Shown: positions 1 to 64,000, counted from the stretch's first letter. The stretch is DNA of 64,000 nucleotides from an uncultured Piscirickettsiaceae bacterium (GCA_913061075.1 CAJXSK010000003.1:124001-188000), one strand, 5' to 3'. The notes: a model not told the origin generated them from the sequence alone. Program-made: numbers and translations.

Positions 1-681
1 GTATCTGAGCTGCAAGTTCGAGATATTATGATCCCACGTTCTCAAATAGTCTTTATTTCTAAAGATGCTGATTTAAAAGATATTTACCCGTGCGTGATTG
101 AATCGTCACATTCTCGTTTTCCTGTTCAAGACCCAGAAACATCACAAGTGGCGGGTATTCTCTTAGCAAAAGATTTGCTGAGTTATGCCATTGGTGACGA
201 CACTCAAAAATTTGATGTTAAAGATGTGATGCGCCCCGCTATTTTTGTACCTGAAAGTAAACGCTTAAATGTTATGTTGCATGAGTTTAGGGCGAACAGA
301 AATCACATGGCGATTGTTGTTGATGAATACGGTTCTGTTGGTGGCTTAATTACCATTGAAGATGTATTGGAACAAATAGTGGGAGAGATCGAGGACGAGC
401 ATGATTTTGAGGAAGAAGCCTTTATTCTTCAACGAAGTGACCATGAATACAATATAAAAGCATTAACAGATATTGATGATTTTAATGAACACTTCGGTAC
501 TCATTATGCTGACGATGATTTTGATACAGTGGCTGGCCTAGTGATTAATAGTTTTGGCCATGTTCCAGAAAGTGGTGAAACCACGCAAATAGATAACTTT
601 CTATTTGAGGTGTTAAGAGCGGATAACAGGCGTGTGCATTTATTGCGTATGACGTTGATCAATACGACTGAAGACGCTTAA
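1..681 (+). CDS. corC: CorC/HlyC-family CBS-domain protein, 5' truncated by the window edge
   Basis: The reading frame is open from base 1 and has its stop at 681, so the N-terminus lies outside the window. The visible part begins with VRDIMIPRSQ, the family's first CBS-region signature. It continues through a second CBS motif with VVDEYGSVGGLITIEDVLEQIVGEIEDE split across residues 95-122, and ends with a CorC_HlyC (transporter-associated) domain containing DDDFDTVAGLV. CorC (YbeX) is a cytoplasmic accessory protein linked to magnesium/cobalt efflux and, in Escherichia coli, to ribosome or envelope homeostasis. It lies 10 bp upstream of lnt, the order known in other gammaproteobacteria, and is probably cotranscribed with it. 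The family call is firm, but the exact physiological role is not established. Confidence 0.93.
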   Translation, partial: VSELQVRDIMIPRSQIVFISKDADLKDIYPCVIESSHSRFPVQDPETSQVAGILLAKDLLSYAIGDDTQKFDVKDVMRPAIFVPESKRLNVMLHEFRANRNHMAIVVDEYGSVGGLITIEDVLEQIVGEIEDEHDFEEEAFILQRSDHEYNIKALTDIDDFNEHFGTHYADDDFDTVAGLVINSFGHVPESGETTQIDNFLFEVLRADNRRVHLLRMTLINTTEDA

Positions 682-691
682 TTCATGCACC

Positions 692-2197
692 ATGTTTAAG
701 CGGTGTTTAGATAAGCTAAAACGCGTCAAAACATCGTTGTTGGCGTTGATATCTGGGGCGTTACTGCCGCTTGCATTTGCGCCATACTGCTTACCTGTTA
801 TGGCCATTATTTCGCTGTTGTTACTGTTATTTGTAATACGCAAATTACCAGCTAAACAAGCAGCGGTTGCCGGCTATTTATTTGGTTGGGGATATTTTGG
901 CCACGGCGTGTACTGGGTTTATTTTAGTATTCACCATTTTGGTCACGCGCCGTTATGGCTGGCGATCATTATAATGTTGGGCATGGTTGCGATACTTGCA
1001 ACGTATATGGCCTTATTAGCTTACTTACTTAATCGTTTTTTTGGACAGCACAGCGCTGTGCGTTATTTGTTGGCTTTCCCTGGGTTATGGCTAGCTTTAG
1101 AGGCATTGAGAGGTGTTCTATTCACAGGATTCCCTTGGTTATCACTCGGCTATAGCCAAATTGATACAGGGTTGTCTGGCTGGGCGCCCATTGTGGGTGT
1201 GCTGGGGGTGTCTTGGCTTATTGTATTAGTGACCGGCTGCATTGCATGTGTTCTATTTAGTTCAGAAAACAAAACAAAAATACGCGCCATCATTTTAGCT
1301 TTGTCCTGCTGGCTAATGGGCTGGGGTATAACCACAACAACATGGGTTGAGCCTGCTGGAAGTGCGTTTAACGTTGTGTTGTTACAAGGGAACGTGCCAC
1401 AAGAAATAAAGTGGTTAAGGTCGTTTCAACGCATAAACAATAAAATGTATTTGGAGATGACAAAGGAGCAAGCTGACGCTGATTTGGTCGTTTGGCCTGA
1501 AACATCTATCCCGGCTTTTTATCACGGTATAAAAGAATCATTGATGAAGGATCTTAGGGAAGAAGCAATCACTCATCAAACAGATGTGATTGTTGGGCTG
1601 CCTGTTATGTTAGACGGGGCGAGTGGTTACTACAATGGTTTGCATAGTGTTAAGTACCCTGATGAATTTTACCTTAAAAGGCACTTGGTTCCTCTTGGCG
1701 AGTACATGCCGCTAAAGCCGTTTTCTACGTTTATTTTGGACTTTCTTCAAATACCACTTTCTGACTTTAGTGCCGGTGAAAAGGTGCAGCCGTTATTGAA
1801 AGGAGGTGGGTATTCATTTGCTTCATCAATTTGTTATGAAGATGTTTTTCAGCAATCGTCAGTTGATGGATTGCCGGATGCTGCGTATTTGGTAAATGTT
1901 AGCAACGATACTTGGTTTGGCGACACTATCGCTCCTTACCAACACTTTCAAATGGCTAGAATGAGGGCGCTGGAAAGCGGCCGATATATGTTAAGGTCAA
2001 CCAATACAGGTCTAACAGCCATAATAAATCATCAGGGTAAGGTTGTTAACCAAGCGCCAATGTTTAAACGCTTTGCTTTGAAGGGCGAAGTGATTCCTTT
2101 ACAAGGAGCTACTCCTTTTGTACAAGGTGGTTGGTGGATTGTTCTATTATTTGCCGCACTATTACCCTTGGTGAGTTTTCTCAAACGCGATAAATAA
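692..2197 (+). CDS. lnt: apolipoprotein N-acyltransferase
   Basis: Inner-membrane enzyme that transfers the third acyl chain from a phospholipid to the N-terminal cysteine of lipoproteins. The 501-residue product has about six hydrophobic segments in residues 12-210, then a periplasmic nitrilase-fold domain, and a last membrane segment at about 478-497. The expected Glu-Lys-Cys triad is visible: E270 in WPETSIP, K329 in YLKRHLVPLGEYMP and C381 in SSICYEDVF. The ATG at 692 follows corC closely, with no clear ribosome-binding site, so translational coupling is likely. It would mature the several lipoproteins encoded in this window (lptE, pal, the YiaD-like gene and the paralogous pair near 38-39 kb). 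Confidence 0.97.
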   Translation: MFKRCLDKLKRVKTSLLALISGALLPLAFAPYCLPVMAIISLLLLLFVIRKLPAKQAAVAGYLFGWGYFGHGVYWVYFSIHHFGHAPLWLAIIIMLGMVAILATYMALLAYLLNRFFGQHSAVRYLLAFPGLWLALEALRGVLFTGFPWLSLGYSQIDTGLSGWAPIVGVLGVSWLIVLVTGCIACVLFSSENKTKIRAIILALSCWLMGWGITTTTWVEPAGSAFNVVLLQGNVPQEIKWLRSFQRINNKMYLEMTKEQADADLVVWPETSIPAFYHGIKESLMKDLREEAITHQTDVIVGLPVMLDGASGYYNGLHSVKYPDEFYLKRHLVPLGEYMPLKPFSTFILDFLQIPLSDFSAGEKVQPLLKGGGYSFASSICYEDVFQQSSVDGLPDAAYLVNVSNDTWFGDTIAPYQHFQMARMRALESGRYMLRSTNTGLTAIINHQGKVVNQAPMFKRFALKGEVIPLQGATPFVQGGWWIVLLFAALLPLVSFLKRDK

Positions 2198-2205
2198 GGT
2201 TGCGC

Positions 2206-3603
2206 ATGAAATTTTACAAAAGTGTCTTAACAACATTATTGTTTTTAACGTTTTCTGTACAAGCGAATCAAGCTGTAGAGCAATGGGCTGCATTTGCTGC
2301 TCAAACTAAGGCGCCGCAACATGCGAAGTGGTTAGAGGCGATAAGTGACCCAAGGGCCATTAAATTAGCCGAACGATGGAAAGCGTTACGCGGTTTTGAT
2401 GCCTATGATGCGATTGAAAAATATACTATTCCGGCTGAGCTGAAACCAGGGTTGGTGCTAAACAAAGAGAATATTAACCAATATCCTTGGTTGAAAGATT
2501 ACCTCCCAAGAGATTATTTAAACAGCTTGTCGTCAGGTAATGGTTTTGTACGCGAGATTAAAATCATACCCACCAGTATTTATTATATGAATGAAGGTGT
2601 TTTGAATGCGACGCTTGCTCTACAAGGTAAGGGGCTAACGCCAACAACAGACGAACATAGTACTCTGGTGAACCCTGATGGTTCAGCAACGTTGTTGAAT
2701 GATGAAACAGCAGGTGCAATTCCGTATTTAAACCCTAAAGATGGTTTGGAGTTGAATTGGTCGTTTATTGCGCATGGCGTGGGAACGGAAACATTGATTT
2801 TTGACCCAATGATTTCAAATTCATGTGATGACAAGGGTAATTTAGATGTTCAGTACACTGGCCTTATTTGGTGGCAGAAATTCCATGGCCGTCAAACCAT
2901 TGAGCCACTGGGAAGCATAGATGATAAAGATGACTTGATAGAGGGCGGTTCTTTATTCGTTGTTTCACCGAATGATGTGAGTGGTATCGCGGCAGTCCGG
3001 CAGCGAGCTGCACGGGGGAACAAAACGGATGATTTTAGAATCTTTATCCCCAGTATGCGTAGGACGCGAATATTATCGGGTAATGATGCTCAAGACCCGA
3101 TGTATTATGGTTTAGAGGTAACGTGGGATGATTGGCGTGCTTACTGGGCTAAAACGGATTTAAATACTTTTGAGTATAAAATGCTGGGTGAGCGGCTAAT
3201 ATTGTCGTCGCCTGAAACGGGTTATATTTATCGTTCAGCTGAGATGAATGAAAGTCAGTGCGCTTGGAATAATATGGAAATGGAGCTGCGCCCAGTGTGG
3301 GTGTTAGAAGTTACCGATAAAGTTGGTAAGTATCAGTATAAGACGCGGACCATTTATATTGACCAAGAAACGTATTACGCCCAATTTCAAGAAATGTCAG
3401 ATATGCGTGGTGAACCTTATAGAACGTGGGACGATAGTCGCTCTTGGCGGCCTTTTGATGGTGATGCACAATGGGATCACATCACTATTCATAATGAATT
3501 TAATAACCGTTTAAATATTATTACGGTAACGCCCGATTGGGATGATCGTGGCGAGAAAGTAACGGAAGAATACTTTGACGTTGATCAGCTAAGGGATATG
3601 TAA
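2206..3603 (+). CDS. DUF1329 family exported protein
   Basis: The product is 465 residues with an N-terminal signal peptide (KFYKSVLTTLLFLTFSVQA) and a periplasmic body of DUF1329 type, a LolA/LolB-like fold. The most recognisable piece is IPSMRRTRILSGNDAQDP, followed by GLEVTWDDWRAYW. I chose ATG 2206 over TTG 2200 because AAGG at 2196-2199 is well spaced for it. The gene starts 8 bp after lnt and ends 23 bp before the convergent xylA stop. DUF1329 proteins often accompany hydrocarbon, steroid or terpene degradation genes and are suspected to handle hydrophobic substrates at the outer membrane. That role is inference here, supported by the neighbouring xylMA. Confidence 0.85.
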   Translation: MKFYKSVLTTLLFLTFSVQANQAVEQWAAFAAQTKAPQHAKWLEAISDPRAIKLAERWKALRGFDAYDAIEKYTIPAELKPGLVLNKENINQYPWLKDYLPRDYLNSLSSGNGFVREIKIIPTSIYYMNEGVLNATLALQGKGLTPTTDEHSTLVNPDGSATLLNDETAGAIPYLNPKDGLELNWSFIAHGVGTETLIFDPMISNSCDDKGNLDVQYTGLIWWQKFHGRQTIEPLGSIDDKDDLIEGGSLFVVSPNDVSGIAAVRQRAARGNKTDDFRIFIPSMRRTRILSGNDAQDPMYYGLEVTWDDWRAYWAKTDLNTFEYKMLGERLILSSPETGYIYRSAEMNESQCAWNNMEMELRPVWVLEVTDKVGKYQYKTRTIYIDQETYYAQFQEMSDMRGEPYRTWDDSRSWRPFDGDAQWDHITIHNEFNNRLNIITVTPDWDDRGEKVTEEYFDVDQLRDM

Positions 3604-3626
3604 GCCAGCTCTTTAATTGAGACTTA

Positions 3627-4706
3627 TTAGTTAGAGCTTTCTAACTGCCTAGAATCCAAAAACTTATCGTAATGAATATGGTCAAGGCTGATATTTGCTT
3701 CTTCTAGTTTTACTAGAGTGGCATCAATCATTCCTGGTGGGCCACATAAATATGCATGGCTATCAGATAGGGGAAAGCCTGCTGTTTCATCGTTGATAAA
3801 ATCTGTGACTAAACCGCGTTTGCCGGCCCAGTCGGAATTTTCTGGTTCATCAGATAAGATAGGGACGAATTTAAATGTATTTGGCCATTGTTCAGTTAGG
3901 CTTTTCATTTCCTCTAAACAGTACAAATCGCGTTGTGCTCTTGCGCCAAATAAATAAGTTACAGGACGGTTAATTTTATTGGCGAGGGCATCATCTAAAA
4001 TGGCTTTTAAAGGCGCCATACCACTGCCACCAGCAACGCCTATTATCGGCGCCTCGGCTGTGCGTAACCAAAAGTTACCACTGGGGCCATGCAATTCAAA
4101 TGCTTCGCCAACGCGGTCTTTTTCAAATAACCATTCTGTGTAACTGCCGCCCGGTACGTTACGAACGTGAAATTTGAGCGATGTTTGGCCGCCTTGTACG
4201 GGCGCAGAAGCAAATGAATAACTACGATGGCGATCAAAACCGACAAGTCCAATGTCCGCAAATTGACCAGCAGTGAAAGAAATCGCGCGGTTAAGCTCTA
4301 CGGCTACTTCAGCAATGTCGTGTGTCAACATAGTGGTAGCAGTAATTGTTCCGTTGTATGTTTCAATCGCGTGGTTCGGCGCATGCGCATCGGCTTCTAG
4401 TTCAACAGTCACATCAGATTTTAATAAGGCCTGACAAGCTAAAATATAGCCGTCATCAATTTCGGCTTCAGATAATGTGTATGAAAAATCCATAATGGCT
4501 TTCACTTCACCTTCAACCAATTTGCATCGGCAGTTTCCGCAGGTGCCAACCGTACAATGATAAGGGAAATTAATGCCTTCGCTTAACGCTGTCTGTAATA
4601 GCGTATTGTTTTTGGGCACTTCAAACGTTTCGCCGGTTGGTTGGATTGTGGCTGATAAAGGTCCTTTTTTAGGACCGCCAAATAGGCTGCCAAATAGTTT
4701 TTTCAT
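3627..4706 (-). CDS. xylA: XylA-type NADH:ferredoxin reductase, electron-transfer component of hydrocarbon monooxygenase
   Basis: The 359-residue product joins an N-terminal plant-type [2Fe-2S] ferredoxin to an FAD/NAD(P)H reductase. Iron-sulfur ligands are C51, C56, C59 and C91 (C-x4-C-x2-C spacing in HCTVGTCGNC). The FAD motif is RHRSYSFASAP, the nucleotide motif is GVAGGSGMAPL, and CGPPGMID is near the C-terminus. Length and motif order match XylA of the TOL plasmid xylene monooxygenase. It passes electrons from NADH to the di-iron hydroxylase encoded immediately upstream (xylM, 18 bp away). The call as reductase is firm. The true substrate of the pair (toluene, xylene, cymene or an alkane) cannot be read from the sequence. 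Confidence 0.9.
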   Translation of the reverse strand: MKKLFGSLFGGPKKGPLSATIQPTGETFEVPKNNTLLQTALSEGINFPYHCTVGTCGNCRCKLVEGEVKAIMDFSYTLSEAEIDDGYILACQALLKSDVTVELEADAHAPNHAIETYNGTITATTMLTHDIAEVAVELNRAISFTAGQFADIGLVGFDRHRSYSFASAPVQGGQTSLKFHVRNVPGGSYTEWLFEKDRVGEAFELHGPSGNFWLRTAEAPIIGVAGGSGMAPLKAILDDALANKINRPVTYLFGARAQRDLYCLEEMKSLTEQWPNTFKFVPILSDEPENSDWAGKRGLVTDFINDETAGFPLSDSHAYLCGPPGMIDATLVKLEEANISLDHIHYDKFLDSRQLESSN

Positions 4707-4724
4707 AATGTAAGTAAGGTGTAA

Positions 4725-5828
4725 TTAAGCTTCAGACTCATTTAGCCAGTCTGGCCAGCCCGCTTTTTTATTGGCTTCACGTGCTAGCTCTTTTTCTTCA
4801 GCGGTTGCGTGGTTAAAGTCCCAATTTTTTAAACGGGGTTTGGCGATGTATTTAAACCAGATGGGGGGGATTAACCCTGCAGCGAAACACAAGAAAAGGC
4901 TTGGCATTTGTGGGCCATCAGCTTTGGGTTTTAGTTTGTGATAAGGCGCATAAGAATCCATATGGTGATCATTATGGTTTGTTATTTCAAATGAAATGGT
5001 TCTGCTCATTGGGTACAAATGATTCCAAATATGTTGAGAGTCGTACTTTTTACCTTCTACCCTGACTAAGCCGTAATGCTGGTAGTAGTTGAAGGCTTCA
5101 ACAAGCATTCTGCTAATCAACATGGCGCAAACAGCAACAACGGTAGCCGTTAAACCAGCAAACCAGAAAACAAGCCCTAGTAGCACAGCAATTTGATATA
5201 TGGCTTGCATGACCCGACCTGTGGGTGCGAATAAAGAGCGTTTAGTTTTTTTACAGCGCATGGATTCCATTTCAAAGAAATCTTTTAGGCTGCCAAAAAT
5301 AGCAACGGGGATAAACCTATATACGGTGTACCCACGTGGGCAAGTATCTGAATCTTTGGCTGTGCCTAGGTGTATATGATGGGTGTGCACATGAGCTACG
5401 TCACGTGTTGGGTCAAAGTAAAATGTACCAATCAACGTGGCAAAAAGCCGGCCTATTGAACTTCTGCGGTGCATTAACTCATGGTTAACAGGTAATGATG
5501 GAACAGCGCCTAACCAACCCAGTGAAAAGGCCGCACCGATTAATAAAATAAGCGACGGTGGTTGCCCTATTTGTTGCTCTAGCATCATCCAATGAACAAA
5601 AGCAGCATATAGCGCTACCATAAGAAAAAGGTGAAGGTAGAGAGGGAGTTCCGCTAGCCAATCAATGTTGGCGTCATATCGTTTTAAATCTTTTTTAGCG
5701 ATAACATCAATCATTAGTAGAGGGATGAATGTTGCTAAGCCTAGCCATACCCAAGCGTCTCCTAATAAAAACCCAATAATGCCAGCGATGACGATGGCAG
5801 CGCCTAAATAATATCTTAAATAATTCAT
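4725..5828 (-). CDS. xylM: XylM/AlkB-type membrane di-iron hydrocarbon hydroxylase
   Basis: This 367-residue integral membrane protein has the His clusters of the AlkB/XylM family: HELMH at 116-120, HVHTHH at 146-151, NYYQHYGLVR around H251 and NHNDHH at 284-289. The C-terminal AKPRLKNWDF and ANKKAGWP segments and the overall length resemble TOL-plasmid XylM more than AlkB. It should insert oxygen into a methyl group or terminal carbon of a hydrophobic hydrocarbon, using electrons from the reductase encoded next. The ATG at 5828 matches the family N-terminus, although no strong Shine-Dalgarno precedes it. No alcohol or aldehyde dehydrogenase gene (xylB or xylC type) is nearby, so the pathway must continue elsewhere. 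Confidence 0.9.
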   Translation of the reverse strand: MNYLRYYLGAAIVIAGIIGFLLGDAWVWLGLATFIPLLMIDVIAKKDLKRYDANIDWLAELPLYLHLFLMVALYAAFVHWMMLEQQIGQPPSLILLIGAAFSLGWLGAVPSLPVNHELMHRRSSIGRLFATLIGTFYFDPTRDVAHVHTHHIHLGTAKDSDTCPRGYTVYRFIPVAIFGSLKDFFEMESMRCKKTKRSLFAPTGRVMQAIYQIAVLLGLVFWFAGLTATVVAVCAMLISRMLVEAFNYYQHYGLVRVEGKKYDSQHIWNHLYPMSRTISFEITNHNDHHMDSYAPYHKLKPKADGPQMPSLFLCFAAGLIPPIWFKYIAKPRLKNWDFNHATAEEKELAREANKKAGWPDWLNESEA

Positions 5829-5906
5829 ATATAAATACTAGCTTGTATACGTTTAAAGTGTAGGGAGGAGTATATCTTAGAGGTTTAAATACGACAATGA
5901 GTTCAA

Positions 5907-6674
5907 TTACTTTTCCTTTAGTTCTTTGTATAAGTTTTTAAACTCTTCAGTTACTTTGTGTGTGGGTGCATATTGAATCATAGGTTGACAGGCGCTGTGA
6001 GATTCCCGGATTTTTACAGAGGGTGATATTTTGGTTTTAAATAACTTAAGTTTATCGTTAATCAGCTCATTGACTAGCTGAGCGGGCAGATTAGCTCTGC
6101 TTTGAAATTGATTGACGACAATGCCTTCAATTTCTAGTTCTGGGTTATGGTCTGCTTTAACTTCTTCAACGGTGTCGAGCAATGAATACAGTGCTTGTTT
6201 TGAAAAAACATCGCAATCAAACGGGATAATGCAATTATTTGCAGCGATTAGCGCCGAACGTGTATAAAAATTTAATGCCGGTGGCGTGTCGATAAAGATA
6301 TTGTCAAACCCCTCTATTGCATCTAGAGCTTCTTTTAATTTGTAAATCTTATAACGTGACTCAAGTTTTGCATGTAAATTGTCCATTTCAGGGTGTGATG
6401 GCATGACATATAAATTAGGCACGTCGGTTTCGTAAATATATTCACTGAAGTCTTTGGGGAATAAACTGACACTGAGTGTGCTGGCATAAAAATCTGCCAA
6501 CGTAGAGTCTAGTTCATCTGTTCTATACCCTAATAGATAATGAGTTGAATTGCCTTGTGTGTCCAAATCAACCACGAGTGTTGTTTTGCCTTTCGACGCA
6601 CTAATGGCGGCTAAATTGCAGGTAATGGTTGATTTGCCAACACCGCCTTTTTTATTAAAAATAACCCGATTCAT
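5907..6674 (-). CDS. solo ParA/MinD-like ATPase
   Basis: The 255-residue product is a ParA-family P-loop ATPase. It carries the deviant Walker A motif KKGGVGKST at 8-16 with signature K9 and K14, DLDTQGNSTH as the A' region, and FIDTPPAL as the Walker B region. It lacks the N-terminal helix-turn-helix of plasmid ParA proteins, and no ParB-like gene or parS-like repeats are visible nearby, so a chromosome-partition role is unlikely. Its ATG overlaps the stop of the zinc-ribbon gene by 4 bp (ATGA), implying translational coupling. Solo ParA proteins often position other cargo; any cargo here is unknown. Confidence 0.85.
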   Translation of the reverse strand: MNRVIFNKKGGVGKSTITCNLAAISASKGKTTLVVDLDTQGNSTHYLLGYRTDELDSTLADFYASTLSVSLFPKDFSEYIYETDVPNLYVMPSHPEMDNLHAKLESRYKIYKLKEALDAIEGFDNIFIDTPPALNFYTRSALIAANNCIIPFDCDVFSKQALYSLLDTVEEVKADHNPELEIEGIVVNQFQSRANLPAQLVNELINDKLKLFKTKISPSVKIRESHSACQPMIQYAPTHKVTEEFKNLYKELKEK

Positions 6675-7195
6675 GTACTGCTTGTCCTTTTACGATAGCG
6701 TTTAAATTCTGTTTTATGACATTTAGGGCAAGGTGGGATGTGCCCGGTTTTTTTAAAGTTCAATGTTTGCTCACAGACTATGCACTCTAATGTGCCTGGG
6801 CCTGTGACCTCGCCAGAATGGTACAGTTTACCCTTTATTGCTTGAATGTTGAGCATGTCCCATTCAATTTTTGTCTTATCAGCAACCAAATTAAGCCATT
6901 CGCCAATTTTTCCTTCAACTAAGGTGGATTCAAACGATAGCCATTCAGAAAACTCTTCTTTGGTTTCTTGTAAGTAGGCTGACACATCGTCTAAATCTCG
7001 CTTCAAATAACCGCCTACCTTGTCAGCTTCTTCCATGGTTAACTCACCTAGTTTTATCGCTTTTTCTTTTGCATCTTTAAGGTGCTCTTCGACATTTGGG
7101 ATGGTTTGTTTTTCTGCATGTTCAACGGCATCATGTAAACGCTTCGTCATGGTGTCGTAGGCGTGTAGCAGTTTGTCTTGTATTGGATTATTCAT
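6671..7195 (-). CDS. ybeL: YbeL-like zinc-ribbon protein (DUF1451)
   Basis: The 174-residue product is rich in charged helix over residues 1-120, with a segment resembling the family's conserved ELTMEEADKVGGYLKRDL. It ends in a zinc ribbon with two Cys pairs (CIVC and CPKC) at about 138-160. This matches the DUF1451 family (E. coli YbeL), whose function is unknown. The gene is divergent from leuS, the arrangement I recall for the relatives, so it belongs to the conserved block rather than to the xyl insert. It is preceded by AGGAGATTG close to the ATG. The solo ParA gene overlaps its 3' end. Confidence 0.8.
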   Translation of the reverse strand: MNNPIQDKLLHAYDTMTKRLHDAVEHAEKQTIPNVEEHLKDAKEKAIKLGELTMEEADKVGGYLKRDLDDVSAYLQETKEEFSEWLSFESTLVEGKIGEWLNLVADKTKIEWDMLNIQAIKGKLYHSGEVTGPGTLECIVCEQTLNFKKTGHIPPCPKCHKTEFKRYRKRTSST

Positions 7196-7284
7196 ACAAT
7201 CTCCTTATTTAAATTTTCTTTTCCCGAAAGGGTGTAAGTTTCATTAAAACAGTTGCTGTCCGTCTAATTCAGCTTTAGATTTAA

Positions 7285-7306
7285 GGGTAGCTAAGGTATT
7301 CTACCC
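7285..7306 (+). promoter_or_regulatory. inverted repeat in the leuS leader / ybeL-leuS intergenic region
   Basis: GGGTAG (7285-7290) and CTACCC (7301-7306) form a perfect 6-bp inverted repeat around a 10-nt loop, 33 bp before the leuS ATG. A possible promoter overlaps it: TTTAGA at 7274-7279 and TATTCT at 7297-7302, 17 bp apart. It could be an operator or a leader hairpin. No T-box features are apparent. Confidence 0.3.
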
Positions 7307-7318
7307 ACCTCTTATTAA

Positions 7319-9784
<2,466 letters not shown>

Positions 9785-9796
9785 CGGAGTAATGTG

Positions 9797-10318
9797 ATGC
9801 TGAAACAACGGGTAAACACAAGCTTGCATCAACGGGTGCGATTGGTTTTTCTGTGTGTTTTGTGTGCCAGTTTGGTTTCTTGTGGGTTTAAGCTGAGAGG
9901 AGCAGTTGATTTGCCGGTAGGCCTACAGAAAATCTTTATCGTTGGGTCTGTTAGTAGCGATCTCGTGCGTGACTTGAAAGGTAGCCTACAATATTCGGCG
10001 ACAGTTGTTAAGCAACAAGCAGATGCAGATGCGATTTTAAACATTGTTCAAGAAAAATCAACAAACCGTACATTAAGTGTCGATTCAAATGGCAGAATTC
10101 GAGAAGCCGAGCTTCAATATTCAGTGACGTATAATTTTAAAAAGTCGAATGGCGATACTGTTTTAGATGATGAAACATTACGGCTGGCTAGAGACTACAT
10201 TAATGATGAAAACGATGTTATTGGTCGTACCAATGAGTCAACTATTATCACTCGAGATTTGAAACGTGATGCGGCTCAGCAAATTCTTCGGCGCTTACAT
10301 GCGCTGTCTAATAACTAA
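9797..10318 (+). CDS. lptE: LPS-assembly lipoprotein LptE
   Basis: Outer-membrane lipoprotein that plugs and supports the LptD translocon for LPS export. The product has a signal sequence ending in the lipobox LVSC, followed by GFKLRG, a typical LptE mature start. ATG 9797 is preferred over GTG 9794 because GGAG at 9786-9789 is better spaced for it (173 residues). It lies between leuS and holA as in most gammaproteobacteria. It works with the LptA, LptB and LptC proteins encoded at 29-31 kb. Confidence 0.93.
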   Translation: MLKQRVNTSLHQRVRLVFLCVLCASLVSCGFKLRGAVDLPVGLQKIFIVGSVSSDLVRDLKGSLQYSATVVKQQADADAILNIVQEKSTNRTLSVDSNGRIREAELQYSVTYNFKKSNGDTVLDDETLRLARDYINDENDVIGRTNESTIITRDLKRDAAQQILRRLHALSNN

Positions 10319-10334
10319 GCTTTTCTAAACAGCG

Positions 10335-11354
10335 ATGAAGTTAGAGGCAAACCAATTGCCGGCGTCAGTTCAAAATCAATGGATGCCTGTTTACATGGTG
10401 TCTGGCAATGAGCCGTTGCAACAAATTGAAGCAGTTGATTTAATTCGTAAAAAAGCCAGGGAAAAAGGCTATTTGAACAGAGAGGTGTTGCATGTTGAAG
10501 GCCAGTTCGACTGGACTCAATTACCTGCATTGTGTCAGGCACAATCACTTTTCGCGGATAAAAACCTTATTGAACTTAATTTACCAACGGCCAAACCTGG
10601 CGCTCAAGGGTCGGCTATGATTGTAAGAGTTATGGAGCAATTATCGGAAGATAATGTCCTTATCATTATCACTGGTAAGCTTGATAAAAGTTCGAAAAAC
10701 ACAAAGTGGTATAAGGCTGTTAATAATGTGGGTGTGGTTGTTGATGTTTGGCCGTTAGAAGGCCAAAAGCTATTAACTTGGCTTACCGAGCGAGCAGTAA
10801 AGAAAGGTTTGTTAGTGGATACCGATGGCCTTAAAATATTACTTCAACGTGTTGAAGGAAACTTACTGGCTGCTGTTCAAGAACTAGATAAGTTATATGC
10901 AATCTATGGTGCAGAACGGATATCTGCTGATGATATTGCGTCATCGGTTGAAGATAACGCACGGTTTGATGTATTTAAACTGACAGACGGTATTATGTTA
11001 GGCAATGTGCAACGTGTATCAAGAGTGTTAAATGGTTTAATGGCTGAGAAATTGGCTGCGCCGGTTGTGTTATGGGCTATTACGCGTGAGTTACGGATGT
11101 TAGAAGCGTTAAGTTATGCTAAAAGCCAATCGTTAAGCATTGAGAAAGTTTTCCAACAAAACCGTGTTTGGGATAAACAAAAGTCGGGATATTTAAGAGC
11201 ATTATCTAGAGGCACATTAAAGCATTGGCAGTCGTTAATTAAGGACTGTTGCGATGCCGATAAAATCACAAAAGGTGCTAAAACGGGCAATGAGTGGGTG
11301 GTTATTGAGCAAGTTTGCCTTAAAGCGTGCCAACCTAAAGCATTTGAAGTATAA
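10335..11354 (+). CDS. holA: DNA polymerase III delta subunit
   Basis: The clamp-loader delta subunit opens the beta sliding clamp. The 339-residue product shows the usual early YMVSGNEPLQQIEAVDLIR segment, a RecQ/AAA-like core and a C-terminal helical bundle with WAITRELRMLEALSYA. Its length matches the family. The gene starts 16 bp after lptE and is followed by proA. No anomalies are seen. Confidence 0.96.
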   Translation: MKLEANQLPASVQNQWMPVYMVSGNEPLQQIEAVDLIRKKAREKGYLNREVLHVEGQFDWTQLPALCQAQSLFADKNLIELNLPTAKPGAQGSAMIVRVMEQLSEDNVLIIITGKLDKSSKNTKWYKAVNNVGVVVDVWPLEGQKLLTWLTERAVKKGLLVDTDGLKILLQRVEGNLLAAVQELDKLYAIYGAERISADDIASSVEDNARFDVFKLTDGIMLGNVQRVSRVLNGLMAEKLAAPVVLWAITRELRMLEALSYAKSQSLSIEKVFQQNRVWDKQKSGYLRALSRGTLKHWQSLIKDCCDADKITKGAKTGNEWVVIEQVCLKACQPKAFEV

Positions 11355-11389
11355 AATTATATTAAGCGTTAGAAAAACAGGTTAAATAA

Positions 11390-12649
11390 ATGAGTGAACT
11401 ATCAAACTACATGCAGCAACTTGGGCAACAGGCTAAAGCGGCGGCTAGAGATATTGCAAAAGCGAATACAGGTCAAAAAAACACTGCATTAACGGTCATT
11501 GCTGACCAAATAGAACTTCAACAAGAAGTGATTCTTCAGGCGAATGCTTTGGATATGCAAGCCGGTAAATCGAATGGGCTAGATGAGGCGCTGCTAGACC
11601 GTTTAGAACTTAATGCGGAGCGAGTATCTGCAATGGCGGATGGGTTGCGCCAAATCGTTGCACTACCTGATCCAGTGGGAGCGATTGACCATTTAATTTC
11701 ACGTCCATCAGGCATTAAAGTGGGGCAAATGCGTGTGCCATTGGGTGTTATCGGTATTATTTATGAATCGCGCCCAAATGTGACAGCTGATGCAGCCGCG
11801 CTTTGTTTAAAGTCAGGAAATGCTTGTATTTTGCGTGGTGGGTCTGAGGCGAAACACTCAAACCAGGCAATCGCTGCGTGTATTAGCAACGGTTTAAAGG
11901 CCGCGGGCTTGTCAGTTGACGTGGTGCAGGTTATTGAGACAACAGACAGACATGCCGTGGGCGAATTAATTCGTATGGAAAGCTTTGTGGATGTGATCAT
12001 TCCACGTGGTGGGAAAGGCCTTATTGAGCGTATTACTAAAGAGGCGCTTGTGCCTGTGATTAAACATTTGCACGGTGTGTGTCACGTCTATATAGATGAT
12101 GAGGCTGATTTGGAGATGGCTAAATCCATTGCATTTAATGCCAAAACACAACGTTATGGTACCTGTAATACGATGGAAACATTACTGGTGTCTAAACATG
12201 TTGCAGCAACAGTATTACCTGCGCTCGAGGCTTTATATAAAACTGAACACGTTGAGTTAAGGGGCTGCGAGAAAACCTGCGAAATTTTACAGCATTGTGT
12301 TCAAGCAACAGATGAAGATTGGGATGAAGAATATTTGGCACCCATTTTATCCATTCGTGTTGTCAGTGGTATTGATGAAGCGATGGAGCATATTCATCAT
12401 CATAGTTCTGGCCATACCGAGTCAATAGTGACGAGTGATCATTCAACTGCGATGCGTTTCTTACGTGAAGTGGACTCTAGTTCTGTGATGGTTAATACAT
12501 CCACACGATTTGCGGATGGGTTTGAATACGGCTTAGGTGGCGAAATTGGTATTAGTACCAATAAACTACACGCGCGTGGACCGGTTGGGCTTGAAGGCTT
12601 AACTACTCAAAAATACATCGTGTTAGGTGAGGGGCACATTCGCCAATAA
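11390..12649 (+). CDS. proA: gamma-glutamyl phosphate reductase
   Basis: NADPH-dependent reduction of gamma-glutamyl phosphate to the semialdehyde, the second step of proline synthesis. The 419-residue aldehyde-dehydrogenase-fold product contains [17 protein letters not shown] near residues 121-138, IPRGGKGLI, and the catalytic-cysteine region [14 protein letters not shown]. The gene lies between holA and nadD, an order seen in other gammaproteobacteria. Its stop overlaps the nadD ATG (TAATG at 12647-12651), suggesting coupling. The partner proB is not in the window. Confidence 0.97.
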
Positions 12650-13296
12650 TGATGGTCGACCTTATCGGTGTATATGGTGGGACGTTTGACCCGATTCATT
12701 TAGGTCATATTAATGCGGCGATAGAAATTCAACAAACGCTAGGCATGAAAGAGGTGCGGATGGTTCTTTCTGCTCGGCCGCCGCACCGAAGACAACCTGT
12801 GCTGTCTATGGAGCAGCGTTTTGAATTGCTAACATTAGCAACGGAAAATGAAGAGAAACTAATAGCGGATGATTGCGAAATGCATCGTTCAGGCCCCAGT
12901 TATATGGTAGATACCTTATTCCAAATTAAACAAAACAAACCGAGACAAAGCCTGGCGTTAATATTGGGTATGGAAGCCTTTAATGGCATAACTCAATGGC
13001 ACCGTTGGACTGACTTGTTAGACCTGGCGCATATTGTGGTGACAGACCGAGCAGGGTTTGATAATGAATGGGACGTATCAGTCATCAAGGTTGTGGAGAA
13101 GCATCGGACATTTGACAAGGCTGAGCTAAAAAAACTCACTCATGGTAAAATATATCGGCAAGATGTTACCCCTATCGATATATCAGCCACGCAAATACGC
13201 GCAATAGTTCAACAAGGTCAATCAGCAAAGCATTTACTATCGCCAGTTGTTTGGGCTGAAATAAGTAATAAAAACTTGTACACACAGGTCAACTGA
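12649..13296 (+). CDS. nadD: nicotinate-nucleotide adenylyltransferase
   Basis: Adenylylates nicotinate mononucleotide to deamido-NAD in NAD synthesis. The nucleotidyltransferase signature GTFDPIHLGHINAA is at residues 10-23, ISATQIRAIV is the C-terminal ATP-binding signature, and the length (215 residues) is typical. A second ATG at 12652 would remove one residue, and either start is possible. It is translationally coupled to proA and followed 24 bp later by rsfS, as in many bacteria. Confidence 0.96.
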   Translation: MMVDLIGVYGGTFDPIHLGHINAAIEIQQTLGMKEVRMVLSARPPHRRQPVLSMEQRFELLTLATENEEKLIADDCEMHRSGPSYMVDTLFQIKQNKPRQSLALILGMEAFNGITQWHRWTDLLDLAHIVVTDRAGFDNEWDVSVIKVVEKHRTFDKAELKKLTHGKIYRQDVTPIDISATQIRAIVQQGQSAKHLLSPVVWAEISNKNLYTQVN

Positions 13297-13320
13297 ATAC
13301 ATAAAGGTACGTTAATACAA

Positions 13321-13662
13321 ATGAGTAAACAATTAATTAGCATTGTTAAAAATGCGCTTGAAGAAATGAAAGGTAAAGATATTGCCATGCTTGATGTGAG
13401 AGATAGGTGTTCTTTTACCGACGATATGTTTTTTGTAACGGGCTCGTCTAGTCGACACGTAAAGTCATTGGCTGAGTCGGTGGTGATTGCATCCAAAGCA
13501 AAAGGTATTCAGCCGCTTGGCGTTGAAGGTATGGATGCAGGTGAGTGGGTGTTAGTAGATTTAGGCGATGTAGTGCTTCATGTGCTTCGTCCTGAAGTAA
13601 GAGAGTTTTACCAATTGGAAAAACTTTGGTCGGTGAGTGAAGCTGAAGAACTTATTAGTTAG
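13321..13662 (+). CDS. rsfS: ribosome silencing factor RsfS
   Basis: The 113-residue product (YbeB/Iojap family) binds uL14 on the 50S subunit and blocks subunit joining when nutrients are scarce. Motifs seen include DIAMLDVRDRCSFTDDMFFVTGSSSRH (residues 20-46) and GMDAGEWVLVDLGDVVLHVL further on. It follows nadD. The normal downstream partner rlmH is separated from it here by a YiaD-like lipoprotein gene with its own promoter and terminator. Confidence 0.95.
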   Translation: MSKQLISIVKNALEEMKGKDIAMLDVRDRCSFTDDMFFVTGSSSRHVKSLAESVVIASKAKGIQPLGVEGMDAGEWVLVDLGDVVLHVLRPEVREFYQLEKLWSVSEAEELIS

Positions 13663-13669
13663 CAAGTGT

Positions 13670-13699
13670 TTGAACCAGTTCATATTTTATTCATATAAA
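13670..13699 (+). promoter_or_regulatory. sigma-70 type promoter for the YiaD-like gene
   Basis: TTGAAC (13670-13675) and TATAAA (13694-13699) are separated by 18 bp. Transcription would start near 13706, about 40 bp before the ATG at 13748. A ribosome-binding site AGAGGA lies just before that ATG. Confidence 0.55.
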
Positions 13700-13747
13700 C
13701 TCGCTACACTTAGGCTAACAAAATTAACAAGACAAGAGGAATTAAAA

Positions 13748-14410
13748 ATGATTAACACTAACCATCTTAAAAAACTGCTTCTTATTGGTTTGGTTACGTC
13801 AGCTGTTGGTTGTACAACCGTTAACCCTTACACGCAAGAACAGCAAACAAGTAAGGCGGCCATCGGCGCAGGAACAGGTGCAATAGCAGGTGCCATTATT
13901 GGTGCCATGAGAGGCGATAGAAAAACCGCATTAAAAGGTGCTGTATTAGGTGCTGCAACAGGCGGCGGCATTGGCTACTATATGGATGTTCAAGAAGCAA
14001 AATTAAGACAGCGCTTAGAAGGTACCGGCGTTAGTGTTAGTAGAGTTGGTAACGACCTTGTATTAAATATGCCAGGTAATATTACTTTTCGTACAGCAAG
14101 TGCTGATATAAACGCAGGCTTTTATCAAGTGTTAGATTCTGTGTCTATTATTTTGAATGAATATACAGATACGACAGTGACTGTTGTAGGGCATACAGAT
14201 AGCGTTGGTGATGCATCATATAACCAAGGGTTGTCTGAGCAACGCGCACGAAGTGTCGCGCAATATTTAGGTTCACAAAATGTAGCTGCTCAACGTTTCA
14301 GAGTGATGGGGTATGGAGAACAACACCCGATTGCTAGTAATGCAACGAAACAAGGTCGTTCTCAAAATAGACGCGTTGAAATAACATTAACACCGATAAA
14401 TGCTAGATAG
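13748..14410 (+). CDS. YiaD-like OmpA-family lipoprotein
   Basis: The 220-residue product has a lipoprotein signal ending SAVGC and then a glycine-zipper region (AAIGAGTGAIAGAIIGAM and GAVLGAATGGGIGY). Its C-terminal OmpA peptidoglycan-binding domain contains VVGHTDSVGDASYNQGLSEQ and NRRVEI. This architecture is that of E. coli YiaD, an outer-membrane lipoprotein that may anchor to peptidoglycan. The start at 13748 is chosen from the AGAGGA site and the signal peptide; the frame itself is open further upstream. It has its own promoter and terminator, so it is an independent unit placed between rsfS and rlmH. Confidence 0.88.
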   Translation: MINTNHLKKLLLIGLVTSAVGCTTVNPYTQEQQTSKAAIGAGTGAIAGAIIGAMRGDRKTALKGAVLGAATGGGIGYYMDVQEAKLRQRLEGTGVSVSRVGNDLVLNMPGNITFRTASADINAGFYQVLDSVSIILNEYTDTTVTVVGHTDSVGDASYNQGLSEQRARSVAQYLGSQNVAAQRFRVMGYGEQHPIASNATKQGRSQNRRVEITLTPINAR

Positions 14411-14433
14411 GTTTGATCAATAAAATTTAAATG

Positions 14434-14459
14434 AAACGGCTCGATTGAGCCGTTTTTTT
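14434..14459 (+). terminator. rho-independent terminator after the YiaD-like gene
   Basis: AAACGGCTC (14434-14442), loop GATT, GAGCCGTTT (14447-14455), then a T run. The stem is 9 bp and perfect. Confidence 0.88.
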
Positions 14460-14484
14460 ATGTCGGTTAGGTTATCATTTAGCG

Positions 14485-14955
14485 ATGAAATTTAAGATAT
14501 TAGCGGTAGGCCAAAAAATGCCGAAATGGGTGTCGCTTGGGTTCGAAGAATATAGAAAAAGAATGCCAAGAGAATGCTCCGTTGATGTTGTTGAGTTGCC
14601 TGTTGGAAAGCGCTCCAAACAAAGTGATATTCAGCGTGTTATTGAAGATGAAGGTAAGCGCTTACTCGATAAAATCAAGCCGAGTGACTTTGTTGTTGCG
14701 TTAGAAATTACTGGAAAGCAATGGTCCACTGCAGATTTGGCTCAAAAATTACAAAGTTGGCAAGGCATACATCAGAATGTTATCGTTTTGATCGGCGGCC
14801 CAGATGGTTTGTCTGATACGTGTTTGAAGCGGGCAAATGACACATGGTGTTTATCTGAATTAACGTTTCCACACCCGTTGGTTCGAGTTATCTTGGCTGA
14901 GCAGTTGTACAGGGGCTGGAGCTTAATGAATAACCATCCCTACCATCGAGAATAA
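14485..14955 (+). CDS. rlmH: 23S rRNA pseudouridine-1915 N3-methyltransferase
   Basis: SPOUT-class methyltransferase that modifies helix 69 of 23S rRNA on assembled ribosomes. The 156-residue product contains KFKILAVGQKMPKWV at the start, the SAM-binding knot IVLIGGPDGL, and the C-terminal LVRVILAEQLYRGWSL and NHPYHRE characteristic of the family. It begins 25 bp after the terminator of the preceding gene and is followed 3 bp later by maf. Confidence 0.97.
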   Translation: MKFKILAVGQKMPKWVSLGFEEYRKRMPRECSVDVVELPVGKRSKQSDIQRVIEDEGKRLLDKIKPSDFVVALEITGKQWSTADLAQKLQSWQGIHQNVIVLIGGPDGLSDTCLKRANDTWCLSELTFPHPLVRVILAEQLYRGWSLMNNHPYHRE

Positions 14956-14958
14956 TGT

Positions 14959-15528
14959 ATGAAATTGGTATTAGCATCAGCATCACCAAGAAGATCCGAG
15001 CTACTTTTACAAATGGGTTTGGATTTTGAGATTAAAGCTGTCGACATTGATGAAACGCCAATGGCTGACGAAGAACCAAGGACTTACGTTAGTAGGCTTG
15101 CATTGGCAAAAGCACAGGCTGCAGGCAAGTTTTATCAACTAAATAATGTGTTGATATTAGGGTCAGATACGGCAGTAATTATTGGTAATGAGATTTTGGG
15201 CAAACCTGTTGATAAAGAGCATGCGCATGATATGTTAATGAAACTGTCGGGAAAAACGCATACGGTTTTAACGTCTGTTGCGTTACTTGGGCCGAAAGAA
15301 AGGTGTATTGTCAGTGAAAATGAAGTGACATTTTCTACCATCACTGATGTGGATTTTGAAGAGTATTGGGCTACGGGCGAATCAAATGGGAAGGCAGGGG
15401 CTTATGCTATTCAGGGTAAAGCGGCTCTGTTTATAAAACGCATAGAAGGCAGTTTCTCAGGTGTTATGGGTTTGCCTATTTTTGAAACGAATCAATTGTT
15501 AAAAAATGCGGGCTTCTATTCAGCGTAA
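14959..15528 (+). CDS. maf: Maf-family nucleotide pyrophosphatase (YhdE type)
   Basis: Hydrolyses non-canonical or selected canonical nucleoside triphosphates (dTTP/UTP for YhdE-type members). The 189-residue product has the N-terminal LASASPRRSELL, the IDETP segment, ILGSDTAV and the GKP motif of the Maf fold. It sits directly upstream of rng and yhdP, the classical order, with one small opposite-strand gene between. Assignment to the YhdE rather than the YceF subtype rests on this context and on the IDETP residues, and is probable rather than certain. Confidence 0.92.
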   Translation: MKLVLASASPRRSELLLQMGLDFEIKAVDIDETPMADEEPRTYVSRLALAKAQAAGKFYQLNNVLILGSDTAVIIGNEILGKPVDKEHAHDMLMKLSGKTHTVLTSVALLGPKERCIVSENEVTFSTITDVDFEEYWATGESNGKAGAYAIQGKAALFIKRIEGSFSGVMGLPIFETNQLLKNAGFYSA

Positions 15529-15530
15529 TG

Positions 15531-15779
15531 TTACTTTTTTGTAGCTAAATTACCTGCTTTATTTTTAATGTCTAACTCTTTGGCTATTGGTGAAAAGCTT
15601 TGTGTAATGCCATCTTTACATTCGACGGCCGTGCTAACACCTGCATAGATGGTGATGGTTTTAACACCGTTATTATCTTTACATTTTTCATTAGCAAGTT
15701 TTATATCAGTTTCATCTACAGATTGATAAAAACACCCTTGTAATAGGAGTAAAATTCCAGCTGTAATAATGTTTTTCAT
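15531..15779 (-). CDS. small putative lipoprotein
   Basis: An 82-residue product starting at the ATG complement of 15777-15779, with a hydrophobic signal and a lipobox (LLLQGC). The mature part has three further cysteines (CFYQ is the lipidated one; later EKCKDN and VECKDG may pair). The frame stays open upstream into rng, but only this start gives a sensible signal peptide. It lies between maf and rng on the opposite strand, ending 2 bp from the maf stop and diverging from rng. I do not recognise a family. Confidence 0.6.
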   Translation of the reverse strand: MKNIITAGILLLLQGCFYQSVDETDIKLANEKCKDNNGVKTITIYAGVSTAVECKDGITQSFSPIAKELDIKNKAGNLATKK

Positions 15780-15846
15780 GAGCAAATGGGTATGCTTGGT
15801 AAATAAGCCTCTATCATAACTAAATAACGAATGGTTTGGAAATATA

Positions 15847-17298
15847 ATGAGTGATGAGATTCTAATCAATGTAACCCCACCTGAAACACGCGTAGCCGTG
15901 GTTGAAAATGGCGTGTTACAAGAATTAAACCTCGAAAGGCAGCGTAAGCGAGACATGGTCAGTAATATTTATAAAGGTAAGGTGTGCCGAGTTATGCCGG
16001 GCATGCAAGCCGCCTTTGTGGAGATTGGTCTTGAACGGGCCGGTTTTTTACATGCATCAGATGTCCTTGTGAATGGTGAATCGCTGTCAGAAGAACAAGG
16101 TATAGAACGAGTTTTACGCGAAGGGCAATGCATTGTTGTTCAAGTCTTAAAAGCACCGCTAGGTACCAAAGGTGCTAGGTTAACAATGAATATTGCGATT
16201 CCATCGCGGTACCAAGTATTCCTCCCACATTCTGACAAACTAGCGCTTTCAGTTCAGTTAGATGATGAACTAGAAAGGGAGCGTTTACTGGCGATTATGC
16301 AGGTGTTTAAAGACCAAGAATATGATGGCGGCTATATAGCGAGAACAGCATCAGACGGTGTAAATGGAGAAGATATTCGCGCTGATATGCTGTTTTTGAA
16401 CAAACTATGGGAGATATTGAATGCACAAATTAAAGAGGCAGATGTTGGGTTAGTCTATGAGGATTTACCTTTAACGCTTCGGGTTCTACGTGATTGGTAC
16501 CAATCTTCGGTCTCTAAAATAAAAATTGATTCGAAAGAAAATTTCGACAAAATGATTGAGTTTGCAGAAAAATTTATGCCGGATGTTAAGCCATTGATTG
16601 AACTCTATGCAGGCAGCCGTCCTTTATTTGATATCTATGGCATTGAAGACGAAATTGAAAAAGCGTTGGGAAGAAAGGTTCAGCTCAAATCAGGCGGGCA
16701 TTTGGTTTTTGATCAAACTGAAGCAATGACAACAGTCGATGTAAACACAGGTAGTTTTGTCGGTCGTGGAAATCAACAGCAAACTATTTTTAAAACGAAT
16801 TTGGAAGCAGCTCAAGCAACGGCGCGTCAATTACGCCTTCGAAACCTTGGTGGCATTATCATTATTGACTTTATTGATATGGAAAATGAGAGTCATAAAG
16901 AGTCTGTTTTATCGGCGCTAGAAAAATCGATGGAAAAAGATCACGTTAAATACAGCATTAGTAACGTGTCGGAATTAGGCTTAGTTGAAATGACGCGTAA
17001 ACGAAACCGTGAAAGCTTAGAAAGGATTATGTGTGAGCCTTGTGGCACATGTTTTGGGCGGGGGACAGTCAGAACCCCTGAGACAACGTGTTATGAGATA
17101 TTTCGTGAAATTATGCGTGACGCACGCCAATATGAAGCAAAAGAATTGCTGGTTATGGCGTCCAATGAAGTGGTTGAGATGCTGCTAGATGAAGAATCGA
17201 GCACCTTGGCTGATCTTGAGTCTTTTGTGGGGATACCTATTAGATTTAGGGCTGAAGATCAATTCACTCAAGAACAATACGATGTGGTTTTGGTATAA
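15847..17298 (+). CDS. rng: ribonuclease G
   Basis: Endoribonuclease of the RNase E/G family acting in 16S rRNA 5' maturation and mRNA decay. The 483-residue product shows an S1-like N-terminus (NIYKGKVCRVMPGMQAAFVE), the catalytic-domain motif TVDVNTGSFVG, the metal-ligand region IIIDFIDM, and the zinc-link cysteines in CEPCGTC. It lacks the long C-terminal scaffold of RNase E, which fixes it as RNase G. yhdP follows 16 bp later. Confidence 0.96.
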   Translation: MSDEILINVTPPETRVAVVENGVLQELNLERQRKRDMVSNIYKGKVCRVMPGMQAAFVEIGLERAGFLHASDVLVNGESLSEEQGIERVLREGQCIVVQVLKAPLGTKGARLTMNIAIPSRYQVFLPHSDKLALSVQLDDELERERLLAIMQVFKDQEYDGGYIARTASDGVNGEDIRADMLFLNKLWEILNAQIKEADVGLVYEDLPLTLRVLRDWYQSSVSKIKIDSKENFDKMIEFAEKFMPDVKPLIELYAGSRPLFDIYGIEDEIEKALGRKVQLKSGGHLVFDQTEAMTTVDVNTGSFVGRGNQQQTIFKTNLEAAQATARQLRLRNLGGIIIIDFIDMENESHKESVLSALEKSMEKDHVKYSISNVSELGLVEMTRKRNRESLERIMCEPCGTCFGRGTVRTPETTCYEIFREIMRDARQYEAKELLVMASNEVVEMLLDEESSTLADLESFVGIPIRFRAEDQFTQEQYDVVLV

Positions 17299-17314
17299 AT
17301 AATGAGAGCTAGTT

Positions 17315-20300
17315 ATGAGTAAGGCCCGCTTATTCGGTCATTCATTGTTATGGGTTTTTACTGTGAGTCTTGTGATACTCGCCTTATTTGTTGTGGTTGC
17401 ACGGTTTTTTTCTACACAAGTGCCAGCGTATAAAACTGAACTTGAATCGTATTTAAGTGAAGAAATAGGTGGCCAGGTTAATATCGGCACGATGACGGCA
17501 AGAATGGACGGATTTAGCCCACAGCTAAGTCTTAAAGATGTAACGTTAGATGAGTTAAAGCAGCAAACAAATACACTAAGCATCGGCGAAATTCGCTTGT
17601 CGATGAATCCATTAGGCGTTTTACAGGGAAATATTACGCCGAATAAAATTACCATCGTTAATACAGGTATTTCGATTAAACGATTTGCCGATGGACATGT
17701 GTCAATTGTGGGTTTCTCAGATGAAGAAAATGACAGTTCATCGGGCGATTTTTCATGGTTGCTAGAAGATGGTTTATTTGAAGTGATTGACAGCCAAATT
17801 ATCTGGAAAGATGATTTGCATGATGAAGAAGACATTCATCTAAGCAACGCGCATATTGTTTTTCAAAATATTAACGAAGAACACCGTTTAAAAATAGCCG
17901 CGTCACTACCTGATAAGATTGGTAAGGACTTTGTGTTGTCAATTGTAGTTAAAGGTGATGTCCTCTCAACGACAGACTGGCAAGCGGATGGATATTTGCA
18001 AACAGAACAAATTCAATTATCGGAAGTGTTGCAGCGATTAGATATTGATGAATTTAAAATCAACCAAGGTGTTGGAAATGTGGAAATTTGGAGCCAATGG
18101 GATGCCGCCGAATTGAGCCGCGTTAGAGGCCGCGTTCATGTTGATGAAGTTCAAATGGTTCAAAAGCAGACTAACCTGACGGTTCAAAATATTAGTGGTT
18201 TGTTCGATTGGAAAAAGCTGGCTTATGGGTGGCAGTTAAAAGCGAATGAATTTGTATTCAAAACTAACGAGGTACAGCAAGAAAAAAGCCAATTTAGTGT
18301 TCAATATGAACAAGTAAGTGATACTGATACGTTGATGAATATAACGGCAGATGGTATAGATATTCAAGCCGTATCAACGGTTCTCAAACAATCTAAATTA
18401 TTAAAAAAAAACCACTATGCGTTGATACAAAAACTTAACCCTTCAGGACTGTTGAAAAATGCGTACTTCTCGTTTGCAAAACATAAAGGTGGTGATGCGT
18501 GGGCAGGTTGTGGGCAGCTGGACGGATTCGCTAATGAGGCTTTGGATAACATGCCGGCCATAAAGAACTTTAGTAGCAGGGGCTGTTCAAGTAAAGCTGA
18601 GGGTTGGTTAGATGTTAATACGCGGAAAGGATCGGTCTATTTTAAAAAATTATTTAGAGATCCGTTATTAGTGGACGCGCTAAGTGGGCGGCTTGCATGG
18701 TCTTATGATTCAGGTGGGTGGCGGTTGATGTCTGATGAAATAAAGCTTGAGACACCTCATATTGCCACGACAACACGCTTTTCATCGGTTATTCCAGCTG
18801 AAGGTAAGCCTGTGTTATTGGAGCTAGAATCAAACTTTGGGGCGGCCGATGCGATACATACGTCAAAGTACTTACCTGTGGGGATTATGGGTGATGGTGC
18901 TGTGGGTTGGTTAGATAGTGCCTTTAAAGGCGGGCAAACAACAGGTGGTGGCGTATTGCTAAAAGGTGCTTTAAAGGATTTTCCGTTTAAGAATAAAGAA
19001 GGTTTATTTCAAGTGCTATTCAATACAAAACAGGTTAACTTGCATTATGCTGATGGTTGGCCGAAGCTTTTAGATGTAGCGGCTGAAGTTGAGTTTAAAA
19101 ATGAAGGAATGACAATAGTATCTAGTAAAGGCGCTGTTGCTGGTAATGCAATACAGCATGCAAAAATTCAAGTGCCTGACCTTGCAAAAGATCGTTATTT
19201 GTCAGTTTCCGGTGTGATAAAAGATAAGCTGCCTGGTTTATATGACTTTTTTAGACAATCACCTTTAAAACAAAGTGTTGATGGTTTAACCGAGCACAGC
19301 GAAGTGTTTGGTCTAGCTGATGTCACGTTAGATATTAAAATCCCCTTAAGAAAAGGTCTAAAAGCGGATGTGAAAGCACGAGCTTCAATTAGGGATGGTA
19401 AATTAACATTTCCGGAATTGGGTGAATCGGTGACGTCGTTGAATGGGGAGGTTTTATACGCTGCACAAGGTTTAAGTGCGACATCAATAAAAGGTAAAGT
19501 TTTAGGTGAGTCTGTTCTTATAGATATTTACTCAGATCAAAAAAATACAATAATTTCAGCTAAAGGCAATATAAAAACAAAAACGTTAGCGGCTAAATAT
19601 CCATCTAACGTGTGGGCGAATATATCGGGTAAAAGTACCGCACAGTTAACAGTTAAAGTACCTCGAGATGGTTTGTCTACAAATAGCGCGGCAGTGTTAA
19701 GCCTTGAGTCAAATCTTGATGGTATTTCAATAGATTATCCCGAACCTGTTGGGAAAGCATTAAATGATGTTAGTTATCTAAATATTAAGACAGTGTTAGG
19801 TGAGTCGCCAATACGGGTTGACGTTGATTACAGAGGCAAAATAAACAGTGTTTTTGTATTTAATCAGGATAAAAATAAGCCATTGTCGTTAAGCAAGGCA
19901 GGTATAAATTTTGGACAAATGCCACTAGCAGTTCCAACACATTCAGGTATTAAAATAAGTGGCCAAATTAATGAGCTAAATGTTCCTAGCTGGCAAAAAG
20001 CGCTAGGCGATGTTAACTATGGAGAAAATGATAATAATAAGGGCGTTAACAGTATCGATGTTCATATCGACAAGATAGTGTGGTCTGATAAAACGTATAA
20101 AGACGTTACTCTAAAAGCGAGCCGAAAACGATCAGCCTGGCAAGGTCAAGTTAAAAACCAGTTATTAGATGGTGAGTTTTACCTTCCAGATGGTCTGACA
20201 TTAGGCGCTCTAGTTCGTTTGAATCTTGTCAGGTTATCTCTCCCTAAACTAAAAAAAGGTCAAACAAAAGGCAGTTTAGCGATAGATGTTGAGCCAAAAG

Positions 20301-21214
20301 ACTTCCCTAACCTTGATGTGAATGCTAAACGATTTTTTGTTGGTGATGCTGATTTAGGTTCGTTAACGATGAAGTTACGTCAGAAAACAAACGGTCTTAT
20401 TATTCAACAGCTTGATTTAAAATCAGCACGCGACTTGTTTACTGCAAAAGGGGCTTGGGAAAAGAGTAGTAACGATTCTATTACAGGCCTTACGGGTCAG
20501 TTAAAAAGTGAGTCTTTAGGTGATTTATTAAAAGATGTGGGCATATTAAGTGATTTGAATGGCGCGCCGTCAGATATTTATTTTGATTTAAACTGGCCGG
20601 GTGCACCACAAGAATTTTCCAAGGATTTTCTTAATGGATTTGCAACAGTTAAATCAGGGAAAGGGCGGTTGTTAAATGTTGAACCCGGCTTAGGGCGCGT
20701 ATTTGGTTTGCTAGGGTTAGATACACTTAAACGACGCGTGCAGTTGGATTTTAGCGATTTGGTTCAAACAGGACTTGGGTTCGATAAGATTAAAGGGCGC
20801 TTTATTCTTGTTAACGGTGATGCACGAACGAATAATTTGTATCTTGAAAGCCCATCTTCCCGTCTCGATATTGTTGGGCGTGTGGGGTTAGGTAAAGAAG
20901 ATTATGATCAATTGATTACAGTGACCCCTAAAAGCACAGAAAGCCTACCAATCGCCGGCGCTTTAGCGGGCGGCCCAGTCGTCGGTGCAGCTATTTATTT
21001 GGTGCAAAAAATTGCCGGTAAAACTGTCAATAAGCTAGCGGGTTATCAGTATAGGGTAACGGGTAGTTGGGATGACCCTGTTATAAAACAACTCAGCAAA
21101 CCGGGTGGAAAAGTATTCGGTATTATGGGTGATTTTTTATCACCTGTATTTGGTGTTTTAGGTAGTGATTCTGGTACAGGCAAGAAAGCAGAGTTATTAG
21201 CGCCAGTTCAATGA
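17315..21214 (+). CDS. yhdP: YhdP-family AsmA-like lipid-transport protein
   Basis: The 1299-residue product has one N-terminal membrane segment (about 9-31) and a very long periplasmic body ending in an AsmA_2/DUF3971-type C-terminus (LGLDTLKRRVQLDFSDL, FDKIKGRF, then LAGYQYRVTGSWDDP). YhdP, TamB and YdbH bridge the periplasm and carry phospholipids to the outer membrane in E. coli. Size, architecture and the rng-yhdP-tldD context all fit YhdP. It shares an ATGA overlap with the following amidase gene. Confidence 0.93.
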   Translation: MSKARLFGHSLLWVFTVSLVILALFVVVARFFSTQVPAYKTELESYLSEEIGGQVNIGTMTARMDGFSPQLSLKDVTLDELKQQTNTLSIGEIRLSMNPLGVLQGNITPNKITIVNTGISIKRFADGHVSIVGFSDEENDSSSGDFSWLLEDGLFEVIDSQIIWKDDLHDEEDIHLSNAHIVFQNINEEHRLKIAASLPDKIGKDFVLSIVVKGDVLSTTDWQADGYLQTEQIQLSEVLQRLDIDEFKINQGVGNVEIWSQWDAAELSRVRGRVHVDEVQMVQKQTNLTVQNISGLFDWKKLAYGWQLKANEFVFKTNEVQQEKSQFSVQYEQVSDTDTLMNITADGIDIQAVSTVLKQSKLLKKNHYALIQKLNPSGLLKNAYFSFAKHKGGDAWAGCGQLDGFANEALDNMPAIKNFSSRGCSSKAEGWLDVNTRKGSVYFKKLFRDPLLVDALSGRLAWSYDSGGWRLMSDEIKLETPHIATTTRFSSVIPAEGKPVLLELESNFGAADAIHTSKYLPVGIMGDGAVGWLDSAFKGGQTTGGGVLLKGALKDFPFKNKEGLFQVLFNTKQVNLHYADGWPKLLDVAAEVEFKNEGMTIVSSKGAVAGNAIQHAKIQVPDLAKDRYLSVSGVIKDKLPGLYDFFRQSPLKQSVDGLTEHSEVFGLADVTLDIKIPLRKGLKADVKARASIRDGKLTFPELGESVTSLNGEVLYAAQGLSATSIKGKVLGESVLIDIYSDQKNTIISAKGNIKTKTLAAKYPSNVWANISGKSTAQLTVKVPRDGLSTNSAAVLSLESNLDGISIDYPEPVGKALNDVSYLNIKTVLGESPIRVDVDYRGKINSVFVFNQDKNKPLSLSKAGINFGQMPLAVPTHSGIKISGQINELNVPSWQKALGDVNYGENDNNKGVNSIDVHIDKIVWSDKTYKDVTLKASRKRSAWQGQVKNQLLDGEFYLPDGLTLGALVRLNLVRLSLPKLKKGQTKGSLAIDVEPKDFPNLDVNAKRFFVGDADLGSLTMKLRQKTNGLIIQQLDLKSARDLFTAKGAWEKSSNDSITGLTGQLKSESLGDLLKDVGILSDLNGAPSDIYFDLNWPGAPQEFSKDFLNGFATVKSGKGRLLNVEPGLGRVFGLLGLDTLKRRVQLDFSDLVQTGLGFDKIKGRFILVNGDARTNNLYLESPSSRLDIVGRVGLGKEDYDQLITVTPKSTESLPIAGALAGGPVVGAAIYLVQKIAGKTVNKLAGYQYRVTGSWDDPVIKQLSKPGGKVFGIMGDFLSPVFGVLGSDSGTGKKAELLAPVQ

Positions 21215-22056
21215 AAAAAAACAATACCTTTATTGTGGCAGGTGTGCAGCTTGTATCATCCGCCGATGTGAAAAAGAATTTACAGATGGTTGAGCGCCTA
21301 ACAAAGCAGGCCGTTGATCAAGGTGCGCAATTAATTGTACTACCAGAAAACTTTGCCTTAATGGCGAACAGAGCGAGTGAATTAATAGACTGTGCTGAGC
21401 ATGTAGGCTCTGGTGAGATACAACAATTTATGGCAACGTTGGCTCGCCAATATAATGTGTGGCTTATAGGCGGTTCTATTCCTATACAATCCGCTGATAA
21501 CAATAAGGCCTTATCAGCTTGTTTGGTGTACGATGCGAATGGTGAACAGGTCGCTCAGTATAATAAGCTACACCTGTATGATGTAGATATGATTGGCACA
21601 GGCCATCGCTACCGTGAGTCAGATTCTTTCGTTGCGGGTGATCACGTTGTTGTAATTGAAACGCCTTTTGGTTCTATTGGGTTGTCCATTTGTTACGACT
21701 TGAGGTTTCCAGAGCACTATAGAGGGATGATGTTGCTAGGCGCAGATATTATGGTTGCGCCATCTGCGTTTACTAAAGAGACGGGGGGCGATCATTGGTC
21801 ACTGCTGTGTCGTGCAAGAGCGGTAGAAAACGCCTGTTATATGATTGCACCCAACCAAGGCGGGCAACACGAAAATGGTCGAGAAACATACGGGCATAGT
21901 ATGATTGTTGACCCCTGGGGTGAGGTGTTGGCTGAAGCGACAGTTGGCCCTGATATCGTCATTGCCAAAATAGATAAAGCCAAGCAAGATAAAATTAGAA
22001 CAAACTTCCCAGCTATTAAGCATGGGCGTTTTGAATACACGTTAAAGAGAAGGTAA
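21211..22056 (+). CDS. Nit1-like carbon-nitrogen hydrolase (probable deaminated-glutathione amidase)
   Basis: The 281-residue nitrilase-superfamily product has the catalytic triad E46 (VLPEN), K119 (YNKLHLYDVD) and C161 (LSICYDLRFPE). The KLHLYDVD segment resembles Nit1/YbeM enzymes that remove the amide from deaminated glutathione, a metabolite-repair reaction. The gene overlaps the yhdP stop by 4 bp and abuts tldD at 22057, so the group is probably one transcript. The superfamily is certain; the substrate is inferred. Confidence 0.85.
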   Translation: MKKNNTFIVAGVQLVSSADVKKNLQMVERLTKQAVDQGAQLIVLPENFALMANRASELIDCAEHVGSGEIQQFMATLARQYNVWLIGGSIPIQSADNNKALSACLVYDANGEQVAQYNKLHLYDVDMIGTGHRYRESDSFVAGDHVVVIETPFGSIGLSICYDLRFPEHYRGMMLLGADIMVAPSAFTKETGGDHWSLLCRARAVENACYMIAPNQGGQHENGRETYGHSMIVDPWGEVLAEATVGPDIVIAKIDKAKQDKIRTNFPAIKHGRFEYTLKRR

Positions 22057-23502
22057 ATGACTGATTTAATTCAACAAGCAGAAAGTACGATTCTTCAACC
22101 CGTGGGTATGACAGTGGATGACATCGAACAAGTCATGGGCGGTTTATTATCCAGCTCAATTGATCAAGCCGATGTATATTTTCAGTCTTCACGAAGTGAG
22201 TCGTGGGTGCTTGAAGACGGCATTGTTAAAGAAGGAAATTACAATATTGAACAAGGCGTTGGCCTTCGTGCGGTGAGTGGTGAAAAGACAGGCTTTGCCT
22301 ATAGTGAAGAGCTGTTGCTACCTACGTTGTTAGACGCAGCAAAAAATGTCCGCGCTATTGCTAGGAGTGGTCAGTCTGGAATAATAAAACCACAACAACG
22401 GCTAATTGCGCCTGTACGTTATCAGGCAGTTGATCCACTTGAATCAATGACGCAAGAAGATAAAGTGTCGCTACTTCAATCGATAAACCGCCAAACGCGC
22501 TTAATTGATACACGTGTTGAACAAGTGATTGTTAGTTTAGTTGGTGTGCATGAGACGATATTGGTTGCATCAGAAGATGGTAGTCTAAATAGTGATGTGC
22601 GACCGTTAGTAAGAATGAATATCTCGGTCGTTGTCGAAGAAAAGGGTCGTCGCGAACAAGGGAGTTCAGGCGGCGGTGGTCGGCATGGGTATGAATTCTT
22701 TACAAGCGATGATCAAGCCATGAGTTATGCGCGAGAGGCAGTCAGATTAGCCTTGGTTAATCTAGAAGCGGTAGAAGCACCTGCAGGCACAATGACGGTT
22801 GTATTAGGCTCAGGTTGGCCTGGAATTTTATTGCATGAGGCAATAGGGCATGGGTTAGAAGGTGATTTCAACCGCAAAGGCAGCTCAGCATTTAGTAACC
22901 GAATTGGCGAAACAGTGGCTTCGCCGTTATGTACGATTGTAGATGATGGGACACCCGAGAATAAGCGTGGTTCTTTGACAATAGATGATGAGGGGGTGCC
23001 TAGCCAATGCACGACCTTAATTGAAAACGGTGTGTTGAAAGGCTATATGCAAGATAAGATGAACGCACGTTTGATGGGGCAGAAATCAACGGGAAATGGC
23101 CGTAGGGAATCCTATGCACACTTGCCTATGCCGCGAATGACTAATACCTATATGTTGGCTGGAAAAGACGACCCAGGTGACATAGTCTCATCAGTAAAAG
23201 AAGGGTTGTATGCGGTTAATTTTGGTGGTGGGCAAGTAGATATTACGTCCGGTAAGTTTGTGTTTTCTGCTAGTGAGGCATATTTGATTAAAAACGGCAA
23301 AATAACCACGCCAGTAAAGGGCGCTACGTTAATTGGAAACGGACCAGATGTGTTAACGAAAGTCAGCATGGTAGGGAACGATTTAGCATTCGATAGCGGT
23401 GTTGGAACGTGCGGTAAAGAAGGACAAAGTGTTCCCGTTGGTGTTGGGCAGCCTTCATTAAAAATTGATAGCATGACAGTTGGAGGGACAGCTAATGCCT
23501 AA
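22057..23502 (+). CDS. tldD: metalloprotease TldD
   Basis: Zinc-metalloprotease subunit that forms a heterodimer with PmbA (TldE) and cleaves unfolded peptides; in E. coli it acts on microcin B17 precursor and CcdA. The 481-residue product has the active-site motif HEAIGH at 260-265 followed by GLEGD, and [17 protein letters not shown] near the C-terminus. It abuts the preceding amidase gene, and its 3' end overlaps the pmbA start. Confidence 0.96.
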
Positions 23503-24841
23503 GTCAGTATATGCCGACCCAGCAGAGCTAGATAGATTAAAAAACATATGCTCTGATGTATTGCTCGAAGCAAAAAAACAAGGGGCAGATGAAGTTGAAG
23601 TAGGTCTTAATATTGGCCAAGGGCTTTCAGTTAATGCAAGATTGGGTGACGTGGAAACCATTGAGCACCATAAAGACCAAGGGCTGGGTATAACGGTTCA
23701 TATAGGCCATAAAAAAGGCTCTGCTAGTTCTTCCGATTTAAAACCATCATCAATTAAATCTATGGTGACGGCAGCTTGTTCGATCGCTAAACATGCCGAA
23801 GTTGATAAGTTTTCAGGCTTGCCTGATACGTCCTTAATGGCAACTAATTTTTTCGACCTATCTTTGCACCATCCTTGGGATATATCAGCAGAACAAGCGA
23901 TTGATATAGCGATTGAATGTGAAGATGCTGCGCGAACGTACCATGATGATATAACGAATTCAGAAGGCGCTGGGATTCAAACATTTGAAGGACTTCGCGT
24001 GTTTGCCAATAGCCATGGCTTTATGCATGGCTATCCATCGAGTAGGCACAGTTTGAGTTGTTCTGTGATTGGTGAGCGGGCTGAAGGTATGCAGCGCGAT
24101 TATTGGTACAGTTCGGCTCGACATGCCAATGATCTAGAATCTGCTAAAGGTGTGGGTGAAAAAGCGGCCGAAAGAACACTAAAACGTTTAGGCGCGCGTG
24201 CAATTGGTACTCGAAAGTGTCCAATATTGTTTTCCCCTGATGTAAGTGGCGGATTAATAGGGCATTTTATTTCTGCAATAAAAGGGGGAAGTTTGTATAG
24301 AAAATCTTCTTTTTTGTTAGATAGTCTTGGAAAAAGCATATTCCCTGATTTTGTTCGTATTCACGAACAGCCCCATTTAAAGAAGGCGATGGGCAGTGCT
24401 GTGTGCGATGCTGAAGGTGTCGCTACGGTTACTCGAGATATTGTGTCAAATGGTATTTTACAAGGGTATTTGCTTAGTAATTATTCAGCCAAAAAACTGG
24501 GTATGGCAACAACGGCAAATGCAGGTGGCGTGCGTAATTTAACGGTAGAGTCTGGCGATTTGGATTTTAAAGGAATGCTGCAGGAAATGAACACGGGCTT
24601 ATTAGTGACAGAAATGATGGGCATGGGTGTTAATACTTTAACCGGAGATTATTCACGCGGTGTGGCTGGTTTTTGGGTGGAGAATGGTGAAATACAATAC
24701 CCAGTTGAAGAGGTGACGATTGCTGGCAATTTATTAGATATGTATCAATCTATCACTGCTATTGGTAACGATATTGATCTAAGGGGGAATACACGGTGTG
24801 GTTCAATTCTTATTAATGAAATGACGTTGGCGGGCAGTTAG
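23495..24841 (+). CDS. pmbA: TldE/PmbA peptidase subunit
   Basis: Partner of TldD in the TldD/E protease. The 448-residue product belongs to the same family but lacks the HExxxH motif, as PmbA should. It has [19 protein letters not shown] near residues 57-75 and [21 protein letters not shown] near the C-terminus. I set the start at ATG 23495 because GGAGGG at 23482-23487 precedes it; this overlaps the tldD stop by 8 bp. In E. coli the two genes are unlinked, whereas here they are adjacent and probably coupled. Confidence 0.95.
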
Positions 24842-24858
24842 GGCATTTTATTGGTTCG

Positions 24859-26220
24859 TTAAATTAGAAAAATAGTTGCCAATCCTAAAAATGAAGCAAA
24901 ACCAATAATATCAGTAACTGTGGTTAAGACAACACCACCGGCTAATGCAGGGTCAATGTTGATGCGTTTCAAAATCATTGGAATAGTTGCGCCCGCTAAG
25001 GCCGCTGCAATAAGGTTTGTAGCCATGGCGGCAGCAATTAATAAGCCTAAAGACGTGCTTTGAAACCAAAAACCAGTAATAAGCGCTACAACACTGGCCC
25101 ATAACAAGCCATTTAATGCGCCAACGGCTAACTCTTTCCATAACAGCCAACGTGCATTGGTTTTACCAATTTGGTTGAGCGCCATCCCGCGAATGACGAG
25201 CATCAGCGTTTGACTGCCCGCGATGCCGCCCATGCTAGCAACGATAGGCATTAGTACTGCCAAGGCAACAATTTGTTCTATCGTGGCACTAAATAAATCA
25301 ATGACCCAAGCAGCAAGAAAGGCGGTAAATAAATTGATACCTAACCAAAAAGCACGTCGTTTTGCGCTGCGTACGATGGGTGCGAACATATCATCATCTT
25401 CATCAAGGCCAGCCATGTTTAGGATAGATCTATCAGCTTCATCACGAATAACGTCAACAACATCATCAACGGTAATACGACCTATTAGTTGATTGTCATC
25501 ATCTACTACGGCGGCAGATACAAGGTTGTAATCCTCAAAAAACAAAGCCACATCGTTACTCGATAGCAAGGGGTTCAGCGCTTTTTCTTCGGTCAACATG
25601 ACATCAGAGACAGATTTCTTGCTGTCTTGAGTTAATAAATCAGAGATGTTGAGTATGCCAATAAACTGGTCATCTTTATCGACAACAAATAATTTGTCAG
25701 TGTTGTCAGGAAGTTCGCCTCGTTGACGTAAATACCTAAGTACTACATCTAAATTAACATTGGGGCGAATTGAAATCATGTCGAGGTTCATCAAACCACC
25801 CGCGCTGTTTTCATCGTACGCCATAACAGACTGTAGCCGTCGACGGTCTTGATTAGACATGGAGCGAACGACTTGATGTAAAACAACATCTGGAAGGTCG
25901 TTAAAGATATCCGCTAGATCGTCTGTTTCAAGAGAAGCGGCTGCGCTAATGAGGCTTTGATCATCCGTTTGTTCAATCAAGCCTGAACGAACTTCATCAT
26001 TAACTTCCACTAAAATATCACCTGTTAGTTCAGGGTCAATCAGCTTCCAAACAATTAAGCGGTTTTCTTGTGGTAGAGACTCTAATAAACTGGCAATCTC
26101 AGCAGAGTGCAAGTCATTGATTTGTTGTTTAACTAGCGAAAGGGCGCCACTGTCTAAACTGTCGGCAAGTAGACGAAGATGTTCGTGGGTGTTTTCGTGC
26201 TGTTGTGCAGATGCGGGCAT
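24859..26220 (-). CDS. mgtE: MgtE-type magnesium channel
   Basis: The 453-residue product has the full MgtE layout: an N-terminal helical domain with repeats such as DLADIFNDLPD, two CBS motifs (LFVVDKDDQFIGILNISDLL and AVVDDDNQLIGRITVDDVVD), and five C-terminal membrane helices with the pore signature MPIVASMGGIAGSQTL. The cytosolic domains gate the Mg2+ pore. ATG 26220 is preferred to the upstream TTG at 26232. It is the last gene of the minus-strand rapZ group and converges on pmbA, with only 17 bp between stops and no clear terminator. Confidence 0.95.
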   Translation of the reverse strand: MPASAQQHENTHEHLRLLADSLDSGALSLVKQQINDLHSAEIASLLESLPQENRLIVWKLIDPELTGDILVEVNDEVRSGLIEQTDDQSLISAAASLETDDLADIFNDLPDVVLHQVVRSMSNQDRRRLQSVMAYDENSAGGLMNLDMISIRPNVNLDVVLRYLRQRGELPDNTDKLFVVDKDDQFIGILNISDLLTQDSKKSVSDVMLTEEKALNPLLSSNDVALFFEDYNLVSAAVVDDDNQLIGRITVDDVVDVIRDEADRSILNMAGLDEDDDMFAPIVRSAKRRAFWLGINLFTAFLAAWVIDLFSATIEQIVALAVLMPIVASMGGIAGSQTLMLVIRGMALNQIGKTNARWLLWKELAVGALNGLLWASVVALITGFWFQSTSLGLLIAAAMATNLIAAALAGATIPMILKRINIDPALAGGVVLTTVTDIIGFASFLGLATIFLI

Positions 26221-26302
26221 ATTAATCGGCAATTAGGCTGCTAAACTAATGATATTTTAGACTAATACGTAAATCTGCGCGCCACTATATTTAGTCGTTA
26301 AT

Positions 26303-27160
26303 TTATGGCAGTTCTCGGTGCCTACCAATAACGCTTAAGTTGTCACTTTGGAGCAATTTAGTGAGTTGTTCTGTCAAGAACACAGATCTGTGTTGTCCTC
26401 CAGTGCAGCCAATAGCGATGGATAAGTAATTACGATTAGAGTTCGAAAAGCGTGGTATCCATTTTTTCAAATAGTCGGCGGTATCGTTTAAGTATTGTTG
26501 AACGAGTTCGTTATTTGATAAAAATGTGATGACACCGTCATCTTTCCCAGTGAATTGCCGCAGTTTGGGTTCCCAGTAAGGGTTTGGCAGACACCGAGCA
26601 TCAAAAACAAAATCCACATCATTCGGAACACCATGTTTATAGCCAAAAGACATGACTTGTAATGATAGTGTGTGGCGGCTTTTGTGGCCAATGCGTTCTA
26701 GCACCAAGTCCCGAAGCTGATGCACGTTGGTCTGTGTTGTATCTATTTGAATACTGGCATGATCTGCGATTGGAGATAAGCGTTCAATCTCTAACTCGAT
26801 AGCTTCGTCCAATGATGTATCGTTTCCAGTTAGTGGGTGTTTTCTACGGGTTTCGCTAAAGCGTTTTAGAAGGCTGTTTTTATCGGCACGTAAGAAAATG
26901 ACTTCATAACTTATGCCTGCGTTTCGCAGCTGTTGCATAAAGTCATCAAAGCGACGTAATGATGCCGTTTCGTTTCGCGCATCGATACCGACGGCAACAC
27001 GTTGAAACATTGGCAGTTCGGAATCTTCTAGTAAATGGGCAAAATTTTGCAATAAGGCGACAGGTAAGTTATCTGTGCAGTAAAAACCACAATCTTCTAA
27101 GGTGTCAAGGGTGACACTTTTACCTGAGCCTGATAGGCCACTAACAATAATTAATTTCAT
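26303..27160 (-). CDS. rapZ: RNase adapter protein RapZ
   Basis: The 285-residue product contains the P-loop GLSGSGKS at 8-15, CGFYCTDNLPVALL, and the C-terminal GCTGGQHRSV that carries the RNA/metabolite-binding site. In E. coli, RapZ presents the small RNA GlmZ to RNase E and senses glucosamine-6-phosphate. The start matches the family N-terminus, but the codon follows directly on the T run of a strong hairpin, leaving no Shine-Dalgarno. ptsN, which lies between hpf and rapZ in E. coli, and npr, which follows rapZ, are both absent. Confidence 0.95.
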   Translation of the reverse strand: MKLIIVSGLSGSGKSVTLDTLEDCGFYCTDNLPVALLQNFAHLLEDSELPMFQRVAVGIDARNETASLRRFDDFMQQLRNAGISYEVIFLRADKNSLLKRFSETRRKHPLTGNDTSLDEAIELEIERLSPIADHASIQIDTTQTNVHQLRDLVLERIGHKSRHTLSLQVMSFGYKHGVPNDVDFVFDARCLPNPYWEPKLRQFTGKDDGVITFLSNNELVQQYLNDTADYLKKWIPRFSNSNRNYLSIAIGCTGGQHRSVFLTEQLTKLLQSDNLSVIGRHRELP

Positions 27161-27186
27161 AAAAAAAAGCCGGCTGTTGAGCCGGC
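27161..27186 (-). terminator. terminator-like hairpin between hpf and rapZ
   Basis: On the minus strand, GCCGGCT (27186-27180) and AGCCGGC (27175-27169) form a perfect 7-bp GC-rich stem around a 4-nt loop, followed by eight T residues (27168-27161). It reads as an intrinsic terminator for hpf, yet its U tract runs straight into the rapZ ATG at 27160. Confidence 0.8.
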
Positions 27187-27194
27187 GATAATGG

Positions 27195-27485
27195 TTAACG
27201 GTGGGCAGTTGATTTTTCTTTGTATTTTCTAACTTGCCGGTCTAATTTGTCTACGAGGCTATCGATAGCCGCGTACATGTTCTCTTGAGTGTCTTCAGCG
27301 AAAATCTTACTACCATTTAATTGGATGGTCGCTTCTGCTTTTTGCTCTGCTTTTTCTACTGTAAGGATAACGTGAACATCAATAACTTTATCGAAGTGAC
27401 GTTTAATTTTATCGAACTTACTGTTCGTGTAATCTCGTATTGCATCTGTTATTTCTACGTGGTGTCCAGATAGGGATAGCTGCAT
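27195..27485 (-). CDS. hpf: ribosome hibernation promoting factor, short form
   Basis: The 96-residue product is the short HPF type without the long-form dimerisation domain. It contains the N-terminal LSGHHVEITDAIRDY and the central KAEATIQLNGSKIFAEDTQENMYAAIDSLVD (residues 48-79). It binds the 30S subunit decoding region and promotes 100S ribosome dimers in stationary phase. A good site, AAGGAGAG, precedes the ATG. It is encoded just after rpoN, as in E. coli, and is followed by a strong hairpin. Confidence 0.95.
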   Translation of the reverse strand: MQLSLSGHHVEITDAIRDYTNSKFDKIKRHFDKVIDVHVILTVEKAEQKAEATIQLNGSKIFAEDTQENMYAAIDSLVDKLDRQVRKYKEKSTAHR

Positions 27486-27514
27486 ACTTCTCTCCTTTTA
27501 GAGTTTAAAAAAAG

Positions 27515-28963
27515 TCAAAGAATTCTTTTCCTTTGGCTTGAGGGTGGTATTGAAATTGATTCGCGATATTTCGCGATGGTTCTCCTGGCGACATTAATGC
27601 CCTTGTCTAATAGTATAGCGGCGATTTTGTTGTCACTGAGAGGTTTTTTTCGGTCTTCACTGCTAACAAGTTCTTTAATGAGTGCTCTGATCGCTGTGGC
27701 CGAACACTCTCCACCGGTATCTGTGGACACATGGCTAGAAAAGAAATGTTTTAATTCGAACACGCCATTGGGTGTGTGCATATATTTGTTAGTGGTTACA
27801 CGCGAAATAGTAGATTCGTGCATTTCAACAGTTTCAGCTATATCACGTAGAACTAATGGTTTCATGGCGATAGCGCCGTGGTCTAAAAACCCCTGTTGCC
27901 GACGTACAATTTCTTGGGACACTAACATCAATGTCTCATGTCGGCTTTCAAGGCTTTTAATGAACCACCGGGCTTCCTGCAAATGGTCCTTCATGGCTTG
28001 ACCGTCTTTACTTTTGTCACCACGTTTTATTAAAGATTGATAATAAGGGTTAATTCTAATGGCTTTTGTTACATCACCATTTAGAGATACTTGCCATAAG
28101 CCTTTAACTTTTCGCACATACACATCGGGTGCTATGTACTGGGTATCTGCGGGTTCTATAACTGACCCAGGTCGTGGGTTAAGGCTTTGAATGAGCGTGA
28201 GCGTTCGTGTGAGCGTTTCGTCATCAATATTCATTAGTCGCTTTATTTTACTGCTGTCTTGGCTCCCCAATGCGGCGATGTGATCTTCGACCAATTCAAT
28301 AGCGGTGGATAAAAGAGGCGTTTGGCTAGGCAATAATTTAAGTTGAAGTAGAAGGCTTTCTTGTAAGCTACAGGCCGCAATACCTGGTGGGTCAAACGAT
28401 TGGACTGTATGTAGGACGGCCACCATTTCATCCAGTTCCAAATCTTCCAGGTGGTCAACGAGGTCTTCATGAATCGTTTCGAGAGAAGATTTTAGATAAC
28501 CATCGTCATCTATAGCGTCAACGATGGATAAGGCGATCGCGCGATCTTTCTCAGAAAAATTAGATAGCTCTAGCTGCCACAATAAGTGATCTTGTAACGT
28601 TTCAGTAGCAGAATTAATGCTGCCAGGGTCAACTGCTATGGCGTCGCTGTTTTGGCTTGCCCCCGTTTGCCCGGTTAAGTCGTATACATCATCCCAGGTA
28701 GAATCTATGGGTAGCTCATCAGGTAATTGTTCTTGAGACCCTTCGCTGGTTTTTTCGTCAGGTGATGCGTTTTTTTCAGTATTGTCTTGTTCTTTTTTTG
28801 TTGATTCCTCATCAGGAATTTCTAGCATCATGTTGCTATCAAGAACGGTCTGGATTTCTTGTTGTAATTCTAAGGTAGAAAGTTGCAACAAGCGTATGGC
28901 TTGTTGCAGTTGTGGCGTCATGGTCAGGCTTTGACCAATTCGAAGCTGTAATGACTGCTTCAT
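27515..28963 (-). CDS. rpoN: RNA polymerase sigma-54 factor
   Basis: The 482-residue product has the glutamine-rich region I (LTMTPQLQQAIRLLQLSTLELQQEI at 15-39), an acidic region II, the core-binding region, and the C-terminal RpoN box RRTIAKYRESISIP that reads the -24 element. ATG 28963 is chosen over TTG 28966 because GGA is correctly placed upstream. It transcribes promoters that need AAA+ enhancer-binding proteins. It lies between lptB and hpf in the standard order, with a 93-bp gap after lptB that may hold its own promoter. Confidence 0.97.
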   Translation of the reverse strand: MKQSLQLRIGQSLTMTPQLQQAIRLLQLSTLELQQEIQTVLDSNMMLEIPDEESTKKEQDNTEKNASPDEKTSEGSQEQLPDELPIDSTWDDVYDLTGQTGASQNSDAIAVDPGSINSATETLQDHLLWQLELSNFSEKDRAIALSIVDAIDDDGYLKSSLETIHEDLVDHLEDLELDEMVAVLHTVQSFDPPGIAACSLQESLLLQLKLLPSQTPLLSTAIELVEDHIAALGSQDSSKIKRLMNIDDETLTRTLTLIQSLNPRPGSVIEPADTQYIAPDVYVRKVKGLWQVSLNGDVTKAIRINPYYQSLIKRGDKSKDGQAMKDHLQEARWFIKSLESRHETLMLVSQEIVRRQQGFLDHGAIAMKPLVLRDIAETVEMHESTISRVTTNKYMHTPNGVFELKHFFSSHVSTDTGGECSATAIRALIKELVSSEDRKKPLSDNKIAAILLDKGINVARRTIAKYRESISIPPSSQRKRIL

Positions 28964-29056
28964 CAATAATTCCGGGCTCTAAAATAAACAATAAATCTAC
29001 ATCTCATATTTGAAGTTTAGACTAAAAAACGGCTAGCAGTACAGCTTTTTTGAAAA

Positions 29057-29782
29057 TTACATGCGAAATTCGTGCCCGAGATAAACATCGCGAACTTCAC
29101 GGTGTTCAAGAATGTCTTTTGCAGAGCCTTCTGTAATCACGGCACCATTGTTTAAAATGTAGGCTCGATCACAAGTGCCTAGGGTTTCTCGTACATTATG
29201 ATCGGTGATTAACACGCCAATATCACGTTCGCATAGATGGTGTATTATTTTTTGGATATCAATAACAGAGATTGGATCCACGCCGGCAAACGGTTCATCT
29301 AATAAAATAAACCGAGGTTCTGTGGCAAGTGCTCTGGCAATTTCAAGTCGCCTTCTTTCACCACCTGAAAGAGCCAAGGCACTTTGTGAACGGAGGTGAT
29401 TGATGCTGAATTCATTCAATAATTCATCTAAGACTAGTTCTTGTTGGCCTGGTGTTAAGTCACTGCGTATTTGCAAAACGGCACGAATATTGTCTTCAAC
29501 AGACAGCTTTCTAAAAATAGACGCTTCTTGAGGTAGGTAACCAATGCCTTGTTTAGCTCGAATGTGCATCGGGTCGCTGGTTATGTTTTGGTCGTCAAGA
29601 AAGATGTCGCCAGAATCAGGTTTAATTAAACCTACCGTCATATAAAAACTGGTGGTTTTTCCTGCGCCATTAGGCCCTAACAGCCCAACAACTTCGCCAC
29701 TGTTGATTGTTATGCTAACGTCATCGACTACTTTGCGTTGGTTAAATTGTTTGCAAATACCATGGGTGCTGAGTGTGCTCAT
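29057..29782 (-). CDS. lptB: LPS export ABC transporter ATP-binding protein LptB
   Basis: ATPase that powers LPS extraction by LptFG. The 241-residue product has Walker [10 protein letters not shown], signature LSGGERRR, Walker [13 protein letters not shown] and the switch histidine in LITDHNVRE. The Q-loop is in [12 protein letters not shown], typical of LptB. Its ATG overlaps the lptA stop by 4 bp, so the lptC-lptA-lptB trio is coupled. lptF and lptG are not in the window. Confidence 0.97.
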
Positions 29783-30282
29783 TGGGCACTCTTGCCGGGT
29801 TGCAAAGTGACTTTTACGCGTTTAGAGCCCGATGAGTTATCACCTGCTTTTACAATAGAATGTTTACTATCGTAGATTATTCGATCACTCGAAAATGTAT
29901 TGCCAGACTGCCATAAAGTCGCATTCTTGATAAGAATTAACGTGTCTTTCGTTACGAGATAGTCAAATTGGTTTGCTTCGCCACGTATAAGCCCTTGGTT
30001 GCCGTCGGGTTGCTGTTTAAACTTAACAGGGTTGCCCGTAGCAATGACTTTATCAGTACTACCTTTAGAACCATAAATAGTAACGATATTGGCTTTAATT
30101 TCCATGCTGCCTTGGGTAATAACAACATTGCCTGTGTAGGTGGTGATTTGCTTTTTTTCGTCAAGGTTAAAATTGTCTGCCTCAACTTCAACAGGTTTAT
30201 TTTTATCTGAATTGAGAGCCCAGCTGTAAGGCGAGACAATAATTATTAATATTAATAAGAAAAGGTGTTTATTTAATGTCAT
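29779..30282 (-). CDS. lptA: LPS transport periplasmic protein LptA
   Basis: Periplasmic bridge protein carrying LPS from LptC to LptD. The 167-residue product has a signal peptide ([18 protein letters not shown]) and an OstA-type beta-jellyroll with [28 protein letters not shown] (residues 32-59). It is overlapped by lptC at its 5' end (14 bp) and by lptB at its 3' end. Confidence 0.94.
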
Positions 30283-30826
30283 GGTGTCCTCTTACATCCG
30301 CGAGTAATTTAACTTTAATGGGTTCACGAAAGTGTGCTTGTAGCCCTGTGCCAGAGACAGTGCTTTTTCCGGAAACAATGTTCACGAACTCATCTGTTTC
30401 TGCGAAATCATTTGTTAATTGTACTCTAAGGTTACGGGTGTCAATGACCATATCGGCATTGGTTTTTGAAGATTCGCGATGGATATTAACAGCGCCATTG
30501 AGCAAGACGAGTTCGCCGTCCGATGAAATGTAACCGGTGTCAGATTTAATGTGTAAATCCGGTTTGTCTATTGAGTACATTGTAATAGTTGGTGATGTTA
30601 GTTCAGTACTGTCATCATCTACATAGTGCTGTAGGTAGTCCGCACGGAGTTTTTGTTTGGGTAGGCCGGTGTCGGTTAAGCTGAGCACAGTAAAGTGTTT
30701 TAAGTAATAATCAATTTTATGTGTTTTGTTGGTTTCAACTGTTGTTTGTTCAGGTTCCTGAATGAACGCCAACCACCAAGTACCAGCTGCGATAAGGGCA
30801 AGGGTGATTTTACCTAAATACTTCAC
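30269..30826 (-). CDS. lptC: LPS export protein LptC
   Basis: The 185-residue bitopic protein has one N-terminal membrane anchor (about residues 7-22) and a periplasmic OstA-like domain (TDTGLPKQKLRADYLQHY, then TKTDTGYISS-like strands). It hands LPS from LptBFG to LptA. Sequence conservation of LptC is weak, but position between kdsC and lptA, topology and length settle the call. Confidence 0.92.
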   Translation of the reverse strand: MKYLGKITLALIAAGTWWLAFIQEPEQTTVETNKTHKIDYYLKHFTVLSLTDTGLPKQKLRADYLQHYVDDDSTELTSPTITMYSIDKPDLHIKSDTGYISSDGELVLLNGAVNIHRESSKTNADMVIDTRNLRVQLTNDFAETDEFVNIVSGKSTVSGTGLQAHFREPIKVKLLADVRGHHDIK

Positions 30827-30838
30827 GCCTACTAATGC

Positions 30839-31375
30839 TTATGCATCAACAAAAGGTTGTACGGCATCTGCCAATAATCCTTGAGCCGTTAAGATGGCAT
30901 CGCAAACTTCGCGAGCAGCGCCTGTTCCGCCATTACGAGATGTTTGCCAATGCGTGTAAGGAATAATGGAGGGGTTTGCATCATTAACGGCAATCGCTAG
31001 GCCGCTACGATTCATCAGGGCTAAGTCTGGTAAATCGTCTCCTACATGTGCAATCTGAGAAGGAGATAAGCTAAGTTTTTTAAGCAAATCATTATAAGCG
31101 GCGACTTTATTTTTTTGCCCTTGATAAACGTAATGAATACCAAGGTTTTTCATTCGGGTATCAACAATTGGTGAAGAACGGCCCGAGATTATAGCGACGT
31201 TGATGCCTTGCTGTTGAAGTAGCTTTAGGCCTTGACCATCTTGCGCATGAAATGATTTGTATTCTTTTTCTTTTAAATCAAAAAAAAGCCGACCGTCAGT
31301 CAATACGCCATCCACATCAAAAATGACGCATTTGATATTTTTCGCTCGTTTAATAAAATCTTCAGATAATGTCAT
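30839..31375 (-). CDS. kdsC: 3-deoxy-D-manno-octulosonate-8-phosphate phosphatase
   Basis: HAD-family phosphatase releasing Kdo from Kdo-8-phosphate for LPS core synthesis. The 178-residue product has DxD motif I in CVIFDVDGVLTDG, motif II ISGR, and motif IV GDDLPDLALM. It is a C0-type HAD without a cap and is normally tetrameric. Its ATG overlaps the kdsD stop (TAATG), so the two are coupled. Confidence 0.96.
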   Translation of the reverse strand: MTLSEDFIKRAKNIKCVIFDVDGVLTDGRLFFDLKEKEYKSFHAQDGQGLKLLQQQGINVAIISGRSSPIVDTRMKNLGIHYVYQGQKNKVAAYNDLLKKLSLSPSQIAHVGDDLPDLALMNRSGLAIAVNDANPSIIPYTHWQTSRNGGTGAAREVCDAILTAQGLLADAVQPFVDA

Positions 31376-32361
31376 TAAGATAAACCTGCTTTTAATAAAT
31401 CATGCATATTCAATGCGCCTACGACCGTATTATCTTGGTCGGTGACTAAAAGCGCGTTGATTTTTTTTTGTTGCATGGTTTGAATGGCTTCTACCGCTAA
31501 TTTATTCGCTGTAATGGTGGCTCCCCCCTTTGTCATCACCTCGCTAATAACAGTAGAGTGGATATCTGTGTTGTCTTCAAGCATTCTACGTAAGTCACCA
31601 TCAGTAAAAATGCCAACAAATTGATTGTTAGCGTCCAGCACAGCTGTCATGCCTAGTTTTTTCTGTGTCATCTCTATTAGCGCTACGCTAATCAAGTCAG
31701 TATTGTGCACGGTTGGGATATCATCGCCCGTGTGCATAACATCTGAAACGTGTAGTAATAAACGACGTCCCAAGCTGCCACCAGGGTGGGATAAAGCAAA
31801 ATCTTCTTCAGTAAATCCACGTGCTTCGAGTAATGCGATGGCTAATGCGTCACCCATCACCAATGCAGCTGTCGTGCTAGATGTGGGAGCTAAGCCAAGC
31901 GGACAGGCTTCTTTATGTGTGCTCGCATCTAGGTGTGCATCGGACTGTATAGCCAATGTGGAGTCAGGCTGTCCGGTAATAGATATTAAAGGAACGCCTA
32001 ATCGTTTGATGATGGGCAATATCGATAACACCTCTCCAGTTTCACCTGAGTTGGATAATGCTAAAGCGATATCTTTGCTGGTTATCATGCCTAAATCACC
32101 ATGGCTTGCTTCACCGGGGTGAACAAAAAAGGCAGGCGTGCCAGTACTGGCCAATGTGGCAGCAATCTTGTTAGCAATATGGCCGGATTTCCCCATGCCT
32201 ATTACAACTACTTTTCCTTGGCATTTAAGAATTAGCTTACATGCTCTATAAAAGCTTTCATCAATGCTGTGAATAAGGTTAGCGACAGCTTCAGCCTCCG
32301 TCCTAATGACGGCTATTGCAAGTTGATGCAGTTTTTCTTCTTCGGAGGATTCTATAGACAT
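31375..32361 (-). CDS. kdsD: D-arabinose 5-phosphate isomerase
   Basis: Converts ribulose 5-phosphate to arabinose 5-phosphate, the first Kdo-pathway step. The 328-residue product has an N-terminal SIS domain (VVVIGMGKSGHIANKIAATL, HPGEASHGDLGMI, LSNSGETGEVL) and two CBS motifs in the C-terminal part. ALSHPGGSLGRRLL is the standard linker. It lies between the antiporter gene and kdsC in the usual order. Confidence 0.96.
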   Translation of the reverse strand: MSIESSEEEKLHQLAIAVIRTEAEAVANLIHSIDESFYRACKLILKCQGKVVVIGMGKSGHIANKIAATLASTGTPAFFVHPGEASHGDLGMITSKDIALALSNSGETGEVLSILPIIKRLGVPLISITGQPDSTLAIQSDAHLDASTHKEACPLGLAPTSSTTAALVMGDALAIALLEARGFTEEDFALSHPGGSLGRRLLLHVSDVMHTGDDIPTVHNTDLISVALIEMTQKKLGMTAVLDANNQFVGIFTDGDLRRMLEDNTDIHSTVISEVMTKGGATITANKLAVEAIQTMQQKKINALLVTDQDNTVVGALNMHDLLKAGLS

Positions 32362-32377
32362 AAGTATGGAAAGTTAT

Positions 32378-33364
32378 TTAGATGATAGTTGTGGTAACCG
32401 AATCAAAATATAATGTGCCCATATAAGTTATAAATATTGTTGCTAAAATTAAGCCTTTTATGCGTCCAATACAAGCTTCTTTTCCAAAGCCAAATGAAAT
32501 TGCGTAGAGAAACAAAGTCAATAATAGCATCACAGGCATGTCTCTGGTTATAACAACTGAATCGACTGCTCCTGGGTGGATTAGCCCTGGTAGACAAAGT
32601 ACGGCGAGTAAATTAAATAAATTAGAGCCAATAACGTTACCTAGTGCCAGATCCGGCTCCTTTTTCAATATGCTAGTAATGGATGCCGCCAATTCGGGAA
32701 GGCTAGTGCCGATAGCAATAATTGTTAAACCAATGACCAGATCGCTTATACCAAAGTGCGTGGCGATATTGACTGCAGCCCAAACGAGTAATTTTGAACT
32801 TAGGACTAAGCCTACTATGCCCAGTAAGCAATATGTAGAGGCTTTTGATGTGCTTATGTCTCTTGGTATCTCATCATTAAGGTCCGTTTCCAGCGAATCA
32901 GCTAATTCCCCTTTGCTTTTTTTAGCGCTGCGGACAAGCCAAAGTAAAAAAGCAATCAAGCCGATCACTAATATTGCGCCATCAATATTGGATAGCTCGC
33001 CATCTAACACTAATAAAAAGCTGACGCCAGATACAAGTAATAATACTGGGAACTCTCGACGTAATAACGATGATTGAATAAAGATCGGGCTGACTAAAGC
33101 GCTAAACCCAAGAACTAGGCCAATATTAGCGATATTGGAGCCAATGGCATTACCGATAGCTAAACCGGTATTACCATCAAATGAAGCAATGCCCGCGACT
33201 AACATTTCAGGGGCTGAGGTACCTAAACCGACAATGGTAAGGCCAATAATTAAAGGCGAAACGCCAATGTTATTAGCGAGTGCTGAGGCACCTTTTACGA
33301 AGTAATCTGCTGTAATAATAAGCGTGCAAAATCCAACAAATAGCCCAGCATAACTTAATAACAT
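32378..33364 (-). CDS. yrbG: YrbG-like calcium/sodium antiporter (CaCA family)
   Basis: The 328-residue membrane protein has two internal repeats, each with a Na_Ca_ex alpha motif: GLGTSAPEMLVA with GNAIGSNIANIGLVLG, and AIGTSLPELAASI with GNVIGSNLFN. This is the classic inverted duplication of CaCA exchangers. I set the start at ATG 33364 because MLLSYAGLFVG aligns with E. coli YrbG; 38 codons upstream in the open frame look unlike a CaCA N-terminus. It heads the kdsD-kdsC-lpt cluster, as in E. coli. Transported ions are inferred from the family. Confidence 0.92.
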   Translation of the reverse strand: MLLSYAGLFVGFCTLIITADYFVKGASALANNIGVSPLIIGLTIVGLGTSAPEMLVAGIASFDGNTGLAIGNAIGSNIANIGLVLGFSALVSPIFIQSSLLRREFPVLLLVSGVSFLLVLDGELSNIDGAILVIGLIAFLLWLVRSAKKSKGELADSLETDLNDEIPRDISTSKASTYCLLGIVGLVLSSKLLVWAAVNIATHFGISDLVIGLTIIAIGTSLPELAASITSILKKEPDLALGNVIGSNLFNLLAVLCLPGLIHPGAVDSVVITRDMPVMLLLTLFLYAISFGFGKEACIGRIKGLILATIFITYMGTLYFDSVTTTII

Positions 33365-33524
33365 ACTTGAAATTCTACTTCTTAAATGATGACGGCGATT
33401 ATCGCATAGATACATATAAAGCATCAGGAAATATCTGAATGTTGTCTTTGAAACGTTATCGATTTGAGTGTTGAGCAATAGGTGTTTAGTTCTTCGAAAG
33501 GATATTTAGTTGAACTTGATGCTG

Positions 33525-33557
33525 TATAATCTGTCCTATAAAAAATAAATTAGGAGG
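33525..33557 (+). promoter_or_regulatory. -10 box and strong ribosome-binding site before the copper-redox operon
   Basis: A consensus TATAAT lies at 33525-33530, and AGGAGG at 33552-33557 sits 6 bp before the ATG at 33564. No good -35 is seen at 17 bp upstream, so an activator may be needed. This is the only obvious promoter for the five-gene run to 37900. Confidence 0.45.
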
Positions 33558-33563
33558 TTGTAA

Positions 33564-34169
33564 ATGTTTGCTGTATTTAGAATGATTGTTGTGTGTGCAT
33601 TATTGTCACTGTCAAGCCAGTTGTGGGCACATGGTGGCGTAATGAACGAAGGTAATGAATGTAAGTTGCGTGTTGGACCTTATGTGATGAATTTTTCTGG
33701 TTACCAGCCTGAAAACAACGTATCCAAACAGTTTTGTGACGATATGCCAACAGTTGGCAAATCGATTATTGTATTAGATTTCGTAGACCGTAAGCTTCGT
33801 GATATGACGGTTAACTTTAGAGTTATTAAAGCTGATGTTGCTGCGTTAGGTACTGAGGAAGATGGTATCGTGAATGAAGCAGAACTGGCACAAACACCGT
33901 TTTTTGAAATCCCAGCGAAACACTACCCTTCTGGAACGATGACAATTAGCCAAGCATTTTTAGAAAAAGGCCATTTTGTTGGGTATGTGGTTGTTGAAGG
34001 CGAAAATGAGAAATTTATTTCACGTTTTCCTTTTTCTGTAGGCTACCCTTCAGGTGGTATTCCTGCGGCGTTAAAAGTTCCAATTGCGGTATTTTTGGTG
34101 ATTATGGTGATTATGATTTGGATGGCACGTAGAAAACCAGTTGTTCTTAATGAAAAAAAAGAAGACTAA
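33564..34169 (+). CDS. exported membrane-anchored protein, possible copper-binding (family not recognised)
   Basis: The 201-residue product has a signal peptide whose likely cleavage (QLWA / HGG) would leave histidine as residue 1 of the mature protein. Two cysteines follow (NECKLR and KQFCDDM) that could form a disulfide. A beta-rich domain of about 140 residues comes next, then one C-terminal membrane helix (about 168-188) with a short charged tail. Mature N-terminal His is the hallmark of histidine-brace copper proteins (CopC, LPMO, PmoF families), and further His occur in AKHYPSG and EKGHFVG. Copper binding is inference, supported by the two copper oxidoreductase-type genes that follow. 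First gene of the operon. Confidence 0.65.
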   Translation: MFAVFRMIVVCALLSLSSQLWAHGGVMNEGNECKLRVGPYVMNFSGYQPENNVSKQFCDDMPTVGKSIIVLDFVDRKLRDMTVNFRVIKADVAALGTEEDGIVNEAELAQTPFFEIPAKHYPSGTMTISQAFLEKGHFVGYVVVEGENEKFISRFPFSVGYPSGGIPAALKVPIAVFLVIMVIMIWMARRKPVVLNEKKED

Positions 34170-34197
34170 TTATTTAAGTTAAGCGGCAAAGAATAGA

Positions 34198-35904
34198 ATG
34201 AAAAAATCCTCAATTATCGGATTGGTTTTAAGCGCGGTAGTACTCAGTACTATCGCGCTTTTTATATATAACCCATACTTTGTGTATTCCCGGTTTTTTG
34301 AATATACGGGTATGCCTGGTTATGAAGCGCCGCCAACAACTAAACCAAAGGTTGAATTAAGTGAGCAAGTGATGTGTAAGGAGGACTATCCCGAGTGGCG
34401 TAAAGAGTACACGATTGGGGGTATGGAGATTCAAGCATCTGATGCATGTAATCCAGATAACCCTTATGAAGTGGCGGCTTTTGTGCGAGGTACTAATAAC
34501 GTGATTATGCCTGTTCTAATGCAGACACAATTAGCGGACGATGCCGTCATTAAAACAGATGATCTTGATGGTGATGGTGATCCGGATAATATTATTATTA
34601 GGGTTGAAGTGGCAGAACTTAATGGTCGCTCGCCAGATGGTCCAGGCTTTATTCCAGGTTTTGAGATTGCTCCTGGGGTTAACCCTGGCGCTTGGGTATT
34701 CGCACCTAAAAGCCGTGGCATGTCGACGGTTAACCGTGATGACTTACAGGCTAATCATTTATTACGATTACCCTCAGCACCGATTCGTGTGGAAGCGGGC
34801 GATAACGTCACGTTAATTCTAGAAAATACGCATTACTTTCCGCATAGCATTCATTTACATGGGGTGGACCACATGTTTTCTAATAATGATGGTGTGCCTC
34901 AGACTAGCGAAAGAATGACCATGCCGGGTGAGCAGCATGTCTACAAAATGAAGCCACGTCATGCTGGTACCATGATGTATCACTGTCATGTTCAGGTTCA
35001 AGTACATATGATGATGGGGCTACAAGGTATTTTCGTTGTAGAAGAAAATAGGCCGAATAACTGGGTGCAAACATTCAATGTGGGCGCGGGCAAGGTAAGG
35101 CACCCTTCCGTTGCCGTGTTAGAAGATTATGCGCAAGAGTACGATTTGCATTATCAAGGAATCGACACGTCATTAAATAACATGATTCAGACGTCTAATG
35201 ACCCGCGCCAGTTAGCTAAAAAAATGAACCGAGTCTACGATATAACCGATGGTACAGACGATTACTTTATGTTGAATGGCCGTTCATTTCCATATACCTT
35301 GCGCGAGTCATTGATTACTGTTGAACCGAACCAGCACACAAAATTGCGTGTATTGAATGGCACGCCTGATGTCATAGCACTTCATTTACATGGGCATAAA
35401 GCGACCATAACTGCTTATGACGGGGTTGATGTGAATCCGGCTGCCCGCATCACTCGTGATGTATACGACTTCGCATCTGCGCAGCGGCTAGATTTGGACT
35501 TGTACACTAAGGATGATGGGCTACATAGCTATGGTGAAGGTGTTTGGTTAACGCACGACCATGCTGAGCGAGCGATTACAACGAATGGTATAAACCCTGG
35601 TGGCAATGTGTCGCAAATTGTATACCGTAAATACTTGAATAAAAATGCGATGGCAAATCTCGAAGGTGTAAATATCATGCCTTATTTTAGCCCTGAATAT
35701 TACGCAGGTGAATTACCATCGTGGAGCGCATCAGATCCGTTTGGTTATTGGGATGATGTTGCAGGGAGAAATGTGAGTACCTTTAAAAACATTGTTTTGG
35801 TTGTGGTTTTAGGTATGTTATTTGGCGTGTTGTTTTTGTTATTCAATGCGTTGTATGTCTTTTTTCACGACATGGCTGTTCGGTTAAAAGGTGAGCGGTC
35901 GTGA
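34198..35904 (+). CDS. membrane-anchored multicopper oxidase-like protein with atypical type-1 loop
   Basis: The 568-residue product has a membrane helix at each end (about 5-25 and 531-553) around a periplasmic two-cupredoxin body. Four HxH copper motifs are present: H219/H221 (HSIHLHG), H262/H264 (YHCHV), H396/H398 (ALHLHGHK) and H453/H455 (LTHDHAE). The only type-1 Cys, C263, is in the first cupredoxin domain, so it resembles two-domain oxidases of the 'type C' plan. The loop C263-x6-H270 is two residues longer than the usual C-x4-H. A calcium-type Asp loop (DLDGDGDPD, about 122-130) precedes domain 1. Substrate unknown. Its stop overlaps the next gene's GTG start. Confidence 0.8.
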   Translation: MKKSSIIGLVLSAVVLSTIALFIYNPYFVYSRFFEYTGMPGYEAPPTTKPKVELSEQVMCKEDYPEWRKEYTIGGMEIQASDACNPDNPYEVAAFVRGTNNVIMPVLMQTQLADDAVIKTDDLDGDGDPDNIIIRVEVAELNGRSPDGPGFIPGFEIAPGVNPGAWVFAPKSRGMSTVNRDDLQANHLLRLPSAPIRVEAGDNVTLILENTHYFPHSIHLHGVDHMFSNNDGVPQTSERMTMPGEQHVYKMKPRHAGTMMYHCHVQVQVHMMMGLQGIFVVEENRPNNWVQTFNVGAGKVRHPSVAVLEDYAQEYDLHYQGIDTSLNNMIQTSNDPRQLAKKMNRVYDITDGTDDYFMLNGRSFPYTLRESLITVEPNQHTKLRVLNGTPDVIALHLHGHKATITAYDGVDVNPAARITRDVYDFASAQRLDLDLYTKDDGLHSYGEGVWLTHDHAERAITTNGINPGGNVSQIVYRKYLNKNAMANLEGVNIMPYFSPEYYAGELPSWSASDPFGYWDDVAGRNVSTFKNIVLVVVLGMLFGVLFLLFNALYVFFHDMAVRLKGERS

Positions 35905-36536
35905 ATAAGGTCGTAAAAATAGCTATTTATATTGCTTTACTGATTAGTGTTACATCGCTAAGTCATGCTATGCGAATGGGCGAATGGGGTATGGTAATGA
36001 ATGAAAACCTTGAGCAGCTACCTCAGGGGTGTGATGCTGTAGCGGGTGAGATGGATGTCACGATAAAAGCGGGAAGGGAATACGCCAAGGAATTTCCAGG
36101 AACAATTTTTGGTTATAGTCAGCACGAATTTGATTTTCCTAAATGTACACGCGTGAATGTTACGTTTATAAATGAAGATGATATTCGTCACCAATTCATG
36201 ATTCATGGCTTGCCGACGTATTTACATCCTCAAGGTATGTTTCATCTTGAGTTGTACGGCAATGGTGAAACATCAGGCACGTTTATAACCCCTAATACCG
36301 AAGAAACCTATTTAGCCCATTGTGACCTTGCGCAACATATGGAAAAAGGCATGAAAGCCCAAGTTAAAGTGGGCGGTGGCAATGGAAATTTACCGTCTAT
36401 TCCCGGCATTTCAGGGCAATTGAATAAAGATGATTACGAATTGGATTTGAGTATTGAAAATACCCTTTTAATGCTTGTCTTGTTCATATTGGGTTTTTCT
36501 AGTTGTTTGTTTTGTTTTTTTTGGTTTAAAAAGTAA
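35901..36536 (+). CDS. membrane-anchored cupredoxin (blue copper protein)
   Basis: The 211-residue product starts at GTG 35901, overlapping the oxidase stop by 4 bp. It has a signal peptide (to about residue 23), a plastocyanin/azurin-like domain and a C-terminal membrane helix (about 188-208). Type-1 copper ligands are visible: H97 (or H102) in RHQFMIHG, then C141, H146 and M151 in HCDLAQHMEKGM, the standard C-x4-H-x4-M. Cysteines in PQGCDAV and FPKCTRV may form a disulfide. It is the likely electron donor or acceptor of the adjacent multicopper oxidase; that pairing is inferred from gene order. Confidence 0.82.
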   Translation: MNKVVKIAIYIALLISVTSLSHAMRMGEWGMVMNENLEQLPQGCDAVAGEMDVTIKAGREYAKEFPGTIFGYSQHEFDFPKCTRVNVTFINEDDIRHQFMIHGLPTYLHPQGMFHLELYGNGETSGTFITPNTEETYLAHCDLAQHMEKGMKAQVKVGGGNGNLPSIPGISGQLNKDDYELDLSIENTLLMLVLFILGFSSCLFCFFWFKK

Positions 36537-36551
36537 ACAGTTTCAGCCGTT

Positions 36552-36986
36552 ATGTTTGAAGGTTTGGTCGAGGCATACGGCACGTTTGGGCTTTTTATTA
36601 GCGCGTTTATTTCCTCTACAATTGCACCTGGCGGGTCAGAAGCCGTATTACTATACTTAGTTTCGAATGAGCCTGAAAATAGTTTATACCTTGTTTTAGT
36701 AGCGACCTTGGGGAATACATTGGGTGCGTTAACAACATATTACCTCGGCTATATAGCATCTTTGACTGAGTCATCGAAGAAACTCAATAAGAAATATTTT
36801 GATCAAGCACATAATGCGATTAACCGATATGGAAGTGTTTCTCTATTGTTTAGCTGGCTGCCGTTAATAGGCGATGTGCTTTGCTTGGCCGCTGGCTGGG
36901 TGAAACTAAATTTATTAACCTCATTAATCTTTATAACACTGGGTAAATTTGCTCGGTATTATCTATTATCACTAACTATCAGTTAA
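36552..36986 (+). CDS. YqaA/DedA-type small membrane protein
   Basis: The 144-residue hydrophobic product has about four membrane segments and family signatures FISSTIAPGGSEAVLLYLV, LGNTLGALTTYYLGY and the late FSWLPLIGDVLCLAAGW. It resembles YqaA, a small member of the DedA/VTT (SNARE-associated) superfamily, some members of which flip lipids or support membrane potential. It starts 15 bp after the cupredoxin gene and ends 5 bp before the methyltransferase gene. Its role beside copper enzymes is unknown. Confidence 0.8.
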   Translation: MFEGLVEAYGTFGLFISAFISSTIAPGGSEAVLLYLVSNEPENSLYLVLVATLGNTLGALTTYYLGYIASLTESSKKLNKKYFDQAHNAINRYGSVSLLFSWLPLIGDVLCLAAGWVKLNLLTSLIFITLGKFARYYLLSLTIS

Positions 36987-36991
36987 ACACC

Positions 36992-37900
36992 ATGCCTGAA
37001 ACGAGCGTAAACAAAAGAGTGGTAGAGGTGGATGTTGATCACCGTACGAATAGCCGAGAAGACCTAAGAAGTGATATTGCTGATTACTATGACCAAAGTT
37101 ATTGGGATTATAGGACGTCATGGCTAAACAGTAAAAATTTAGCAATTCACTACGGTTTTTGGTCTGATAAAACTCAATCGCACAGTGATTCGTTATTAGA
37201 AATGAATCAAGTGCTGGCTAGTCATTTGGATTTAAAACCGGGTGACCATGTGTTGGATGCAGGGTGTGGTATTGGTGGTAGTTCAATTTGGTTAGCGGAA
37301 AACTTTGGGGTTAAGGTAACGGGCATCACAATTTCACCCACACAAATTGATCAAGCGAACAAGAATGCGAAAAAACGCGGCGTGGATCACCTTGTAAATT
37401 TTAAGTTAGAAGATTATACGCAAACTTCATTCGCTAATGAAACGTTCGATCACATATGGGGATTAGAGAGTATTTGTTATGCATTAAAGAAGTCCGACTT
37501 TGTTAAAGAAGCTTATAGAGTGCTTAAGAAGGGCGGTTGTTTTGCAGTGGCCGACGGCTTTGCTAACAAGCAAGAAGTGACAGAAAAAGAGTGGCAACAC
37601 GTATTAAAAGTCTTGAATGGATGGTCAATGCCAAACATGTCAACACCAAGCCAATTTAAGGGATTTATGAAAGACAGTGGTTTTGCCGATATTCACTACC
37701 GAGATATTACTGAAAATACATTGCCATCATCGAAACGTTTATATTACACCGCGTTATTAACCTATCCGATGGAAAAAATAATGAGTTGGTTGCGGTTAAG
37801 AAGTTCGGTGCAAAGTGGAAATTTTCATGCTTGCTTTGGCCAGTACCATGTTCTACATAACGGCATTGGTTGTTATGGCTTATTTGCTGCTAAGAAATAG
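36992..37900 (+). CDS. class I SAM-dependent methyltransferase, small-molecule or lipid type
   Basis: The 302-residue product carries motif I VLDAGCGIGGSSIWLAE, then TGITISPTQIDQA, the motif II/III region FDHIWGLESICY, and VLKKGGCFAVAD. These residues resemble gamma-tocopherol, sterol C-24 and related prenyl-lipid or fatty-acid methyltransferases rather than RNA or protein methylases. The stretch YGFWSDKTQSHSDSL before motif I is also typical of that group. It is the last gene of the 33564-37900 run, 5 bp after the YqaA-like gene. Substrate is not known. Confidence 0.8.
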   Translation: MPETSVNKRVVEVDVDHRTNSREDLRSDIADYYDQSYWDYRTSWLNSKNLAIHYGFWSDKTQSHSDSLLEMNQVLASHLDLKPGDHVLDAGCGIGGSSIWLAENFGVKVTGITISPTQIDQANKNAKKRGVDHLVNFKLEDYTQTSFANETFDHIWGLESICYALKKSDFVKEAYRVLKKGGCFAVADGFANKQEVTEKEWQHVLKVLNGWSMPNMSTPSQFKGFMKDSGFADIHYRDITENTLPSSKRLYYTALLTYPMEKIMSWLRLRSSVQSGNFHACFGQYHVLHNGIGCYGLFAAKK

Positions 37901-37946
37901 AAGGGTCGAATGTTGGGCAAAGATGTTAGCGTCATGGTGTTAATAA

Positions 37947-38513
37947 TTAGAACCGGATCAAGGTTATATCTTTTTGGCGTTTTCGCCATTCTCTAAATGC
38001 TAGTACACTTAACGCAGTATCTTGATGAATCATAACCAGTTGTCGGTGCTCAGGTGAAATAGATATTTCACAATCGATGGTGATTTCTCGTTGATTAGAT
38101 TCCCGTATTTTCCATTTGTTTTTTACTTCAGTGATCTTTAACTGAGACGTATCTCCAAGTGTGTCGAGAGTTTGCTTGATTAGATTTTTACGGTGCTTTA
38201 AGCAACTGTCTGTAGGTAGTTCCCGCGGGCTTTTGGCTTTAATGCCGTAAATAATATGGGATTTAGGGGTGGTGGAATATTCGTATTGAACAAATCGTGC
38301 ATCAACGTTGTTAGGAATAAAGGTTATGGCCTTGTTTTCAACGAGGTAGCCTTCCGGTAATGTTTTGTCAACCGAACTAATGTTGATACCGAAAGCACCT
38401 TTTATGATGAAATTTTGATTTAAATCAACGTTAATCTCATCATTTACCTCACTGCAACCGATGAGTGTTGCTAACAGAATAATGCTCAGGAAAATCTTTG
38501 TAATGATCATCAT
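37947..38513 (-). CDS. putative lipoprotein, paralogue of the upstream neighbour
   Basis: The 188-residue product starts at the ATG complement of 38511-38513, giving a lipoprotein signal with lipobox TLIGC. The mature part shares the sequence frame of its neighbour: FGIN, LPEGYL, IIYGIKA, LDTLGD, KWKI and REW at corresponding positions. Two conserved cysteines (TDSCLKHR and TIDCEIS) may pair. It is the last gene of a minus-strand run facing the copper-redox operon. No family recognised; an open frame extends 14 codons upstream but gives a worse signal peptide. Confidence 0.72.
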   Translation of the reverse strand: MMIITKIFLSIILLATLIGCSEVNDEINVDLNQNFIIKGAFGINISSVDKTLPEGYLVENKAITFIPNNVDARFVQYEYSTTPKSHIIYGIKAKSPRELPTDSCLKHRKNLIKQTLDTLGDTSQLKITEVKNKWKIRESNQREITIDCEISISPEHRQLVMIHQDTALSVLAFREWRKRQKDITLIRF

Positions 38514-38573
38514 TTGGTAAGTTGGTCGTTGGTGGTTTGCTTGGTTTGGACACATAAATCATGTCAGTGAGCG

Positions 38574-39131
38574 TTACTTTCCTTTAACTATATCGTCCTG
38601 ATGTTTGCTCCATTCAACAAAGCTTAACTTGCTCAATTTCGCGTCAGTGTAAGTCATGACTAACTGGTGTGAATCTGCCACTAAAGTGTGTTTGCATTCA
38701 ATTATGATCGAGCGATTGTTACCTTCAGTTATTTTCCACTGGTTGCCATCTTCGTTAACACTAAGAGTTGATATGTCGCCCAGTGCTGCTAATGTTTCCG
38801 CAATGATGTCGTTACGATTTTCTTTGCAGCTCGCGATGCTCAGCTCTTTAGAGCTTGCCACTTTGATGCCGTAAATCATATGTGTGTTGGGTGTTACTGA
38901 AATAGTATATGAGCTGAAGTGTTTATGCACAGGGTTTGGGGTGAAATCATACGCTTTGTTATCGTCAAGGTAACCCTCAGGTAAGCCTTGGGCTTTATCA
39001 GCTAGTTTAAGGCCAAATACACCAGTAATTTTGGCGTTTTTTGTTGAATTATATGTGGCCGTGTCATCGCCGCAACCGATAAGAAAAGAGGTTAATAACG
39101 TGACGAGTAACATGGGTTTAATAAAGTTCAT
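38574..39131 (-). CDS. putative lipoprotein, tandem paralogue
   Basis: The 185-residue product has the lipobox FLIGC after a clear hydrophobic stretch. It is a tandem duplicate of the next gene, sharing GVFGLKL/GAFGINI, LPEGYL, MIYGIKV, LAALGD, QWKI and the cysteine pair (IASCKEN and IIECKHT). ATG 39131 begins 5 bp after the PQQ-dehydrogenase stop; ATG 39149 would overlap that gene and lengthen the signal, and is possible. Function unknown. Confidence 0.72.
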   Translation of the reverse strand: MNFIKPMLLVTLLTSFLIGCGDDTATYNSTKNAKITGVFGLKLADKAQGLPEGYLDDNKAYDFTPNPVHKHFSSYTISVTPNTHMIYGIKVASSKELSIASCKENRNDIIAETLAALGDISTLSVNEDGNQWKITEGNNRSIIIECKHTLVADSHQLVMTYTDAKLSKLSFVEWSKHQDDIVKGK

Positions 39132-39135
39132 AATC

Positions 39136-40296
39136 TTAGGGTAGCTCATTGTTTTTTATTGAAGTAATCTTATAGATTCTACCTGTATAGTCGTCGCTTA
39201 AGTAAATATTTCCTTGCTTATCTTCTGCTAAATCAACTGGGCGGCCAATAACTGTTCCATCGCGTTCAAAACCCGTTATATAGTCATGTTCGGTAATATC
39301 ACCATCCGTTGAAAAAGTTAATGCAACAACTTTGTACCCCGATTTTTCAGACCGATTCCAAGACCCATGTAAGGCGACTAAAGCAGTATTTTTCAAGTGT
39401 GGGTTGTTTCTTAAAAACAGTATGCTTAGTGGTGCGCTGTGGGCAGGTAAATTGTAGCTGGAAGGGGACGTTTTTAAGCCAGGTGGTTTTTTATCATTAT
39501 CAGACACGTTGTTACCGTATTCATACGGCCATCCATAATGCGCACCCTTGGTGATTTGATTTAATTCCTCTGGTGGAAGGTCGTCACCGAGCATATCGCG
39601 ACCATTATCAACGCCGTACAATAAATCTGTGTTTGGTTGCCAATCAAATCCAACGGTGTTTCTTAAGCCACTTGCGTAAACAACTTCATTTTTACCGTCT
39701 AAGTCATATTGCATAATGCTGGCACGTTTTGGCGTCTCTTCATTGCAAACGTTACAGCTTGAACCGGCACTGACATACAGTTTGTTATCTGGGCCAACTT
39801 TTACGGTTCGACTAGAATGACTGCCACCACCAGGAAAGCTATCCCTAACAATGTAGTGTGGCGTTCCAATGAATTTACGTTCTTTGGCATTATAACGAAT
39901 GCGTAAAATCGCGTCCGTTTCGGCAATATAAAGCCAGCCTTCATGTAAATGAATACCATGGGGCCTATTTAAGTCTTTTAGTAAGAGCTTGCTTCCATCG
40001 GATACATTATCTTGATTAGCATCGTTGTAGATAAGTTTTAATGTGCCTTCATTAGGAATGGACACGATTAGGTCGCCAGTTTCCGTTATAGCTAATGCAC
40101 GTGCATTGGGGGTGTTTTCGGCAAATGTAGAAATAGTAAACCGGTTATCGGTCGTTAATCGGCTAACAATTTCTTCAGATGTGATTGAATTGGCGAACTT
40201 AATTGGCAAATCGAATGTAAATCTTTCAGGCAGGAATAACCAAAACAAACCACCCGCAATGGCCATATACAATATGCTCTTTAGATGATGGATCAT
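39136..40296 (-). CDS. PQQ-dependent sugar dehydrogenase-like beta-propeller, membrane-anchored
   Basis: The 386-residue product has one N-terminal membrane anchor (about 8-22) and a six-bladed beta-propeller of the sorbosone/glucose dehydrogenase type. Signatures include NRPHGIHLHEGWLYIAE, GGGSHSSRTVKVGPD, LYVSAGSSCNVC, ASGLRNTVGFDWQP and GAHYGWPYEYG. These families oxidise aldoses in the periplasm with pyrroloquinoline quinone, but many homologues have no proven PQQ activity. No pqq biosynthesis genes lie in the window. Its ATG overlaps the esterase stop by 4 bp. Confidence 0.85.
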   Translation of the reverse strand: MIHHLKSILYMAIAGGLFWLFLPERFTFDLPIKFANSITSEEIVSRLTTDNRFTISTFAENTPNARALAITETGDLIVSIPNEGTLKLIYNDANQDNVSDGSKLLLKDLNRPHGIHLHEGWLYIAETDAILRIRYNAKERKFIGTPHYIVRDSFPGGGSHSSRTVKVGPDNKLYVSAGSSCNVCNEETPKRASIMQYDLDGKNEVVYASGLRNTVGFDWQPNTDLLYGVDNGRDMLGDDLPPEELNQITKGAHYGWPYEYGNNVSDNDKKPPGLKTSPSSYNLPAHSAPLSILFLRNNPHLKNTALVALHGSWNRSEKSGYKVVALTFSTDGDITEHDYITGFERDGTVIGRPVDLAEDKQGNIYLSDDYTGRIYKITSIKNNELP

Positions 40297-41150
40297 TGCG
40301 CTATATGGTCATGATTTAAAAAGAAGTTAATAAGCGTTGTGTTTTTGTTTGGCCAGACGGAGTGGCTACCAGGGCCTTCACAATAAAACGTTTTTGATGA
40401 ATCGGGGCATGATTGGTATGTTTGGCAGCCAAATTGGTCAGGCTCAGATTTTTCGTTACTGCATTGGTTACAATTTGCCCACCAATCGGCGGCTTGTTGA
40501 CCAAAATCTTTAAAATGAGAATCATCTTTATTATGGAACACCATCACGGGTAATGGTGTAGGGCAAGCATATTGTTTAAGGCTTTCTTTGTCCATACCTG
40601 CGGCACTGGGCGCAATGGCAGTGGGTTTGGTCTTAGAGTCAGGTAAAAATGTTAAGGCGTTTGTGATTGTTCCACCATCTGAATGGCCGGTAAAGTATAT
40701 TTGAGATGGGTCAATACACCATTTTTCTTGAACACTTTTTGGAATGGTGGAGAGTTTTTCAATGGCCTTGAGTGACATGCGTAACTTGTTTGCATAGGCG
40801 ATAATAAAGCCAGCTTGTGTTGCTTCTTGGGTTAAATGAACATGCCGTTCCGACTTGTTAGCGCTGGTTCCAGCAGGCGCATATACAACAATGAGCGGGT
40901 GTGGGTATTGTTTGTTGTAATTTGCTGGTGTTCTAACGTTGTATGTGACACCAACGTTCGTTTCAATGTCGTCAGTAGCGCCAGCTTTGCCCGTTAACGT
41001 TGAAGTTGAGCAGGCAGAAGCGCCATTGTCGGGATACGTAAAGTCAGCCGATTTTAATAAGGCAGGATCTATAGGCGGCCCTAAAAACACAAAAAAACCA
41101 ATGAGGGCGACTACAAATAATAGTACGATTCCTAGCAATATTTTAAACAT
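40293..41150 (-). CDS. LpqC / PHB-depolymerase-like exported esterase
   Basis: The 285-residue product has an N-terminal membrane or signal segment (MFKILLGIVLLFVVALIGFF region) and an alpha/beta-hydrolase fold. The nucleophile elbow is GHSDGG, a candidate acid is in HNKDDSHF, and a histidine is in GSHSVWP. At least eight cysteines in the mature part suggest disulfides and a periplasmic or surface location. The family includes poly(3-hydroxyalkanoate) depolymerases, feruloyl esterases and LpqC. Two phasin genes lie about 1.5 kb upstream on the same strand. Substrate is uncertain. Confidence 0.8.
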   Translation of the reverse strand: MFKILLGIVLLFVVALIGFFVFLGPPIDPALLKSADFTYPDNGASACSTSTLTGKAGATDDIETNVGVTYNVRTPANYNKQYPHPLIVVYAPAGTSANKSERHVHLTQEATQAGFIIAYANKLRMSLKAIEKLSTIPKSVQEKWCIDPSQIYFTGHSDGGTITNALTFLPDSKTKPTAIAPSAAGMDKESLKQYACPTPLPVMVFHNKDDSHFKDFGQQAADWWANCNQCSNEKSEPDQFGCQTYQSCPDSSKTFYCEGPGSHSVWPNKNTTLINFFLNHDHIAQ

Positions 41151-41187
41151 AAAATGCTTCCATTAAAACAATGTAAGCATTATGACC

Positions 41188-42252
41188 TTATTTGATGATT
41201 TGGTCTAATTCGCCAGAGTCGTATCGAGTCACCATATCTTCAAGATTAATTGGGTTAATATTAGAGGCTTGACCAGCTGTTCCAAACGAGCTCATGCGGG
41301 CTTCGCAAATGCTTTGCATGGCATTCGTTGACACTTTTAAGAATTTTCTTGGGTCAAAGTTTTTAGGGTTCTCTGTTAAGTGTTTACGAATAGAACCGGT
41401 GCTTGCTAAACGCAAATCAGTATCAATATTTACTTTTCGTACGCCATACTTAATTCCTTCGATAATCTCTTCTACAGGAACGCCATAGGTTTGGCCCAGG
41501 TCACCACCAAAATCGTTAACTATTTTTAACCAATTTTGGGGTACAGAAGAAGAGCCATGCATTACTAGGTGAGTGCTTGGAATGCGTTGATGGATTTCTT
41601 TGATACGCTGAATGGCCAAGGTGTCACCGGTAGGTGGTTTGGTGAACTTGTAGGCACCGTGGCTGGTACCAATCGCAATGGCTAGCGCGTCCACGCCCGT
41701 CTTTTTAACAAAATCGGCCGCTTCTTCAGGGTCTGTTAGCATTTGTTCGTGTGTTAGTTTACCCACGGCACCAACGCCATCTTCTTCACCGGCTTCACCA
41801 GTTTCTAATGAACCTAGGCAGCCCAACTCACCTTCAACAGAAACACCACATGCGTGTGACATTTCAACAGTTTTTTGTGTCACGTCAACATTGTATTCAT
41901 AGGAACTCGGTGTTTTTCCATCAGCTTCTAAAGATCCGTCCATCATCACCGAGGTAAACCCAAGTTGAATAGAGCGTTGGCAAATAGCAGGGCTGGTACC
42001 GTGATCTTGGTGGAATACGACAGGTATATGCGGGTATTGTTCAACAGCCGCAATAATTAAATGGCGTAAAAATGAAGATCCAGCATATTTGCGTGCACCT
42101 GCGGATCCTTGAATAATAACCGGGCTATTAGTGACATCAGCTGCTTGCATAACGGCGTGAACTTGTTCCATGTTATTTGCGTTAAAAGCGGGAACGCCGT
42201 AGTTGTTTTCTGCGGCATGGTCGAGTAATTGGCGTAAAGAAATTAAAGCCAT
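41188..42252 (-). CDS. fba: class II fructose-1,6-bisphosphate aldolase
   Basis: Zinc-dependent aldolase interconverting fructose 1,6-bisphosphate and two triose phosphates. The 354-residue product has VFHQDHGT with a zinc-ligand histidine, [34 protein letters not shown], and [10 protein letters not shown] near the end. The sequence is of the CbbA-like subgroup common in proteobacteria. AGGAG lies just upstream of the ATG at 42252. The esterase gene follows 37 bp later and may be read through. Confidence 0.95.
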
Positions 42253-42351
42253 TGGGTATCTCCTGAAATTTAATATATCTGTTAGATGTAATCTATAAGT
42301 GTAGTTTAACTTTTAAAATTGGTTGTTTCTATTAAATTACGTGTTGAACAC

Positions 42352-42386
42352 AAAAAAAGGCCGCTACCATTGCGGTAGCGGCCTTT
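42352..42386 (-). terminator. rho-independent terminator after the first phasin gene
   Basis: Reading the minus strand, GGCCGCTACC pairs with GGTAGCGGCC (42359-42368 and 42374-42383) around a 5-nt loop. A seven-T tract follows at 42358-42352. The 10-bp stem is extended by three A-T pairs. Confidence 0.92.
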
Positions 42387-42407
42387 AAAATACGTTAAAA
42401 ACGTTGT

Positions 42408-42731
42408 TTAGCTTTTTGGTGTAAATTGTGCAGTGCTTTCTTTAACGATATTTAATACTTGTTCGTTATAAGATTTAGTGTCTTCGAATAGAGACTTGCT
42501 ATCAGCAACTACTTTTTCGTAACCACTTTGTGCTAGTTCAACTTGTTCTTTAGCGAATGCGTTAAGTGCTTCTGCATCTTTAATGCCTGACGCCGCTTTC
42601 ATGCGTGCTTCAGTTAGTTGGATATAGTTTTTAGCCGCTTCTTGTTGTGCTGCAGCTAGTTTTTCAAATTGTGACTTGTTTAATTCGATTAGTTTAGTAA
42701 TTGGCGCTGCAAATGCGTTGAAATCGTTCAT
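42408..42731 (-). CDS. phasin family protein
   Basis: The 107-residue, almost wholly helical product has the phasin_2 pattern, with ITKLIELNKSQFEKLAAAQQE, FAKEQVELAQSGYEKVVAD and SYNEQVLNIVKEST. Phasins coat polyhydroxyalkanoate granules and can act as chaperones. It has a consensus-like promoter (42768-42796) and a strong terminator, so it is probably a highly expressed single-gene unit. It is a paralogue of the gene that follows. No PHA synthase gene is in the window. Confidence 0.85.
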   Translation of the reverse strand: MNDFNAFAAPITKLIELNKSQFEKLAAAQQEAAKNYIQLTEARMKAASGIKDAEALNAFAKEQVELAQSGYEKVVADSKSLFEDTKSYNEQVLNIVKESTAQFTPKS

Positions 42732-42767
42732 GATGGAATCTCCAGTTAGTTTATTTATGTTGAGGGT

Positions 42768-42796
42768 AGTATATACTTAAATATATTGCATTGCAA
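42768..42796 (-). promoter_or_regulatory. sigma-70 promoter for the first phasin gene
   Basis: On the minus strand, TTGCAA (42796-42791) and TATACT (42773-42768) are separated by exactly 17 bp. This is one of the best promoter matches in the window. The transcript would carry a leader of about 30 nt with TGGAG before the ATG. Confidence 0.7.
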
Positions 42797-42809
42797 CATT
42801 ATTTATAAG

Positions 42810-43181
42810 CTAATGTGGATTATGGTTTTTGGTGCCGACAGAGCTTGTTTCTTTTTCGATCTCTTTTTTTAATTGAGCCGTGCTTTCTTGGAACAATTGA
42901 ATGACCTCAGCGTTATAACCAGTCATCGCTTCGAACATGGAGCGGCTGCTTATCACCATTTTTTCATAACTACTTTGTGCTAAGGCCATTTGGTCTGTTA
43001 CAAAGCGGGCTAATTCTATTGGGTCTTTAATTTCAGAAGCACTTTCCATGCGTTTTTGAACCAAGTGTCGGTAATCATCTGCGGATTTTTTTTGCGCAGC
43101 CATCAGTGAGTCATAGTGTTGAGTATTAAGTTCCACAAGCTTTGCTATAGGCTGAGTAAAACCGTTAATATTTTTTACCAT
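42810..43181 (-). CDS. phasin family protein, second copy
   Basis: The 123-residue product is a paralogue of the gene at 42408, sharing IAKLVELNTQHYDSLMAAQK, FVTDQMALAQSSYEKM and GYNAEVIQLFQES at the same positions. It has a longer lysine/glutamate-rich tail. I set the start at ATG 43181 because GGAG lies 6 bp upstream of it, inside the first codons of the longer frame. It begins 21 bp after pyrF and may share its transcript. Confidence 0.82.
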   Translation of the reverse strand: MVKNINGFTQPIAKLVELNTQHYDSLMAAQKKSADDYRHLVQKRMESASEIKDPIELARFVTDQMALAQSSYEKMVISSRSMFEAMTGYNAEVIQLFQESTAQLKKEIEKETSSVGTKNHNPH

Positions 43182-43202
43182 GTTGATCTCCATATACTAA
43201 TG

Positions 43203-43925
43203 TTAACTACAAAATACACCGTTAATACTGCTTTGTATATCTAAAGCGGCTTGTCGTGGATCTGCTGCATCACGAATAGGTCGCCCCACTACAATATGAT
43301 CAGCGCCATTAAGAAATGCTTGTTCCACGCTTACGACGCGTTTTTGGTCATCGTCAGGGCGGTTATCAACGGGACGAATACCTGGCGATACAACGAGGAA
43401 GCTTTGGCCTAATGACTCTCTTAGCCCCGGCGCTTCCATGCCAGATGAAATGACGCCGTCGCAGCCTAGTTCAATAGCGCGTTTTGCGCGTGATGTGACT
43501 AAGTTTTCAACATCACATTGAAAACCTAAATCGTCTAAATCGCCCCGATCCAAACTCGTGAGTACAGTGACAGCTAACACTTTTAGTGGGCCTTTGTGTT
43601 CTGCAGCAGCTTGCATAATGGCATCGTTTCCATGAATGGTCGCGAAATCTACTTTTTTATTGCTGAGTTGTTTAACAGCACGGCCAACGGTAGCAGGCAC
43701 ATCAAAAAATTTAAGATCAACGAAAATACGTTTATTTTGTTCATTAAGCCAGTCTATTAATTCAAAATAATCGCCAGACATAAATAGTTCTAAGCCAATT
43801 TTGTAGAACACGACACTGTCACCCAGTAATGTAACTAGCGATTTAGCACTGGGGATATCGGGCACATCTAAAGCAACAATTAGTCGTTCATTGACAGGAA
43901 TAGGTTTAGTTGAAATCCAAGACAT
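43203..43925 (-). CDS. pyrF: orotidine 5'-phosphate decarboxylase
   Basis: Final step of de novo UMP synthesis. The 240-residue TIM-barrel product has the active-site segment VDLKFFDVPATV, the early LIVALDVPD with a substrate-binding Asp, and the phosphate-binding VVGRPIRDAADP near the end. No unusual features. Gene order pyrF then phasin is not one I recognise from other genomes. Confidence 0.97.
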   Translation of the reverse strand: MSWISTKPIPVNERLIVALDVPDIPSAKSLVTLLGDSVVFYKIGLELFMSGDYFELIDWLNEQNKRIFVDLKFFDVPATVGRAVKQLSNKKVDFATIHGNDAIMQAAAEHKGPLKVLAVTVLTSLDRGDLDDLGFQCDVENLVTSRAKRAIELGCDGVISSGMEAPGLRESLGQSFLVVSPGIRPVDNRPDDDQKRVVSVEQAFLNGADHIVVGRPIRDAADPRQAALDIQSSINGVFCS

Positions 43926-44080
43926 TAGGGAGCTCCAGTGAAATTATTTAGCCATTATAACGGTGCTTATTGATTAATGCATGACGGCAATATAGAAAAA
44001 TAGCAAAGTGTTATTTTTCAACTAGACTTAAGCCTACATAACCCTTAATTGTTGAATTTGGTAAAAGGACGTTGGGTTAA

Positions 44081-44104
44081 CTATTTAAGCGGAAACTTAA
44101 ATAG
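44081..44104. promoter_or_regulatory. perfect 9-bp inverted repeat upstream of the hybrid kinase gene
   Basis: CTATTTAAG (44081-44089), spacer CGGAAA, CTTAAATAG (44096-44104). It ends 31 bp before the TTG start at 44136 and directly precedes a possible -10 (TATATA at 44114-44119). No T run follows, so an operator is more likely than a terminator. Confidence 0.5.
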
Positions 44105-44135
44105 CACTAACTCTATATAAAGGGACGGATTTTAA

Positions 44136-47100
44136 TTGATAGCACTACCTTCAAAAAAAAGCTTTGAATCGCAACTAACCATTTATTTTTTAGTTGGCAT
44201 TCTCGTGCTTTCTATCGTAGCTTCATCGGTTATTTCCTATATTACCTATGAGCGTGAGCATAATGCTTTCATTAAGCATGGCGAAGAGGTTGCTGATACC
44301 GTCATTGAACAAACTAAACTTAATTACTCCGGAACAATAGAAGAATTATTAAGCTTTACGGTGAAGTCGGTACTTTCATTAGAAGGTGTGGAGAAAGTAG
44401 TTGTTTTTAATGCGAATTATGAACAGTTATTTGCTATGAATAACTCTATAGATTTACCCGTTGTTGATGGCTGGCAAGACCAAATGGAGTTTGAAGCGGA
44501 GTTCATTAAAGAGACAGATCAAGGGTTTTATTACATTGCCCCAATAACAGGTGATAGCAAATTAGTTGTGATGGCTTATGTCATGGTGATTCTGGATAAA
44601 TCCATGTTATTTGATTATGTTCAAAAAATATTTTTAACCAGCCTAGCCGTCATCATGGCGTTGGCATTGCTCTTGTGGTTAATCTTAAACGCTGTGATAC
44701 GTAGGTTGACCGGTCCATTAGGGCGTTTTTCGGCGACAATGAATGAGGCTGGGTCGGGTGTTGAAAACATACGGACTAATTACGACGATTTTACTGAATT
44801 GTCAGAAATGTCTGATTCATTCAATCAGATGATGGTCGTGATTGAAGAACGCAAAGAACAGCTTGTTTTGTCTCGGGATAAAGCGTTACAAGTAGCCAAA
44901 ATTAAATCAGATTTCGCAGCAAATGTCAGTCACGAGATTCGTACCCCGTTAAACGGCATGTTGGGCATGATTAATTTACTAAAAGAAATGGGCCTTCCCG
45001 AGCATCAAAACGAATACCTTGAGGTTGCAAGTAAATCAGGTGATTCACTATTAATGATGATTAATGATGTGTTGGACTTTAGTAAGGTTGAAGCGGGGCG
45101 GTATACACTTGAAATGAGTAAAATACACCTTAGGGTGTTCCTTGAACAAATAGCCTTGTTACACGCAGAAAGAGCCCAGGCTAAAGGGCTAGAGCTATGT
45201 TTAGACTTGCACGCAGTTGGGTCAGCGACAATGAATGGTGATGCGACTCGAATGCGCCAAGTGATTGGTAATTTATTAAATAATGCGATTAAGTTTACCG
45301 AAACCGGCCATATCACTCTTTCAGCTTCCTTCGTTTCAGCAGAATCAAGCAATGGAGTGCTGGAAATAAACGTGACCGATACGGGTATTGGTATACCGAA
45401 GGAAGCGCTGGCAAGAATATTTCAACCCTTCGGCCAAGTCAGTGCAGAAATTTCCAATGATTATGGGGGGACGGGGTTAGGGTTAAGCATTGTTGTTGAA
45501 ATGGTAAAACTGATGGGTGGTAAGATTTCGGTTGCTAGCAATGAAGGTAAGGGCTCTCGGTTTAAAATGAGCATGCCTGTAACAACGTTGAGCAATGAAG
45601 TAGACGTGCTACCTGATAATATAACCTTGTTACAAGGGAAGCGTATTTTGTTAGTCGAGCCTTTTAAAGCAACCGCTAATTATTTGAAGGCAATTTTTGA
45701 GCGATGGGAAGTTGATTGCGTTGTCGTTAATAGTTACACGGAAGCCATGATTAGGCTTAAACCAGGCGATGTGGATTATCAAATCCCTGATGTGTGTCTA
45801 TTTAATGTTGATTACTGCGAAGGAGATGAAAGCGCATTTTTGAAAGCACTTGAGAACGAAGATAATTGTTCTACAGTTCGCCTTATTCCAATGCTACGTT
45901 TTGGTGGTAAATTTTTACCAGAACAAGCCTCTAAAATTGACTTGAGCGTGACGATTGATAGACCGGTTCGCGTCGACAAACTGGAGCAAACGTTAATTAA
46001 TGTACTGTCAGATAAAAAACAGCTTGTGGGTCATGGCGCTATAAAGTCGCCTAGCAACGGGGCCTCGCTACAAAACCTTAGCGTGTTAGTGGTTGATGAC
46101 AATGTAACAAACCAGTTAGTAGCGGTTGCTATGTTAAAGCAATTTGGGGTTGTGGCCGACTGTGCTATGGATGGTAGAGAGGGATTGGATTCCTTTAGAG
46201 AGCGTCAGCACGACTTAATTTTGATGGACTGTAATATGCCCGTCATGAACGGGTATGAGTCGACGCAAGCGATAAGGAAATTAGGCGATTCAGTTAATCA
46301 ACCGGTGATAATTGCATTAACCGCAAAGGACAAAAAAAGTGAACTTGAGCAATGTATTGCGGTTGGCATGGATGGATACCTGTTAAAGCCATTCGAAATG
46401 TCAGGGTTATTGGAAAAAATACAAAGTTGTTTTGGTGGCGATAAGCTTGGGCAATTAATCATTCAAAATAAAACTGAACATGCCACGCCGATTAGTCGGG
46501 GCGAGTTTGCAGTTGAAGACGACATATTTAGAGCATTGGCCAGTAATACTGGGGATGGCATTAAAAAAATCGTTGAATCATATCTGGTTGATACACCGAT
46601 AGATGTCTCCGCTTTAGTTGCGGCTATGGAAGCTGGCGATGTGCCTGGTTGTTTAGAGCGTGCACATAGGCTAAAAGGTAGTTCACGCAATTTAGGGGCC
46701 GTTGGTATTAGTTCAATCTGCATAGAAATAGAAGATACTTGGTCAAAAGATATCGTTAAAAGAGACAATATCGGTGCTATTTCTGAAAGGTTAGATAAGG
46801 AACTTATTGCTGTTGAGTTATATTTAAAAGCGGAATTAGAAAAAATTAAGCCATCGCAGGAAAGTAAGGTTACGCGTAATAAAGAGGTTATTTTGGTTGT
46901 TGATGATGACCAGAGCACAAGAATGACATTATGCAGTGTGCTTGAGCGTGAAGGTTATCAAGTAGAGCAGGGTGTTAATGGTCGTGAAGCGATAGAATTA
47001 TTTGAAACATTAAAACCCAATGTAATCATCATGGATGCAATGATGCCAATCATTGATGGTTTCCATGCATGTAAACAAATTAAAGCGTTGAACACTGGTA

Positions 47101-48584
47101 AAAATGTGCCTATTCTCATTACCACGGCATTAGAAAATGAACAATCGGTTGATTTAGCGTACCAAAGTGGCGCTGCAGACTTTATTCCCAAGCCAATTAA
47201 CTTGTCTGTATTGAGGCAAAGAGTAAAACGTTTATTAGAAAAACAAGATGCCGATAATCATGTTCAAAAACTGGCTTATATAGATGGTTTAACTGGGTTG
47301 CCGAATAGGGCAGCATTTGTGGAACAATTTGAGCAAGAGTTAGATCATGCTCAACGGAATGAGACTAATTTGGCTGTTTTTTTTATTGATGTCGATCAGT
47401 TTAAAAACATTAACGATAGCTTGGGCCATGAAGCAGGTGATATTTTATTGAAAGCAATGGCTGGTAGATTATCTGGCTGTATTAGGTCTGGTGATGTTTT
47501 AGCGCGCTTAGGCGGTGATGAGTTTATTGTTTTGTTAAGCAATATCGAGAGTAATAAAACAGCTGAAAAAATAGCAAAGTCGATGCTTAATGTCCTTAAA
47601 GAACCGTTTGAAATTGCGAGAAATGAAATTGTGGTGAGCATCAGTATTGGTATTTCAATGTGCCCCGATGATGGTGTTTCAAAAGAAGATTTATTGAAAC
47701 ATGCAGATACTGCGATGTATAAATCTAAAGCATCAGGACGAAATACATACCGTTTTTATATCCAAGAAATGAGTGACGTTCTTGAAGAAAGAATGTTGAT
47801 GGAGTCTGACCTTAGAAAAGTGCTGAACAACGAAGAACTTACACTTTATTTCCAACCAAAACAAAACACTAAAACGGGTTGTGTTATTGGTTCTGAAGCG
47901 CTTGTCAGGTGGCGACATTCGGTCAGAGGGTTAGTATCACCGACAGAGTTTGTGCCTGTCGCAGAAGAGACTGGTGTGATTAAAGAGATTGGGCTATGGG
48001 TATTGGACAACGCCTGTCGTACTCTAAAACAATGGCAATTAGACTCCGAGTACGAAGGCACGATAGCTGTCAACGTATCTGCAGTGCAGATGGCAGATGA
48101 GAAGTTTGTATCGCAACTTCAAGGTTGTTTGGATAGACACCAACTCGACCCGAGTTATTTAGAACTAGAAGTAACAGAAACGATGGTGCTAGAAAATGTG
48201 GATGCCATGTTAGAAAAAATGCATCAAATTAGACGGATGGGGGTTAGCTTATCCATTGACGATTTTGGAACGGGTTACTCTTCATTTAGTTATATAAAAC
48301 AATTGCCGGCAGAAACGTTAAAGTTAGATATGGAATTCATCTGTGAAATTCCTGACAATAAATCAGATATGGCGGTTGTTGATGGAATGATCGTATTAGC
48401 GCATAACCTGGGGATGAAAGTTGTTGCTGAAGGCGTTGAAACACAAGAACAGTATGACTTTTTAGCTGAACATGGTTGTGATTTAGTACAAGGTTACCTA
48501 ATTGATAAGCCATTACCAGAAGATGCATTTGAGGAAAAATACGTATCCCAAGCTATTGAGCAATCAGAAAGTTTAGCCAATTAA
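44136..48584 (+). CDS. hybrid histidine kinase with phosphorelay, diguanylate cyclase and EAL phosphodiesterase domains
   Basis: The 1482-residue protein starts at TTG 44136, preceded by GGA at good distance. Domains in order: TM (15-37), periplasmic sensor, TM (165-187), HAMP, HisKA with H266 (SHEIRTP), HATPase with DTGIGI and GGTGLGLS, a degenerate receiver (502-625; N557 where Asp is expected), receiver 2 (D698), HPt (H844 in AHRLKGSS), receiver 3 (D967), GGDEF (1126-1130 with RSGD I-site) and EAL (1254-1256 in EALVRW, with DDFGTGY and EGVET). All catalytic motifs of both c-di-GMP domains look intact. It joins a BarA-like relay to c-di-GMP turnover in one chain. It is monocistronic. Confidence 0.93.
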   Translation: MIALPSKKSFESQLTIYFLVGILVLSIVASSVISYITYEREHNAFIKHGEEVADTVIEQTKLNYSGTIEELLSFTVKSVLSLEGVEKVVVFNANYEQLFAMNNSIDLPVVDGWQDQMEFEAEFIKETDQGFYYIAPITGDSKLVVMAYVMVILDKSMLFDYVQKIFLTSLAVIMALALLLWLILNAVIRRLTGPLGRFSATMNEAGSGVENIRTNYDDFTELSEMSDSFNQMMVVIEERKEQLVLSRDKALQVAKIKSDFAANVSHEIRTPLNGMLGMINLLKEMGLPEHQNEYLEVASKSGDSLLMMINDVLDFSKVEAGRYTLEMSKIHLRVFLEQIALLHAERAQAKGLELCLDLHAVGSATMNGDATRMRQVIGNLLNNAIKFTETGHITLSASFVSAESSNGVLEINVTDTGIGIPKEALARIFQPFGQVSAEISNDYGGTGLGLSIVVEMVKLMGGKISVASNEGKGSRFKMSMPVTTLSNEVDVLPDNITLLQGKRILLVEPFKATANYLKAIFERWEVDCVVVNSYTEAMIRLKPGDVDYQIPDVCLFNVDYCEGDESAFLKALENEDNCSTVRLIPMLRFGGKFLPEQASKIDLSVTIDRPVRVDKLEQTLINVLSDKKQLVGHGAIKSPSNGASLQNLSVLVVDDNVTNQLVAVAMLKQFGVVADCAMDGREGLDSFRERQHDLILMDCNMPVMNGYESTQAIRKLGDSVNQPVIIALTAKDKKSELEQCIAVGMDGYLLKPFEMSGLLEKIQSCFGGDKLGQLIIQNKTEHATPISRGEFAVEDDIFRALASNTGDGIKKIVESYLVDTPIDVSALVAAMEAGDVPGCLERAHRLKGSSRNLGAVGISSICIEIEDTWSKDIVKRDNIGAISERLDKELIAVELYLKAELEKIKPSQESKVTRNKEVILVVDDDQSTRMTLCSVLEREGYQVEQGVNGREAIELFETLKPNVIIMDAMMPIIDGFHACKQIKALNTGKNVPILITTALENEQSVDLAYQSGAADFIPKPINLSVLRQRVKRLLEKQDADNHVQKLAYIDGLTGLPNRAAFVEQFEQELDHAQRNETNLAVFFIDVDQFKNINDSLGHEAGDILLKAMAGRLSGCIRSGDVLARLGGDEFIVLLSNIESNKTAEKIAKSMLNVLKEPFEIARNEIVVSISIGISMCPDDGVSKEDLLKHADTAMYKSKASGRNTYRFYIQEMSDVLEERMLMESDLRKVLNNEELTLYFQPKQNTKTGCVIGSEALVRWRHSVRGLVSPTEFVPVAEETGVIKEIGLWVLDNACRTLKQWQLDSEYEGTIAVNVSAVQMADEKFVSQLQGCLDRHQLDPSYLELEVTETMVLENVDAMLEKMHQIRRMGVSLSIDDFGTGYSSFSYIKQLPAETLKLDMEFICEIPDNKSDMAVVDGMIVLAHNLGMKVVAEGVETQEQYDFLAEHGCDLVQGYLIDKPLPEDAFEEKYVSQAIEQSESLAN

Positions 48585-48600
48585 TTGCTTAACCTATAAA

Positions 48601-48629
48601 ACAGCGTATCAATTAGATACGCTGTTTTT
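48601..48629 (+). terminator. rho-independent terminator after the hybrid kinase gene
   Basis: ACAGCGTATC (48601-48610), loop AATTA, GATACGCTGT (48616-48625), then T residues. The stem is 10 bp and perfect. Confidence 0.9.
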
Positions 48630-48689
48630 GTGACAACACATAAATAGGTCGGTTATCCTACTAACCTAATTTCTTTAAAGAGTTCTTAC

Positions 48690-49256
48690 GTGCACGTTAT
48701 TTACTTACACGGTTTTTGTAGTTCATCCCAGTCATTAAAAGCAGAACAAGTTCAACACTATGTTCATAACCACCCAGAGCATTCATTGTTTTTGGTTGAC
48801 TTGCCGCATGCTCCAGTTAACGCTATGGCGTTAATTGAGTCTCACATCAACACGCTTGATGGTGAGCGATGGGGGGTTATGGGTAGCTCGCTAGGTGGTT
48901 ATTATGCAACGTATTTATCGGAAAAATATGAAGCTAGGGCTGTGTTGATTAATCCGGCGGTTCAGGCGTATATCTTATTGCAGCCGCTTTTAGGTGAAAA
49001 TAAAAACTACCACAGTGATGAGGTTTTTGAATTAACAGAAGAGCATTTGTTGCAGTTGAAAGCCCTTTATGTACCTTTGATTACGAAACCGGCATTGCTG
49101 TTATTGTTAACGCAAACAGGTGATGAGGTGCTAGATTATAAGGACGGCGTTAATTATTACGAACACGCTCAACAGCGTGTTATTGAAGGAGGGCATCACG
49201 GATTCGATGGCTTCGAACACTTTTTAGACGATTCTTTTAAACACTTAGCGGGTTAA
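48690..49256 (+). CDS. yqiA: YqiA-family alpha/beta-hydrolase esterase
   Basis: The 188-residue product starts at GTG 48690, giving VIYLHGFCSSSQSLKA as in E. coli YqiA. The nucleophile elbow is GSSLGGYYATYLSE, the acid region is QTGDEVLDY, and the histidine is in EGGHHGFDGFEHF. The YqiA family has esterase activity on short acyl chains; its physiological substrate is unknown. It starts just after the hybrid-kinase terminator and is 5 bp from the DUF2797 gene. Confidence 0.93.
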   Translation: MHVIYLHGFCSSSQSLKAEQVQHYVHNHPEHSLFLVDLPHAPVNAMALIESHINTLDGERWGVMGSSLGGYYATYLSEKYEARAVLINPAVQAYILLQPLLGENKNYHSDEVFELTEEHLLQLKALYVPLITKPALLLLLTQTGDEVLDYKDGVNYYEHAQQRVIEGGHHGFDGFEHFLDDSFKHLAG

Positions 49257-49261
49257 AAAAC

Positions 49262-50080
49262 ATGGCAGAAGGTCATATCAAAAAAATGCAGGCTGTTCTA
49301 ACAGACACAGTCGAATACAGCTTGCCTATAGGCGATGAGCTAATTGGCTTAAACCAATATATAGGTAAGCAAATTAAGCTGACGTATAAAGATGAAATTC
49401 ATTGCTCTAACTGTGGCAAACGTACTAAGAAAAGCTATAGCCAGGGTCATTGCTATGTGTGCATGACGAAACTTGCACAATGTGATCTGTGTATCATGAA
49501 ACCTGAAACGTGCCATTATCATTTAGGCACATGCCGTGAACCTTCATGGGGAGAACAGTTTTGCTTTCAAAATCACTTTGTTTATTTGGCCAACTCTTCT
49601 GGCTTAAAGGTTGGCATTACCCGACACACACAAGTGCCAACGCGTTGGATTGATCAAGGCGCAACACAGGCCTTACCGATGTTTAAAGTAAAAACGCGCT
49701 TACAGTCAGGTTTAGTCGAAATGGCGTTAAAAAAGCACGTGTCAGATAAAACGGACTGGCGGAAGATGTTAAAGGGTCAAGCTGAATCAAAAAACATGAC
49801 TGTAGAAAGAGATGCTTTGTTAGAACAAGCTAGCGATGCATTGGCGGCTATTCAAGATGAACAAGGAGCAGGGCAGATTGAATTACTCGCCGACGCAAAA
49901 GAAGTCTCAATTAACTACCCTGTGTTGCAATACCCAGAGAAAGTATCTTCGTTTAACTTTGATAAGACACCGGTTATTGAAGGCCAGCTTTTAGGTATAA
50001 AAGGCCAGTATCTTATATTGGATAAAGGTGTCCTAAATTTACGCAAATTCACCAGTTATAACCTTACCTTTGATGCCTAA
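49262..50080 (+). CDS. DUF2797 protein
   Basis: The 272-residue product has several Cys pairs (CSNC, CYVC, CDLC and single Cys or His between) in residues 49-100, suggesting a zinc-binding region. It then has YLANSSGLKVGITRHTQVPTRW at about 109-130, recalling a GIY-YIG-like core. DUF2797 has no established function. The gene is adjacent to yqiA and overlapped at its end by the cinA homologue. Confidence 0.82.
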   Translation: MAEGHIKKMQAVLTDTVEYSLPIGDELIGLNQYIGKQIKLTYKDEIHCSNCGKRTKKSYSQGHCYVCMTKLAQCDLCIMKPETCHYHLGTCREPSWGEQFCFQNHFVYLANSSGLKVGITRHTQVPTRWIDQGATQALPMFKVKTRLQSGLVEMALKKHVSDKTDWRKMLKGQAESKNMTVERDALLEQASDALAAIQDEQGAGQIELLADAKEVSINYPVLQYPEKVSSFNFDKTPVIEGQLLGIKGQYLILDKGVLNLRKFTSYNLTFDA

Positions 50081-51278
50081 AAGGAAACGCCCAACGGTCG
50101 TTATATTCTCACAGGGTGATGAGGTTATTACAGGGGCAACTGTTGATACAAATGCTGCGTATTTGTCGCAACAGTGTCAACAACTTGGGTTTGATATTAT
50201 TCGGCATATTACCGTTGCAGATGATATGGCCGAACTGGTTCAGTTAATGCGAGATATTGATGGCATGGCAGATGTTTGCCTTTGCACCGGTGGTTTAGGG
50301 CCCACACAGGATGATTTAACATCGGAAGCGTATGCGCAGGCGTTTGGTTTGCCATTGAGTTTTGATGAGGAAACGTACAACATGATGTCGGCATATTTTG
50401 AAAAGCTCAATGTGCCAATGGCTGAGGTCAATCGTAAACAAGCATATTTACCTGAAAAATCTGTGCGTATTGATAACTATTGGGGAACAGCAGCAGGCTT
50501 TGTAGGGACTGGAAAACGTTGCCGGTTTTACTTTATGCCAGGTGTGCCCTATGAAATGAGAAACATGATGGCAAGCTTTGTCGTTGATGATTTAAAACAA
50601 ACATTCCATATCGAAAAAACAACACTCATTACGTTAAGAATCATGGGCATGGGTGAGTCCAGTATTCAGCAAATCATCAACGAAATAAACATACCTGATG
50701 TGGTGCGCGTTAGTTTTCGAGCGGGATTACCAGAAAACGAATTAAAGTTGACCTTTCCTAATGGTTACCCAGATAAAGAACTTCGAGCTTGTATAGGAGC
50801 GGTTCAATACGCGTTGGGATCCGTTATTTATGCGGTGGATGGGCTGGGCACTAATGTCGATAGTTTGGCTGATTGCGTGGATCAATTGATGCAAAAAAAT
50901 AAACAGTCACTGTTGGCAGTTGAAACGTTATCTCAAGGCTTGTTTGCCAAGCAATGTAATGCAAGTTGGTTGAAAAGTTCTCAGGTATTCCCATTAAGCG
51001 GCAATGCAATTGAAGCAATGCAAATGGTCAAAGAGCAGGTGAGTGAAAAAACTGCGTTAATGATGGCAAAAAAACTGGCTGAAACATCAGTTGCCAGCAT
51101 GGTCATGGTTCAGCTATATCAAGAAACCGGCAAAAACAAATCAGACATTTATACGGCCGTAGTGGATAATGCGTCGGCACTCTCATCAACACGAGAAGTG
51201 TCGGGTCGCACAGACAGACAGCAGATTGTTGCAGCGGCGGCAGGTTTGAACCTCGTTCGAAAAACACTTTTAAATTAA
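50073..51278 (+). CDS. CinA-family protein with degenerate C-terminal amidase domain
   Basis: The 401-residue product has an intact N-terminal MoaB/MogA-like COG1058 domain (FSQGDEVITGATVDTNAAYL, LCTGGLGPTQDDLTSEAYA, MPGVPYEMRNMM). Its C-terminal domain is short, and the NMN-deamidase signature AESCTGG is replaced by VETLSQG, so the catalytic Ser is missing. The usual late TGIAGP motif is also absent. It should keep the ADP-ribose pyrophosphatase-type half but not deamidase activity. ATG 50073 overlaps the DUF2797 stop. Confidence 0.82.
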   Translation: MPKRKRPTVVIFSQGDEVITGATVDTNAAYLSQQCQQLGFDIIRHITVADDMAELVQLMRDIDGMADVCLCTGGLGPTQDDLTSEAYAQAFGLPLSFDEETYNMMSAYFEKLNVPMAEVNRKQAYLPEKSVRIDNYWGTAAGFVGTGKRCRFYFMPGVPYEMRNMMASFVVDDLKQTFHIEKTTLITLRIMGMGESSIQQIINEINIPDVVRVSFRAGLPENELKLTFPNGYPDKELRACIGAVQYALGSVIYAVDGLGTNVDSLADCVDQLMQKNKQSLLAVETLSQGLFAKQCNASWLKSSQVFPLSGNAIEAMQMVKEQVSEKTALMMAKKLAETSVASMVMVQLYQETGKNKSDIYTAVVDNASALSSTREVSGRTDRQQIVAAAAGLNLVRKTLLN

Positions 51279-51284
51279 AACAGT

Positions 51285-53156
51285 ATGCCACTAATAAAAC
51301 TTGATAACGTTAGCATTGCTTTCGGAATAAAACCTGTGCTCGATCACGCGGAATTACAAATCGATGAGCAAGAAAGAATTGGTTTAATTGGTAGAAATGG
51401 CGAAGGGAAATCAACGTTATTGAAAACGATAGCCGAAGAAATTTTGCCGGATTCAGGAACGTTGTGGAAACAGTCTGGCGTCGTTGTTTCAACGTTAGAA
51501 CAGTCGCCAGAGTTACCAGAATCATCAACTGTATATGAGGCGGTGGCCGATAGCCTAGGTGAAGTGGGGCATTTGATCGCGCGTTACCATGATATGTTGC
51601 TAGACCCAAATGTAAACTTAGATGCACTTGGAAACCTACAGCAAAAGTTTGAAGCCCTAGATGGCTGGACGCTTCAGCAACGAGTGGACTCTGTATTAAG
51701 CCGCTTAAATTTACCTGCGGATAAAAAAATAAATGAAATGTCCGGTGGCTGGAAACGTCGAGTAGGGCTAGCGCGAGCGCTAGTGGTTGAGCCCGATGTA
51801 TTGCTGTTGGACGAACCCACAAACCATTTGGATATGGAAACCATTGTTTGGCTAGAAAAGCAGCTGGAAAGCTTTCAAGGTGCCGTGGTGTGTATTACCC
51901 ACGATAGAACCTTTTTGCAGAACATTGCCAAGCGAATTATTGAAATAGATAGAGGGCAATTAACCAGTTGGTCATGCAGTTATCATCAATACCTAGAGCG
52001 AAAAGCCGCAGCGTTAGAGTCGGAAGCAAAAACAAACGCTGAGTTTGATAAAAAACTAGCCCGTGAAGAAGTGTGGATTCGTCAAGGTATAAAAGCAAGA
52101 AGAACGCGTAATGAAGGCCGTGTAAGAACGCTAAAGAAACTTCGAACAGAGCGGGCAGATCGAAGAAACTTAGCAGGCCCTGCCAAGCTAGAAGTAGATA
52201 AAGGTGAACGTTCAGGTAAGCAAGTTATTGAAGCAAAAAATGTTTCCATTGCATACGCTGGTAAACGTATGGTCCATGATTTTTCATGCCGCCTTATGCG
52301 CGGTGATAGAGTTGGGCTGGTTGGGCCAAACGGCATTGGTAAAAGTACCTTAATAAAAGCCTTATTACAGGAAATTGAGCTTGATTCGGGTGATGTTAAA
52401 CACGGTACAAAATTAAAAGTCGCCTACTTTGATCAGCACCGCGATGTGCTTGATTTAGAAAAGACAGTTATCGACTTGGTGTCTGATGGAAAAGAAACCA
52501 TCACAATCAACGGCCGAGACAGGCATATCATTAGTTACTTAGGTGACTTTTTGTTTGCACCTGAACGGGCGCGTTCTCCAGCAAAAGTTCTATCTGGCGG
52601 TGAGCGTAATCGCATTATGCTGGCAAAATTATTTAGCCAACCGGCTAACTTTATCGTCATGGATGAACCCACCAATGACTTGGATATTGAAACGCTCGAA
52701 TTGCTAGAAGAGTTGTTGATGGAATACGAAGGTACGTTGTTACTAGTTAGTCACGATAGAAAGTTTTTAGAAAACGTAGTGACCAATTTCTGGTTCTTTG
52801 AAGGTGATGGTCAAATCACTGATTATGTGGGTGAGTTACCTAACTGGGCAAGCGTTATAAAAGCGAAAGAGAAGGTTGAAAAAGGCGAAAAAGTGACGTT
52901 ATCTGCAGAGCCCACACAACAGCCGTCAAAAAAAGCAAAACTAAGTTATAAATTACAGCAAGAATTAGATGCCTTACCAAAGCAAATTGATGAATTGGAA
53001 CAAGCACTAGAAGCATTGCAAAAACTAACTAGCACCACAGAGTTTCACAAAGGTGAGCGGGAAGCCATTCAGCAGAAAATGGATGAGATGGCTGAAGTGG
53101 ATACCCAATTACAAGGCAAGTATCAACGTTGGGATGAGCTAGAGTCGATGGTTTAA
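51285..53156 (+). CDS. uup: ABC-F ATPase Uup
   Basis: The 623-residue soluble protein has two ABC domains: Walker A GRNGEGKST and GPNGIGKST, signatures MSGGWKRRVG and LSGGERNRIM, and Walker B LLLDEPTNHLDM and IVMDEPTNDLDI. No transmembrane region is present. The C-terminal coiled coil of about 70 residues (KLQQELDALPKQIDELEQAL) is diagnostic for Uup among ABC-F proteins. Uup acts on the ribosome or Holliday-junction-related DNA and suppresses precise transposon excision. It starts 6 bp after the cinA homologue. Confidence 0.94.
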   Translation: MPLIKLDNVSIAFGIKPVLDHAELQIDEQERIGLIGRNGEGKSTLLKTIAEEILPDSGTLWKQSGVVVSTLEQSPELPESSTVYEAVADSLGEVGHLIARYHDMLLDPNVNLDALGNLQQKFEALDGWTLQQRVDSVLSRLNLPADKKINEMSGGWKRRVGLARALVVEPDVLLLDEPTNHLDMETIVWLEKQLESFQGAVVCITHDRTFLQNIAKRIIEIDRGQLTSWSCSYHQYLERKAAALESEAKTNAEFDKKLAREEVWIRQGIKARRTRNEGRVRTLKKLRTERADRRNLAGPAKLEVDKGERSGKQVIEAKNVSIAYAGKRMVHDFSCRLMRGDRVGLVGPNGIGKSTLIKALLQEIELDSGDVKHGTKLKVAYFDQHRDVLDLEKTVIDLVSDGKETITINGRDRHIISYLGDFLFAPERARSPAKVLSGGERNRIMLAKLFSQPANFIVMDEPTNDLDIETLELLEELLMEYEGTLLLVSHDRKFLENVVTNFWFFEGDGQITDYVGELPNWASVIKAKEKVEKGEKVTLSAEPTQQPSKKAKLSYKLQQELDALPKQIDELEQALEALQKLTSTTEFHKGEREAIQQKMDEMAEVDTQLQGKYQRWDELESMV

Positions 53157-53181
53157 TTAGTTAAAAGTCTAGAAAATTTGT

Positions 53182-53190
53182 TGGTATAAT
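53182..53190 (+). promoter_or_regulatory. extended -10 promoter element upstream of tRNA-Ser
   Basis: TGGTATAAT matches the extended -10 form (TGnTATAAT), with a weak TTAAAA at 53161-53166 as -35. The start point would be near 53197, leaving a leader of about 34 nt. That leader contains AAAACG and CGTTTT arms followed by T residues (53200-53224), a weak hairpin that could instead end the uup transcript. Confidence 0.5.
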
Positions 53191-53230
53191 TCACCACCCA
53201 AAACGTGGGTCATAACGTTTTTTTAAATAC

Positions 53231-53318
53231 GGAGAGATGTCAGAGTGGTCGAATGAGCACGCCTGGAAAGCGTGTGTACCGCAAGGTACCGAGGGTTCGA
53301 ATCCCTCTCTCTCCGCCA
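53231..53318 (+). tRNA. tRNA-Ser(GGA)
   Basis: Cloverleaf with a 7-bp acceptor stem GGAGAGA / TCTCTCC, anticodon stem CACGC / GCGTG, loop CTGGAAA with anticodon GGA, a long variable arm (GTACCGCAAGGTAC) typical of serine tRNAs, and T arm GAGGGTTCGAATCCCTC. Discriminator G and encoded CCA at 53316-53318. It lies between uup and yebC. Confidence 0.97.
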
Positions 53319-53419
53319 TTTCGAGCTTTGTCCCGCAAGTTTTTTTGCCCAATTGTGCTTAATCTAACCACGGTGTAGTGATACACTTCACGTTTTATAG
53401 TGTCGGTTTAAAGGACGTC

Positions 53420-54166
53420 ATGGCAGGTCATAGTAAGTGGGCAAATATACGTTTTCGAAAAGGCGCGCAAGATGCTAAACGAGGTAAGCTTTTTACAAAG
53501 TTGATTCGTGAAATCACAGTAGCCACAAAAGCCGGTGGGGCAGACCCTGACAACAACCCACGTTTACGCTCAGCGGTTGATAAAGGCTTGTCGAACAATA
53601 TGAAGCGCGACACGATTGAAACGGCCATTAAAAAAGGCAGTGGCACGACAGATTCGGATAATTTTGATGAGATTCGATATGAAGGTTATGGGCCAGCGGG
53701 CACCGCAGTGATGGTGGATTGTTTAACCGATAATAAAAACAGAACCGTAGCGGAAGTACGCCATGCCTTTAATAAGAGCGGCGGCAATTTAGGTACCAGT
53801 GGTTCGGTTGATTACATGTTCCAAAAATTGGGTGTTATTAACTTCTCAAATGAGCATGATGAAGATGCGTTAATGGAAGCGGCGTTAGACGCGGGTGCTG
53901 AAGACATGATAACGCATGAAGATGGTACGTTTGAAGTGTTAACACAGCCAGACGACTTTATGCGTGTTCGTGATGCGGTATCAGGAGCTGGTTACGCGCA
54001 TGAGCACGCGGAAGTAACGATGCGAGCCGACAATTTGTCGCCAGTAACTGTAAAAGATGCTGAAAAAATATTACATTTACTCGATGTGTTGGAAGACTTA
54101 GATGATGTGCAAAATGTATATTCCAATGCGGACTTCCCTGATGAAGCAATGAGCGAGGCAGAGTAA
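53420..54166 (+). CDS. yebC: YebC/PmpR-family transcriptional regulator or translation factor
   Basis: The 248-residue product has the family N-terminus [20 protein letters not shown] and the middle [20 protein letters not shown] and [10 protein letters not shown] segments. I chose ATG 53420 with AAGGA upstream; the frame is open 14 codons earlier but without family similarity. YebC members bind DNA, and some aid ribosomes at proline stretches. It lies directly upstream of ruvCAB, the standard neighbourhood. Confidence 0.96.
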
Positions 54167-54173
54167 CCCGTTT

Positions 54174-54668
54174 ATGCGTATTCTTGGAATAGATCCGGGC
54201 TCAAGAGTAACAGGATATGGCGTTATTGAGGTCACAGGGCGTGAAGCAAAGTATGTGGACAGTGGTTGCATAAGAACAGGCGGAGGTGACCTGCCAGACC
54301 GGTTGAAAAAAATATACCTTGGGACGCGAGAAATAGTCCAACATTACAAACCACAAGAAATGGCCGTTGAACAGGTATTTATGGGCAAGAACGCCAGCTC
54401 AGCATTAATACTGGGTCAAGCTAGGGCGTCAGCAATTTGTGCAGTGTTTGACGATGATGTGATTGTTTATGAATATGCTGCCAGACAAATAAAACAAGCA
54501 CTGGTGGGTAAAGGCAGTGCAGATAAAACACAGGTGCAACACATGGTTAAAATTTTATTGAAATTGCAAGGCAACCCGCAAATGGACGCGAGTGATGCAT
54601 TAGCTGTGGCGCTGTGTCATATGCATACCGATCAAACGTCTAAAGCAACGCTAAGGGGTTTAGCGTGA
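54174..54668 (+). CDS. ruvC: Holliday junction resolvase RuvC
   Basis: The 164-residue dimeric endonuclease has [12 protein letters not shown] with the first catalytic Asp, [15 protein letters not shown] with the catalytic Glu, and late [12 protein letters not shown] with the remaining acidic residues. It cuts recombination junctions branch-migrated by RuvAB. Its stop overlaps the ruvA GTG start (GTGA). Confidence 0.97.
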
Positions 54669-55264
54669 TTGGTTTTTTGCGTGGTACGGTTCACGAGAAA
54701 AAAGCACCCCATGTGGTTATTGAAGTTCAAGGTGTGGGCTATGACGTTGAAACGCCTATGTCCAGCTTCTTTAGCTTGCCTGCAGCGGGCGAAGCGGTTT
54801 TATTGCGAACACACCTGGTTGTTCGAGAAGATGCACATATTTTATATGGTTTTGTAACAGAGCAAGAGCGCGCTTTATTTCGTAGCTTAATTAAGGTTAA
54901 TGGCGTGGGGCCTAAAGTGGCGCTCGGCATATTATCTGGTGTGAGTGTTGATGACTTTTGTCTGTGTGTGAGTGATAACAACGTAAACGCACTGGTTCGA
55001 TTGCCCGGTATAGGAAAAAAGACGGCGGAGCGTCTCATCATTGAAATGCGAGATCGTTTGCCAGAACACGTGATTGGGGCTGCATCGTTACCCGTCGGTA
55101 CTGTTTCTCGGCCAATTTCAGCGATAGAGGAAGCAATTAGTGCATTAGTGGCGTTAGGTTATAAGCCTCAAGATGCTGAAAAAAGAGCAAAAGCCGTGGC
55201 TGAAGATGATGCAAGTAGCGCACAAATCATTCGTTCTGCTTTACAATCGGCCGGAACGAAATAA
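54665..55264 (+). CDS. ruvA: Holliday junction branch-migration protein RuvA
   Basis: The 199-residue product starts at GTG 54665 and has an OB-fold N-terminus ([19 protein letters not shown]), two helix-hairpin-helix motifs ([16 protein letters not shown] and [16 protein letters not shown]) and the C-terminal RuvB-binding domain with [12 protein letters not shown]. It binds four-way junctions and loads RuvB, encoded 11 bp downstream. Confidence 0.97.
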
Positions 55265-55275
55265 ATAAGTAAGCC

Positions 55276-56331
55276 ATGATAGAAAGCGACCGACTAATTA
55301 GTTCTGACAATTTGCTAGATGACGAGGCGATAGATCGAGCCATTCGCCCAAAAACACTAGAAGACTATATTGGCCAGCCTGCGATACGTGAACAGATGGA
55401 GATTTTTATATCTGCCGCAAAATCACGTTCAGAATCGTTAGATCATGTACTGATTTTTGGCCCGCCAGGTCTCGGTAAAACAACGCTGTCGCATATTATC
55501 GCCAATGAGATGGGTGTTAATCTGCGGCAAACATCAGGCCCCGTATTGGAAAAAGCGGGTGACTTGGCTGCGCTATTAACGAACCTTGAAGAAGGCGATG
55601 TGTTGTTTATCGATGAGATTCATCGACTAAGTCCAGTGGTGGAAGAGATACTTTACCCTGCAATGGAAGACTTTCAGCTGGATATTATGATTGGTGAGGG
55701 CCCCGCAGCCCGTTCAATTAAATTAGATTTACCACAATTTACCTTAGTAGGCGCCACAACCAGGGCAGGCTTGTTAACGTCACCTTTACGTGATCGGTTC
55801 GGTATTACCCAGCGGTTGGAGTTTTATAACGATCAAGATTTGACCCATATTGTTAAACGATCAATGGGGATCCTTGCGTTAGAGTTTGATGATGGGGGCG
55901 CTAAAGAGATTGCTGTTAGATCACGCGGCACGCCTAGAATAGCCAATCGATTATTAAGGCGAGTGAGAGATTATGCCGACGTTAAAGGTGATGGCATTAT
56001 TACGACAGACATTGCAAATAAAGCATTAACAATGCTTGAGGTTGATAAAAGTGGTTTTGATAAATTAGATAGACGGTTGTTAAAAACGTTAGTGGAAACA
56101 TTTGATGGTGGCCCAGTAGGTGTGGATAGCTTGGCGGCGGCCCTTAGTGAGGAGCGAGGCACCGTTGAAGACGTGCTTGAGCCATATCTCATTCAGCAAG
56201 GCTACATTATAAGAACACCGCGTGGACGGATGGCAACGAGACATGCTTACCAACATTTGGGGCTAAAAAAGCCTTCAGATGATAGTGATTCTGACAGCGG
56301 TGATTATTTTTCAGAAGATGGACAAGGGTGA
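55276..56331 (+). CDS. ruvB: Holliday junction helicase RuvB
   Basis: The 351-residue AAA+ motor has Walker [10 protein letters not shown], Walker B FIDEIHRL, sensor 1 VGATTRAG, the arginine-finger region LRDRFGI and a C-terminal winged helix ([16 protein letters not shown]). The C-terminal tail is rich in Ser and Asp ([17 protein letters not shown]). A gap of 370 bp follows before the tol operon. Confidence 0.97.
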
Positions 56332-56420
56332 AAGATATAACTCACCATGACGACACTTGCACTGAATTCGACGCTGTATAGCACCTCGATTGGTAAGTCC
56401 ACTAATAGGGTGGTCTAACA

Positions 56421-56438
56421 ACTCTATTGTTTTTCTAT
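56421..56438 (+). repeat. 18-bp direct repeat, copy 1
   Basis: ACTCTATTGTTTTTCTAT, identical to 56660-56677, in the ruvB-ybgC gap. Start-to-start distance is 239 bp. Confidence 0.85.
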
Positions 56439-56659
56439 TGATTATGAGAGAGATCTGTAACAGCTAGAAAGGTGGTGGATTTATTTTTAATAGAAAGATG
56501 AATTGTAAATTCCCTATAGTCATTTTGTAACCATATTTTATTACCTTTTCGTGTTGCTCGAAACGACAGAAAAGAGAAGCTGAAGGACAAAGTGTCGCCT
56601 ATTTAAGACAGTTGTTTAGTTTGTCGGAAGCTGTCAGAATCTCCCCTGTTTATTGCTTC

Positions 56660-56677
56660 ACTCTATTGTTTTTCTAT
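56660..56677 (+). repeat. 18-bp direct repeat, copy 2
   Basis: ACTCTATTGTTTTTCTAT, ending 24 bp before the ybgC start. The flanks differ from those of copy 1, so the identity is confined to the 18 bp. Confidence 0.85.
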
Positions 56678-56701
56678 CGGACTAATTTAAAAAAACTGTA
56701 A

Positions 56702-57115
56702 ATGATTTATAATAAAGAACATTATTTTTCAGTGCGTATATATTATGAAGACACGGATATGCAAGGCATTGTGTACTACGCCAATTATTTGAAATACTTT
56801 GAGCGTGCACGAACGGAATTTCTACGGGAAAAAGGGTTTGAGCAAGATGAACTTATCGAAGAGCAGCGTGTGGCATTTGCCGTTAGAGCAGTGCAAGTAG
56901 ATTATTTAAAGCCGGCGGCATTTAATGATGAATTAATTGTCACCACAAACATAGCAAAATTAAAACGCGCATCACTAATATTTCATCAAACCATCGTACG
57001 TCAATCCCCAATTCGTGAAATAATAAACACAGCTGTTATTAAGGTCGCTTGCCTTGATGCAAACACGATGAAAGTAAAAGCAATTCCAACAGCAATGATC
57101 GAGAAATTATCATGA
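56702..57115 (+). CDS. ybgC: acyl-CoA thioesterase YbgC, tol-pal associated
   Basis: The 137-residue hot-dog-fold thioesterase has YYEDTDMQGIVYYANYLKYFERARTEFL (residues 14-41), with the 4-hydroxybenzoyl-CoA thioesterase-type catalytic Asp. It hydrolyses short- or long-chain acyl-CoA/ACP and is the usual first gene of the tol-pal cluster. Its stop overlaps the tolQ ATG by 4 bp. Confidence 0.95.
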   Translation: MIYNKEHYFSVRIYYEDTDMQGIVYYANYLKYFERARTEFLREKGFEQDELIEEQRVAFAVRAVQVDYLKPAAFNDELIVTTNIAKLKRASLIFHQTIVRQSPIREIINTAVIKVACLDANTMKVKAIPTAMIEKLS

Positions 57116-57798
57116 CGACAGACTTATCCATTGTCCACCTAGTTATGCAGGCGGGGCCCATCGTAAAACTTGTGATGTTAATGTTGGCGATAGCATCCGT
57201 TATTTCATGGACGTTTATTTTTGCTAAATATAAGGAATTTAAAACGGCTATCAACGTGACCAATACGTTCGAAAAACGTTTTTGGTCTGGTATTGACCTA
57301 AATGAATTATACCGCCAGGTCGCTTCAGATCATTACGATAAAAGTGGAGTCGAGGAGGTTTTTTATGTCGGCTTCCAAGAATATAAACGCCTCAATACGC
57401 AAACGGGTATGGAGCCAATGCACGTGGTTGAAGGTGCAAGGCGCGCCATGCAAGCGCAATTTAACAGAGAAATGGATGAACTGGACAACCACTTGCCATT
57501 TTTAGCGACCGTCGGTTCAACCAGCCCGTATGTGGGCTTATTTGGAACAGTATGGGGGATTATGAGTTCTTTCCAAGCACTGGCCAACATGAAACAAGCC
57601 ACCTTGGCATTAGTTGCTCCCGGTATTTCAGAAGCCTTAGTTGCAACCGCTATGGGCTTGTTAGCAGCGATTCCTGCCGTGGTGGCGTATAACCGTTTTT
57701 CAACCAATGCGGACAGATTAGCAACGCGATACGAAACGTTTATGGACGACTTTACGACCGTGTTGCAACGTCAAGCACACGTTAAGCTAAAGAAATAG
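57112..57798 (+). CDS. tolQ: Tol-Pal system protein TolQ
   Basis: The 228-residue inner-membrane protein has three membrane helices and the MotA/TolQ/ExbB signature FLATVGSTSPYVGLFGTVWGIM (residues 135-156), then VAPGISEALVATAMGLLAAIPAVVAYN. With TolR it forms the proton-driven motor that energises TolA. It overlaps ybgC and is 3 bp from tolR. Confidence 0.96.
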   Translation: MTTDLSIVHLVMQAGPIVKLVMLMLAIASVISWTFIFAKYKEFKTAINVTNTFEKRFWSGIDLNELYRQVASDHYDKSGVEEVFYVGFQEYKRLNTQTGMEPMHVVEGARRAMQAQFNREMDELDNHLPFLATVGSTSPYVGLFGTVWGIMSSFQALANMKQATLALVAPGISEALVATAMGLLAAIPAVVAYNRFSTNADRLATRYETFMDDFTTVLQRQAHVKLKK

Positions 57799-57801
57799 GT
57801 T

Positions 57802-58221
57802 ATGGCGCGTCACTCAAAACGTAAACCAATGGCCGAGATTAACGTCGTGCCTTATATCGACGTCATGTTGGTTCTGCTGATTATATTTATGATTACAGCG
57901 CCGCTAATACAACAAGGTGTTGACATTGATTTGCCTCAAGCCAATGCAGAAACATTGCCCGATGAAGCAGACGACCCATTAGTAGTTACCGTCGACGCAC
58001 AAGGACAGTATTTTTTAGATATTGGCGACAACACAAACAACCCTATTTCAACGGAAGAAATGCAAATAAAAGTAGCAGCAGTTTTGCGTAATAAACCAAA
58101 AACGCCGGTGATGATACGCGGCGATAAAAGCGTGCCGTATGGTGATGTGGTGAACGCAATGACATCACTACAAGGTGCGGGCGTGCCCAGTGTTGGCTTA
58201 ATGACAGACCCAGCTAACTAA
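57802..58221 (+). CDS. tolR: Tol-Pal system protein TolR
   Basis: The 139-residue product has the conserved N-terminus KRKPMAEINVVPYIDVMLVL, where the Asp in the single membrane helix takes part in proton movement, and an ExbD-type periplasmic domain ending PSVGLMTDP. It binds peptidoglycan and works with TolQ. Standard gene order and spacing. Confidence 0.96.
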   Translation: MARHSKRKPMAEINVVPYIDVMLVLLIIFMITAPLIQQGVDIDLPQANAETLPDEADDPLVVTVDAQGQYFLDIGDNTNNPISTEEMQIKVAAVLRNKPKTPVMIRGDKSVPYGDVVNAMTSLQGAGVPSVGLMTDPAN

Positions 58222-58225
58222 CAGT

Positions 58226-59089
58226 ATGGCGAGCTTATTTAAAAAACACCCAGTTGCAGTTATCTTGTCCGTATTGTTTCATGCGGGGTTAATTGCATTT
58301 TTCATCTTTGGTTTTGAGTTGTTTGACGAACCAGTTGAGTCAAAACCACCGGTCAACATCGTAAAAGCCACCGTTATTGACGATTCTAAAGTTAGGGCAG
58401 AAGCTAACAAGCTTAAAGAATTAGAAAAGAAAAAAAAGCGTGACGAACAAAAGCGCCTTGAAAAGCTAAAGAATGATCGACTAAAAGAAGAAAAAAAACT
58501 TGATGAGCTGAAAAAACAGCAGTTAGATCAATCAAAGAAAATTAAAGATCAAAAAGTCGCAGAAGCAGCCCGTTTAGCTAAGTTAAAAAAACAACAAGCA
58601 GAGCAAGCAAAAAAGAAAGCCGCGGATGACAAACAGAAAAAAGCTGAGTTAGCCAAAAAGAAAGCATTAGATAAAAAGAAGAAAGCACAAGCGGCCAAAC
58701 AAAAAAAAGCAAATGAGGCTAAAAAAAGAGCAGTACGAGAGCAGGCGGATGCATTAGAGGCGATGCGTGCAGCGGCTCATGAAGAAGAACAAGAACGCTT
58801 AGCCCAAAAAGCGATTGCCAGTTACAGTGATATTATTCGCCAGAAAGTTGAAAGAAATTGGATACAACCTTCGGGTAATATTTCGGGATTGTCTTGTGTT
58901 GTGCGAGTGCAGTTAATCCCCGGTGGTGATGTTGCCAATGCGCAAGTAATAAAAGGTAGTGGTAATGCGTTGTTTGACCGGTCTGTTGAATTGGCTACTC
59001 GAAAAGCCTCACCTTTGCCAATTCCTAACGACCCAACGATGTTTAACCAATTTAGAAATTTAGAGTTTTACTTTAAACCAGGAGAGTAA
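58226..59089 (+). CDS. tolA: Tol-Pal system protein TolA
   Basis: The 287-residue product has an N-terminal membrane anchor (about 10-32), a very Lys/Ala/Glu-rich helical stalk over residues 60-190 and a C-terminal TolA/TonB-like domain (YSDIIRQKVERNWIQPSG, LSCVVRVQLIPGGDVANAQV). It spans the periplasm to contact TolB and Pal. Stalk length is short relative to E. coli TolA (421 residues), which is common outside enterobacteria. Confidence 0.95.
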   Translation: MASLFKKHPVAVILSVLFHAGLIAFFIFGFELFDEPVESKPPVNIVKATVIDDSKVRAEANKLKELEKKKKRDEQKRLEKLKNDRLKEEKKLDELKKQQLDQSKKIKDQKVAEAARLAKLKKQQAEQAKKKAADDKQKKAELAKKKALDKKKKAQAAKQKKANEAKKRAVREQADALEAMRAAAHEEEQERLAQKAIASYSDIIRQKVERNWIQPSGNISGLSCVVRVQLIPGGDVANAQVIKGSGNALFDRSVELATRKASPLPIPNDPTMFNQFRNLEFYFKPGE

Positions 59090-59096
59090 GCTGACT

Positions 59097-60398
59097 ATGA
59101 AACACATTCTCAACAAACTATCATTATTGTTGGTTTTTATTGCACTGCCAGCAATGTCGGCATTAAAAATTGAAATCACTCAAGGGGTATCTAGCGCGCA
59201 ACCCATTGCCGTTGTGCCGTTTGCATCGGATCCTATTGTAGGCGTATTACCTGTTGATATAGCCCAAGTGGTTAGTGATGACTTAACGCGAAGTGGTCGA
59301 TTTAAAGTATTGCCCCGTGCAGATATGTTGAGCCGCCCCTCATCAGCAGATCAAGTTACTTTTAGAAACTGGCAAGCACTAGGCCAAGATAACTTAGTTA
59401 TTGGTAAAATAACCCAAGGCGTTAATGGTTTGCTCAACGTACAGTTCCAATTATTTGACGTGTATAAGGGTGAACAATTAACGGGATTTAGCATACCAGC
59501 AAGGCCAAGTGACCTTCGTGGCGTTGCGCATAGAATAAGTGATTTGATATATGAAAAATTAACGGGGCAAAAAGGTGCTTTTAGTACCCGCATAGCATAC
59601 GTTACTTCACAGGCTGGCTCTTCAGGTAAGCCTGAATATAAAATTCAAGTAGCCGATGCAGACGGTTTTGGCCCAAAAACAATCGTTAGTTCAACAGAGC
59701 CACTCATGTCACCAGCATGGTCTCCACGTGGAGATAAGTTGTCTTACGTGTCGTTTGAAGGAACTCGTTCGGCCATCTATTCGCAAACGTTATCAACAGG
59801 TACGCGCGAAAAGTTAAAATCATTCAAAGGAATTAATGGCGCACCTGCCTGGTCGCCTGACGGAACGCAGCTCGCGTTGACACTGTCTAAAGATGGTAGC
59901 GCAGACATTTATATATATAACGTCATTACGCGTTCATTTCGTCGATTAACTAAAAGTTATGCAATAGATACCGAGCCAGCTTGGTCGCCAGATGGGCGTC
60001 AGCTTATCTTTACGTCAGATAGAGGCGGTAAGCCACAGCTATACCGTATATCCATCAATGGTGGGCGTGCGGCTAGGGTAACGTTTGAAGGCGACTATAA
60101 TGCCAGAGGGCGTTATTCACCAGATGGTAAAAGCGTTGTGATGGTGCAGCGTGTTAACAGGCAGTATAAAATTGCTATGTTAGATCTTAAAACAGGGTTT
60201 ACTCGAATTTTAACAAAAGGAAACCTTGATGAATCTCCCAGTTTTGCGCCAAATGGCAGTATGATTTTATATTCTACTAAAGATGGCTTGAAATCTATAC
60301 TGGCTGCGGTATCATCTGACGGGCAAGTTCACCAAAAGTTTCGTCTCCAAGGCGGCGAAGTTAGAGAACCGGCGTGGTCACCTTTCAAAACTGAATGA
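59097..60398 (+). CDS. tolB: Tol-Pal system protein TolB
   Basis: The 433-residue periplasmic protein has a signal peptide (to about residue 21), an N-terminal domain and a six-bladed beta-propeller made of WD-like repeats with the AWSPDG and FTSDRGGKPQLYR motifs. It binds Pal and, when TolA pulls, releases it. Order tolA-tolB-pal is standard. Confidence 0.97.
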   Translation: MKHILNKLSLLLVFIALPAMSALKIEITQGVSSAQPIAVVPFASDPIVGVLPVDIAQVVSDDLTRSGRFKVLPRADMLSRPSSADQVTFRNWQALGQDNLVIGKITQGVNGLLNVQFQLFDVYKGEQLTGFSIPARPSDLRGVAHRISDLIYEKLTGQKGAFSTRIAYVTSQAGSSGKPEYKIQVADADGFGPKTIVSSTEPLMSPAWSPRGDKLSYVSFEGTRSAIYSQTLSTGTREKLKSFKGINGAPAWSPDGTQLALTLSKDGSADIYIYNVITRSFRRLTKSYAIDTEPAWSPDGRQLIFTSDRGGKPQLYRISINGGRAARVTFEGDYNARGRYSPDGKSVVMVQRVNRQYKIAMLDLKTGFTRILTKGNLDESPSFAPNGSMILYSTKDGLKSILAAVSSDGQVHQKFRLQGGEVREPAWSPFKTE

Positions 60399-60458
60399 TA
60401 TTTATGGTCGGTTTTTTATTAAACTTATGCCCTATGGGTAATAAATTAAGGAATAAAA

Positions 60459-60986
60459 ATGAAAATGTATAAGAATTTATTGATAAGTGTATTACTGTCA
60501 ACAGCATTAGCAGGTTGTAGTATGTTTGGTGATGATGGTGCTGGTAATGGCTCAGGTTCTGACTCCAATGGAACGTCAGGTGCAAATACATCGGGTGTGG
60601 GCTCAGGTGGCACTTTCTCAGGTCACCCATTAGATGATCCCTCAAGCCCTTTATCAACAAAAGTGATTTATTTTGAATTTGATAGCAGTGCAATCGCATC
60701 ACAATACGAATCAGTTTTAGCGGCACACGGCGCTTATTTAGCGGCAAACCCTGGAACATCAGTTGTATTAGAAGGCCATGCAGATGAGCGTGGTACGCGT
60801 GAATACAACGTTGCTTTAAGTGAGAAACGAGCAAAAAGTGTACAAAACTTAATTTCACTTCAAGGTGCTAATGGTAATCAGTCTGAAGTAGTAGGGTTTG
60901 GTGAAGAGAAGCCGGCTTCTATGGGGCACGATGACCAGTCATGGCAGTTAAATCGTCGTGTTGAGATTGTATATCCTGCACACTAA
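60459..60986 (+). CDS. pal: peptidoglycan-associated lipoprotein Pal
   Basis: The 175-residue outer-membrane lipoprotein has lipobox ALAGC, a Gly/Ser/Asn-rich linker and an OmpA-like domain with IYFEFDSSAI, LEGHADERGTREYN and LNRRVEIVYP. It tethers the outer membrane to peptidoglycan. It is 60 bp after tolB and abuts cpoB. Confidence 0.97.
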   Translation: MKMYKNLLISVLLSTALAGCSMFGDDGAGNGSGSDSNGTSGANTSGVGSGGTFSGHPLDDPSSPLSTKVIYFEFDSSAIASQYESVLAAHGAYLAANPGTSVVLEGHADERGTREYNVALSEKRAKSVQNLISLQGANGNQSEVVGFGEEKPASMGHDDQSWQLNRRVEIVYPAH

Positions 60987-61748
60987 ATGAAAAGAATATT
61001 TAAAGGGCAATTTGTTGCCTTAATGCTAATTAGTGGGGCTGCTTCGGCAGCCCTACCTCCAGTTGTTAACGGCAATGGTCAGGTTGTCTCTAACTCGCAA
61101 GTAAACTCAGGGACGGTTGAAATGTATAACCGTCTTCAACAGTTGCAAGTAGAGGTTCAGCAACTGATTGGGCAGGTGGAAGAACAAACTTACCTAATTG
61201 AATCATTAAAAAAACGCCAACGAGATTTATACCTAGATACAGACAGGCGCATTCAGTTACTGGAAAATAAATCATCAGGTTTGTTAGCTCCAGTACCGAT
61301 TAACACACCTGGCGTAGACGGCCAAAGTGAACCAAATAACAACTCGGCATCAGCACCAGCTTCGGGAGATGACCTAGCCTACGAAAAGGCGTTTTCGAGT
61401 TTAAAGTCGGGTAGATATAAGCAGGCAATTGATGAGTTTTCTGTTTTTACCACATCGTTTCCAACGAGTAACCTTTTACCAAATGCACTGTATTGGTTAG
61501 GTGAGGCCAGTTATGTTAACCGTGACTTTGAACGAGCAAACACTGAGTTTATTAAGGTTGTTTCAGAATACCCTGAACATTCTAAAGCTAAGGATGCCAT
61601 GTTGAAAATTGGTTTTATCCAATATGAAAACAAGCAATGGAAAGAAGCGAAAGAGACGTTAAATACCGTGTCGAAAAAATACCATGGAACAACAGCGGCA
61701 CGTTTGGCGGATCAAAGGCTTGATCGTATGCGCCAAGAAAAGCGCTAG
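60987..61748 (+). CDS. cpoB: cell division coordinator CpoB (YbgF)
   Basis: The 253-residue periplasmic protein has a signal peptide, an N-terminal trimerising coiled coil (YNRLQQLQVEVQQLIGQVEE) and a C-terminal TPR domain (AFSSLKSGRYKQAIDEF, LLPNALYWLGEASYVNRDF). It links Tol-Pal activity to PBP1B-LpoB at the septum. Its ATG follows the pal stop without a gap. Confidence 0.95.
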   Translation: MKRIFKGQFVALMLISGAASAALPPVVNGNGQVVSNSQVNSGTVEMYNRLQQLQVEVQQLIGQVEEQTYLIESLKKRQRDLYLDTDRRIQLLENKSSGLLAPVPINTPGVDGQSEPNNNSASAPASGDDLAYEKAFSSLKSGRYKQAIDEFSVFTTSFPTSNLLPNALYWLGEASYVNRDFERANTEFIKVVSEYPEHSKAKDAMLKIGFIQYENKQWKEAKETLNTVSKKYHGTTAARLADQRLDRMRQEKR

Positions 61749-61780
61749 TACCTCACTCAAGCCCTTCAGTTTTTCAAGTT

Positions 61781-62428
61781 ATGTCTAAAGATAGTCTTCG
61801 TATTACAGAGATTTTCTACTCGCTTCAAGGTGAGGGTAAAACAGTTGGGTTACCGACCACATTTATTCGTTTAACGGGTTGCCCTTTACGCTGTGGTTAT
61901 TGCGATACAGAGTATGCTTTTCATGGTGGACAAGTTAGGTCAATAGAGTCTATTTTAGAAGAAGTTAAGACACACGGCGCGCATTACATAAATGTCACGG
62001 GTGGTGAACCATTGGCACAAAAACGTGTACATGGCTTAATGCAACAGCTTTGTGATGAAGGCTATCATGTATCTTTGGAAACCAGTGGGGCGTTGGATAT
62101 TTCAAACGTCGATAAGCGTGTTACAACTGTATTAGACGTAAAAACGCCAGGCTCTGGTGAGGTGACGAAAAACCTAGATTCAAATTACCAGTGCTTATCT
62201 GAATCTGATCAGGTGAAATACGTAATATGTGATGAAGCGGACTTTCAGTGGTCTAAAAAACATTTATTCGAGCATTCGCTTCACGAAAAGAGTGAGGTCT
62301 TATTTTCTCCTGTTCAGGGGCAGTTATCAGCGACTGAACTTGCTAACTGGGTGCTACAAGAGAAATTGCCTGTACGCTTTCAAATTCAACTTCATAAACA
62401 TCTCTGGGGCGATGCCCCTGGTAAATAA
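61781..62428 (+). CDS. queE: 7-carboxy-7-deazaguanine synthase
   Basis: Radical-SAM enzyme of the queuosine pathway producing 7-carboxy-7-deazaguanine. The 215-residue product has the cluster motif C-x3-C-x2-C (CPLRCGYC), the substrate-binding YSLQGEGKTVGLPTTFIRL (20-38 region) and INVTGGEPLAQ. It lies between cpoB and queC, an order common in gammaproteobacteria. Confidence 0.96.
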   Translation: MSKDSLRITEIFYSLQGEGKTVGLPTTFIRLTGCPLRCGYCDTEYAFHGGQVRSIESILEEVKTHGAHYINVTGGEPLAQKRVHGLMQQLCDEGYHVSLETSGALDISNVDKRVTTVLDVKTPGSGEVTKNLDSNYQCLSESDQVKYVICDEADFQWSKKHLFEHSLHEKSEVLFSPVQGQLSATELANWVLQEKLPVRFQIQLHKHLWGDAPGK

Positions 62429-62437
62429 GCCTCTAAT

Positions 62438-63115
62438 ATGTCCTCAAAAAAAGCCATAGTACTCGTGTCGGGTGGGTTAGACTCAGCAACCGTCTTAGCC
62501 ATAGCAAACGAACTGGGTTATGAATGTTTTGCATTAAGTTTTGATTATGGGCAGCGCCACTGTTCTGAGCTTGATGCAGCGAGTAAATTAGCCAAGCAAT
62601 ATAACGTGCTTGACCATAAAACAATTAAATTGGGTATGGGGGAATTTGGCGGTTCTGCCTTAACGGACGATTTAATCGACGTACCAACAGAAAAAAGTAG
62701 TGGAATACCGGTTACCTATGTGCCAGCACGAAACACAGTCTTCCTTTCAATAGCGTTAGGGTGGGCAGAAGTTGTCGATGCTAAAGATATTTTTATCGGT
62801 GTAAACGCGGTTGATTATTCCGGATATCCAGATTGTCGCCCAGAATTTATCTCTGCCTTTGAAACATTGGCTAACCTAGCGACTAAAGCGGGTGTAGAAG
62901 AAGGTGGGTTTCGTATTCACACACCACTTATTAGCCTTACGAAGGCTCAAATTATAGAAAAGGGGTGTTCTTTAAATGTTGATTACAGCAAAACAGTCTC
63001 TTGTTATCAAGCAAATGAAAAAGGTGAAGCTTGTGGAGAATGTGAATCTTGCCGTTTGAGAATGCAGGGGTTTGAAAAGGCTAATATGCCAGACCCTACT
63101 CAATACGAAACATAA
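62438..63115 (+). CDS. queC: 7-cyano-7-deazaguanine synthase
   Basis: ATP-dependent conversion of 7-carboxy-7-deazaguanine to preQ0. The 225-residue product has the PP-loop [34 protein letters not shown] and a C-terminal zinc site formed by CYQ, CGEC and ESC cysteines. Starts 9 bp after queE. Confidence 0.97.
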
Positions 63116-63149
63116 GTAAGTTTTTTGAGCGTTAAAACGAATATACGAC

Positions 63150-63177
63150 TTGCCTTTTTGCTCTAATCCGGTATCAT
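63150..63177 (+). promoter_or_regulatory. promoter for tRNA-Lys
   Basis: TTGCCT (63150-63155) and TATCAT (63172-63177) are 16 bp apart. Transcription would start near 63184, 8 bp before the tRNA. The intervening bases are pyrimidine-rich. Confidence 0.6.
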
Positions 63178-63191
63178 TCTCGCCTCTTGGA

Positions 63192-63267
63192 GGGTCGTTA
63201 GCTCAGCTGGTAGAGCACCGCACTTTTAATGCGATGGTCGCGCGTTCGAATCGCGCACGACCCACCA
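63192..63267 (+). tRNA. tRNA-Lys(TTT)
   Basis: 76-nt cloverleaf with acceptor GGGTCGT / ACGACCC, D arm GCTCAGCTGGTAGAGC, anticodon loop CTTTTAA with TTT, T arm GCGCGTTCGAATCGCGC, discriminator A and encoded CCA. The top pair of the anticodon stem (27-43) reads C-A rather than a Watson-Crick pair. Confidence 0.97.
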
Positions 63268-63281
63268 TCTAAACAAGGAAT

Positions 63282-63306
63282 GCCAGCTTTTTAAGCTGGC
63301 TTTTTT
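63282..63306 (+). terminator. rho-independent terminator after tRNA-Lys
   Basis: GCCAGCTT (63282-63289), loop TTT, AAGCTGGC (63293-63300), then six T residues. Confidence 0.92.
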
Positions 63307-63386
63307 CTGCCTACTTGTTTTTACAAACGTAAAGTAAAGTAAGTTAAATTCAAGCATGCTTGCAAGGGCGATTGGTTAACTACCGT

Positions 63387-63965
63387 TTACAATTCGCGTT
63401 GTATTTCTTGTTGTTGTTCAATGGTATTGATGTTCTTAAAGTCTTCTCGAACATCAGAAAAATCAACTTCTACAACCGTTTGAGTGGCATACCAACGATC
63501 AATTTTACGTTGTCCTGTATTTAAAAAACCATGAAGGCTTGCTGCTAGGCTGGTTTTAAGCAGCGCATACACTGGTTGGAGTCGTTCGCCATCATGGGCA
63601 ACTGCGATATCTGCTTTAGCTTCTTGCATAGACCGCTCCATGCGTTCTACAAGATCTTTTGGCACCCTAGGTGCATCGCATGGCAGGGTGATAATGAGCG
63701 GTGTTGTGGAATGGATCATTGCAACATAAAAGCCGGCGAGGGGGCCTTGGAAATCGTTTAGCGTGTCGCAAATGACGGGGTAGTTATAGGTCTCGTAAAT
63801 ATCTATATTACGGTTAGCGTTGATGAGAACATGACTGCATTGCGATTCAATAGCCTCTAACACTAATTCAATGATCGGTTTGTTGTTAACGTGAATGAGT
63901 CCCTTGTCCGCATTGTTAATGCGCCTACCTTGGCCACCAGCAAGAATGACGGCAGTAATATTCAT
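63387..63965 (-). CDS. mobA: molybdenum cofactor guanylyltransferase
   Basis: Transfers GMP to molybdopterin to give the Mo-bis-MGD precursor. The 192-residue nucleotidyltransferase-fold product begins with AVILAGGQGRRINNADKGLI, the GTP-binding signature, and has ITLPCDAPRVPKDL with the metal-binding Asp and LQPVYALLKTSL. It converges on the tRNA-Lys terminator. The 35 bases beyond its start to the window end contain nothing recognisable. Confidence 0.94.
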   Translation of the reverse strand: MNITAVILAGGQGRRINNADKGLIHVNNKPIIELVLEAIESQCSHVLINANRNIDIYETYNYPVICDTLNDFQGPLAGFYVAMIHSTTPLIITLPCDAPRVPKDLVERMERSMQEAKADIAVAHDGERLQPVYALLKTSLAASLHGFLNTGQRKIDRWYATQTVVEVDFSDVREDFKNINTIEQQQEIQREL

Positions 63966-64000
63966 TTATGAAATGTTGAGGGCACTTTAAGTTGAGCTTG

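Follow-up and report, generated by a model that had tools for sequence, protein, structure and literature searches.

A five-gene unit with a PmoD homologue, a multicopper oxidase and a cupredoxin as a candidate accessory unit of the Cycloclasticus CuMMO

The window, a 64,000-nucleotide stretch of DNA from an uncultured Piscirickettsiaceae bacterium whose genome belongs to Cycloclasticus and which is an oil-degrading marine bacterium, carries five tightly packed open reading frames, A to E, all on the plus strand between 33564 and 37900 (Table 1). Our preferred reading, to which we give about an even chance, is that A–E make up an accessory transcription unit of the Cycloclasticus copper membrane monooxygenase (CuMMO), here a short-chain hydrocarbon monooxygenase, and that A–C handle periplasmic copper or redox chemistry for it.

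Table 1. Positions of the features of the A–E unit, counted from the first letter of the window.
Feature	Position	Strand	Evidence
Promoter-like box GAACTxxATnnnnTATAATnTGTC, −10 TATAAT at 33525–33530	33509–33538	+	Aligned with pmoB–A spacers from relatives and with the spacer ahead of A in G330
RBS AGGAGG of gene A	33552–33557	+	Read from sequence
A, PmoD/AmoD homologue, 201 aa: signal peptide, C33-x8-M42-xn-C58, C-terminal membrane helix	33564–34169	+	PDB 6cpd, E 9.5e-14
B, membrane-anchored multicopper oxidase, 568 aa	34198–35904	+	Pfam Cu-oxidase families; 3g5w, E 2e-25
C, membrane-anchored cupredoxin, 211 aa, GTG start	35901–36536	+	PF07731, 3.4e-07; AlphaFold fold
D, short VTT-domain (DedA/YqaA-like) membrane protein, 144 aa	36552–36986	+	PF09335, 42.2 bits
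E, class I SAM-dependent methyltransferase, 302 aa	36992–37900	+	PF08241, 2.9e-20; 3bus, 2e-24

The intergenic distances were 28 bp (A–B), −4 bp (B–C), 15 bp (C–D) and 5 bp (D–E), which agrees with the coordinates, the gaps of 28 bp or less and the single 4-bp overlap described in the initial annotation. The tight spacing and the short B–C overlap recur in Cycloclasticus relatives, so the packing is not due to chance. When the five families were looked for elsewhere, all five were found together in ten further Cycloclasticus genomes (L067, which is the same genome as L147, and L148 to L156); in two more loci, cut by contig ends, B to E were visible (L157 and L158). The initial annotation had missed that A is a PmoD homologue, that the unit adjoins pmo genes in most relatives and that the link is to a CuMMO.

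Gene A matched Methylocystis PmoD over residues 30–160 in the PDB sequence search, while profile searches gave neither a Pfam nor an NCBIfam match. C33 and C58 were invariant in all 45 sequences compared, giving A the two cysteines by which PmoD/AmoD proteins are recognized, and a hydrophobic segment was seen at the C-terminal end of the sequence. The motif is C-x8-M-xn-C (here C-x8-M-N), not the CuA-forming C-x7-M-x-H-xn-C. Fisher et al. (2018) found that PmoD proteins of the C-x8-M-xn-C class are commonly encoded near multicopper oxidases, and that a representative binds copper and does not form CuA (PMC6189053). Expression of Methylococcus capsulatus MCA2130, a pmoD gene adjoining a multicopper oxidase gene, is down-regulated without copper, according to a citation in PMC6688271; this second-hand report, on a possible orthologue of A, is the main published functional hint. 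The window resembles that known class in having the same PmoD homologue beside a multicopper oxidase, with two invariant cysteines, a signal peptide, a C-terminal membrane helix and the same class of copper-binding motif. It differs in that the pair is followed by a conserved cupredoxin, a VTT protein and a methyltransferase, in that relatives carry the unit behind pmoCAB, and in that the A–B–C trio also occurs where no CuMMO was found. The combination, which the initial annotation did not know as a named system, is not entirely new, since the first gene encodes PmoD and methanotrophs are already on record as having PmoD beside a multicopper oxidase (PMC6189053, PMC6688271). No multicopper oxidase is mentioned in the Khadka 2018 and Cycloclasticus 2024 papers.

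A mature N-terminal histidine in A, generated by predicted cleavage between LWA and HGG, had also been proposed and is plausible. Scored as HGG or HRG no more than 16 residues ahead of the first conserved cysteine, the motif was present in 35 of the 42 A sequences whose genomes carry a CuMMO and in 5 of the 16 whose genomes had none detected. The set comprised the A-type matches in the loci, seven hand-labelled A queries and six sequences taken by coordinate from the class search, leaving out the L147 duplicate; L021b was counted as negative on account of its failed Cys pattern, though HGN was present. The difference between the groups may reflect a single event, as the second group forms one clade in the B tree.

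B has type-1 copper ligands H216, C263 and H270, with L275 at the axial position, and trinuclear ligands H219, H221, H262, H264, H396, H398, H453 and H455. Every type-1 and trinuclear His or Cys ligand was conserved at 1.00 in 94 sequences, and B is a complete two-domain-type multicopper oxidase. The AlphaFold model placed helices at residues 3–24 and 528–567, consistent with the double anchoring proposed in the initial annotation. In structure comparison, B gave Z scores of 27.4 to both 3g5w, the two-domain blue copper oxidase of Nitrosomonas europaea, and 2zwn, a metagenomic laccase. The core of B aligns with these proteins over both cupredoxin domains and at the type-1 and trinuclear His/Cys ligands; B differs in its extra N-terminal region, its two membrane anchors and its axial leucine, where 3g5w has Met in the sequence alignment. 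A multicopper oxidase with a C-terminal cupredoxin domain from Nitrosopumilus maritimus (9cck) matched B with Z 24.2 and C with Z 10.3. This organism is an ammonia oxidizer and carries a CuMMO; its oxidase and cupredoxin are coupled in one chain, whereas in the window they are two anchored proteins.

The C protein returned nothing up to E 1 in the PDB sequence search; the analysis therefore turned to an AlphaFold model (pLDDT 91.9), which has a cupredoxin fold and a C-terminal helix at residues 185–210, consistent with the anchored cupredoxin of the initial annotation. The type-1 ligands H97, C141, H146 and M151 are conserved at 0.97–1.00 in 78 sequences, so that a search for loss of copper ligands among homologues found those of B and C invariant or nearly so. 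Among the blue copper proteins that C resembled in structure comparison were auracyanin and AcoP. The tails of several C homologues are rich in His and Met; that of the window's C is only modestly Met-rich, with His and Met together making up 3 of the 30 residues scored.

Both remaining family assignments held. D scored above the gathering cut-off of PF09335 (33.9 bits), but far below that of the undecaprenyl phosphate transporter UptA (NF052604, 26.7 versus 250 bits); its gene comes next after C in the Cycloclasticus loci and in several from Methylococcales. E reached 73.1 bits against a PF08241 cut-off of 21.2 and is related to small-molecule and terpenoid methyltransferases. It fell below the equivalog cut-offs for cyclopropane fatty acid synthase (NF008686, 69.2 versus 400 bits), sarcosine/dimethylglycine methyltransferase (NF041675, 88.8 versus 550) and geranyl diphosphate methyltransferase (NF041943, 89.9 versus 400). 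E is the last gene of the unit in Cycloclasticus loci, and its neighbours in other genomes had no pathway in common.

Seven relatives show the order pmo–A–B–C–D–E. Four of them (L148, L149, L151 and L153) are colinear, with the genes that flank pmoCAB on contig C1 of the window genome followed by pmoCAB, A–E and the window's downstream genes; in L067, L150 and L152, pmo genes lie directly ahead of A–E. The window genome holds two pmoCAB clusters, on contigs C1 and C7, and in it the ancestral run is split between pmoB and A: on C1, pmoCAB is followed by mla-type genes, and in the window a caxA-type gene precedes A–E. The names mla and caxA are presumed from reading the genes, caxA having in addition an Na_Ca_ex match. 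This caxA adjoins mlaF in ten relatives and adjoins A in G330, as in the window. The comparison places the ancestral A–E directly behind pmoCAB, and a rearrangement in the window genome separated them. An assembly error is unlikely to be the cause of the split, as G330 shares the caxA–A junction and both breakpoints lie inside contigs. Three further genomes (G306, G314 and G321) lack pmoCAB at the site, keep A–E and have another pmoB elsewhere; G306 has a truncated A, and its B is spread over two frames. Extended pmo and amo operons (pmoCAB-pmoD-copC-copD-PCuAC; amoCABED; PMC6189053) likewise have pmoD and copper accessory genes attached to a monooxygenase operon, but their accessory set differs, and a terminator sets the Cycloclasticus unit apart from pmoCAB.

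This strong intrinsic terminator, with folding energies of −15.5 to −19.9 kcal/mol, was found in the pmoB–A spacer of all seven relatives, followed by a promoter-like box, GAACTAAATnnnnTATAATnTGTC, which six of them preserve well and L153 only weakly. The window has the box, retained from the ancestral pmoB–A spacer, and lacks the terminator, which remains behind pmoB on C1. A matrix scan gave the box as the only strong match in the window (score 29.9, next 13.1), a score that is not independent because the ten sites behind the matrix include the window's own. The box was not recognizable in G314. A sigma-70 scan of the region returned fewer sites than shuffled sequences and did not list the conserved box, since it lacks a consensus −35. 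From these sequence features, A–E are best read as their own transcription unit. Gene spacing and the box ahead of A give an indirect check on whether the five genes are separately transcribed. The terminator between pmoB and A in the seven relatives rules out a single transcript from pmoCAB to E as the default.

Within Cycloclasticus, pmoB, C and strong B matches occurred in the same 13 of 18 genomes. The five genomes without a CuMMO may be one lineage; the isolates in culture are reported to make up a single clade that lacks short-chain alkane genes (PMC12510462). At E 0.001, 199 of the 201 Methylococcales genomes had a B match, some of these matches being weak. Among 274 sampled gammaproteobacterial genomes, B (1e-50) was found in nine, pmoB in nine and both in seven (Fisher p 6e-11), and E (1e-40) in seven, five of which had pmoB (p 2e-7), with thresholds that we chose and overlap tests that ignore phylogeny. 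The order A–B–C(–D) also occurs in other families, and neighbours elsewhere include a cox operon, a thioredoxin-like gene and, in one Nitrosomonas, COX2-COX1-SCO1.

Sixteen genomes carry the trio with neither PF04744 nor PF02461 found: fifteen loci, picked for an A resembling that of L027 with no pmo gene nearby, and G044. One of the loci, L130, shows only A–B before its contig ends. The G044 assembly is one contig of 2.4 Mb with a completeness rating of 99%; most of the others are MAGs or single-cell genomes for which no completeness is stated. In that search Nitrosomonas supralitoralis, too, had no PF04744 match in its genome. As an ammonia oxidizer, this species must have a CuMMO, so a draft genome can fail to show one. 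This leaves G044 as the strongest case, and the consistent result in all sixteen genomes adds to it. In the B tree, a quick tree with long branches, the fifteen loci formed one group (97) beside marine pmo-linked sequences. Genes for haem-copper oxidase or haem A lie near the trio in 4 of the 16: cox genes in L027, L116 and L123, and in L108 a UbiA-family gene that we take to encode haem A farnesyltransferase. These genomes speak against the published view that every genome with PmoD also has a CuMMO (PMC6189053) and indicate that the link to a CuMMO is not obligatory. PmoD, membrane multicopper oxidase and cupredoxin could, tentatively, be a general periplasmic loading or redox-conditioning system for membrane copper enzymes, serving CuMMO in some bacteria and haem-copper oxidases in others.

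If A–E serve the CuMMO, then A, B and C would be located on the periplasmic side of the inner membrane, where A and C would bind copper and B would oxidize Cu(I), or a reductant linked to Cu(I), with O2. Together they would keep copper in a redox state usable for assembly or upkeep of the CuMMO, and D and E might conceivably adjust the membrane or a lipid-like cofactor. In relatives without a CuMMO, the trio would do this for other copper enzymes of the membrane, for instance a haem-copper oxidase. The initial annotation had likewise seen A–C as a membrane-bound periplasmic redox or copper-handling group, an idea that is supported overall, and its interpretation as a whole is supported in part. 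Consistent with an accessory unit of the CuMMO are the PmoD homology of A, the intact ligands and folds of B and C, the position behind pmoCAB, the unit's own promoter box, the co-occurrence within the genus, the overlap of B and pmoB across the class sample, and the three genomes without linked pmoCAB that keep A–E and another CuMMO. What favours copper or redox handling as the role is the class of PmoD to which A belongs, together with the neighbouring genes and the tails rich in His and Met that several C homologues carry. Against it stand the axial leucine in B, the modest Met content of the window's C tail and the occurrence of the trio where no CuMMO was found; moreover, cuprous oxidase activity cannot be read from a sequence, and a type-1 cupredoxin beside an oxidase suits electron transfer equally well.

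Electron transfer is indeed the main rival, in which C would act as an electron carrier linking the quinol or cytochrome pool, PmoD, and either the multicopper oxidase or the CuMMO, so as to feed reductant to the CuMMO or bleed electrons to O2. We consider it a possibility of clearly lower probability than copper handling for the CuMMO. The intact type-1 site of C, its likeness to auracyanin and AcoP, the completeness of B as an oxidase, the anchoring of all three proteins and the respiratory oxidases among neighbours elsewhere fit a relay, but the C-x7-M-x-H-xn-C motif on which CuA in PmoD depends is absent from A, and tails such as those of several C homologues are typical of copper binding. 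A multicopper oxidase with small copper proteins could also suggest copper detoxification of the CueO/CopA kind with no relation to the monooxygenase. B does show weak similarity to CopA, but its 45.4 bits against TIGR01480 are far under the cut-off of 478.95 (for CueO, NF008205, 24.3 versus 525). A strong B match and C are moreover absent from the five Cycloclasticus genomes without a CuMMO, and the unit sits behind pmoCAB, so that we regard detoxification as unlikely. Still less probable is nitrogen-oxide chemistry, in which the substrate of B would be nitrite, NO or hydroxylamine, by analogy with copper proteins known from ammonia oxidizers. The best solved sequence relative of B does come from Nitrosomonas europaea, and B–C are present in the Nitrosomonas loci found, including the one beside COX2-COX1-SCO1; however, all eight trinuclear histidines are kept, which makes B an oxidase and rules out NirK, and neither Cycloclasticus nor methanotrophs are known to grow on ammonia. 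That the five genes are unrelated neighbours clustered on one strand by chance has nothing in its favour and is scarcely credible, given the order and tight spacing kept in the ten further Cycloclasticus loci and A–B–C(–D) in other families.

The unit bears on the function of PmoD and on how copper and electrons are supplied to the particulate monooxygenases for methane, ammonia and hydrocarbons, enzymes that shape methane and oil-spill cycling. It names two likely partner proteins of PmoD, together with a conserved promoter. Natural cases in which the unit is parted from the CuMMO, or in which none was found, can separate a CuMMO-specific from a general copper role.

A further pmoCAB cluster lies on contig C7 of the window's own genome (locus L021, G000:C7), flanked by two further PmoD paralogues, one of which carries a C-x8-M-H motif and is AmoD-like in this respect. 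A protein adjoining the cluster gave a weak PEP-CTERM match. Relatives of the last gene in the window's run downstream of unit A–E were found close to pmo genes in loci L023 and L134.

Features and their coordinates
Location	Position	Feature
Window	3627-5828	AlkB-like membrane hydroxylase gene and adjoining ferredoxin/reductase gene (from sequence reading alone)
Window	37947-41150	Two mutually similar lipoprotein-like genes, GSDH-type (PF07995) protein, esterase-like gene
L021	5593-9818	pmoCAB, PmoD paralogues
L154 (G306)	7319-9637	A cut short, B in two frames
G167:C11	13740-14237	PmoD-like match (E 6.3e-21), outside the ORF list used
L100	7899-13806	B–C pair, then COX2-, COX1- and SCO1-type genes

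The disruption of A and B in the Cycloclasticus locus L154 may reflect decay or sequencing error. In G167, which has the PmoD-like match, searches with PF04744 and PF02461 found neither family. No copper membrane monooxygenase was found in the genomes of L027, L108, L116 and L123 either, where cytochrome oxidase or UbiA-family genes lie close to the PmoD–multicopper oxidase–cupredoxin trio. The L100 arrangement comes from one Nitrosomonas.
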